Origin: a virus
Direction: 5' to 3' (one strand)
Length of the DNA: 35,996 nucleotides
IMG/VR virus record: IMGVR_UViG_3300031658_000037
Coordinates: 1 to 35,996 of that record
Part shown: piece after piece, positions 1 through 35,996 of the stretch
Position numbering within the stretch: the stretch's first letter is position 1
How the letters are laid out: every line of letters begins with the position of its first letter
Notes under the pieces: model-generated
Database searches by the model: none
What the model saw: the letters and a program-made list of their open reading frames with translations, nothing else
What the model was told of the DNA's origin: nothing
Translations under genes and position numbers: made by a program

Positions 1-127
1 TCCACAGCCCCTCCGGTACCCTTCAAAGGCCCGCCCCAAAGTCTCCATAGATCCCAACTAACTAAGGAGTACTCAATAGTGTCTATGGTGACTACTGTAC
101 AGTACTGGTGAGAGTCTGCGCGGTACG
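1..127. repeat. 127-bp terminal direct repeat, left copy
   Basis: Bases 1-127 are identical to bases 35870-35996. The repeat is noncoding and contains the 12-bp perfect palindrome TACTGTACAGTA at 93-104. A length of exactly 127 is also the largest k-mer used by common short-read assemblers, so this is probably the overlap of a circular contig rather than a packaged terminal redundancy. It does show that the sequence closes on itself. Confidence 0.95.
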
Positions 128-136
128 CTATAGAAG

Positions 137-252
137 ACAATACTGTCCTTGTACAGACACAGTGTAGTCAACAATACTGTTTCTATGTAGACACAGTGAT
201 AGTCTATGTAGCTGATTAGGCGCGGTACAGATACAGTATTGTTTCTATGTAG
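137..252. repeat. Imperfect direct repeats, 20-bp unit
   Basis: The 20-mer ACAATACTGTTTCTATGTAG at 171-190 recurs at 233-252 with two changes (A to G, C to T). A third copy of its first ten bases is at 137-146, followed as in the second copy by GACACAGTG and TAGTC, so 137-170 and 171-204 are diverged tandem repeats. ACAATACTG occurs again at 35702-35710. These may be iterons or regulator sites. Confidence 0.7.
201..219. repeat. 19-bp repeat, copy 1
   Basis: AGTCTATGTAGCTGATTAG here matches 361-379 at 17 of 19 positions. The core AGTCTATGTAG is also at 35368-35378 in the leader of the late arm. It precedes GGCGCGGTACAGAT (219-232), which is repeated exactly at 35503-35516. Confidence 0.65.
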
Positions 253-360
253 CACCTGGATAGTTATACAGTACTGGTTAGACGTACAGCTATCGGTACA
301 GTTTCGATGCGGTAATGAGAATCATTCGCGTTTAGCTAGGGTGTTAGGTATAAGCAAGGT

Positions 361-379
361 AGTCTATATAGCTAATTAG
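361..379. repeat. 19-bp repeat, copy 2
   Basis: AGTCTATATAGCTAATTAG is the second copy of the unit at 201-219, with two substitutions. It ends four bases before the -35 box of the early promoter at 383-410, so it is well placed to bind a regulator of that promoter. Confidence 0.6.
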
Positions 380-382
380 TCT

Positions 383-410
383 TTGCATTATCTGTATTAG
401 TTGCTATAAT
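383..410 (+). promoter_or_regulatory. Sigma70-like early promoter
   Basis: TTGCAT (383-388), a 16-bp spacer and a perfect TATAAT (405-410) precede the first early gene at 443. TTTGCA at 382-387 with a 17-bp spacer is an alternative -35. It points rightward and is the most likely promoter for the early gene cluster. Confidence 0.7.
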
Positions 411-442
411 GTTTACAACAACTCCAGAGAAGGTACAGAACA

Positions 443-643
443 ATGAATACACTAACTGTGACACAATGTAAGCGCATAGCTGCTGGTCGTAAGTCAGACC
501 ATTGGGGAAACATAGACCCATTCAAGGGCAGATGCTGGTCTTTTGGTCTAAGTGGTGACGAGCAACTGCCAGACGGGTATGCGTTTATTAACGTGCCTAC
601 TTGGGGCTTGCATTTGGTAGATAACAACAAGGGGAGGTGCTAA
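443..643 (+). CDS. Hypothetical early protein, 66 aa
   Basis: This is the first gene of the rightward arm, about 30 bp downstream of a good sigma70-like promoter. The ATG has a GAGAAGG-type ribosome site at 427-433. The protein has an aromatic-rich centre (DHWGNIDPFKGRCWSFGL) and no family I recognise. Its stop lies 2 bp before the preferred GTG start of the next gene, which suggests translational coupling. Bases 453-471 (TAACTGTGAC...TGTAA) partly resemble the leader element at 2161-2220, possibly by chance. Confidence 0.7.
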   Translation: MNTLTVTQCKRIAAGRKSDHWGNIDPFKGRCWSFGLSGDEQLPDGYAFINVPTWGLHLVDNNKGRC

Positions 644-645
644 TT

Positions 646-822
646 GTGTTTATAGTAGAAACTAATACAGTGCTAACAGGATGGGTAAATTGTTGGTACG
701 TTGATGATGTCTTAGAGACCTTTGATAGCTGGGAAGAAGCTAATGCTGAAATCGTCGCACACATCAAAGACCTTGAGGATAGTGATTTATCTGTATCTGA
801 ATATAGAATAGTGGAGTTATAA
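646..822 (+). CDS. Hypothetical early protein, about 58 aa
   Basis: The frame is open from a GTG at 637, but the ribosome site GGGGAGG (631-637) touches that codon. I prefer the in-frame GTG at 646, with 8 bp of spacing. The product is small and acidic, with a WYVDDVLETFDSWEEANAEI segment predicted to be helical. No family is recognised. It sits in the early cluster where phages usually carry host-takeover genes. Confidence 0.65.
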   Translation: MFIVETNTVLTGWVNCWYVDDVLETFDSWEEANAEIVAHIKDLEDSDLSVSEYRIVEL

Positions 823-826
823 AACA

Positions 827-1021
827 ATGAAATATCATAGACTAGATAGTATAATCGAAGGACGTATAGATACTACAGCTAATGCAGCACTAAGAGCTAT
901 GCAGATTAGAGATGCATCCAAAGGCATACATGCACAGGTTAATAGTGATGGTGTGTCTATACGGATTGTCTGCCGCACGTTAGAACAGTTTGACGATATA
1001 AAGCGTAGATATAATCATTAA
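827..1021 (+). CDS. Hypothetical early protein, 64 aa
   Basis: An ATG start follows the previous stop by 4 bp, with GGAG inside the upstream gene at 813-816. The protein is mixed charge and ends in a basic KRRYNH tail. Nothing recognisable was found. It is the last gene before a possible terminator hairpin at 1033-1054. Confidence 0.65.
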   Translation: MKYHRLDSIIEGRIDTTANAALRAMQIRDASKGIHAQVNSDGVSIRIVCRTLEQFDDIKRRYNH

Positions 1022-1032
1022 GTAGGCAACTA

Positions 1033-1054
1033 GAAAGCCTTTAACGGGGCTTTC
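1033..1054 (+). terminator. Possible terminator or attenuator hairpin
   Basis: GAAAGCC (1033-1039) pairs perfectly with GGCTTTC (1048-1054) around an 8-base loop. It is followed by GATGGTGTTTATTT, a poor U tract, so termination would be partial at best. It splits the early cluster into 443-1021 and 1104-2119. Confidence 0.4.
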
Positions 1055-1103
1055 GATGGTGTTTATTTGAAGCACTCCACAGAATCTAAACAGGACTAAG
1101 ACG

Positions 1104-1397
1104 ATGAAAACTACAGTAAACTTTTACGACTTCACACAAGCATGGGATGAGTATAACCACGAAACCTCATTCACCTATGAAGGCAAGAGAGCATTGTTTG
1201 AATATCTTGAGCAGTTAGAGCAGGATATAGGCGAGGAGATAGAACTGGATATTGTTGCTCTTGATTGTGAGTTTGAAGAGTATGCAGACTTGGATGAGCT
1301 CAAAGCGAACTATCCAGACATTGAGACACTTGGCGACTTGTATGATAACACGCAAGTGATTGAGTTTGATGGCGGTTTAATTATATCGGAGTTCTAA
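1104..1397 (+). CDS. Very acidic early protein, 97 aa
   Basis: An ATG start follows an AGGA ribosome site. The composition is striking: 27 Asp/Glu against 4 Lys/Arg in 97 residues, for a net charge near -23. The core (FEYLEQLEQDIGEEIELDIV, residues 32-51) looks like a small phage family seen in marine podoviruses. That is memory, not a search. Extreme acidity in an early gene is typical of DNA-mimic antirestriction or host-protein inhibitors such as T7 Ocr, but no sequence likeness to Ocr is claimed. It overlaps no neighbour; the next small gene starts 2 bp after its stop. Confidence 0.8.
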   Translation: MKTTVNFYDFTQAWDEYNHETSFTYEGKRALFEYLEQLEQDIGEEIELDIVALDCEFEEYADLDELKANYPDIETLGDLYDNTQVIEFDGGLIISEF

Positions 1398-1398
1398 G

Positions 1399-1500
1399 AT
1401 GAAACTTAACAAAGAAGATACTGAAGCTTTACTAATCGGCACAATTGCCTGTATAATAATACTTGGCGCTGTTCTAATGACTAACTTACTAGCGAGATAA
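1399..1500 (+). CDS. Small membrane protein, 33 aa
   Basis: A short ORF starts at ATG 1399 with GGAG 7 bp upstream, inside the end of the previous gene. Residues about 12-30 (LIGTIACIIILGAVLMTNLL) form one clear transmembrane helix, after an N-terminal KLNKEDTEA and before a final Arg. No family is recognised. Tight spacing to both neighbours supports it being real. It might alter the host membrane or be a holin-like protein, but its early position argues against lysis. Confidence 0.6.
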   Translation: MKLNKEDTEALLIGTIACIIILGAVLMTNLLAR

Positions 1501-1502
1501 CA

Positions 1503-1640
1503 ATGGACAAGGACAAGCGGAGAACAAGACGGAACCTGACAGCGAAGCATGCCAGGAGCTTTAATAAGGCGGTGCGTTTTGCAGACAAGCGGCAGAAGAT
1601 CAAAGCAGGCTACATTAAGCACAAAGGGGAACTACTGTGA
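1503..1640 (+). CDS. Small basic protein, 45 aa
   Basis: The ORF starts at ATG 1503, 2 bp after the previous stop, and ends in a TGA that overlaps the next GTG start (GTGA, 1637-1640). It is strongly basic, with motifs DKDKRRTRRNLTAKHARSF and ADKRQKIKAGYIKHKGELL. It probably binds nucleic acid. The KAGYIKHKG end resembles short basic proteins of other phages, but I cannot name a family. Confidence 0.55.
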   Translation: MDKDKRRTRRNLTAKHARSFNKAVRFADKRQKIKAGYIKHKGELL

Positions 1641-1828
1641 AATACACAGCATGGCTGGACAAGGACTCAGTAGAGTACACCATCGAAGGCACATTCGACC
1701 ACAATGATCACTCACTAGCGTTGACAAAGGTACTCTATAATGGTGAGGTCGATGTATTGGAGGTGCTCACTCCAGGCCTAGAAGGCGAGTGTTACTGGGA
1801 ACTTTGGAATAGTATCTTTGAAAACTAA
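1637..1828 (+). CDS. Hypothetical protein, 63 aa
   Basis: A GTG start overlaps the upstream stop by 4 bp, with an AAAGGGG ribosome site about 8 bp before it. The protein is acidic and aromatic, with alternating beta-like segments (KYTAWLDKDSVEYTIEG, LTKVLYNGEVDVLEV). No family is recognised. Confidence 0.65.
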   Translation: MKYTAWLDKDSVEYTIEGTFDHNDHSLALTKVLYNGEVDVLEVLTPGLEGECYWELWNSIFEN

Positions 1829-1840
1829 AAGGGGAACATT

Positions 1841-2119
1841 ATGGACAACCTAATCTTTACAGAAGACAGCGAAGCACTGACAGCCAAGGACGGTTCCTTT
1901 ACCTACGTTGTTTACTCTTCCAGAGGCTCATTTGTCCTAGAGATCTGGAAAGGTAACTCATTAAAGATTCTGCACCGCTATGACACCACTCAAGACGCTG
2001 TATTCTTTGCAGAGAGACATTCTGTTGATTCACACGAGGACAAAACAGACAACATACAGACAGTCATTGGAGTAACTATTATAACTATTTGTTGTATTAT
2101 ACTTTACAGTTGCTCATAA
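1841..2119 (+). CDS. C-terminally anchored membrane protein, 92 aa
   Basis: ATG follows a strong AAAGGGG ribosome site. Residues 1-70 are soluble and polar. Residues about 72-90 (IQTVIGVTIITICCIILYS) form one transmembrane helix ending in Ser-Cys-Ser at the C terminus, a tail-anchor topology. The function is unknown. It closes the small-gene cluster, and the primase promoter lies over its last codons (2103-2131). Confidence 0.7.
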   Translation: MDNLIFTEDSEALTAKDGSFTYVVYSSRGSFVLEIWKGNSLKILHRYDTTQDAVFFAERHSVDSHEDKTDNIQTVIGVTIITICCIILYSCS

Positions 2120-2131
2120 ACGTGCTAAAAT
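2103..2131 (+). promoter_or_regulatory. Sigma70-like promoter for the replication block
   Basis: TTTACA (2103-2108), a 17-bp spacer and TAAAAT (2126-2131) each match consensus at 5 of 6 positions. The -35 is part of a TTTACAG word repeated in the regulatory regions. Transcripts would start near 2138 and carry the shared leader element (2161-2220) before the primase ribosome site. Confidence 0.6.
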
Positions 2132-2160
2132 AGACTGTATAGACAAACATTAAAGAAACA

Positions 2161-2220
2161 TCACCGTTAGATATTATTATTATTTACAATAGAAGTATTA
2201 ACTGTGACGAACTGTAAAGA
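2161..2220 (+). promoter_or_regulatory. Shared leader/operator element, primase copy
   Basis: The 45 bp at 2176-2220 match the reverse complement of 35399-35443 with three substitutions, and the likeness continues with a small gap to 2161. Within it are two AACTGT half-sites 10 bp apart (2200 and 2210) and an imperfect inverted repeat TCACCGTTA (2161-2169) / TAACTGTGA (2199-2207). It ends directly at the primase ribosome site. The other copy leads the late arm, so this looks like a common control signal acting on DNA or leader RNA. Confidence 0.8.
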
Positions 2221-2229
2221 GGAGTTAAG

Positions 2230-3804
2230 ATGAGCTTTATTAAAACGCACCAACCATGCGATCATTGCGGTTCAAGCGATGCCCGTTCGATCAACGAAGA
2301 CAACTCCAGCTATTGTTTCTCTTGTGAGGCAGTAACTAAGGGAGAAGGTGAAGCAGTGATACCCGATACACCTAAGAAGATAAAACACCAGGCCGCTACA
2401 GGTCAGTATCAGTCCATTATTGACCGTAGAATATCTAAAGAAACAGCTGAGAAGTACAGCGCACTCTCAAGTAATGGCCAGGTTGTGTTTAATTACTTTG
2501 GAGTTGACAGCCAAGAGCCAACAGCAGCGAAAACCCGTACCGAGCAAAAGAAGTTCTTTACTTCAGGTGACTGGCCTACTGCTTTGTTATTTGGACAGAA
2601 TCTATTCAGTGCTGGCGGTAAATACTTAACGATCACCGAAGGCGAGTTTGATGCGATGTCAGTGTCGCAGATCTTTGACGGCTACTCCTCTATATCAGTC
2701 AAGAACGGTGCAGGTTCTGCCGCTAAAGACTGCCGGAAGGCTTATGAGTACATAAACAGCTACGATAACGTGATTATCTGCTTCGATATGGACGAGCCTG
2801 GGCAGAAGGCGGCGAAGGACGTAGCAGAACTATTCGGAAGCAAGGCAAAGATAGTTAAGATGACGGACTTCAAAGACGCTAATGAGTATTTGGTGGCAGG
2901 TAAGGGAGAGGCATTTAAGAAGCAGTGGTGGGCAGCTGAGACGTTTACGCCTGATGGGATCGTTGCAATCCAGGACTTGACAGACGCAATAAAGATTCCA
3001 ATGGTACGCAGTGAAGTTCGGTATCCGTTTCCGAAGCTGGATGACCTCCTATACGGCATACGAGAGGCTGAGTTGGTTACTCTCTGCTCAGGATCTGGAC
3101 TAGGTAAGTCAACAATATTGCGAGAGATTGCGTTCTCTATGTTGGAACAGTCACCAGACCCGATAGGTTTAATGTTCTTGGAAGAGACACCAGAGAGGAC
3201 AGCGCGTGGCCTGATAGGGCTTGACATTAACAAACCAATACATTTACCTGGTGTTGATTACACGCCAGAGGAGATTGATGACTCGATAGAGCGTCTGAAG
3301 TTACACGATAGGGTCTTCCTATGGGATGCCTTTGGTAGTAACGAGATTGAACGTGTCCTGGGGCGTATGAGATACCTCGTTAAAGGTCTAGGCTGTAAGT
3401 TTATTATTCTTGATCACCTATCTATACTAGTATCTGATCAGGAGGGCGGCGACGAACGGAAATCCATCGACAAGATAATGACAAAGCTACGAATGTTTGC
3501 ACAGGAGATGCGGATTACATTGTTGCTTGTAAGCCACCTGAAGCGCCCTGATGGGAAGTCTCTGGAGGATGGTGCAATGACCTCTCTAGGACAGCTTCGC
3601 GGGTCAGCAGCGATAGGGCAGCTCAGTGACGCTGTTATAGGAGCCGAGCGTGATAGTCAGGCAGATGACCCGACAGTACGGAACACTACGCAACTAAGGG
3701 TACTAAAGAATCGGTTTAGTGGACAAACAGGCCCAGCGGATTCCTTGTATTACGATCAAGCAACTGGTAGGCTAACTGAAATAGATTTGGAGGATGCATT
3801 ATGA
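2230..3804 (+). CDS. Primase-helicase, T7 gp4-like
   Basis: This bifunctional replication protein primes and unwinds DNA at the fork. An N-terminal zinc finger (C10, C13, C29, C32) is followed by a TOPRIM primase domain with E137 (TITEGEFDA) and D186/D188 (CFDMDEPG). The RecA-type helicase has Walker A GSGLGKST (288-295), catalytic Glu at 318-319, Walker B FIILDH (D395), H436 in VSHLKRP and a likely arginine finger at R495. At 524 aa it is slightly shorter than T7 gp4 (566 aa) but complete. AAGAGGAG gives a strong ribosome site. It is the first gene after the shared leader element. Confidence 0.95.
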   Translation: MSFIKTHQPCDHCGSSDARSINEDNSSYCFSCEAVTKGEGEAVIPDTPKKIKHQAATGQYQSIIDRRISKETAEKYSALSSNGQVVFNYFGVDSQEPTAAKTRTEQKKFFTSGDWPTALLFGQNLFSAGGKYLTITEGEFDAMSVSQIFDGYSSISVKNGAGSAAKDCRKAYEYINSYDNVIICFDMDEPGQKAAKDVAELFGSKAKIVKMTDFKDANEYLVAGKGEAFKKQWWAAETFTPDGIVAIQDLTDAIKIPMVRSEVRYPFPKLDDLLYGIREAELVTLCSGSGLGKSTILREIAFSMLEQSPDPIGLMFLEETPERTARGLIGLDINKPIHLPGVDYTPEEIDDSIERLKLHDRVFLWDAFGSNEIERVLGRMRYLVKGLGCKFIILDHLSILVSDQEGGDERKSIDKIMTKLRMFAQEMRITLLLVSHLKRPDGKSLEDGAMTSLGQLRGSAAIGQLSDAVIGAERDSQADDPTVRNTTQLRVLKNRFSGQTGPADSLYYDQATGRLTEIDLEDAL

Positions 3805-3986
3805 GATGTAAAGCATGTAACACAGATTTGAATAACTATGAGAGCACTCTGCGCTGTTCCAACACAGGGGACTTTGTTGATCTCTGTATGTCTTGCTTGC
3901 GGGAGAGTGAGGACAATAACTTTAACGACAGGGATGATCTACGGAGCTTGGCAGACGTAGAGAACTCTGTTATAATAGAGAGGTAA
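3801..3986 (+). CDS. Small zinc-ribbon protein, 61 aa
   Basis: The ATG overlaps the primase stop (ATGA). Cysteines at positions 3, 6, 19, 29 and 32 (CKAC, RC, CMSC) give a probable zinc ribbon, followed by an acidic tail. It may be a small DNA- or protein-binding accessory of replication, or a regulator. No specific family is recognised. The -35/-10 pair at 3948-3976 sits over its C-terminal codons. Confidence 0.7.
   Translation: MRCKACNTDLNNYESTLRCSNTGDFVDLCMSCLRESEDNNFNDRDDLRSLADVENSVIIER
3948..3976 (+). promoter_or_regulatory. Sigma70-like internal promoter
   Basis: TTGGCA (3948-3953), a 17-bp spacer and a perfect TATAAT (3971-3976) precede the gene at 3990. The -10 coincides with codons for SVII. 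It would boost the second zinc-ribbon gene and DNA polymerase. The hexamers are good but lie inside a gene, so confidence is moderate. Confidence 0.5.
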
Positions 3987-3989
3987 GAG

Positions 3990-4187
3990 ATGAAAGACAA
4001 ACACTTTGAAGAGTTGAAGAAGAGTATGCGTGAGTTTATTGAGGACGATACGTTGTACTCAGGATGCTGCGGAGCACCAATGCCAGATTGGCCTGATTGC
4101 GACCTATGCCCAGAGTGTAAAGAGCACAGTGAACCCTTCACCGAAGACGAGGAGGACTTGAGGATAAGATACGCTCAATGCATCTAG
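3990..4187 (+). CDS. Small acidic zinc-binding protein, 65 aa
   Basis: ATG start 3 bp after the previous stop. A probable zinc-binding core has the pairs GCCGAP (residues 25-30) and CDLCPECKEH (37-46), like the short CCGAP...CxxC proteins common in phage genomes. The flanks are acidic and helical (HFEELKKSMREFIEDD, FTEDEEDLRIRY). It lies between primase and polymerase. The molecular role is unknown. Confidence 0.7.
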   Translation: MKDKHFEELKKSMREFIEDDTLYSGCCGAPMPDWPDCDLCPECKEHSEPFTEDEEDLRIRYAQCI

Positions 4188-4246
4188 AGAGTAAGTCCTT
4201 ATGAGCAGAATAGGCAGTTACATAATTGAACAACAGGAGAGACAAC

Positions 4247-5884
4247 ATGCAAGTAGTGTTAGACATAGAAACAAACCTAGCATGGACACAGATATGGATG
4301 GTTGGTCTCTTCTTTCCAGATACTGGGAAGAGTATTGTCGTGTACAACAAGGAAGAACTACAGGAGGCACTCGGCGCAGAAGCAGAGACCTTAATCGGGC
4401 ATAACATAATCAACTTTGATCTGCCTCGTTTGTCTGAGCTATGGGGTTTTAACTGGAGAGGGGACGTCATTGATACAATAGTGCTTGGCCGACTGTACCA
4501 CCCAAGTATCGAGGGAGGTCACTCACTTAGAGCCTGGGCAGGCAGGGCTGGGAAGGTTTTGAAGGGTGACTTTGATCCGGCTAAATTTGATGAGGGTATT
4601 ACTGATGAGATGATACAGTATTGCAAAACCGACTGCGCTGCTACATGGGACGTTTACACCCTGTTAACTCAGTGGTTAACTAAAGAGCAGTTCACGCCAG
4701 AGTCTATAGCACTAGAGCACTCTATTGCGTTTGCTGTGACTGAACAGGAACGGACAGGCTTCTGCTTTGACTTTGACAAGGCTTGTCTCCTGTACGAGGA
4801 GCAGACAGGTCGTATGGTGGAGATCGAAACAGAGCTACAGAGTACCTTTCCTCCCTTGATACACGAGAGGTGGTCTGAGAAGACTGGTAAGAAACTCAAG
4901 GACAGGGTTGAAGTGTTTACCGTTGGCTCTCGGCAGCAGATAGCGTCACGTCTTAGTTCAGTTGGGGCTAGTTGGAAAAGAGAAACACCAACAGGCAGGC
5001 CCATGGTTGATGAGTCTACGTTAAAGGAAAACTCACACATACCAGAGGCAGCACAGGTGTTAGAGTACATGACGTTACAGAAACGGTCAGGCATGATTAA
5101 GTCTTGGCTGAATGCTTATAAGAATGACGGGCGTATACATGGAAGTGTTAATCCATGCGGTGCAGTAACTGGCAGAATGACACACAACAGTCCCAATATG
5201 GCACAGATACCATCGGAGAGGATTTACCGTGAATGCTTTGTTGCACCAGAGGGGCGTGTTATTGTCGGTGCAGATGCGTCACAGTTAGAGTTACGATGTC
5301 TAGCCCATTACATGCAATCGGAGGAATACATTAATGAAATCGTCAGTGGTGATGTACACACAGCTAACCAGCTTGCTGCTGGACTTTCATCAAGAGATGT
5401 CGCAAAGACTTTCATCTACGCATTTATCTATGGAGCAGGAGCAGAGAAACTCGGAACTATCCTCGGAGGAAGCAGTAGAGCTGGCTCTAAAGCTAGAGCA
5501 TCTCTGCTACGCAATCTGCCAGAACTTGCAGCTCTTATCGAAACAGTGCAGCGAATTGCTGATAAAGGAACACTGCCAGGGATCGACGGTAGACGGATTC
5601 GAGTCAGAACCAAACACGCTGCATTGAATACGTTGCTACAAGGATGCGGTGCAATCGTTATGAAGAAGGCTCTCTTATTGGCGTTGGAGGAGCTTGACAT
5701 AACCAGGTGTGCCTTAGTTGGATCTATACATGATGAGTATCAGTTTGAAGCGGATCTTGACTACGCTGAGACAGTTGGCGTTGAGCTTGTAAGTGGTATT
5801 GTACGTGCGGGCGAGGCACTAGGATTGCGTTGTCCTATGGACGGTGAGTTCAAGATTGGTAACAGTTGGGCAGAAACACATTGA
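4247..5884 (+). CDS. Family A DNA polymerase with 3'-5' exonuclease
   Basis: This is the replicative polymerase. The frame is open from a TTG at 4226, but ATG 4247 has the ribosome site CAGGAGA (4234-4240), giving 545 aa. Exonuclease residues are D6 and E8 (LDIET), D58 (NIINFDL) and Y125...D129. Polymerase motif A is GADASQLELR (D343, E348), motif B is RDVAKTFIYAFIYG (R383, K387, Y391, Y395, G396) and motif C is HDE (495-497). T7 polymerase is 704 aa, so this is a compact form, but no catalytic element is missing. Y391 aligns with E. coli Pol I position 762. The stop overlaps the -35 of the next promoter. Confidence 0.96.
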   Translation: MQVVLDIETNLAWTQIWMVGLFFPDTGKSIVVYNKEELQEALGAEAETLIGHNIINFDLPRLSELWGFNWRGDVIDTIVLGRLYHPSIEGGHSLRAWAGRAGKVLKGDFDPAKFDEGITDEMIQYCKTDCAATWDVYTLLTQWLTKEQFTPESIALEHSIAFAVTEQERTGFCFDFDKACLLYEEQTGRMVEIETELQSTFPPLIHERWSEKTGKKLKDRVEVFTVGSRQQIASRLSSVGASWKRETPTGRPMVDESTLKENSHIPEAAQVLEYMTLQKRSGMIKSWLNAYKNDGRIHGSVNPCGAVTGRMTHNSPNMAQIPSERIYRECFVAPEGRVIVGADASQLELRCLAHYMQSEEYINEIVSGDVHTANQLAAGLSSRDVAKTFIYAFIYGAGAEKLGTILGGSSRAGSKARASLLRNLPELAALIETVQRIADKGTLPGIDGRRIRVRTKHAALNTLLQGCGAIVMKKALLLALEELDITRCALVGSIHDEYQFEADLDYAETVGVELVSGIVRAGEALGLRCPMDGEFKIGNSWAETH

Positions 5885-5910
5885 CATTCATTTAGGAACT
5901 ATGTTATACT
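5881..5910 (+). promoter_or_regulatory. Sigma70-like promoter for SSB/exonuclease block
   Basis: A perfect TTGACA (5881-5886), which contains the polymerase stop codon, is followed after 17 or 18 bp by TTATAC/TATACT (904-910 of the 5xxx block). It precedes the gene at 5935 in the only noncoding gap of the replication block. Confidence 0.7.
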
Positions 5911-5934
5911 ATATGTATACACAGGAGAAAAGCG

Positions 5935-6135
5935 ATGGACAGACTTGAATTGTTACAGAAACAGAGGACTAACTTACTACAGCAGCAGGAGCTGACCGAG
6001 TTCTGGGTTGTTTACTTAACACACTGTGAGGGGGTTGATATAGATATACAAACGTATTACCAAGACAGGAAGCAGGAAATGAAAGACGAAGAAGCACAAC
6101 TTACACAACAATTGGAGAGCACTAATGAGCGATGA
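5935..6135 (+). CDS. Hypothetical coiled-coil protein, 66 aa
   Basis: ATG with a CAGGAGA ribosome site, first gene after the promoter at 5881-5910. It is Gln- and Glu-rich with heptad-like helices at both ends (LELLQKQRTNLLQQQELTE and KQEMKDEEAQLTQQLEST). Its 3' end overlaps the SSB gene by 11 bp. No family is recognised. It may be a partner of SSB. Confidence 0.7.
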   Translation: MDRLELLQKQRTNLLQQQELTEFWVVYLTHCEGVDIDIQTYYQDRKQEMKDEEAQLTQQLESTNER

Positions 6136-6526
6136 ACTAAAACCATTGACTGTTAAGGGTACACTGTACTGGGTTGAGCGTGACAAGCTTAACAAGTTCA
6201 GTAACAAGTATCAAATACAACTCGGTAACTTATCTGATGCGGCAGTGTCTGCCTTTGAAGATCGTGGTATCGTACCAACTAACAAGGGAGATGATAGAGA
6301 TTTCTTTATTACTATGAAGTCCAACAACCCTATGCGTATCTCAGACGAGGACGGCGTTGAGATTCCAAAGGAGGTTCTTATCTCTAATGGATCTAAGGCA
6401 GTGTGCGTTGTTGGACACTATGACTGGACAGTTGGTGAGGGTCGCTCTGCTTCGATGGTACGTTGCAAAGTAACTGAGCTAGTTGAGTACGTTTCAGAAG
6501 GCTATGACGACGAGGCTGCTCTGTGA
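6125..6526 (+). CDS. Single-stranded DNA-binding protein, gp2.5-like
   Basis: This 133-aa protein lies between polymerase and exonuclease, the place of the SSB in T7/SIO1-like phages. Its opening (LTVKGTLYWVERDKLNKFSNKY) and the DFFITMKSNNPMRI and VCVVGHYDWT strands fit the OB-fold SSB family. The C terminus is acidic and hydrophobic (EGYDDEAAL), as expected for an SSB tail that contacts polymerase and helicase, though it lacks the final Phe of T7 gp2.5. GGAG in the upstream gene serves as ribosome site. The call rests on pattern and position. Confidence 0.75.
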   Translation: MSDELKPLTVKGTLYWVERDKLNKFSNKYQIQLGNLSDAAVSAFEDRGIVPTNKGDDRDFFITMKSNNPMRISDEDGVEIPKEVLISNGSKAVCVVGHYDWTVGEGRSASMVRCKVTELVEYVSEGYDDEAAL

Positions 6527-7227
6527 TCTTAGTTGATGGGGACATTGTTGCTTACAGGTGTGCATACAAGGCGCAAGATGACCGACCTAAGTATGCTGCC
6601 TATACAGCTAGTTCGTACCTCAGTGACCTCATCAGCGACCTCTATATTAAACTCGACGATGGTGAGCCGGAGTACAAGGTGTACTTGACTGGCCCATCGG
6701 AGGAGAACTTCAGGCATGACTACGCAGTCACTGCGGGCTATAAAGCAAACCGCAAAGATAAAGAGAAACCCAAACACCTGAAAGTGATACGGGATCATCT
6801 TATATCTGATTGGGATGCAATAGTGAGTGTTCGGTGTGAGGCTGACGACGTTATCGCAACAGCTGCAACTGAACACTCAGGGTCAGTTATTGTTTCGGTT
6901 GACAAGGACTTCGATCAAGTGCCTGGGTTGCATTACAATCCTAATAAGAAGACCCTGTACAACGTAACTGAGGAGGACGCTGTTAAGTTCTTGTACGAAC
7001 AGATCCTGACAGGTGACAGGGTTGATAACATTATAGGTATCTATGGCATAGGGCCGGTCAAGGCACGTAAGCACTTGGCTGACTGCGAGAGTGAGGTATC
7101 CATGTATAATAAATGTGTTGAGCTTTACGAGAACGAAGCGAGAGTGGTGGAGAATGCTCGATTACTTTATCTGCAACGAACAGAAGGCGAGATCTGGACA
7201 GCGCCGGAGGAGAACAGTGATGTTTGA
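6523..7227 (+). CDS. 5'-3' exonuclease / flap nuclease, T7 gp6-like
   Basis: FEN/5'-3' exonuclease family, 234 aa, expected to degrade host DNA and remove RNA primers. A GTG start overlaps the SSB stop (GTGA), with GAGG about 9 bp before. Metal ligands are visible in order: D5 and D7 (LVDGD), E106/D108/D109 (EADDV), D127/D129 (SVDKDFD), and D165/D168 in GDRVDN. GIYGIGPVKA then forms the helix-hairpin-helix. Length is slightly below T7 gp6. The domain set is complete. Confidence 0.93.
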   Translation: MILVDGDIVAYRCAYKAQDDRPKYAAYTASSYLSDLISDLYIKLDDGEPEYKVYLTGPSEENFRHDYAVTAGYKANRKDKEKPKHLKVIRDHLISDWDAIVSVRCEADDVIATAATEHSGSVIVSVDKDFDQVPGLHYNPNKKTLYNVTEEDAVKFLYEQILTGDRVDNIIGIYGIGPVKARKHLADCESEVSMYNKCVELYENEARVVENARLLYLQRTEGEIWTAPEENSDV

Positions 7228-7438
7228 AGAGAAGGTTACGATGGAGAGATACAAGAAAGGTTTAAGGGAGATAGAGAAAGAGGAAGATTACATCCTTAAC
7301 CGGGTAAGGACTCTTGAAGATGACAGAAACGGTAACTACAAAGTCTTATTAGAAAAACACAACAGACTCTTAGACCACCTAGGACTAGAAGAGAAGACCT
7401 TGAGTGGAACTGAGCTGGTTATTAAGGAGGACTTATGA
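7220..7438 (+). CDS. Hypothetical helical protein, 72 aa
   Basis: The frame extends further upstream inside the exonuclease gene. I choose ATG 7220 because GGAGGAGA (7206-7213) is an ideal ribosome site and the resulting overlap is only 8 bp. The product is charged and probably coiled-coil (YKKGLREIEKEEDYILNRV, KVLLEKHNRLLDHLGLEEK). The function is not recognisable. Confidence 0.75.
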   Translation: MFEEKVTMERYKKGLREIEKEEDYILNRVRTLEDDRNGNYKVLLEKHNRLLDHLGLEEKTLSGTELVIKEDL

Positions 7439-7656
7439 GTTATGATAGAGAAGAGATTTGTTTTATACAGGCTGAGTGGTATTCATTACCCGCTTTAGTT
7501 AAATCAGACACGCTCAGGATGGATGTATCTGGCCCTACACATGCTAAGTATAACCTAAGTGAGTATAGGAACTTTGTTGGTGGCAGTGGGGAAGAATGTT
7601 ATACAACAAACAAACTGCGGAAACTTAAAAGACATCTGTTTGGTGCTGCGGTATGA
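7435..7656 (+). CDS. Hypothetical protein, 73 aa
   Basis: The ATG overlaps the upstream stop (ATGA), preceded by AAGGAGG inside the previous gene. A mixed sequence ends in a basic KLRKLKRHLFGAAV tail. No family is recognised. It is coupled on both sides in the replication and recombination operon. Confidence 0.7.
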   Translation: MSYDREEICFIQAEWYSLPALVKSDTLRMDVSGPTHAKYNLSEYRNFVGGSGEECYTTNKLRKLKRHLFGAAV

Positions 7657-8051
7657 GGCGCACTAGGCAGAACGTCCCACAAGGATACGATTCATGGCTG
7701 GAGTGGGATCTGTTCCAGGAACTGAATAGCTGTGACTATCACCCCTGTACAGTGGCGTACATCCAAGAGAAGAACTACCATCCAGACTTTGTTTTCTTTG
7801 ACGGATCACGGACGATCTACATAGAAGCTAAGGGTCGTTTTAGGGAGCAGTCAGAGGCAAGGAAGTACATTGACGTAAGAAACTGTCTGGGTGACGATGA
7901 CGAGTTAGTATTTGTATTTCAACGTCCTCAGAATATCATGCCTAATGCACAGACACGTAAAGATGGAACAAAGAGAACTCATGGAGAGTGGGCAACGTAT
8001 CACAAGTTTCGTTGGTTTACTCCACAGACATTACCGGAGGCTTGGAAATGA
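7653..8051 (+). CDS. Endonuclease I / Holliday junction resolvase, T7 gp3-like
   Basis: Branched-DNA endonuclease of the PD-(D/E)XK fold, 132 aa, close to T7 endonuclease I (149 aa). Active-site residues fit the family: E17 (DSWLEWDLF), D45 (YHPDFVFF) and E58/K60 (IYIEAKG), followed by a VFVFQRPQN strand and a C-terminal WFTPQTLPEAWK like the KLIPAEW end of the T7 enzyme. It resolves replication intermediates and helps break down host DNA. ATG overlaps the previous stop by 4 bp. Confidence 0.9.
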   Translation: MRRTRQNVPQGYDSWLEWDLFQELNSCDYHPCTVAYIQEKNYHPDFVFFDGSRTIYIEAKGRFREQSEARKYIDVRNCLGDDDELVFVFQRPQNIMPNAQTRKDGTKRTHGEWATYHKFRWFTPQTLPEAWK

Positions 8052-8377
8052 AAATAACTATGGATGGAGAGTATCAGACGAGAGACGGTGAGGCGGTACG
8101 GGTCTTGGCTGTTGATATACACAATGAAGTGTACCCCGTGGCAGCAGCAGTTATAGATTGTGATGGTGATGAGGAGGTTCACAGCTACACTGCGGAGGGT
8201 CTTTACTATGCTACGGAGGGGATGGAGGAGGCTGGTCTTGATCTAGAGCCTAAGCAGAAAACTGTCTTTGTTAATCTACATGAGAACGGTAATGCTTATT
8301 GGTACAAGAGTGCATCTAAGGCTAGAGACCGTAGCTGGGAGAACCACATAGCAGTAGCAGTGGAGGTCTCTATATGA
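8048..8377 (+). CDS. Hypothetical protein, 109 aa
   Basis: The same frame is open from 7988, but ATG 8048 overlaps the endonuclease stop (ATGA) and has CGGAGG upstream, so the shorter form is chosen. It is acidic, with a beta-rich N half (YQTRDGEAVRVLAVDIHNEV) and a C half reading FVNLHENGNAYWYKSASKAR. Its end overlaps the next gene by 4 bp. I recognise no family. Confidence 0.75.
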   Translation: MKITMDGEYQTRDGEAVRVLAVDIHNEVYPVAAAVIDCDGDEEVHSYTAEGLYYATEGMEEAGLDLEPKQKTVFVNLHENGNAYWYKSASKARDRSWENHIAVAVEVSI

Positions 8378-9141
8378 AGCGCCACCTAGTCGTACCAGAC
8401 GCGCAGGTAAAACCTGGAAATACCGTTGAGCATCTCACCTGGGCAGGCAAGTACGCTGTTGCAACAAAGCCTGATGTGATTGTAGTCATTGGAGATTGGT
8501 GGGACATGCCATCCCTGTCCAGCTACGACGTAGGCAAGAAATCTTTTGAGGGGCGGCGCTATGCGGAGGACGTTAAGGCGGGCAACAAAGCGATGGATGC
8601 ATTCCTGAAACCTATACTGACTGAGACAAGTAGGCTACGAGAGCAGAAACGTAAGCGTTGGAAGCCTCGGTTAGTTTTCACTATGGGTAATCATGAAGAA
8701 CGCATAAACCGCGCTGTTGAGAATGACCCGAAACTCGAAGGGCTAATGAGCTTTGCTGATCTTAACCTTGGTCGCTTTGAAGTGTATGACTACCTACAAC
8801 CTGTCATCATAGATGGTGTTGCATATTGTCACTACTTCACCAGCGGTGTTATGGGTAGACCAGTGTCGTCTGCTAGAGCACTTCTTCAGAAGAAACATAT
8901 GAGTTGCGTGATGGGACACGTTCAGGACAGGGACATTGCATTTACCAAGGACGCAGCAGGTACACGGATGACTGGTCTGTTCGCTGGTATCTTTTATCAA
9001 CACGATGAAGAATATCTCAATGCACAAACGAATGGTTCCTGGGCAGGTATCTGGACGTTCAATGAAGTAAAAGACGGTTCCTTCGATGAGATGCCTATCA
9101 GCATGAGTTACCTACGGAGGAAGTATGGCAAGAACATATGA
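8374..9141 (+). CDS. Calcineurin-like metallophosphatase
   Basis: Predicted phosphoesterase of 255 aa. The metal-binding motifs appear in order: PDAQV (D9, Q11 in place of the common His), GDWWD (D41), GNHEE (N106, H107) and MGHVQDRD near residue 188. Such enzymes are frequent in phage replication modules and may act on nucleotides, 2'-3' cyclic ends or phosphoproteins. The substrate cannot be read from sequence. The Q at position 11 is a known variation in phage members. The ATG overlaps the upstream stop. Confidence 0.88.
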   Translation: MKRHLVVPDAQVKPGNTVEHLTWAGKYAVATKPDVIVVIGDWWDMPSLSSYDVGKKSFEGRRYAEDVKAGNKAMDAFLKPILTETSRLREQKRKRWKPRLVFTMGNHEERINRAVENDPKLEGLMSFADLNLGRFEVYDYLQPVIIDGVAYCHYFTSGVMGRPVSSARALLQKKHMSCVMGHVQDRDIAFTKDAAGTRMTGLFAGIFYQHDEEYLNAQTNGSWAGIWTFNEVKDGSFDEMPISMSYLRRKYGKNI

Positions 9142-9280
9142 TGAGTTACTTGAATACTTAGCCGAACAGGTTGATGAGATAACTTTGTTGGAGTCTCTTG
9201 AGATTACATCACAGGATATTGTTGATCGGTTTGAAGATAAAATTAGAGAGAGACAGTGGAGGTTTGAAGATGAGTATTAA
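9125..9280 (+). CDS. Small acidic protein, 51 aa
   Basis: ATG 9125 lies inside the end of the phosphatase gene (17-bp overlap), with GGAGGA at about 9115. The product contains YDELLEYLAEQVDEITLLES and ITSQDIVDRFEDKIRERQW. This resembles a short phage domain often found beside nucleotide-metabolism genes (a recollection, not a search). It overlaps the DUF3310 gene by 11 bp. Tight packing and a good ribosome site support it. Confidence 0.75.
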   Translation: MARTYDELLEYLAEQVDEITLLESLEITSQDIVDRFEDKIRERQWRFEDEY

Positions 9281-9620
9281 TGATGCAAGTCCTGGTGAAT
9301 GGTCAGTGGCGCATAAGAAAAGTATGGAAGATACGCTTGAAGAACCTCAGAGCTACGTCAATGAGGCAGGAGCAGAACCTAAGTGGCAGCAGTATCAAGA
9401 CGAGAGGGACTCTAAGGAGGCGTTAGGCACACAGGTCGGCGGTGACTGGTACAAGAACATGACTATACAGCCGCTGGAGTTCATACTCGCTAACGACCTC
9501 GGCTTCTGTGAAGGTAACGCCATCAAATACATTTGCAGGCATGAGTCAAAAGGTGGCTCCTTGGACATCGACAAGGCAATACATTATCTGGAGATGCTGA
9601 AGGAGGACTGTTATGGGTGA
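9270..9620 (+). CDS. DUF3310 protein, related to T7 gp1.7 C-terminal region
   Basis: The frame is open from 9198. ATG 9270 is preferred because GGAGG (9258-9262) precedes it, giving 116 aa. The C-terminal half (YKNMTIQPLEFILANDLGFC, IKYICRHESKGG, KAIHYLEML) is a textbook DUF3310 domain, seen in T7 gp1.7 nucleotide kinase and many other phage proteins. The N-terminal half is variable. It is likely a nucleotide-metabolism accessory. It sits shortly upstream of the ribonucleotide reductase gene. Confidence 0.88.
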   Translation: MSINDASPGEWSVAHKKSMEDTLEEPQSYVNEAGAEPKWQQYQDERDSKEALGTQVGGDWYKNMTIQPLEFILANDLGFCEGNAIKYICRHESKGGSLDIDKAIHYLEMLKEDCYG

Positions 9621-9828
9621 CATAACGTCAATCGACGGAGGCTCTATTGACACTGGTGAGTTCCTGGGCGAGTACATGATGGTGTATTTCGATGAGGACG
9701 GTAACGTAACACCGATCTGGACAGATAACTTGACAGAAGATCAGCTCTCACACGGCGCGTTGAAGTTGCTGCACTATGTACAGATAGCTAACTTTGTAGA
9801 ATTGGAGGATGAATATGAAGGTGATTGA
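9613..9828 (+). CDS. Hypothetical acidic protein, 71 aa
   Basis: ATG overlaps the DUF3310 gene by 8 bp, with AAGGAGG in that gene as ribosome site. It is acidic, with YMMVYFDEDGNVTPIWTDNL followed by a helical segment (GALKLLHYVQIANFVELEDE). No family is recognised. Confidence 0.7.
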   Translation: MGDITSIDGGSIDTGEFLGEYMMVYFDEDGNVTPIWTDNLTEDQLSHGALKLLHYVQIANFVELEDEYEGD

Positions 9829-10069
9829 AGGTGGTTTCGGTAAGGAGAATACATCGGCATCTGAGTTGTTTGTTCAACTGGCAGCAATATGTAAGGAAGC
9901 GGAGGACGATGGAGTAAACCTAAAGGGCGTTGGTATCATAGCTGTTAAGGGTGATGTCTTTGAAGTAGGTTCTAACACAGAGACCTTGGAGGATACTCAG
10001 GCGGTTCTCGCCGTGGGTGCTTCATTGATGTTAGATATAATTAAAGATCAATATATTGGAGAAGATTAA
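9815..10069 (+). CDS. Hypothetical protein, 84 aa
   Basis: Two ATGs are possible, at 9809 and 9815. GGAGG at 9804-9808 is too close to the first, so 9815 is chosen. It contains a helix (SELFVQLAAICKEAEDDG) and a beta segment (GVGIIAVKGDVFEVGSNT). It resembles small phage proteins with a tubulin-like or chaperone-like VGSNT motif, but I cannot name it. It is coupled to the reductase gene (1-bp TAATG overlap). Confidence 0.7.
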   Translation: MKVIEGGFGKENTSASELFVQLAAICKEAEDDGVNLKGVGIIAVKGDVFEVGSNTETLEDTQAVLAVGASLMLDIIKDQYIGED

Positions 10070-11706
10070 TGAGTGAGTTTAAGAACTCTTTTGGACAAAA
10101 CATATTCAACCAGAAGTATGCAAACTTTGAAGGGCAAACGTGGTCTGAGAAGTGTGACTTGATTGTTGATGACGTAACAGAAAACATATTCGATGAGACC
10201 TCCCGTGAGGGTTTAAAGGTTTACATGAAAGACTTTAAAGTACTGCCTGGTGGGCGGTACATTTACTACGCAGGACGCGAAGCGAAGTTCTACAACAACT
10301 GCTACCTACTAAGAGGTGAGGAAGATACACGTGAGGAGTGGGGTGATCTGCTCAAGCGTTCGAGTGACTGCCTCATGTCCGGTGGTGGTATCGGTGTAGA
10401 CTATTCGGTATTCAGACCAGAGGGTGCGCCACTGGGCAGGACAGGTGGCACAGCTTCAGGCCCGTTGCCTCTGATGTGTTCAGTTAACGAGGTAGGGCGT
10501 AACGTAATGCAGGGTGGTTCTCGGCGGTCAGCAATCTACGCTTCTCTTAACTGGAGACATGGTGACGCGAGTGACTTCCTAAAACTCAAGGACTGGAAAA
10601 CTCAAGAGATCGCTGAAGGTGTATCCTACCACGACAGCAAACAGTTTAACTTTAACGCACATGCACCGTTGGATATGACCAACATATCTCTTAACTACGA
10701 CAACGCATTCCTAGACCACATTAGTCAAGGTCATTTACCACAGATCTTTATTGATAACTGCCGCAACGCAATGGAAACTGGGGAACCTGGCTTCAGCTTT
10801 AACTTTGGAGATAAGGAAAATGAAACACTTAGGAATGCTTGTACGGAGGTTACGTCTGAAGATGACAGTGATGTATGCAACCTTGGTTCTGTCAACATGG
10901 GAGCTATTGAATCAATTGATGAATTCAGGGATGTTATACGCCTCGCCTCAGGGTTTCTTGTTTGCGGTACTCTTACTGCTGACCTACCCTATGATAAGAT
11001 TCGGGAGGTACGCAAGAAGAATCGGAGACTTGGCCTTGGATTGATGGGTGTACATGAGTGGCTTCTCAAGAGGGGCTACGAATATGGGATGAACAAGGAG
11101 TTACGACAATGGATGGAAGTCTATAGAGAGGAGAGTGAGCGTGCTGCTAACAGTCTTTGTGATCGTCTTAATATCAGTCGTCCCATTGCTTACCGCGCTA
11201 TTGCACCCACTGGAACCATTGGAATCCTGGCAGGTACGACTACTGGCATTGAGCCGTTGTACGCTGTTGCTTATAAGCGTCGTTACCTTGTCGATGGTAC
11301 TAAGTGGCGTTATGAGTACGTCGTAGATGCAACTGCGGAGGAGTTGATACAACAACACGGCCTTGATCCTAACAAGATTGAGACTAGTATGGATCTGGCA
11401 AGTGACTATAAGCGCCGCCTTGAGTTTCAAGCAGACATTCAAGACTACGTGGATATGGCTATCAGCTCAACAATCAACATGCCTGAGTGGGGTTCTGAGT
11501 TGAACAATGAGTCGTTAGTTGAGGACTTTGCTAGAACGCTGGCGCACTTTGCACCGAGACTGAGAGGATTTACTGTGTATCCAGATGGGGCGAGGGGAGG
11601 ACAGCCATTGACTGTTTGTTCTTATAAGGAAGCTAAACGGCACAAGGGCCAGATCTTTGAAGAGAATTCAGAGGCGGTCTGCTCTGGGGGAGTGTGTGGG
11701 ATATGA
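10069..11706 (+). CDS. nrdJ: Adenosylcobalamin-dependent ribonucleotide reductase (class II)
   Basis: Converts ribonucleotides to deoxyribonucleotides using a B12-generated thiyl radical, supplying dNTPs for phage replication. Expected residues are present: C78 (NNCYLL), the N256-A-C258-T-E260 active loop (usually NPCGE) and C270 (VCNLGSVNM). The C-terminal redox pair is C538 and C543 (CSGGVCGI). GGGIGVDYS, GSRRSA and APTGTIG nucleotide/barrel motifs also occur. At 545 aa it is shorter than bacterial monomeric enzymes (about 700+ aa) but similar to phage versions. It is the largest gene near the end of the rightward arm. The host must make or import B12. Confidence 0.93.
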   Translation: MSEFKNSFGQNIFNQKYANFEGQTWSEKCDLIVDDVTENIFDETSREGLKVYMKDFKVLPGGRYIYYAGREAKFYNNCYLLRGEEDTREEWGDLLKRSSDCLMSGGGIGVDYSVFRPEGAPLGRTGGTASGPLPLMCSVNEVGRNVMQGGSRRSAIYASLNWRHGDASDFLKLKDWKTQEIAEGVSYHDSKQFNFNAHAPLDMTNISLNYDNAFLDHISQGHLPQIFIDNCRNAMETGEPGFSFNFGDKENETLRNACTEVTSEDDSDVCNLGSVNMGAIESIDEFRDVIRLASGFLVCGTLTADLPYDKIREVRKKNRRLGLGLMGVHEWLLKRGYEYGMNKELRQWMEVYREESERAANSLCDRLNISRPIAYRAIAPTGTIGILAGTTTGIEPLYAVAYKRRYLVDGTKWRYEYVVDATAEELIQQHGLDPNKIETSMDLASDYKRRLEFQADIQDYVDMAISSTINMPEWGSELNNESLVEDFARTLAHFAPRLRGFTVYPDGARGGQPLTVCSYKEAKRHKGQIFEENSEAVCSGGVCGI

Positions 11707-11912
11707 AAAGCAGAATACGGCTGGTACATAATCTGGATCGCGACGTATACATACCTGAGTGTCTTATTGATGGCGATGAAGGGTGGTTTAGTTTACTAAG
11801 ACATTCAACGTTACCTAATCCAACTACGCTTGAGGGAGCTAGGTTGTATATTGATAGGCACTGCTACGTGTCACCTCCTGACGAGATACTAGAGGAGAGA
11901 GAACATACTTAG
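11703..11912 (+). CDS. Hypothetical protein, 69 aa
   Basis: ATG overlaps the reductase stop (ATGA), with GGGGGAG upstream. This is the last gene of the rightward arm. Its TAG (11910-11912) overlaps the TAA of the convergent gene at 11909 (TTAG on the + strand). It is mixed charge, with no known family. It might be a glutaredoxin-like partner by position, but no CxxC is present, so that is not supported. Confidence 0.7.
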   Translation: MKSRIRLVHNLDRDVYIPECLIDGDEGWFSLLRHSTLPNPTTLEGARLYIDRHCYVSPPDEILEEREHT

Positions 11913-14506
11913 TCGTCAGTAAGTAATCGCTTACCAGTACCCATACGAACTATTCGATCTATGTTGGAGAATCCTGGGACGTAAGTCTGAGTTGCCTTCA
12001 ACAATGGATTGAATGGATCGTTCTCACCAGTTAACAGGTTCTTTCCTGTACTATAGCCACCACTACCTAGCCTAAAGAGGGCAGAAACGGGAGCAGGTAT
12101 AGGTTCAAGTACGTCACCGCCATACTCTTCAGCCCTAATGTTCATTATTCCAGAGGATATGTTAGAACCTATCTGATTCATAAACGCATTAGACACGCCA
12201 TCAGGAGTGAACAGGTTCGCTAGTGTCTTGTCTTCTTTGGACTGATCCAGTGTCATACGGAAGTCATCCCAGATACCCGCAGCAACTCCAAATATACCAG
12301 CGTACTTGGCAGAATTCAACATCGCCTCTCGCATAGCAGTTGCACCTTCTTTACTGTTAACACCAAGCTGCTTCGCCTTATACATATTCAGCCCTATGTC
12401 GGTACGCATTCCATTCATCTGGCGGTTCATGTATGACAACATGCTGTACATCATACGTCCGTTAGGGTTGTCATGGAAGGCTTTGGGCAGGGTTGCTGCG
12501 CTGACTGGCTGCCACTTGTTCAATGAAGCACCAGCAAAGTTAACCATCCAGGGGTTCTCCATGCTGCCTTCTTTGAGTGCGTTGATAGTAGCCTGAAACT
12601 CAACCTCATCTAAGCCCCTCATACCATCATGCTTACGTAGCTTGTCAAGAGACTTCTTTGAACCGCTCTTAGCAAGCTTCATACCTCTTTTGATAGCACT
12701 GTTAGCTAACATTTCTTGCCCCATGCGGTTAACGGTAGAGACACCGGAGAGTCCATAAAGTGTTTTATTGCCTATGTCGGCTACGTTGCCAATCTTAACC
12801 ATACGGGCAGTCTCAGCAGCGTTGGTCATTTCCTTCTTACCAGCCTGAGCAAGCTCTCCCATGAAGTCAGAATCTAAACCGAGCTGATGCTGTGACATCC
12901 AGTTCTTATTCTTAATGCCTGCCGTCTTCTGAAACGTAGACAAGATAGCGCCAGGTAGTGTCTCAGCCCAAGCCCTAACACCATTCTGATATATGGGTGC
13001 TGTCACTCCTTCAGCCATGTTCAACACAGCGTTGAGTGGATTTGCTAGGAGAGCAGTGCTGGTCACACGACGTAGTATTGCACCAATTGTGTTACCTCCC
13101 TGCTTCGACGCTACCATCTGAGTTGTTAAACCATTCATTAGGTTAGCTGCTACATCAGAGCTTGCACCTTGATCTTTAGCTTCTTTACCGATAGCTTCTA
13201 TCACTAAGTTAAGACGACTCTTCACCTCACCCTTAACAGGCTGTTTAACTGAAGCGAAGTCTATGCCAAACTTATGTGCTAACACCTTAGCTGCTGATAT
13301 ATCCTGAGCGTAGTCCTTCACAGCTATTAGTGGGTTAAAGTATTCTGAATCTGTAGGTTTCCTAACTGAGTCAAAACCAGGTAGTCGCTTTGTAGGAAAG
13401 AAGTCAACGTCAGAGGATTTAACAAAGTCTTCGGACTGAAGTAGCTTGACTTGATCCTCTAGATTTTCAATGATGCTTCTTTCGTTAGGGCTTTTAGTTG
13501 CATTCTTTAGATCTTCCCAGCTTACACGCTTACCACTAGGGAGTGTCTCGTTCATATTCAGAGCCATCGTCTTCAACGCTCTGTTGTTCTCGAATAGTTC
13601 TTGAGCGCCCTTAAGCGTAGTGTCGAATACTTCTTCGATCATCTGCTCATCTGCGCGTATCATCGTGCCAGAGTCTTCAGCTAACCGAGCTGCCCTAGGA
13701 CTGGCATGTTTACTGATCCACTCCTTTGTAGATAAAAACACAGAGTCCAGGAAGTCGCCTTCTGTGTGTGCTGCCCTTCCTGCTTCACCTTCAGTTACTT
13801 CGCCTGCTGTCCTAGCGCCTAGTGTAGTATCTGCTGCGAAACCTAATCGGCCTCCCTGCTTTACCTTACCTGACTTACTAAAGCCTTCAACACCACCTAT
13901 GTGGCTACCTTGACCGTCTACGTTAAGGAACTTGTCAGTTGCTTTAGTTGCACCCTTAGTTAAAAACGCGCCTGAAGCAGCACCGAGAACACCACCAACA
14001 CCAGCGCCCATGAGAGCACCGCTTGCACGTTCATCGCCCTCACTTGCTAGGAAGCCGTAAACAGAACCTTCAGCTGCCGACAAAGCACCTACCTTCATAG
14101 CTCTCTGTGCTTTCGTGCCTGCCTGTGCGACCTTAACCATGCCTGCGCCTGGGATAAAGAAACCGGAAACGAGGCCAGTGCCGAACAGGAGAGTTGATGT
14201 TAATGGATTCTCATCCCCGAACCTCTCAAGGTCTGCTCTGGATTCTGTGATAGCCTCGTCCCAAGTATCTGCATCGCCTGTCATTCTGCGTATCAGCGCA
14301 TCTAGTTCGTCACCTGCACCAATAGCGCCCTCAACAAACTCGACAGCGCCTGAGCGGAAAGCACTATAGTCTTCATTTACTTCTTCATACCTGCCTAGTC
14401 GAGGGTCTCTATCACTTATTAGAGCCTTAAACAGTACGTCAGATTCGGTTTCATCGTTGCCCGAAGCCATTAGATCTGCAAATAACTTATCCGATTCCGA
14501 AGCCAT
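11909..14506 (-). CDS. Large putative internal virion / ejection protein, 865 aa
   Basis: This is the distal gene of the late arm. The N terminus is acidic (ASESDKLFADLMASGNDETE), followed by small-residue hydrophobic stretches at about 100-125 (LFGTGLVSGFFIPGAGMVKV) and 155-185 (GALMGAGVGGVLGAASGAFL), typical of proteins that insert in the host envelope during DNA ejection. The rest is helical and charged, with no recognisable enzymatic motif. A RWQP-like region near the C terminus (SLNKWQPVSAATLPKAF) is typical of ejection-associated proteins in SIO1-like podoviruses, by memory. The ribosome site GAGGAGG lies in the previous gene's last codons. Confidence 0.7.
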   Translation of the reverse strand: MASESDKLFADLMASGNDETESDVLFKALISDRDPRLGRYEEVNEDYSAFRSGAVEFVEGAIGAGDELDALIRRMTGDADTWDEAITESRADLERFGDENPLTSTLLFGTGLVSGFFIPGAGMVKVAQAGTKAQRAMKVGALSAAEGSVYGFLASEGDERASGALMGAGVGGVLGAASGAFLTKGATKATDKFLNVDGQGSHIGGVEGFSKSGKVKQGGRLGFAADTTLGARTAGEVTEGEAGRAAHTEGDFLDSVFLSTKEWISKHASPRAARLAEDSGTMIRADEQMIEEVFDTTLKGAQELFENNRALKTMALNMNETLPSGKRVSWEDLKNATKSPNERSIIENLEDQVKLLQSEDFVKSSDVDFFPTKRLPGFDSVRKPTDSEYFNPLIAVKDYAQDISAAKVLAHKFGIDFASVKQPVKGEVKSRLNLVIEAIGKEAKDQGASSDVAANLMNGLTTQMVASKQGGNTIGAILRRVTSTALLANPLNAVLNMAEGVTAPIYQNGVRAWAETLPGAILSTFQKTAGIKNKNWMSQHQLGLDSDFMGELAQAGKKEMTNAAETARMVKIGNVADIGNKTLYGLSGVSTVNRMGQEMLANSAIKRGMKLAKSGSKKSLDKLRKHDGMRGLDEVEFQATINALKEGSMENPWMVNFAGASLNKWQPVSAATLPKAFHDNPNGRMMYSMLSYMNRQMNGMRTDIGLNMYKAKQLGVNSKEGATAMREAMLNSAKYAGIFGVAAGIWDDFRMTLDQSKEDKTLANLFTPDGVSNAFMNQIGSNISSGIMNIRAEEYGGDVLEPIPAPVSALFRLGSGGYSTGKNLLTGENDPFNPLLKATQTYVPGFSNIDRIVRMGTGKRLLTDD

Positions 14507-14509
14507 TGC

Positions 14510-15949
14510 TTAGGAGCCTCCTCTTAGTTTCTTAACGTAAGCTGCTTCTGGTGCAAGTCTCTTTGAAGACATATAACTACCCCCGAAAGCACCGTCTGTA
14601 GCTGAAGGCTCTAAGAACTCTTCAGCTTCAGCTCCCTCAATGCCCATCTCTTTTAGTTTTGCTTTGGTGTGAGCGTATGAGTTGCCGTCAGAGTAGGAGG
14701 CAGTAACATATGCAGATATGCGGTCTGCCCTAGAGCCTGCCTTGTTCTCGGTAGGCGCTTCTTCTGCTTCAGTTCTACCATAACGAGCGTTGATAGCTTT
14801 AACTTCTTGCGTATAGTTGTAATTCATTTCATCTAAAACGTCTTTATGTGCCTGACTGTAATCTGCCTTAGTAGGCTTTCCAGGACGCTTGTTCTGATCT
14901 GCGTAGACCGCAGCCATTCTGTTAACTTTAACCTGGTCAGGCATCTGGTTAACACGTAGCTCTGCCACAAACATGTCGTCCTTATAGTCTTTATCATCAG
15001 CAGTTGATTGAGCAAACGCTGTCGTAGCGGCGCTGTTCCTGAAAGACCTAACCTGATCTGAAAACATTTGCTCTGCACGTTTGTACTTTGTGTCCTCTCC
15101 TGTCTTCCAAGTGCCGTCTGAGTTCTTGCCTTCCTTAGCAATCTTCTCAAGGTTAGTCAGTAAAGGCTGTGCTGAATCGAGGTACTCTTGCGGGAGTCCT
15201 TCCAGTAAAGCCTTTGCGCCTTCAACGTTAGTAACTACCCTAGCTCCCTTCTGTTTCTGTTTGAACTCCCAGTCAGACCGAGCAGCATTTGTAAAGTCAT
15301 TAGCTAACTTTTGAGATGCAAGGCGAGAGCCTTCAGGAGCACTCTTAAGAACTGCTGCAATCCTATTTGGGTTTTCTAAGTCTTGAGCTGCTGCACTCAA
15401 CGCACCTAAGTTCTTCTCCACCCAAGCCTTACTGTCTCTAGCTTCCTGCTCAGTCTGTGCTTTGTTCTGCTCACTCTGCACTTGCATGACTTTACGTTCA
15501 ACATCAACATCACCTAGTAACTGCTCTCGCCTGTCTTCAAAGGCAGTCTTTGCTCTTGGATCTAATGACTCAGGCTTATCCAACATCTTATTAATCTTCA
15601 GAACAGCACTAACATGGTTGTTAGATTGTTTATTAAGAGCCATCTGACGCATGCCCTGCAACGTATTGACCTTACCTTCAAGTACAGCGCGTTCCTTTGC
15701 TGACGGAGATGCTGCTGCTAGTTCCTGCATCTTTGCAATCTGTACATCCAAACGAGGAACTTCACCTGCCTGCGCGCCTTGCATTCCCTGAGTGGTGATC
15801 GCCTGTGCTGCGCCCTGCCGTTTCTTCCTGTCTTCTTCTTCCCTAGCCCTACGCGGAGCACTTCCCATCAACATACCAGCCTGTGCTAAGTTATCACTGT
15901 ACGTTGGGTTAGTCAGCCCTTGTATTAATTGATTGCTAAACTTAGGCAT
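14510..15949 (-). CDS. Putative internal virion protein, 479 aa
   Basis: The frame runs back to 16075, into the upstream gene, but the M of MPKFSNQLIQGLTNPTY at 15949 has the ribosome site GGAGAG and starts 2 bp after the upstream stop, so it is taken as start. The protein is helical, rich in Ala, Gln and Lys (REEEDRKKRQGAAQAITTQG) with likely coiled coils, and has no enzymatic motif. Its position among the last three late genes suggests an internal core or ejection component. Confidence 0.7.
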   Translation of the reverse strand: MPKFSNQLIQGLTNPTYSDNLAQAGMLMGSAPRRAREEEDRKKRQGAAQAITTQGMQGAQAGEVPRLDVQIAKMQELAAASPSAKERAVLEGKVNTLQGMRQMALNKQSNNHVSAVLKINKMLDKPESLDPRAKTAFEDRREQLLGDVDVERKVMQVQSEQNKAQTEQEARDSKAWVEKNLGALSAAAQDLENPNRIAAVLKSAPEGSRLASQKLANDFTNAARSDWEFKQKQKGARVVTNVEGAKALLEGLPQEYLDSAQPLLTNLEKIAKEGKNSDGTWKTGEDTKYKRAEQMFSDQVRSFRNSAATTAFAQSTADDKDYKDDMFVAELRVNQMPDQVKVNRMAAVYADQNKRPGKPTKADYSQAHKDVLDEMNYNYTQEVKAINARYGRTEAEEAPTENKAGSRADRISAYVTASYSDGNSYAHTKAKLKEMGIEGAEAEEFLEPSATDGAFGGSYMSSKRLAPEAAYVKKLRGGS

Positions 15950-15951
15950 AA

Positions 15952-16935
15952 CTACTCTCCTTTGTTTCCGTAGATACCAGCTAACACGCCAGAGGCTGCA
16001 TTGCCTAATAAGTTTCCTGCGCCGAGGTTTGCACCAAGGTAAGCATCTAGGCCACTCATCTGAGTCTCGCCCCATAGTCCTAAACCGTATTGCTGATTCT
16101 GTTGCTGTGCTGCGGCTGCTGTCATGCCAGGCTGTAGTGCGTCTAACATACCTGCCTGTGGGATGTAAGATCCCTGCAAACCAGAGAGGCCACGTTGTTG
16201 CTCAGCTGTCATCAAACCAGACCCCTGAGTTGCCAACTGACCCTGTAGTTGCTTATACTGCTGCCCGATCTGTGCTTGCTGCATTTGCTCTGCTTGAGCT
16301 TGCTGTATAGCCTGTACAGATGCCGTGTTCTGCGCCTCTGCCTGTGCCTTCTGCATTGCCAACTGCTCAGGAGTACCTCCGTACATAGCAGTGCTTACTC
16401 CTTGACGACCTTGGTTAAACTGTCGTTCTTCCAACATCATCCGTTGGCGTTCTTCTTCAGGGGACTGCATAGCCCTCATTCGATTATAGATGTCAGATTC
16501 ACGCGACCCAGTGCCTTGACCCGCTCTAGTCATAAAGTCCTGACCAGCCATATTAGCCTGGTACGCAGAGTCTTGGATATTACCGTAGCCTTTCGGATTG
16601 GCATTGCTTAATGCAGTCAGGGCGTTGGTCTGCATTGTGTTTTGCAGGTTCATCTCAGAATCACTCAACGAAGTCTGGTATGACATCTGCCCTGTAATGG
16701 GGTCTTGCTGCATACCAAAGCCAGCACCCGAACCAGTAGTAACACCATACGGTTTAAACTGAGACTGAGACTGCATAGTATCTGCTAAGCTCCCTGCCTT
16801 AGACAGTGCTGTATCTCCAATGCCTCCAAGGTCGTCATAGGCTTTATAGACACCAGCAACGCCCGCGGCAGTACCTATCGCGTCGCTTGTGTTGTTGCCT
16901 GCCCACGTTGTAATTTCATCCCATAAGCTACCCAT
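15952..16935 (-). CDS. Gln/Ala-rich putative ejection protein, 327 aa
   Basis: Low-complexity Gln- and Met-rich helices dominate (for example QAIQQAQAEQMQQAQIGQQY near residue 210), flanked by Gly/Ala-rich ends (IGTAAGVAGVY at 20-30 and AGNLLGNAASGVLAGIYG at the C terminus). This composition is characteristic of podovirus internal core proteins. The ribosome site GGAAGG lies in the upstream gene. Together with its two downstream neighbours it forms the probable ejection set. Confidence 0.7.
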   Translation of the reverse strand: MGSLWDEITTWAGNNTSDAIGTAAGVAGVYKAYDDLGGIGDTALSKAGSLADTMQSQSQFKPYGVTTGSGAGFGMQQDPITGQMSYQTSLSDSEMNLQNTMQTNALTALSNANPKGYGNIQDSAYQANMAGQDFMTRAGQGTGSRESDIYNRMRAMQSPEEERQRMMLEERQFNQGRQGVSTAMYGGTPEQLAMQKAQAEAQNTASVQAIQQAQAEQMQQAQIGQQYKQLQGQLATQGSGLMTAEQQRGLSGLQGSYIPQAGMLDALQPGMTAAAAQQQNQQYGLGLWGETQMSGLDAYLGANLGAGNLLGNAASGVLAGIYGNKGE

Positions 16936-18462
16936 CTAAGTCACCTTCCCTATTGTTGCTAATATGTTTAGTTCCTGAAGCGATACAGGGAATCCTGTAA
17001 TGTCTATCTCAAAAGAGATGGCGATAACTTCACCAGAACCATTTGCGTTAATTGATTTACGTGTAGCGAGTGCGCCAGAGTTATACTCGGCTATGTTGTA
17101 CTCATCTATTCCGTAGAATGCTGTTGACTCGTTGCCAACTGGGAAGGATGCAAACGCTTTAGTCTGAGCAAAGTCATACGCCCAAGAAACGATTGCTGTC
17201 TCTCCGTTGCCTCCTACCAGTGTCGGTTTAATCTTCTTCAGAAACTTCAAACGAGAAGAGTCACCAAACGCCAGGGAAGGACTTGAATATTTAAAACGAT
17301 ACTTAGCACCGTTGTCAGTGTATCCAGAATATGTACAGATACCTTCAGTGGTTCCCATGTAGAGAGTACCGTCATCTTTGTCTCTGAAGAACGAATCGAA
17401 GATCGTAGCAGTCCAACGTGTTACGCGGTAGGAACCGTCGTCGAGTTCACCTCTGAGGTCGAAACAGTAAGTAACACCAACATCCTGAAAGTGTAACAGG
17501 TAAAACCCATTCTCAGGAGAATACACTGCCCTGTATGCTAAGGTTTCTGTTTGGATGTAAGCAGTCATCTGCGTCTTAACGTGCAGAGATCGCTCCGTAA
17601 GTGGCATTGACTTTTCTTGTATGGTTCTACCGAGGGATCTTAGGCCAGTGTCTGATAAGAATAACAGATCAATACCTGTGTACTGTATTGAGTCTCTACC
17701 AACACAGCCAACACCAGTAATAGTATCTTGGATAGCCATCGTTGAAGGCGAATCTGCACCAGAATATGTAATGATACTGTGGCGACCAAAGATGATCAAC
17801 AAACTGTTATGTGCTGCCAGTCCAACTATCTCATCGTGACCATCAGGCCAGGAATCAGAGATGTCAATAGAGCCAGAAGATCCACCGCTCCACTGAGCAC
17901 CTAACTGTAGGTCTGACCAGTATATAGTTGATTTATCAGCAGCCATATTAGCTGTCCAGAGTCGTCCCCATGCACCGATGACTTCATCGCCGTACATCGC
18001 AGAGGTTACAGCAGCAGCACCAGCAATAGAGGACATCTTTGTAACTGCACCGAGAGTGTTGTTATAAACTAACGGTTCATGTCCTGACTGGAAAAAGTAA
18101 AGATTGTCGTTAAAGTTAACTATCTTCCAATCGTCTGCTGTTATGGTGTACGAGCCAGGTGTCTCATCTGTAATCGTAACGGCGTTACTCAGTATCTTGT
18201 TGTTACCAGTGAAGAATAACTTTGCATTTCCTGCGTCGTCTTTGTACTTTCCAATAGCGTTAACAGGTTGGTTATTTAGTTCGGTATCTGTGGTGGTCAG
18301 TAACGTACGACCCTTGCGTGATGCCATCCGACCGCGCCGATCAATAATCGTGTTATCTGCTACGTCTGCAAAGGAAGCTTCCTGAGCCAAAGGAGAATCT
18401 TCTGTATTGATTCCTTTGAAACCAGGTGCAACGATAGATATGTCTTGTAGTTGTAACGCCAT
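16936..18462 (-). CDS. Tail tubular protein B-like (tail nozzle) protein, 508 aa
   Basis: Beta-rich throughout, with repeated strand pairs (LFFTGNNKIL, NLYFFQSGHEPLVYN, LLIIFGRHSIITY, LLFLSDTGLRSL) typical of the beta-propeller tail nozzle of podoviruses (T7 gp12 / P22 gp10 role). APGFKGINTEDSPLAQEASF at the N terminus is a common opening of this family. It starts with a TAATG overlap to the tail tube A gene, the usual order A then B. It forms the distal tail tube. Confidence 0.8.
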   Translation of the reverse strand: MALQLQDISIVAPGFKGINTEDSPLAQEASFADVADNTIIDRRGRMASRKGRTLLTTTDTELNNQPVNAIGKYKDDAGNAKLFFTGNNKILSNAVTITDETPGSYTITADDWKIVNFNDNLYFFQSGHEPLVYNNTLGAVTKMSSIAGAAAVTSAMYGDEVIGAWGRLWTANMAADKSTIYWSDLQLGAQWSGGSSGSIDISDSWPDGHDEIVGLAAHNSLLIIFGRHSIITYSGADSPSTMAIQDTITGVGCVGRDSIQYTGIDLLFLSDTGLRSLGRTIQEKSMPLTERSLHVKTQMTAYIQTETLAYRAVYSPENGFYLLHFQDVGVTYCFDLRGELDDGSYRVTRWTATIFDSFFRDKDDGTLYMGTTEGICTYSGYTDNGAKYRFKYSSPSLAFGDSSRLKFLKKIKPTLVGGNGETAIVSWAYDFAQTKAFASFPVGNESTAFYGIDEYNIAEYNSGALATRKSINANGSGEVIAISFEIDITGFPVSLQELNILATIGKVT

Positions 18463-19106
18463 TAGCTATACCACACTGTCTCTTCGGGGTGTCTTGCTGC
18501 GTCATACGCGATAGCATCTGTTAAATAGTTATCGGCAACAACGAAGTACTCTTGAGCTGTACTGCCTTGGTTCTCACCACGCTCTCGTGCAAGTAATGCA
18601 AGGGCTAAGTGAAGGACTGGCATGTGCGGGATCAACAACACATCAGTTCCGTCTGTCAACTCACCCTGTTGCAGCACTGTGTCGAAACGCAAGGAGTAAA
18701 CCGCGTCAGGTGTTGGGTAGACTTGTACCTGTGCATCGCCGTTTGAATCAACACCAGCAAAGGTGTAGTACTTTGGAGAGCCTGAAGCGCCTCCTCCGAC
18801 GTATATCTGCTCCTCTATCCAACGCTTCGGTCGGTATTCTAATACAGCGTTGCTTGTGTCATTAACTGCTCCAGTGAATGTAGCTGCATCTCCAAAGCCT
18901 GTGAGCACATAGGTCGTAGTCGAAGCAACAGTAGGGACAGTTAGTGTAGTTCGTAGCGTTGACCACTGCCACGCTTGTTCGACAACTGTCTTGGCATCAT
19001 TAATGAAGTCGCCAACCATAACGCTGTATGTTGACTGTGGCACACTTGAGACTTCTGTTTCTCGCAAGCGTCGGAGTACGTTGTTTACCAAATCTAAGTA
19101 TGTCAT
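18462..19106 (-). CDS. Tail tubular protein A-like adaptor, 214 aa
   Basis: The N terminus (MTYLDLVNNVLRRLRETEVSS) followed by FINDAKTVVEQAWQWSTLR is the characteristic helix pair of T7 gp11-like head-tail connector/tail tube A proteins. A beta domain with YRPKRWIEEQIYVGGGASG follows, then a helical C terminus (LHLALALLARERGENQG). At 214 aa it matches the family length. The ATG overlaps the stop of the upstream gene (ATGA). It bridges portal and nozzle. Confidence 0.85.
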   Translation of the reverse strand: MTYLDLVNNVLRRLRETEVSSVPQSTYSVMVGDFINDAKTVVEQAWQWSTLRTTLTVPTVASTTTYVLTGFGDAATFTGAVNDTSNAVLEYRPKRWIEEQIYVGGGASGSPKYYTFAGVDSNGDAQVQVYPTPDAVYSLRFDTVLQQGELTDGTDVLLIPHMPVLHLALALLARERGENQGSTAQEYFVVADNYLTDAIAYDAARHPEETVWYS

Positions 19107-21679
19107 GTTATCAGCCTATTTGTCAGCATTGCTATTTCATCGAGTGCGTTGTTCCTGGGTAGAAGTATATTCTGTACAACGTCGGGTCGTTTCCAGTCTA
19201 GCTTCTTCATGTATGCGTTGAAGTCGCCAGCACCTCCACCTCCTCCTAAGAGTCCCCTACTCGGCAGAGTATCATCACCACCTCCTGGCAACTCTTCCTC
19301 AGTCTCGTCTCTGTAGGAAGTGTCATCTGTAGCCGTAGTAGTAGTTGTCTGGCTCTGTGTACCAGGTAGTTCTGGCTCTGTCTCATCTACTTCGGAGCGA
19401 GCTGTCCTAGTTCCTACCACCTCATCGTCAGTGATAACGTCCTCAACAACTATCGGGTCAGTAACGACTCCTACCACCTCATCGTCAGCACTAGCATCTT
19501 GCTCGGAAGTTTCTACGTTGGCGGTATATTCTTCTATCTCTCCCGCGTAAGAACTGCCAGCAGGCAACTGAGCCTCTCCTGTTCTTATATCCAACCCTTC
19601 CAAAGCCGCTACATTCTCTTCAGCTAGAGTCAGTTCTGTTCCAGTATGGTTAACTCCAAAGGGATTCTCTTCATAGATACCCATATCCTCTAATGAACTA
19701 TTAAACGATCTGTCTGCAAAAGGATCAAAGAAGCGTTCATCGTAGTCGTTGCTAACATTCCCCGCCACCTCTGGATCTTGTCCGAAGATGTCTGTAGTTA
19801 CTTCAATGCCGTCGTAGCCTGTGTTGGATAGGTGCTCTTTAAAGTCAGAAACACCCTCACCGATCATTGCTAATACATCGTTTGCACCAAAACGAGAAGG
19901 CTCAACTGTGGCTTCCCAGTCAGCATAGTCTCCTTTACCGAGGCCGTTTGCAGACACGACTACACCATTATCTAAATAGATGTCACCGTCTATCACTGGA
20001 TATTTAGAGCCGTCAGGGGAAATTGCCATGTCTCTTGAATCTTTGCCTAACACCCAATCCATTGCAGAGCCTAGTAGGTCGGTCGGTATATAGCTTGTTT
20101 CTATGTCGAAGATATTAGACACGATACTATCAGGCCCGAATAACGCGTAACCACTGCTTGTATCGGCAAGCATAGCAGCGTCCTCAGCAGATATTTCCTC
20201 GCCATTAAGTAAAGCACCTTCCTCAAACATCTTCTGAGGGTCTCTAGTGGACTCGGCTTGCTGGATAATGTTACCAACAACGTCGATACCTGTATTGATT
20301 GCACTGGTCTCCAATGCGTCGCCTAAGTCTACGCTACCTGTCTGTATTGCTTGGTTGAGAATATCAGACGTAAGGGAGGACGTAAACGTACCAGCAGCAT
20401 TATCGTTAGCAAGTAAGTTACTAAACTTATCCAACCCCGCGATCTCAGCTAATCCAGCTACGTTAGCTGTAGCAGAACCAGCGGCAACAGATTTTAATAT
20501 ATCATCTATATCGCCACCAGTGATCCCAGTTAGAGCACCTTGCTGAAGCCCTGCTGTCAGGTAAGGATTAGTAGCTGCAAAGGTAGACACACCAGGAATA
20601 CCCATCTTAGCTAAACCACCTCCTAGCCCTACAGCTCCCGTAACCGCCCCTGCGTAGTCTGCACCGTGAAGAGTTTCTCCGTTAAGTGCTTTGCCAGCTG
20701 CTATCGCAAGCTCTGAAGCGCCTGACGTGGCTATAGCCGCTCCTGTACGTACTATAGGATTAGCTAATACTTCGTCTTGAAAGAAACTACCACCAGGAAG
20801 CTTCTCTTTATCAAAGTAACCGCCAACTTTGGCATGGTTCTTTTGAAACAACTCTGTTGGAGTTCCTCCAGTCTTGCGTCCCTTACTAGCTCGCCACTCG
20901 AAACGATGATTATCTCTACCGTCTATACTTATGTGGCGCTCATCTAAACCATTAGCAAGACGTAGCTCCTTACCTGCTTGAAACAGTTCCTTCTTTGTTA
21001 GGTCGCCATTAAGCCAATCCCAGTAGAGTAGGTCTGATTGCTCGTCCACTGAGATGCCATTCTTAAGATCAGGATTATCTTTATAGTAGTTACTCCACTC
21101 TAGCATATCGGTTTCAGTTACATCTTCTCCAACAGGTCTGTTAGGTAGATAAGAGTCTTCTATAGCAGTGCCTGTAAGGTCTGGACGGTTATCTAGTCCT
21201 TGTTCGATCTGAAACTTAGAAGCAGAATCAACTCCCTCCAGCTCATAAGCATCAAAGGAGTTTGTAAGAAGTCCTGGTGCAGGAGCCTGAATAGGTTGCT
21301 GAACAGGTACTGGTGCAGGAGCCTGAATAGGTTGCTGAACAGGTACTGGTGCAGGCACTGGTGCAGGTGCTTGAACAGTCTGCTGCACAGGTGCCTGCTG
21401 AGCTAAGTAGTTATCGTACGCTTGCTGCGCTTCAGGAGGTAATGTAAGCATACCGCTATATTGAGGGACTATCGGCGTAGGTGCCTGCACAGGTACTGAT
21501 GCGTACTGAGCTTGTATTGCTGCAATTTGTTCTGCTGTGGGCATACTGTATTGTTGCTGTACAGGAGCTGTCTGTGTTAACATCGTAGGCGCAGGCACAG
21601 GAGCCGTATAAGTTTGATACTGTTGCGCCTGGGCTGCAAACCCTGCTAGTTCTTCTGCTGTAAAGTTCGGATAGGGCAT
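19103..21679 (-). CDS. Large Pro/Gln-rich virion protein, 858 aa
   Basis: Located directly upstream of tail tube A. Residues 1-155 are a Pro-Gln-Ala linker with PAPVPVQQPIQ repeats, including a perfect 36-bp tandem duplication. Residues about 300-480 hold small-residue hydrophobic segments (AAIATSGASELAIAAGKAL, AVTGAVGLGGGLAKMGIPGV) that resemble membrane-inserting ejection proteins. The C-terminal third is very acidic (DDEVVG twice) and ends in LDWKRPDVVQNILLPRNNAL. The function is not recognised. It may be an internal or tail-sheath-like virion protein. The ribosome site is weak. Confidence 0.7.
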   Translation of the reverse strand: MPYPNFTAEELAGFAAQAQQYQTYTAPVPAPTMLTQTAPVQQQYSMPTAEQIAAIQAQYASVPVQAPTPIVPQYSGMLTLPPEAQQAYDNYLAQQAPVQQTVQAPAPVPAPVPVQQPIQAPAPVPVQQPIQAPAPGLLTNSFDAYELEGVDSASKFQIEQGLDNRPDLTGTAIEDSYLPNRPVGEDVTETDMLEWSNYYKDNPDLKNGISVDEQSDLLYWDWLNGDLTKKELFQAGKELRLANGLDERHISIDGRDNHRFEWRASKGRKTGGTPTELFQKNHAKVGGYFDKEKLPGGSFFQDEVLANPIVRTGAAIATSGASELAIAAGKALNGETLHGADYAGAVTGAVGLGGGLAKMGIPGVSTFAATNPYLTAGLQQGALTGITGGDIDDILKSVAAGSATANVAGLAEIAGLDKFSNLLANDNAAGTFTSSLTSDILNQAIQTGSVDLGDALETSAINTGIDVVGNIIQQAESTRDPQKMFEEGALLNGEEISAEDAAMLADTSSGYALFGPDSIVSNIFDIETSYIPTDLLGSAMDWVLGKDSRDMAISPDGSKYPVIDGDIYLDNGVVVSANGLGKGDYADWEATVEPSRFGANDVLAMIGEGVSDFKEHLSNTGYDGIEVTTDIFGQDPEVAGNVSNDYDERFFDPFADRSFNSSLEDMGIYEENPFGVNHTGTELTLAEENVAALEGLDIRTGEAQLPAGSSYAGEIEEYTANVETSEQDASADDEVVGVVTDPIVVEDVITDDEVVGTRTARSEVDETEPELPGTQSQTTTTTATDDTSYRDETEEELPGGGDDTLPSRGLLGGGGGAGDFNAYMKKLDWKRPDVVQNILLPRNNALDEIAMLTNRLIT
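19412..19488. repeat. 20-bp direct repeat inside virion gene
   Basis: TCCTACCACCTCATCGTCAG occurs at 19412-19431 and 19469-19488. On the minus strand it encodes DDEVVG twice in the acidic C-terminal region of the 858-aa protein, a sign of local duplication. Confidence 0.85.
21275..21346. repeat. Perfect tandem 36-bp duplication (12 codons)
   Basis: Bases 21275-21310 are repeated without change at 21311-21346, followed by a partial third unit. On the minus strand it encodes a Pro-Gln-rich 12-residue unit (VPVQQPIQAPAP). Identity at DNA level means recent expansion or slippage. Confidence 0.95.
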
Positions 21680-21680
21680 C

Positions 21681-22070
21681 TTACTTAAACACCTGAGTTA
21701 ACGGATAACCATACCTAACTGCTAAGTACATGTACTGTCTGCGGAACCAACTCATACCAGCTTCCTTTAATAATTCTCTAAACCAAACGTCAGCTTCCTT
21801 TCTGTACCGCTTTGGTAACTTACCTTTACCGATTAAATCGTAGAGTGGATCGTGTCCAAGGGAGGCATATACAACCGCTGGAGTATCCACTGCTGGCCCA
21901 CTACCAAAGTCCCAAACATAACCTGCGTAGATGTTTAAACTACCCGTAGCCATTAAGTCTATGTGTTCTGTGGAGCACGGTTGTCCTATAATGGGACATT
22001 GAAATACGTAGGTTCTGTCGAGGTGGCCATTGCCGTCATCAGTCAACGAGTATCGCGGTTGTTTTATCAC
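21681..22070 (-). CDS. DUF1353-family protein, 129 aa
   Basis: The motif YVWDFGSGPAVDTPAVVYAS followed by LGHDPLYDLI is the DUF1353 signature found in many phage late regions, often near lysis genes; its activity is not established. A GTG start has GGAGG 9 bp upstream, inside the preceding lipoprotein gene (32-bp overlap). The length fits the family. Confidence 0.85.
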   Translation of the reverse strand: MIKQPRYSLTDDGNGHLDRTYVFQCPIIGQPCSTEHIDLMATGSLNIYAGYVWDFGSGPAVDTPAVVYASLGHDPLYDLIGKGKLPKRYRKEADVWFRELLKEAGMSWFRRQYMYLAVRYGYPLTQVFK

Positions 22071-22305
22071 TAGAGGTTGCCTCCACTAAACAAGTGTCTC
22101 CGTCGTACTTGACCGACACGTTGAAAGTTGTACTGCCCAGGTTTGACTGGGTTACTTTACAATACTGAACACCGCCAGAGATCATTTGAACAACACCGCT
22201 GACTCCACCCTTAGACACTAGAAAGTACCCTGCATCTGGGTTGTCTGTTAGAGGAGTTGCTGCACATCCGGTTAGGAGCAACAACAGAAAACTAATCCTT
22301 ATCAT
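22039..22305 (-). CDS. Small lipoprotein, possible outer-membrane spanin subunit
   Basis: The frame is open to 22398. ATG 22305 has GAAGAGG 9 bp upstream and gives an 88-aa protein with a signal peptide (MIRISFLLLLLTGC) ending in a lipobox LLTGC, so Cys14 would be lipidated. The mature part is beta-like, with two cysteines (QYCKV, DTCLVE). It overlaps the end of the upstream single-TM gene by 14 bp, the arrangement of Rz/Rz1 pairs. The beta character and lack of Pro-rich linker are unlike classic Rz1, so the spanin role is tentative. Confidence 0.65.
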   Translation of the reverse strand: MIRISFLLLLLTGCAATPLTDNPDAGYFLVSKGGVSGVVQMISGGVQYCKVTQSNLGSTTFNVSVKYDGDTCLVEATSSDKTTAILVD

Positions 22306-22687
22306 GGTTGTAGACCTCTTCATGGTGTGACATGCGCTTCTCGCTAGACTGTTCGGAGTCTGCTTGTGCCATGTATATTTTGTTAGCCAGCATATCAACT
22401 GAGCGTACCAGGTCGTTAAAGGTTAATATGTAGTCCCTGCGTGTCGTTATTGAGTCTGCCTCAAAGCGCTTATGCTGTTCGTATAGTGCAACGTCTGATG
22501 CGCGGTTGGCCGACAGGGATATTGCTTGGTTCAGCAACGTCCCTGTAATAAATAAAGCAACTGCTGTTGTGACACTAACTAACCAGATTAGTAGCTTTCG
22601 GTTGTCTACGCCCTGTTGTTCTCCGAGTGCCAACTTAGTAATAATGTCATCGTGTGTGTATACTTCTGCCGTCCTGCGTTCTTCCAT
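22292..22687 (-). CDS. Single-TM protein with periplasmic coiled coil, possible inner-membrane spanin or holin
   Basis: This 131-aa protein has a cytoplasmic N terminus (30 residues, ending NRK) and one transmembrane helix at about 32-53 (LLIWLVSVTTAVALFITGTL). A long charged helix follows (EQHKRFEADSITTRRDY ... ADSEQSSEKR), predicted to be periplasmic. That topology fits an i-spanin. A holin is less likely, since holins have shorter tails. GAGGTAG precedes the ATG. It sits just downstream of the tail-fibre genes and pairs with the lipoprotein gene. Confidence 0.65.
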   Translation of the reverse strand: MEERRTAEVYTHDDIITKLALGEQQGVDNRKLLIWLVSVTTAVALFITGTLLNQAISLSANRASDVALYEQHKRFEADSITTRRDYILTFNDLVRSVDMLANKIYMAQADSEQSSEKRMSHHEEVYNHDKD

Positions 22688-22700
22688 CAGTCACTACCTC

Positions 22701-23276
22701 TTATTTTGGCAGTGGGAAGAACGAAGCGCGAAATGGAACCCAAACAGCTCCAAACGCAGCCATGTTATCCGGCGTAATAATCAGCATATTGCCATTTTGA
22801 AAATAAAATGGTACAGACTGCCCAGCAGCGATGTACTCTTTAAGCGCGTTTAAGCCCCACAAATCTTCTTTGTTACCAGAGCACATAACGCCTTCAAACA
22901 GTACACCTTCGCGCTTGCGTATGGATTCTGACTCTGACAGGGCGTCCGAAGCAACTCTAGCAGCGTAAGCCGCTTCATGCTCTGCCTTGGTTGTGACAAC
23001 GCCTCCTTCTTCAGTGTCAGAGAATATGTCAACAATCTCCCACGGGATAGACCACGCACCAGAGGCATAAACGGGCTGACCTTCAACAAGACTCGCTGTG
23101 AGTGGGTCGTAGGCTGACTTTGTATCTACAGCCACGGGATAAACACCAAAAACAGCTAACTGAGCATCATCCAGTTGTTTAGGAAATGAGGTGTTTGGAT
23201 TGTCTTTCTTTAACAGATGTATACTGTAGGGGTATTTGTCTACCGTTGAACCTGTTGCTTTAATCAATTTATCCAT
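22701..23276 (-). CDS. Tail-fibre assembly-like protein, 191 aa
   Basis: The opening YSIHLLKKDNPNTSFPKQLD followed by FGVYPV, and the C-terminal NALKEYIAAGQSVPFYFQNG ... ITPDNMAAFG segment, resemble the DUF4376/tail fibre assembly-associated proteins that follow fibre genes in many phages. ATG overlaps the end of the LamG-domain fibre gene by 8 bp, with GGAGCAG before it. The likely role is chaperone or accessory of the fibre. Confidence 0.65.
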   Translation of the reverse strand: MDKLIKATGSTVDKYPYSIHLLKKDNPNTSFPKQLDDAQLAVFGVYPVAVDTKSAYDPLTASLVEGQPVYASGAWSIPWEIVDIFSDTEEGGVVTTKAEHEAAYAARVASDALSESESIRKREGVLFEGVMCSGNKEDLWGLNALKEYIAAGQSVPFYFQNGNMLIITPDNMAAFGAVWVPFRASFFPLPK

Positions 23277-25416
23277 TTACATCTGCTCCGGGTAAGATGG
23301 AACCAACTATGGCGTATGTGCCATTAGCCGTTCCGCTGTTAGTCTCTAAACTGTTAGGGTCTTCAAATTTAAAGAATACAAAAGGTTCTGGTATAGTTGC
23401 GTCTGCTATTAGCCCGTCTAGCGGTCTTGGGTAGCCCAAGTCGTCAATAAACTGTAGACGAACGTCTTCATCAGAAAAATCTATGTACTCGCTAGTGACA
23501 TATAGATTACTGACTTCACCATCCCATACTTGGCCATGCGCTGCTGAAGAACCTACATATAGTCGAGCAAGATTTGCCCAGTCCATATCGGTATTTGAAT
23601 AAAATTGATACGTTGGCGTAACTGATACACCATCAATATACATTTGCCTTTTTCCTGTGTCTGACAAATCAAAACTTGCAAGAACACTGTGCCAAGTATT
23701 TACGGAGGCCGCCGAGGGTGCGGTAGCTAAGAGGATATTTGAACCCGCAGAACTTATAGCCTGTACGAAGGGCTTGCCCAGTGTCTCACCAATAAGGAAA
23801 CGCTGCGCCCCTGCTCCCGTGTCTAAGTTCAAAATATAGTCGCTAGTGTTTGCCACATCCACATTGAACCAGTACGCCACCGATATGGTTTTTGATGTGG
23901 AGGGGGGATTCGTAATAGTGGTGTTATTAATACGGCCTAAACCACCCGCTCCTAACATGCTCCTAGCCCAATACTCACTACCGCCACGCGCACCTGTGAA
24001 CGGCCCGCTGTTAACTGTGAAGTCTCCACCTGTGCCAAGATTATTCCCAGCATCATCGGCTCTAAGTGGTAGATAAATTAACGGGCTTGAGCCTGTGGGT
24101 AATTCACCATCTTCACCGAGGTGTTTAGGTTTGTTGGTTTCAGCATCCCAGAGAGGGTCATCGGTTGGTATATCGACATATGAAGTGTCAAAATAAAAGT
24201 TACCCAAATCCATAGCATAATGCCCTGAACCTGTTGAACTGGCACCAACTCCGACATCCATGGTGTCTGTAATATCAATAGTGTCATTTGTGTATGTTGA
24301 CCACGTAACTGATGCGCTTACCCCATTGAGATAAACAAACCTTTTCCCGGTATCCGCCATGTCTATAATTACAGACACATTCCAATTTCGATCGTTGTTT
24401 ATTTTTTCAGTGACGGTAGCGTTTAATATTAAAGTCCCCGCCGAATTTCTTGCATATAGCCTTAGATACCCAGCCGTGTCTATTTGGAATACAACCTTAA
24501 TGTCAATCGCCCACACATACTCAAATACTGCATTGGTGGTTTTTATATCGAAGTTACAAGTAAATACTTTTGATCCGGATGCACCTGTTAAGCCTGTCGA
24601 ATGAACGTAGTCGGCTGAACCATCGAATGTAGAAGCAGCGGCGTTCCACTGATTAGCCCCCCGATTACTCCGCGCCATTGTTCCGTTGACTGTCCAAGCA
24701 TCGCCGCTGGTGCCATCGTTAGCCGTTAGGTCATCGGGGTCTGTGAAGGCTGTTAGGAATCCACTGGGTAAACTGTCAGAAGGTATAAGACCCTCAGTGT
24801 CGCTTATTTGATTAAATAATCTTCGGTTGCCTTCTGTCGCCATATCTCTATAGGTATAATCCAAATAGAGATTCGCAAGCCTACCCTTCATCATCGTATC
24901 TGTGGCTAGAGAACCTTTTGTTCCCGCATAATAGTTATTACTAGTAAAATCTATATTACTATTGCCATAGGTTGACCATGTGGCACTGGCAATTTCGTCA
25001 TTTATGTACACTGAACGATTTCCGGTATCTGCCAAATCAACGCTGACTAAAAAATGAATCCACGTATTACTGGGAAATTCATCAGAAGTGGCTGGGCCGT
25101 ATGCGAATAAATTAGCAGCAGCACTTGTATTTTTTGAACCTAGATTCCAGCCTCCTGCCGCTGATAAATACATATAAAATGTTTCATATCCAGTATCATA
25201 GTTACTAAGAATCCAGTGATTATCGGCTTCTTCATCATTGTAAATCCAAAAACTAAGCGTAAATTCCTTACCGTCACTGTTACCTGTTAGTGCTCCACTT
25301 ATTGATAGATAATCATTAGTGCCATCTAGGTCAGTGCCCAGTGGAAGCACATCACCGCCGCCCGCTGAACCCGCTGAACCCGCTGCCGCCATCAATGCTC
25401 GTCTTGGTGCTGGCAT
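23269..25416 (-). CDS. Tail fibre with three LamG-like (concanavalin) repeats
   Basis: 715 aa. Three lectin-like domains lie at about 26-205, 260-430 and 480-690. Each contains the strand motif D-x-x-DTG-x-R-x-x-Y-I/L-N/D (DLADTGNRSVYIND at about 127-140, DMADTGKRFVYLNG, DLSDTGKRQMYIDG). This is the LamG/concanavalin fold used to bind carbohydrate. It starts with MPAPRRALMAAAG, a Gly/Ala linker and a weak ribosome site, coupled to the upstream fibre gene, so it is likely the distal receptor-binding part. It is probably the most host-specific gene of the genome. Confidence 0.8.
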   Translation of the reverse strand: MPAPRRALMAAAGSAGSAGGGDVLPLGTDLDGTNDYLSISGALTGNSDGKEFTLSFWIYNDEEADNHWILSNYDTGYETFYMYLSAAGGWNLGSKNTSAAANLFAYGPATSDEFPSNTWIHFLVSVDLADTGNRSVYINDEIASATWSTYGNSNIDFTSNNYYAGTKGSLATDTMMKGRLANLYLDYTYRDMATEGNRRLFNQISDTEGLIPSDSLPSGFLTAFTDPDDLTANDGTSGDAWTVNGTMARSNRGANQWNAAASTFDGSADYVHSTGLTGASGSKVFTCNFDIKTTNAVFEYVWAIDIKVVFQIDTAGYLRLYARNSAGTLILNATVTEKINNDRNWNVSVIIDMADTGKRFVYLNGVSASVTWSTYTNDTIDITDTMDVGVGASSTGSGHYAMDLGNFYFDTSYVDIPTDDPLWDAETNKPKHLGEDGELPTGSSPLIYLPLRADDAGNNLGTGGDFTVNSGPFTGARGGSEYWARSMLGAGGLGRINNTTITNPPSTSKTISVAYWFNVDVANTSDYILNLDTGAGAQRFLIGETLGKPFVQAISSAGSNILLATAPSAASVNTWHSVLASFDLSDTGKRQMYIDGVSVTPTYQFYSNTDMDWANLARLYVGSSAAHGQVWDGEVSNLYVTSEYIDFSDEDVRLQFIDDLGYPRPLDGLIADATIPEPFVFFKFEDPNSLETNSGTANGTYAIVGSILPGADVNG

Positions 25417-25417
25417 C

Positions 25418-26827
25418 TTATGCGCTCGCCGTTATAGCTATTGCACCATGCCAAATCGTACCACCGTCAATAGTAAAAAACGTAAGCACATCAACACCCG
25501 CCGCCGTTAAAGTTGGTGCGGTAGCGGCAGGCCAATCTACCGAGGCAGGCCATGTAACTGTCTGCGAACCGCCATTAGTAAGTACAAGCGTAAAGCTGCA
25601 CATTTCATCCGAGGCTGTAGGATCGGAGAACGTAAACGTGTTTGCGCTGGTGTCTACCGTAGCAGAAACCGAATTGCCCGCCGTTACGTCTATATCCTGA
25701 GTACCACCACCTGTTGATCCAATCGCGTTGGTCACTTCGCCGTAGTCTTTCAGATTAACCCTTGAAACAGTGTTATCAGCACCAGCAAGTTCGCCAGCCA
25801 AAGTTGCGCCTGTCAGTGTGGGGTTAGTTGCAAAGACCGCTTTCCCTGTTCCTGTCTCATCCGATAGTAAGGCCAAAAGCTGAGCAGACGTAGTGGCGGC
25901 AAATTGCGAAAGATTCCCAGAGGTGAGAGCATCGCCGACACCAGCACCTATCGTCGTCCTTACTGCCCCTGCGGTTGCATCGTCCAGTATTGTTGCTGCA
26001 AAGGTTGAAATAGTCGTACTTGCAGGCAAAGACAGTGTTTTAATATCCGCGTCAACTTCACTATCCATTAACGCGCCAGCTGCATTTACGTTGGTCGCGT
26101 CAGTTACGTCAGCACCATCTTCAACATTTAGAAGTGCTAGTGCAGTAGCTTTCGATAGTACTTCAGGGTCGCCTGTAGCAGCTGTACTTCTACCGAGCAA
26201 CGAAGCTGTAGCCATCTCAGCCATCTTTGCTAATGTCACTGCGTTGTTAGCTATAACGGTCGCACCATCGCCAGTGCTTGTTACATCACCGCTATGGTTA
26301 GGATGCGAGTAATTATTGTACGGGCCAAGGTCAGAGATGTCACTTTCAGTAATAGGATCTACGGTGATCTCCTGACCGGACAGGGATATGTACGTTCCAG
26401 TACCAGCAAACGTAACGTCAGTTGAGTTATCAGTACCAGCGGCATCAACACCAATAGAGGTTCTAAGGGTCGCTCCAGATTCTGCAACAGGATCAGTAGT
26501 GCCGTCACCGACGATCATTTCACCGTCAGCGAGAACACCCATAGCTGTGATGGCTCCAGTACCGGAACCAAGTAGAACACCACCATCAGTTAACGAAGAC
26601 GCACCTGTGCCACCGTCAGCAACTGACAAGTCAGTGGTGAGCGACAGCGTTGGAATCGTAACTGTACCTGTGAAGGTTGGACTTGCGGAGTTGGATTTTG
26701 TAGCGATGGCGATAGCGATGTTATCGAGTTCTGTTTCGATCTCTGTGCCTTTAACAATTTTATCTGCATCTCCGGTAGGCAGTGCATCCTTGACTTGAAA
26801 ATCTACTAGCTTTGTATAGTCTGACAT
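25418..26827 (-). CDS. Tail fibre shaft protein, 469 aa
   Basis: Repetitive Thr/Gly/Ala-rich beta sequence (SLTTDLSVADGGTGASSLTD, GEMIVGDGTTDPVAESGATL, GQEITVDPITESDISDLGPY) typical of trimeric phage tail fibres. The N terminus (MSDYTKLVDFQVKDALPTGD) may dock on the tail. The C-terminal part (GGTQDIDVTAGNSVSATV ... WPAAT) is a common beta-sandwich end. The ribosome site AAGGTAGG (26835-26842) is provided by the last codons of the upstream HNH gene. Confidence 0.85.
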   Translation of the reverse strand: MSDYTKLVDFQVKDALPTGDADKIVKGTEIETELDNIAIAIATKSNSASPTFTGTVTIPTLSLTTDLSVADGGTGASSLTDGGVLLGSGTGAITAMGVLADGEMIVGDGTTDPVAESGATLRTSIGVDAAGTDNSTDVTFAGTGTYISLSGQEITVDPITESDISDLGPYNNYSHPNHSGDVTSTGDGATVIANNAVTLAKMAEMATASLLGRSTAATGDPEVLSKATALALLNVEDGADVTDATNVNAAGALMDSEVDADIKTLSLPASTTISTFAATILDDATAGAVRTTIGAGVGDALTSGNLSQFAATTSAQLLALLSDETGTGKAVFATNPTLTGATLAGELAGADNTVSRVNLKDYGEVTNAIGSTGGGTQDIDVTAGNSVSATVDTSANTFTFSDPTASDEMCSFTLVLTNGGSQTVTWPASVDWPAATAPTLTAAGVDVLTFFTIDGGTIWHGAIAITASA

Positions 26828-26830
26828 GTA

Positions 26831-27415
26831 TTAACCTACCTTAAATATATTTGATTTACTGAGGTTTTCAGTTGCAGGTATGACTTGTAGGTTTTCTGCT
26901 ACGTGCAGGCCGGAGACAAACTCACCTTGTAATGGTATTATGTGATCGACGTGGTAGACTCTACCTGTCATCTTTTCTAGTACCTTTGCGGTACAGTAAT
27001 GTTCCTTGAGCCAGAACTGCTGCCAGGGACACGTATCTGTGTATGCTGGAGTTCGCTGGAGCTTTGCTGCTCTGCGCTTTGCACTTCTAGCATTACTGTT
27101 TTCTGGGTTGTTCTTAGCCCATTCTCGGTCGTACTCGTTTAGACGCTCGCCGTGTTCTGCTCTGTAACTCTTAGCCCAATCGCTGAAGTATTCTTTGTTC
27201 TCTGCGTAGTATTTAGCGTTCTTCTCTTTCCAGTATTCTTTATTTTCTTCGTGGTGCTTCTTGTTAGCAGCAGAGATCTTATCTTTGTTCTTAGCCTTGT
27301 ATGCTCTGTTATAAGCAGCTTGACATATCTTACAATGAGACTTTAGAGTTTGCTCATCCTTTCGATTGAACATTGAAAGCTCTTTGGATTCGTTACAAGT
27401 AGTACAAGTCTTCAT
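26831..27415 (-). CDS. HNH homing-type endonuclease 1, 194 aa
   Basis: N-terminal zinc ribbon (C4, C7, C28, C31), a long Lys/Glu-rich linker with repeated Tyr/Trp-Lys helices, a SAKRRAAKLQRTP segment, and a C-terminal HNH motif (VYHVDHIIPLQGEFVSGLHV ... LSKSN). It is a paralogue of the genes at 32153 and 34696. First gene after the consensus promoter at 27448-27476. The final codons (FKVG, stop) contain the tail-fibre ribosome site. Likely a free-standing selfish nuclease. Confidence 0.9.
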   Translation of the reverse strand: MKTCTTCNESKELSMFNRKDEQTLKSHCKICQAAYNRAYKAKNKDKISAANKKHHEENKEYWKEKNAKYYAENKEYFSDWAKSYRAEHGERLNEYDREWAKNNPENSNARSAKRRAAKLQRTPAYTDTCPWQQFWLKEHYCTAKVLEKMTGRVYHVDHIIPLQGEFVSGLHVAENLQVIPATENLSKSNIFKVG

Positions 27416-27447
27416 AGAGTATACCTAAGTAATTAATACTGACTACT

Positions 27448-27476
27448 ATTATAACACACTCTGTTGTTTCTGTCAA
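27448..27476 (-). promoter_or_regulatory. Consensus sigma70 promoter for the tail block
   Basis: On the minus strand: TTGACA (27476-27471), 17 bp, TATAAT (27453-27448), an exact consensus. The start site would be near 27441, about 25 nt before the HNH gene ATG. It lies just after the capsid terminator, separating capsid and tail transcription. Confidence 0.88.
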
Positions 27477-27508
27477 TCTTTTATGTACACCCTCGTCGAA
27501 GGAATACA

Positions 27509-27537
27509 TAAAAGAAGCCCTCTATGTAAGCAGGGCT
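27509..27537 (-). terminator. Factor-independent terminator after capsid gene
   Basis: Minus-strand AGCCCT (27537-27532), a 10-base loop, AGGGCT (27521-27516), then TCTTTT. It starts 8 bp beyond the major capsid stop and ends before the next promoter. It has a stable GC stem and a reasonable U tract. Confidence 0.75.
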
Positions 27538-27544
27538 GTTTGTG

Positions 27545-28534
27545 TTACTCGTCTGCGATGGCTAGGATGAATCCAGCTTCGGGACGGTAAACCTGTGTAC
27601 CATATATGGTATCAGCAGTATAGAGCGTACTTAAATATTCTTGCTTGTATTGGGTTTGAGACCGAACAGCCAGCTGCTCTGCACAGACAATCGCATCCTT
27701 GTGCATAAACAAACAACCGCGAACAGCGATAGAGCCGCCAGCGTTCTGACCAGAAGTCTCAAGGGTAGGTGCATTGCTTGACACGTAAATGTCAACGCCG
27801 TACACAGAACCAACCAAGCCAGTCTTCACACTACGCTCGTCGCGGAAATCGCTAGAAACGTAACGCTCAAGGCCCAGGATAGACTTACGAGCAGCAGGTG
27901 GGATTATCAAACAACGACCGTCCATAGGCACGTTTGCGTCATCCATCAACTTAATAGCTTCACGGAAACCGAGGTCAGTGAAGTTATCACCAGTAGCAAC
28001 CGTATCATCAGTATAGATGGTCAGGCCAGTAGCAGCGTTGAAGTAATAACTGTTTGTGTTTTCCCAGTTAGCACCGTCAGTAGGAGCAAGCGTCTTAGTA
28101 CCATCACCGAAACCAGTGGCAGTATTGATAAGATGCGTATCCATTTGAAGGGCTAGTTGATAACCAGCATCTTCGGTGTAGAACTGACGCAGACTGTTAA
28201 GCCCTTGTACGTCTACAATGTCTTCGATCAAACGAGAGTATTCCCAGTGCTGGTCAACAGTTACCTGCAACTCGCTCTCTAGGTTCGCTTGAATAGTTAC
28301 CGCAGTAGCCTCTGCCTTAGCAGCTGCTGAACCACGTACAGGCTTCGGTATATGTATTACGTCGCCCTTCTTGCCTTTCATTGACAACCGCTTAACTAAC
28401 GGTGCAACTTTAAGGTTCTTTTGATATGCAGCGATTACCTCGTCACTCCAGATTTCTGGAATGAATGTACCTGCTGCGGTTTTGTCTACTACAGCATTCG
28501 CTGTAAAATAGGCACCTGATGTTTCACTAGCCAT
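27545..28534 (-). CDS. Major capsid protein
   Basis: 329 aa, podovirus HK97-fold capsid protein. The openings TAAGTFIPEIWSDEVIAAYQ and KNLKVAPLVKRLSMKGKKGD, then VTVDQHWEYSRLIEDI and the MDGRCLIIPPAARKSIL segment, are characteristic of SIO1/T7-like capsid proteins. A strong AGGAGA ribosome site, a scaffold gene upstream, and its own terminator downstream fit a highly expressed structural gene. It forms the icosahedral shell. Confidence 0.93.
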   Translation of the reverse strand: MASETSGAYFTANAVVDKTAAGTFIPEIWSDEVIAAYQKNLKVAPLVKRLSMKGKKGDVIHIPKPVRGSAAAKAEATAVTIQANLESELQVTVDQHWEYSRLIEDIVDVQGLNSLRQFYTEDAGYQLALQMDTHLINTATGFGDGTKTLAPTDGANWENTNSYYFNAATGLTIYTDDTVATGDNFTDLGFREAIKLMDDANVPMDGRCLIIPPAARKSILGLERYVSSDFRDERSVKTGLVGSVYGVDIYVSSNAPTLETSGQNAGGSIAVRGCLFMHKDAIVCAEQLAVRSQTQYKQEYLSTLYTADTIYGTQVYRPEAGFILAIADE

Positions 28535-28549
28535 GTCGTTCTCCTAAAT

Positions 28550-29353
28550 TTATTTAACGCGACCTTCTGAGTAAGCCTGCATAATCTCATCATTGAGAGA
28601 AGCATAACGGTCAGGGTCGTCAACCATGAGTTTAATAATATCTGCTCTACGGTATATCTTTTTACGACTTCCCGTTTGAGCACTGCGACCAGAACCTGTC
28701 TGGGCTGCTTTAGAACTACTCTTGCGAGCTTTCTTGTCTACTTCAGCGGTCTGCTGCGCCATGCTGGTTCTCTCTTTCCAGAGGGAAAACAACTCATTCG
28801 CAGCGGCAAAGTTATAATTCTGGTCCGCATCTACAAACATCTGAGTTCTATATTCAGATCCCTTAATCCAATCAATGAAAGAAGCATCGCCCATGATCTC
28901 TTTAGCGTCAGGATGTTCCTGTGCAAAGCGTGTTTTAAGTGCCTCACGTTGCTGCTGAAATGCATGTTGTTCTGCTTGCTTTATCTTTGGATGATTCTCT
29001 ATGGCCCGTGATACTGCTTTTTGTGGGTCAGTAAAGAAATCAACATCTTCTGTATCGTCTTCTTGCTGAGGTGGCTGTTGCTGTTGAGCAGTCTGCGTCG
29101 TTATAAAGTTATCAACAACGCCGCGAAGTTCTCCAACTTCTGAACTGTGGCGACCTATCATCTTTTCAGCTTCCTGATGCATGTGCACCAAGTCTTCAAG
29201 TGATTTGTCTCTGTACTTATCCGGTAGCTGAGGGGCCTCTTCGACTTGTTCTGTCTCTTGAGGTTCTTCCTCTAAATCTGTTACCGAGTTGGTTACATCC
29301 AGTTCGTCAGCCTGGTCTTCAATTTGCTCTTCAACTAATGTAGCTCTAGCCAT
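28550..29353 (-). CDS. Capsid scaffold (assembly) protein, 267 aa
   Basis: The N terminus is very acidic (EEQIEDQADELD, DLEEEPQETEQVEEAP), the centre is Gln-rich and coiled, and the C terminus is basic (KKARKSSSKA, RKKIYRRADIIKLM). This is the usual layout of podovirus scaffolds, which act between portal and capsid. It lies directly upstream of the capsid gene. GGAG serves as ribosome site. Confidence 0.85.
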   Translation of the reverse strand: MARATLVEEQIEDQADELDVTNSVTDLEEEPQETEQVEEAPQLPDKYRDKSLEDLVHMHQEAEKMIGRHSSEVGELRGVVDNFITTQTAQQQQPPQQEDDTEDVDFFTDPQKAVSRAIENHPKIKQAEQHAFQQQREALKTRFAQEHPDAKEIMGDASFIDWIKGSEYRTQMFVDADQNYNFAAANELFSLWKERTSMAQQTAEVDKKARKSSSKAAQTGSGRSAQTGSRKKIYRRADIIKLMVDDPDRYASLNDEIMQAYSEGRVK

Positions 29354-29399
29354 TATTAAACTCCGTACCGTTAGGTATTATGGATATAAATTTAGGAAG

Positions 29400-29627
29400 T
29401 TACCCTTGAGGGGTTTCCGTGCTGCCTGCCTTTTCATGCTCTTTGATCCACCTCATGTGACGGCCAGGGAAATCCCCAGAAGCGCCGTCGAGTATGAACG
29501 CAGGACTTGATACCATCTTTTTCTTTATTGTGCCGCACTCACAGAGGAGTTCCGCAGCGGGGTCTGTAACTATGTGCTCTGTTACTTCATCACACGTTGA
29601 GCATCTATAATCAAATATCTTCAGCAT
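29400..29627 (-). CDS. FmdB-like zinc-ribbon protein, 75 aa
   Basis: The frame begins at ATG 29642, but MLKIFDYRCSTCDE from 29627 is the canonical start of these proteins and avoids a ribosome site that is too close. Two CxxC/CxC pairs (CSTC at about 9, CEC at about 31) make a zinc ribbon. The tail SSPAFILDGASGDFPGRHMR is shared by many phage proteins encoded near capsid genes. It overlaps the upstream gene by 17 bp. The function is unknown, possibly virion assembly or regulation. Confidence 0.75.
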   Translation of the reverse strand: MLKIFDYRCSTCDEVTEHIVTDPAAELLCECGTIKKKMVSSPAFILDGASGDFPGRHMRWIKEHEKAGSTETPQG

Positions 29628-29859
29628 TAGGTGCTTCAGCATCTTCCTGGGCCTGTCTAATCAGAGCCTGGAAGTGTATAATAGAGGCTATAATGTTTAG
29701 CTGTCCCTTTCTAAAGTGAAGGTCATCACTATCCGTCGTAGCTTCTACTGAGTTGATTACAGTAGCATTCTGAGCAAATTCATTAACTAGCTGTTTCCAG
29801 CCGCTTGTTAAGAATAGGTCATCGTAGTCATTGAAGTAAGTTTGTAGCTCAGGTTCCAT
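29611..29859 (-). CDS. Hypothetical protein between portal and scaffold, 82 aa
   Basis: An AGGAGA ribosome site precedes ATG 29859, and the consensus promoter at 29902-29930 lies about 40 bp upstream, so this is the first gene of the capsid block. It is helical and acidic (YFNDYDDLFLTSGWKQLVNE, HFRKGQLNIIASIIHFQALI). The HFRKGQL...I motif recurs in phage genes adjacent to portal/capsid genes, by memory. The role is unknown. Confidence 0.8.
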   Translation of the reverse strand: MEPELQTYFNDYDDLFLTSGWKQLVNEFAQNATVINSVEATTDSDDLHFRKGQLNIIASIIHFQALIRQAQEDAEAPNAEDI

Positions 29860-29901
29860 ATAAGGATTCTCCTAGAGTGTTAATTGATGTGGTACAGGTA
29901 T

Positions 29902-29930
29902 ATTATACCATACTTTCGAGTAAATGTCAA
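29902..29930 (-). promoter_or_regulatory. Consensus sigma70 promoter for the capsid block
   Basis: On the minus strand: TTGACA (29930-29925), 17 bp, TATAAT (29907-29902), an exact consensus. The 41 bp at 29900-29940 match 35621-35661 at 36 positions, spacer included, so this promoter and the one at 35623-35651 share ancestry or extra conserved contacts. The -35 overlaps the stop of the small gene 29927-30061. Confidence 0.88.
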
Positions 29931-30061
29931 GCACTTTCTTTAACTTTCTTTACAGCCTTCTTCTTATCTGCTGCCTGTTGCTCACGAATGTCAAGCTCTT
30001 TGTTAACTTCTACCCTGATTAATATCAAGATCTGTTCTAGTTCTTTCTGCGTCATTAGCAT
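29927..30061 (-). CDS. Small charged helical protein, 44 aa
   Basis: ATG 30061 has GGAG about 9 bp upstream. The product (opening MLMTQKELEQILILIRVEVN) is an amphipathic helix with a very basic C terminus (ADKKKAVKKVKESA). No family is recognised. The TGA stop lies inside the TTGACA of the capsid-block promoter. The spacing and charge pattern look real, but it is short. Confidence 0.5.
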   Translation of the reverse strand: MLMTQKELEQILILIRVEVNKELDIREQQAADKKKAVKKVKESA

Positions 30062-30062
30062 A

Positions 30063-30139
30063 TTAAAGCACTCCAGTCATTAGTGTTATTTCAATAATTT
30101 CTATTATGTCATCTTCTTCTTTAGCAACTTATCATGCAT
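30063..30139 (-). pseudogene. Possible small frameshifted ORF after portal
   Basis: ATG 30139 opens MHDKLLKK... and stops after 11 codons. A neighbouring frame continues as AKEEDDIIEIIEITLMTGVL and ends at TAA 30063-30065, one base before the next ATG, carrying that gene's GGAG. A shift of frame near 30121 (CTAAAGAAGAAG) would join them into about 26 aa. It could be a decayed gene, a sequencing indel or chance. Confidence 0.25.
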
Positions 30140-30155
30140 TGCTAATAGCTTTAGG

Positions 30156-32150
30156 TTATCTGTTGCCGTCTAGTAGCTCCATAACTTTAGCTTCAGCGGC
30201 TACGTTACCATCCTCTCTACGCATTCGATGTTCTGATTCACCTATCTTGATCTGTAATTCCTTCTCCTTCAGCGCCCTGTCAGCTACCTTGAGCCTTCTT
30301 TCAAACTCCTTATCATCCTCTTCACCAGCCTGGAGGGAATCCGTTGCAACATCCATCTTCTTAATCTCAAGTTCGATGGGCATCAACTGGGTCTCAGTCT
30401 GGTACTTCTGTGCTCGTGCGTCTGACTCTCTGGCTTGTGCATTGATAGCGTCTGTCTGTGATTGCTGGAACGCAAGAGCGGCTTGATCCTGTTGCTGACG
30501 CATCTGCTCTGCTTCGGGGTTGGGTTCTGCTGCTTTCTGCAAGGTCTCTATAAGTTCCTCACGGTTACTCAGGTTCATGTTCTCAACGATACTCTGAATC
30601 AACGCAGGGTACATAGGACTCTCAGGAGACATGGTTTGGAGCAATTGAGTTAGCTGTCCTACCTCGTACTCACGAGCGATGATACCTAACGAGGACGTTG
30701 CATTAAACTTATAGTCCTTGACGGGATATTGCTCTGGGTCGAACTGCATGTAGCGGTACGCAGCCTTCTTAACAAAAGGAATGAGAAAGCCCTGTTGGAA
30801 GTTAACGAGGGTACGTTTGTGTCGTTTGATGATGGCACCCAGGGACATGGAGATACCCGCCGCGGTGCCTTCACCATTTATTTGTCCACCGATTCCAGTA
30901 GAGTCGATAGCTCCAGTGCTTGATTGAACCATCTGCTGAAGTACCGCAGCTTGGCTAAATGTGTTCTGATCCAGAGTTCCGAAGTTAAACGGACGGAGCA
31001 CTGTATTAGGATCTCCGTTGGTTAGGATAGTCTTGCCTGGGCGTATCTCAGGCTTAGCTCCACGAGGCATACGAGATGCATCCATAGCCATCATTGGGTG
31101 TATCGTTAATGCAAGGCCGTCTATACGAGCGCGTAACTCGGTATCAAGAGCCTTCTGACTCATATAGCCCTTCTCACAAACACCACGGCCCCAGAAGCGA
31201 CCAGGAACTGTATCCCACGAGAAAGCAACAACAGGACGATCCTGCATCATGTATGGATTCTCTTCCACCTTCAAGAGCTGCCCACCGTTGGCAATAACAA
31301 CTATCGCCTCAACCATAGAGGAGGTACCTTCAACACCATCTATTTCTTCTTCAATAAGTTCTCTAGGTACAAGCCCGTAGTATTTAGTCAACCGAACCTT
31401 GTCATCCTGATACACAGTCAAGTCATCATCGGGTTCTAGGTCGGTATCTGTGGGTGCGTTTTCTAACGCGCAATCCCTATAAATACCACGTTCTTGTAAG
31501 TCTTCGACGTAGTGGGTGCTAACAAACTCATCTACAGCACACCCAACAGCGTCCTCTATACAGGTAGCAACAGGCTCAATAAGGAAGTTCTGAGGCTGGA
31601 TAGGACGCATCTTAACAACAGTCCTGTCTGTAATCTCAACACCAAAGGCTTGAAGTTGGCCATCCATAGCCTCCTGCGTAGCAGGTTTCATTTCCTTAAT
31701 CTCTTCTATAGTGATCTCGGCAATACCTGTGCCATAGACAGCAGCGTTAATAAGACACTCGCCAACTGCCTGCCTCACTCTTGTGTTCTCAAAGTCCTCA
31801 GTTAGTTTGTTACGGAGGAACTGTACGTCCTTGGATTCTTTATCTCCCAGGTTATCACTGATGTCAAACCACTTACCACGTCCAAAGGAGGCTTCTTCGA
31901 TCTCTGCGACGGAAGATTCAACTGCCTGCTGGAGTGCTGGGTTGATTAGTTTTGACCTCTCAGAAGTACGTTCCTTATCTGAGGGATCCCAAATAGCTCT
32001 CCAGAGGCGGTAGTACTCTTCAAATCGTTCTTCATAGTTACTGGTGTAGGAATCTCGCCAGTCCTCACATTTAGTCATAACCCAATCTTCGAGAGATTCC
32101 TCAAGCATAAGAGGATCTACTTTTGTTAAATCATCGTTGTACTCTGCCAT
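30156..32150 (-). CDS. Portal protein
   Basis: 664 aa, the DNA-entry portal of the head. The order (terminase large, HNH, portal, scaffold, capsid), the size and motifs such as TSERSKLINPALQQAVESSV, IRPGKTILTNGD and GEGTAAGISMSLGAIIKRHK fit podovirus portal/head-tail connector proteins. The C-terminal 130 residues are Gln/Glu-rich helices (AEQMRQQQDQAALAFQQSQT), the expected barrel or crown. Its ribosome site GAGGTAGG (32157-32164) lies in the last codons of HNH 2. Confidence 0.9.
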   Translation of the reverse strand: MAEYNDDLTKVDPLMLEESLEDWVMTKCEDWRDSYTSNYEERFEEYYRLWRAIWDPSDKERTSERSKLINPALQQAVESSVAEIEEASFGRGKWFDISDNLGDKESKDVQFLRNKLTEDFENTRVRQAVGECLINAAVYGTGIAEITIEEIKEMKPATQEAMDGQLQAFGVEITDRTVVKMRPIQPQNFLIEPVATCIEDAVGCAVDEFVSTHYVEDLQERGIYRDCALENAPTDTDLEPDDDLTVYQDDKVRLTKYYGLVPRELIEEEIDGVEGTSSMVEAIVVIANGGQLLKVEENPYMMQDRPVVAFSWDTVPGRFWGRGVCEKGYMSQKALDTELRARIDGLALTIHPMMAMDASRMPRGAKPEIRPGKTILTNGDPNTVLRPFNFGTLDQNTFSQAAVLQQMVQSSTGAIDSTGIGGQINGEGTAAGISMSLGAIIKRHKRTLVNFQQGFLIPFVKKAAYRYMQFDPEQYPVKDYKFNATSSLGIIAREYEVGQLTQLLQTMSPESPMYPALIQSIVENMNLSNREELIETLQKAAEPNPEAEQMRQQQDQAALAFQQSQTDAINAQARESDARAQKYQTETQLMPIELEIKKMDVATDSLQAGEEDDKEFERRLKVADRALKEKELQIKIGESEHRMRREDGNVAAEAKVMELLDGNR

Positions 32151-32152
32151 GC

Positions 32153-32728
32153 TTAACCTACCTCAAATGAATTATTTTTACATATATTATCGTGTGCTGT
32201 TAAGATCTGGAGATTCAGCGCTACATGCAGACCGCTCACAAACTTACCGAGCAAAGGTACTATGTGGTCAACATGAAACTCAATACCTGTTAGTTCTTCG
32301 AGTTCCTTAGCACAAGTATAGAATTCTTTAATATTATCAAGACAAGCCCACGAAGGCGTCCGCTGTATCTTAGCCGCTCTGCGCTTTGCGGTGAGTGCGT
32401 TTACCTTACCTGCATTAGCCGTCCTATATGCTTTAGTACAAGCAGCTACCTTTTCAGGATTCTCTCTCGACCACTTTCTCTTACCCGCCGCTGCCTTATC
32501 TCTATTAGCTTCTGTCCAGGCTTTGTTATATATCGCAATCCTTTCTCTATTAGCTTCGCGGTATGTCTTACCATACTCCAGTTCTGCTTCTATATTAGCT
32601 TTTCGATAAGCCCTCTTGTAAGCATTATAACAAGTCTTACAAGAACGCTGTAACCCGTCCTTTTCACGCCTGCGCTTACTGAACAACTCAAGAGATTTCT
32701 CGACTTTACATTTATTGCAAGTCTTCAT
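32153..32728 (-). CDS. HNH homing-type endonuclease 2, 191 aa
   Basis: Same architecture as the genes at 26831 and 34696: zinc ribbon (C4, C7, C30, C33), repeated YRKANIEAEL/YREANRERIA-type linker, AKRRAAKIQRTPSW, and a C-terminal HNH (EFHVDHIVPLLGKFVSGLHV ... NICKNN). It is inserted between terminase large subunit and portal. Start 1 bp after the terminase stop (TGA-T-ATG). The end FEVG-stop encodes the portal ribosome site. Confidence 0.9.
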   Translation of the reverse strand: MKTCNKCKVEKSLELFSKRRREKDGLQRSCKTCYNAYKRAYRKANIEAELEYGKTYREANRERIAIYNKAWTEANRDKAAAGKRKWSRENPEKVAACTKAYRTANAGKVNALTAKRRAAKIQRTPSWACLDNIKEFYTCAKELEELTGIEFHVDHIVPLLGKFVSGLHVALNLQILTAHDNICKNNSFEVG

Positions 32729-32729
32729 A

Positions 32730-33983
32730 TCAGTAACCCGCCATTACGTCTGTTGGCTGCCATTCCTCATCATCCTCATACGAGTCGAAGAAGTAAGCTT
32801 CTTGTGCTAGCTGGTCAATGTAACTAAGTGCATCAACCATATCATCGTGCGTTAACTTATCTGGGAACTGGAAGAGTTCATCTAAGAACTGTGCATTCCA
32901 GTCACCCTTGTTTAACTTTATATGTCCATTCTCGAACCGACCCTGGAGCGCCCACATGATCCGATCAGTCTTCGCCTTGTTGCCATGACTAAGCTCAACC
33001 ACATTGAAGAACCGTCCATAGCGCCTCATCAGGTCAGACAGTGGAGAGATCACAGCTTGCTTCGCTATACCTCTCTCGATACCTACAGCAGTCGGCTGGT
33101 ATTTCTCCACAGCTCTGAATATCTTTAGTGCTGTCTCATCCAACGTCCAACGGCCAGTAATAATATCTTCAACGAACCATCCATCTTCGTTGACCTTTGC
33201 GATAGCTATTGCTGTGTTGTCCAGTCTAGGATTCTTTTTCTTCCCTAGTTCTGCGAAGCCTGCCAGGTCACATGCGATAAAGTAAGAGCCGGTCGTTGGT
33301 TTATCACCGAAGGACACCCAAGACTCTTCAAACATGTTAGAGCCTTTGGCCTCAAATGATGCCATATACTCCTGTCTGAACGCATGAGAGGACATTGACT
33401 TCTTGGCTGAATCAATCTCAGCAGTTTCTAGGTATGGATTATCATAGCTAGTAAAGTGATGTGCCGACCAATTATCAAAGCCTTCTGCCTGTAAGTCCGC
33501 TGATGAGTACATATCGTAGAAGTGGTTACGTCCTTTAGGTGTCCCTATAAACAAAGCAGGAGCCTGAAGGTCTGTCAGCGTAGGTCGTAGGACTTCTTCC
33601 CAGACCTCACTCTTCATGTCAGCGTACTCATCCATAACTAGATAGTTCAGGGAAACACCCCTCATAGTATCTGGTCTGTCTGCTCCGCGTAGTCCTATTG
33701 TTTGTCCGTTAATTAATTCTATATCGAGGTTGTTAATATGGGCTTTGGCAATAAACTTATGACCAATCTCAAGTAAGACCTTCCACATAATCTGTCTTGC
33801 CTGTCCCTGTGTAGGGGCTACGTAGAACGACCAACCTTTGTCGGACTGTAGCGCATTAAGCAACAACATCCAGGCTGCAAGATAGGACTTACCACAGCGC
33901 CGTCCAGCAGCAACAACCTTGAAACGGGCAGGGTCTTCATAGACCTCTGTCTGCCACGGTGTAAATGCAATGTCAAGTTCCAC
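32730..33983 (-). CDS. Terminase large subunit
   Basis: DNA-packaging motor and nuclease. Walker A is AAGRRCGKS (25-33), Walker B LVMDE (115-119), the coupling motif GTPKG (147-151). RNase H-like nuclease acids are D239 (ACDLAG), E303 (GIERG) and D384 (THDDMVDALSY). At 417 aa from GTG 33983, it is complete but compact. A GTG at 33998 is also possible. I prefer 33983, which overlaps the TAG of the M15 gene. Both ribosome sites are weak, so it probably depends on coupling. Confidence 0.94.
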   Translation of the reverse strand: MELDIAFTPWQTEVYEDPARFKVVAAGRRCGKSYLAAWMLLLNALQSDKGWSFYVAPTQGQARQIMWKVLLEIGHKFIAKAHINNLDIELINGQTIGLRGADRPDTMRGVSLNYLVMDEYADMKSEVWEEVLRPTLTDLQAPALFIGTPKGRNHFYDMYSSADLQAEGFDNWSAHHFTSYDNPYLETAEIDSAKKSMSSHAFRQEYMASFEAKGSNMFEESWVSFGDKPTTGSYFIACDLAGFAELGKKKNPRLDNTAIAIAKVNEDGWFVEDIITGRWTLDETALKIFRAVEKYQPTAVGIERGIAKQAVISPLSDLMRRYGRFFNVVELSHGNKAKTDRIMWALQGRFENGHIKLNKGDWNAQFLDELFQFPDKLTHDDMVDALSYIDQLAQEAYFFDSYEDDEEWQPTDVMAGY

Positions 33984-34330
33984 TAAGAATACACCCACAT
34001 CAGTTTAGACTCTCTGGTATCTAAGTGGATGAAATCTGAACCGATACCGATACCACTAAACCCAAGAGAGAGCGCCCAGTCGATAAGGATAAACCTATCA
34101 GTAGAGTTGTTCACTGCAATGTCGGCAGCGATACCCTTAGTGTGCATTCCTAAAACAGCCTTACTCGCCTCTATTGTATGAAACGGTGATCTATACCCTG
34201 ACGTAATAACGAAAGGGAAGCCACAGAGACCTCTCAGTTCATCCAACAGAGCAACAAAGTCCTTAGAGATTTGATTCTCTCCAGTTTGCTGACACTTAAA
34301 CTCATCTAGTGTGAAATAGCTATACGTCAA
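33983..34330 (-). CDS. Peptidase M15 family protein, probable endolysin
   Basis: A 115-aa M15_3/VanY-like peptidase that should cut D-Ala cross-links in peptidoglycan. Zinc ligands H63 and D70 (GMHTKGIAADIAV) and H102 (DFIHLD), with SGYRSP (R47) before them, are all present. The frame runs back to 34360, but the two TTG codons at 34333 and 34330 have AAGGGG about 7 bp upstream. MTYSYFTLDEFKCQQTGEN is the usual opening, so TTG 34330 is chosen. It lies between the terminase genes with overlaps on both sides. It has no signal peptide, so export would need a holin. Confidence 0.85.
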   Translation of the reverse strand: MTYSYFTLDEFKCQQTGENQISKDFVALLDELRGLCGFPFVITSGYRSPFHTIEASKAVLGMHTKGIAADIAVNNSTDRFILIDWALSLGFSGIGIGSDFIHLDTRESKLMWVYS

Positions 34331-34694
34331 CAAAGTCCCCTTCGACAATCTCACCATCAATCTTCGGTGCTTCGGTTGTACTAATATTTATCTGTATCTG
34401 ACCAGAAGACTTATCTTTCAAGAATTCCTTTTCAAATGCTGATACAGGTGCGATCCGGTCAACAACGATCTTCCAAGCTGCGGCCTGGTTCTTATGGTCA
34501 TCGTTAAGCGCCGCGTCAAAGATCGACTCCAGTACCTTGGCAGACTTCGGCGAGGCTAACATACGAGCTTTGTACTCGTTGATCACAGAAGCATCACCTT
34601 TAGGTCGTCCTAGTACGCCGCGTTTACCCTTCTTCTTAGCAGCTACAGCCGCTTTAGTTGGCCTACCACGCTTAGGCTTTACGTCATCAGTCAA
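34320..34694 (-). CDS. Terminase small subunit
   Basis: The frame is open to ATG 34736, inside the HNH 3 gene. TTG 34694 has GAGGT (34707-34703) exactly 8 bp upstream and gives MTDDVKPKRGRPTKAAVAA, a typical small terminase opening, so it is preferred (124 aa). A basic AT-hook-like N terminus (KPKRGRPTK, LGRPKGD), then helices (LASPKSAKVLESIFDAALND, NQAAAWKIVVDRIAP) and an acidic beta C terminus fit phage small terminases. It recognises the packaging site. Confidence 0.8.
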   Translation of the reverse strand: MTDDVKPKRGRPTKAAVAAKKKGKRGVLGRPKGDASVINEYKARMLASPKSAKVLESIFDAALNDDHKNQAAAWKIVVDRIAPVSAFEKEFLKDKSSGQIQINISTTEAPKIDGEIVEGDFVDV

Positions 34695-34695
34695 C

Positions 34696-35349
34696 TCAAC
34701 AAACCTCGAATGAATTAGATTTACTGACGTTATCATGTGCTGTCAGTATCTGTAAGTTTGCAGCTACGTGAAGACCACTAACGAGTTCTCCTTGAAGAGG
34801 AACAATGTGATCAATGTGAAACTCGATACCTGTGAGTTCTTGCAACTTTTTAGCACATATATAATACTCTGTAATAGTATCATAACATACCCAGTTAGGA
34901 GTACGGAGTAACTTCGCTGCTCTACGTTTAGCTGCCCTGGCGTTTACCTTTCCTGGATTTCTTAGGTTGTAAGCTCTAGTGTGTTCTGCTCGTTTATCTG
35001 GATTAGCCTTCTGCCATCCCTTACTAGACTCTATACACCTCTCTCTATTAGCCTTGTAGTATTCTTTCTGAGTAGCTCTGACTTCTTCTTTATTAGTTTC
35101 GTACCATGCTTTCTGGCTAGACGCTACCTTATCTTTGTTAAGAACTACCCAGGCTCTCTTAGTAGCTTCCACTTCGTCTTTATTATCTTCACGGTAGTTC
35201 TTAGCGTAAGCCGTTAGATGATCTCTGTTATTAACATAACCAGCTTTAGAGCATGCTTTACAAATAGACTGCAAACCATCCTTCTTAGTCCTATTCCTAT
35301 AGAACAACTCTAAAGCCCTACTTTCTTTGCAGGTTATACAAACTTTCAT
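34696..35349 (-). CDS. HNH homing-type endonuclease 3, 217 aa
   Basis: First gene of the late arm, with GGAGGCTGC-ATG. Zinc ribbon (C4, C7, C30, C33), an extended linker with at least five YRxxN/WYETNKEEV-type repeats, AKRRAAKLLRTPNW, and C-terminal HNH (EFHIDHIVPLQGELVSGLHV ... VSKSN). It is longer than its paralogues through extra linker repeats. Its last codons (TTCGAGGTTTGTTGA) hold the ribosome site of the terminase small subunit. Confidence 0.9.
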   Translation of the reverse strand: MKVCITCKESRALELFYRNRTKKDGLQSICKACSKAGYVNNRDHLTAYAKNYREDNKDEVEATKRAWVVLNKDKVASSQKAWYETNKEEVRATQKEYYKANRERCIESSKGWQKANPDKRAEHTRAYNLRNPGKVNARAAKRRAAKLLRTPNWVCYDTITEYYICAKKLQELTGIEFHIDHIVPLQGELVSGLHVAANLQILTAHDNVSKSNSFEVC

Positions 35350-35398
35350 GCAGCCTCCATTGCCCCTAGTCTATGTAGACCCTGGGAAGATTAACATA

Positions 35399-35460
35399 TC
35401 TTTACAGTTCGTCGCAGTTAATACTACTATTGTAATTAATAATAGAAATATAAACTGTGA
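35399..35460 (-). promoter_or_regulatory. Shared leader/operator element, late-arm copy
   Basis: Reverse complement of the primase element at 2161-2220: 42 of 45 positions match over 35399-35443, and the resemblance extends to TCACAGTT at 35460. It lies between the late promoter and the first late gene (HNH 3/terminase), 50 bp before the HNH start. It ends with CTGTAAAGA like the primase copy, but the ribosome site follows only later. Confidence 0.8.
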
Positions 35461-35471
35461 TGCTGTATCTA

Positions 35472-35548
35472 GCTGTAAAGATTACATTGCAGTGACTTGA
35501 ACGGCGCGGTACAGATTCTTTGCAGTACATCGCTGTAATCTTTACAGC
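35472..35548. promoter_or_regulatory. Paired dyad operators, TGTAA-N3-TTACA
   Basis: GCTGTAAAGATTACA (35472-35486) and its exact 15-base inverse TGTAATCTTTACAGC (35534-35548) flank a 47-bp gap. Each is itself a dyad, TGTAA-N3-TTACA (35474-35486 and 35534-35546). GGCGCGGTACAGAT (35503-35516), shared with 219-232, lies between them. This is a likely binding site for a phage or host regulator, or an origin-binding protein. Confidence 0.65.
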
Positions 35549-35589
35549 CTTTGCAGCTACTTTACCGTAAGCAATGCTGACCTTTGCAG
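35485..35589. repeat. Iteron-like C(A/T)TTGCAG array
   Basis: Four motifs: CATTGCAG at 35485 and CTTTGCAG at 35518, 35549 and 35582. Spacings are 33, 31 and 33 bp, close to three helical turns, so all would face one side of the DNA. The intervening sequence is not conserved. It could be an origin iteron set or cooperative activator sites for the late promoter 34 bp away. Confidence 0.6.
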
Positions 35590-35622
35590 TCTTCACTTCT
35601 CTTTTGTTAACTCTATAGTTAT

Positions 35623-35651
35623 ATTATAGCACACTTTGGAGTAAATGTCAA
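35623..35651 (-). promoter_or_regulatory. Consensus sigma70 promoter for the late arm
   Basis: On the minus strand: TTGACA (35651-35646), 17 bp, TATAAT (35628-35623), an exact consensus. It is related over 41 bp to the capsid-block promoter. Transcripts would cross the iteron array and leader element (about 265 nt) before HNH 3 and the terminase genes. Confidence 0.85.
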
Positions 35652-35869
35652 GTACTTTGTTGATTACTTCACTAACCTGTCCTCTAAAGACTCTAAACAG
35701 GACAATACTGCTCATCTTTACCGTCCCTTTACCGAATCTGCACCGATACCTCCAAGACCTGCACTATACCTGGTTAGATTCTAGTTAGTACTGTTGAGAC
35801 TTAGCGCCTTTACTGTTCTAAAACACTACTATTTTGTATCTGAGCAGCACCCCCCAGATTCTCCGCAGC

Positions 35870-35996
35870 TCCACAGCCCCTCCGGTACCCTTCAAAGGCC
35901 CGCCCCAAAGTCTCCATAGATCCCAACTAACTAAGGAGTACTCAATAGTGTCTATGGTGACTACTGTACAGTACTGGTGAGAGTCTGCGCGGTACG
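35870..35996. repeat. 127-bp terminal direct repeat, right copy
   Basis: Identical to bases 1-127, including the TACTGTACAGTA palindrome (35962-35973). See the left copy for interpretation. Confidence 0.95.

Follow-up and report, generated by a model that had tools for sequence, protein, structure and literature searches.

The two operon leaders of an uncultured, marine-type phage each carry a copy of one noncoding element, and our best guess, held at a probability of about 0.37, is that they act as paired replication origins driven by host transcription. A first-pass annotation had noticed the repeat and offered three readings of it: a common regulator, an antitermination or leader RNA, and a paired replication signal. 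Of these the last appears to fit best. To our knowledge, how replication starts in phages that have a T7-type replisome and no T7-type RNA polymerase is not settled. If the leaders are origins, they name candidate segments of 60 bp and would tie early and late transcription directly to the start and direction of replication forks; if they are operators or leader RNAs, they would still mark a shared control point for both gene arms in an uncultured phage group.

The window, that is, the whole stretch of DNA analyzed, comprises one virus record 35,996 bases long. Its ends carry a perfect 127-bp repeat (unique length 35,869) that is probably the overlap of a circular assembly, so that the genome itself is probably circular and the two copies, which point away from each other, would be separated by about 2.6 kb. 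The early arm begins near 443, is read rightward, and encodes a Toprim primase/DnaB-type helicase, a family A (PolA) DNA polymerase, a 5'-3' exonuclease, a relative of endonuclease I, and ribonucleotide reductase; late genes run leftward from 35,349 and encode terminase, portal, and capsid. A search for a single-subunit (T7-type) RNA polymerase (PF00940) gave no match in the window or in five near-full-length relatives, while the control recovered the T7 enzyme at E 1e-109. In the window no regulator gene, no repressor or lysogeny genes, and no tRNAs were recognized, and searches for a close cultured relative and for relatives of the first late gene in bacterial genomes found none. The genes, promoters, and elements at issue are as follows.

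2103-2131, + strand: sigma70-type promoter P_E of the primase operon, TTTACA-17-TAAAAT, TG-extended, predicted start near 2138
2159-2220, + strand: element A, an AT-rich inverted repeat (2159-2210) plus CTGTAAAGAGG entering the primase Shine-Dalgarno sequence
2230-3804, + strand: Toprim primase/DnaB-type helicase, the gene right after element A
34320-34736, - strand: the first late gene of relatives, an AT-hook protein and possibly the small terminase, behind the HNH gene
34696-35349, - strand: HNH endonuclease, an insertion that separates the late leader from the first late gene of ancestral type
35391-35462, - strand: element B, the second copy, inverted repeat at 35410-35462
35623-35651, - strand: late promoter, TTGACA-17-TATAAT, 12/12, TG-extended, predicted start near 35616

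The 45-mer at 2176-2220 does recur inverted at 35399-35443 with exactly 3 substitutions in 45, as first described, and the likeness does continue beyond it: a gapless stretch of 54 nt (2175-2228 against 35391-35444 inverted) is 89% identical, and a gapped local alignment spans 72 columns (2159-2228 on the left side). BLAST of the element against its own genome returns the second copy at E 7e-16, and the early-late alignment score of 82 compares with a maximum of 25 among 300 composition shuffles. The other reported features are likewise present in both copies, namely two AACTG(T/C)-type half-sites 10 bp apart, the end CTGTAAAGA, and a position downstream of a sigma70-type promoter in the same sense as the genes that follow. 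What had been said of placement needs partial correction, as the left copy does stand before primase, but the right copy is followed by the HNH endonuclease gene before the first late gene of ancestral type is reached. The element begins about 20 nt after the predicted transcription start on the left and about 155-170 nt after it on the right, and copy B, from which AGAGG has been lost, lies 50 nt from the next start codon. A 64-codon ORF over element B (35402-35596) was considered as a gene and rejected, as it starts with GTG and lies wholly inside the leader; on inspection, matching ORFs were not seen in the leaders of relatives.

Three genes of HNH/endonuclease VII-like or similar type are scattered over the late arm (26831-27415, 32152-32728, and 34696-35349), with 70% DNA identity between 32152-32416 and 34695-34959. 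The late arm also has three 12/12 extended sigma70-type promoters, the second of which (29893-29955, - strand) shares 85% identity with the late promoter region across 48 bp; a CTGTAAAG box precedes its -35 hexamer by about 18 bp.

The 45-mer is part of a cluster of short boxes around an AT-rich core, the members of which lie at these positions.

1855 and 2005, - strand: further boxes near P_E
2102-2109, - strand: CTGTAAAG box (CTTTACAG on the + strand) overlapping the -35 hexamer of P_E
2135, + strand: variant box CTGTATAG
35350-35616, - strand: late leader, with CTGYAAAG boxes at 35400, 35473 (+), 35518, 35540, 35549, and 35582

The whole genome has 16 copies of CTG(T/C)AAAG where 3.6 would be expected. 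Seven of these boxes fall within 265 bp (35325-35589), six of them belonging to the late leader and the seventh lying just within the HNH gene, whereas in 200 simulated genomes no 270-bp stretch held more than 2; four more surround P_E. Such concentration at both leaders, with one box on the primase -35 hexamer and one near the capsid promoter, is what would be expected of an operator cluster, in which the short near-palindromic boxes are bound by a phage or host protein that sets a joint timing for the primase operon and the late operon. Two relatives (L006 and L010) that each use their own box in both leaders, and the tandem 11-bp array of CTTTAAAG in the late leader of L189, point the same way. 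Yet in relatives most boxes come after the start site, no gene for the regulator is recognized, and in the relatives L018-L036 no box is common to the early and late leaders. Joint control by operators seems rather unlikely, yet, like a leader RNA, it is a serious rival; the common regulator first proposed retains the clustering of boxes at both leaders, but as a shared sequence-specific factor it is weakened because the early and late boxes of L018-L036 differ. As separate observations, GCGCGGTAC occurs three times in the window, at 118, 220 (+), and 35504 (+), in noncoding region only, and CTGTACCGCGCC is kept in the late leaders of relatives as well.

Relatives, gathered as many contigs by searches with the primase and the first late gene, retain the layout of the leaders and not their letters. 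A 25-base pattern from the element matched nothing in 2.9 million viral contigs, and the refuting test set by the first-pass annotation, absence of the element at homologous places in close relatives or a recent duplication, divides: the sequence is absent, even from the closest (L003/L004), and the early-late likeness of the window looks recent, but the architecture is kept. From these comparisons the exact element is private to this genome, and its layout is not. About 12 distinct relatives have an AT-rich core with inverted short boxes in the leader of the primase operon, of the late operon, or of both. Most of the relatives whose primases exceed about 64% identity share one early plan, in which a sigma70 promoter and a start-site box are followed by inverted boxes around an AT-rich core and finally by a box entering the Shine-Dalgarno AGAGG before primase; their late leaders hold a similar core within longer nested repeats. 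The letters of the boxes go by lineage, being CTGYAAAG in the window, CTTTAAAG in L006, CTGTTCAG/CTGAACAG in L008-L017, and CTTGAC...CATATAGG units in the late leaders of L018-L036. Contigs whose primases are more remote (from L032 on) have no early leader, in other clades many of the late genes follow a leader that is short and plain, and the regions around primase in HTVC104P and SIO1 show no comparable dyad pair. In L177 (2184-2395) an extra tandem unit, CATATAGGAACTTGACCA, stands in one arm only of the nested late-leader repeat, like a snapshot of the expansion of a hairpin arm.

These comparisons also bear on whether the element is nothing more than an AT-rich untranslated leader that was recently copied from one promoter to the other and has no specific function. 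Strong early-late likeness is limited to the window, so that it had to be given up as a general rule; and L003, the closest relative by primase, matches P_E at 28 of 29 positions but has a shorter, diverged leader. A and B most likely owe their near-identity to a recent intragenomic duplication or conversion, but in one relative after another it is these two leaders that carry dyads and AT-rich cores, and a leader with no function at all is improbable. Our own reading is that the identity of the copies is recent and the architecture of the leaders old.

Whether that architecture is selected as RNA or as DNA is a further question. A structured leader RNA might serve as an HK022 put-like antiterminator, as a hairpin for RNase III or transcript stability, or as a translation-enhancing leader like that of T7 gene 10. 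The element does lie in the transcribed leader heading both arms, as putL and putR do (PMC9378689). In most relatives the dyads are strongest at the two leaders, with folding z-scores down to -7; the terminal box enters the primase Shine-Dalgarno sequence in every lineage that has the early leader; and from L018 to L026 a change of CTTTAAAG/CTTTAAAG to CTTAAAAG/CTTTTAAG looks compensatory, with a G.U pair in L021. On the other hand, the antisense strand folds as stably or more so in several cases, including element B, the stem of L012 looks broken, and no Rfam family matches at gathering score. Selection on RNA should also leave an excess of G.U among mispairs, and none is seen: sense-strand G.U to A.C counts are 35:74 in late leaders and 13:13 in early leaders (dyads aligned regardless of strand, in related sequences whose counts are not independent), and this speaks against selection of the leader as RNA. 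The covariation check that had been suggested yields strong folding and strand-symmetric mispairs, with no sign of selection on the transcript strand, and the leader-RNA or antitermination reading, for which neither strand preference nor G.U excess appears, is unlikely. With moderate confidence, the pattern of pairing suggests that the dyads act mainly as DNA.

A physical property of DNA that the leaders do share is low duplex stability, as a nearest-neighbor scan in 50-bp segments makes plain.

2151-2200, no strand: core A, the second least stable 50-bp segment of the genome
35418-35467, no strand: core B, the least stable 50-bp segment of the 35.9-kb genome

The early core ranks 1-3 in 10 of the 10 relatives examined (L004, L006, L007, L009, L010, L017, L022, L026, L030, and L036) and the late core does so in L006, L010, L026, L030, and L036, within partial stretches of 8-21.6 kb; for L022 and L007, rank 2 goes to a segment at the late promoter and not at the core. 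The same scan of T7, with promoter positions taken from the T7 record, places its top segments at 427 (phiOL), 5937 (just after phi1.1B), 18560 (phi6.5), and 39244 (phiOR), the second of which is the primary origin. PMC12839067 cites Saito et al. 1980 on the T7 origin. Low stability right after a promoter is therefore a property of a known T7-type origin, though not one unique to origins, because leaders and promoters are AT-rich in any case and the T7 gene-10 leader ranks fifth. The margin of cores A and B over other AT-rich segments is, moreover, under 1 kcal/mol, and T7 origins are without comparable dyads, both of which count against the origin reading.

An AT-rich core could also be a packaging or terminase-binding site, bound by the AT-hook protein that is encoded first in the late operon. 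The late leader does adjoin the AT-hook gene in relatives, where the AT-hook match is above the curated cut-off in L221 and below it in L006. A packaging site would leave the copy before primase unexplained, however, and identification as a small terminase is only putative (the structure model, at pLDDT 57, is too poor for use), so that this function is highly improbable.

Under the preferred reading, that of paired origins, each element would be the AT-rich start of a host-RNA-polymerase transcription unit, with a function mainly at the level of DNA, and replication would start there coupled to transcription, as at the primary origin of T7. From a strong sigma70 promoter, transcription would run into a core that melts more easily than nearly all of the genome. 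The nascent transcript, we infer, would stay annealed there as an R-loop, its 3' end priming a T7-type replisome composed of the PolA-family polymerase and the Toprim primase-helicase. As the copies point outward, leading-strand synthesis would set out from them in opposite directions, in each case running the same way as the operon that follows. The flanking dyad boxes may aid opening, by binding protein or by extruding hairpins, and their letters may drift between lineages because the physical property outweighs the sequence. Elongation complexes of Escherichia coli as well as of T7 can supply a primer to the T7 replisome (PMC5997990). A strong promoter in front of a melting core, two copies facing outward, a T7-type replisome, and the lack of a detectable phage RNA polymerase are together consistent with priming by host RNA polymerase. 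It is possible, though on balance doubtful, that phages with T7-type replisomes and without their own RNA polymerase start from such an outward-facing pair, fired by host sigma70 promoters, with melting cores flanked by inverted boxes of fast turnover.

The intergenic region upstream of the late promoter has repeats of its own. In a separate related clade, the DNA upstream of the same late gene packs 4-9 exact DnaA boxes (TTATCCACA) into a few hundred bases (L090, L119, L209, L214, L215, and L220), possibly as a DnaA-dependent origin or a means of DnaA titration. Fur-box-like 7-1-7 inverted repeats (TGATAATnATTATCA, 1-2 mismatches) cluster upstream of the late promoter at L022:5756-5801, L007:933-978, L010:1459, L026:5240, and L036:5664-5783, with a degenerate copy in the window at about 310-330. 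The DnaA boxes of that clade can be counted for the origin reading, but, given both kinds of array, the true origin could be in this neighboring intergenic region instead.

Several known systems resemble the leaders in part. The stoperator arrays of cluster A mycobacteriophages likewise consist of multiple short promoter-proximal sites of lineage-specific sequence, but here no repressor or lysogeny genes accompany the boxes, which are near-palindromic and limited to two leaders. The T7 gene 10 leader, a translational enhancer, shares the AT-rich AACTTTAAG-type sequence before the Shine-Dalgarno sequence of relatives' primase leaders; such a motif stands directly upstream in copy A and in those leaders and not in copy B, whose distance from its start codon and lack of AGAGG differ from that system, and the dyads would remain unexplained. 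The put RNA of HK022 promotes terminator readthrough via the beta-prime zinc-binding domain. Its putL and putR are related noncoding elements downstream of the first promoters of both arms (PMC9378689), one near its promoter and one farther away, as are the copies here; unlike them, put is an RNA of about 70 nt with two selected stem-loops, whereas the leaders have one main hairpin, no preference for pairing on the transcript strand, and stems broken in some relatives. The promoter-linked segments of T7 (the primary origin after phi1.1A/B, phiOL, phi6.5, and phiOR) differ in using a phage RNA polymerase, of which the window and five relatives show no trace, rather than host sigma70 promoters, in having no strong inverted repeats, and in not forming an outward, near-identical pair, and origin use is so far only proposed for the leaders. 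Like the leaders, however, they present a promoter followed at once by an AT-rich segment of unusually low stability (ranks 1 and 2 here, by a small margin), together with short TTAAG-type boxes, a T7-type replisome, and more than one copy per genome.
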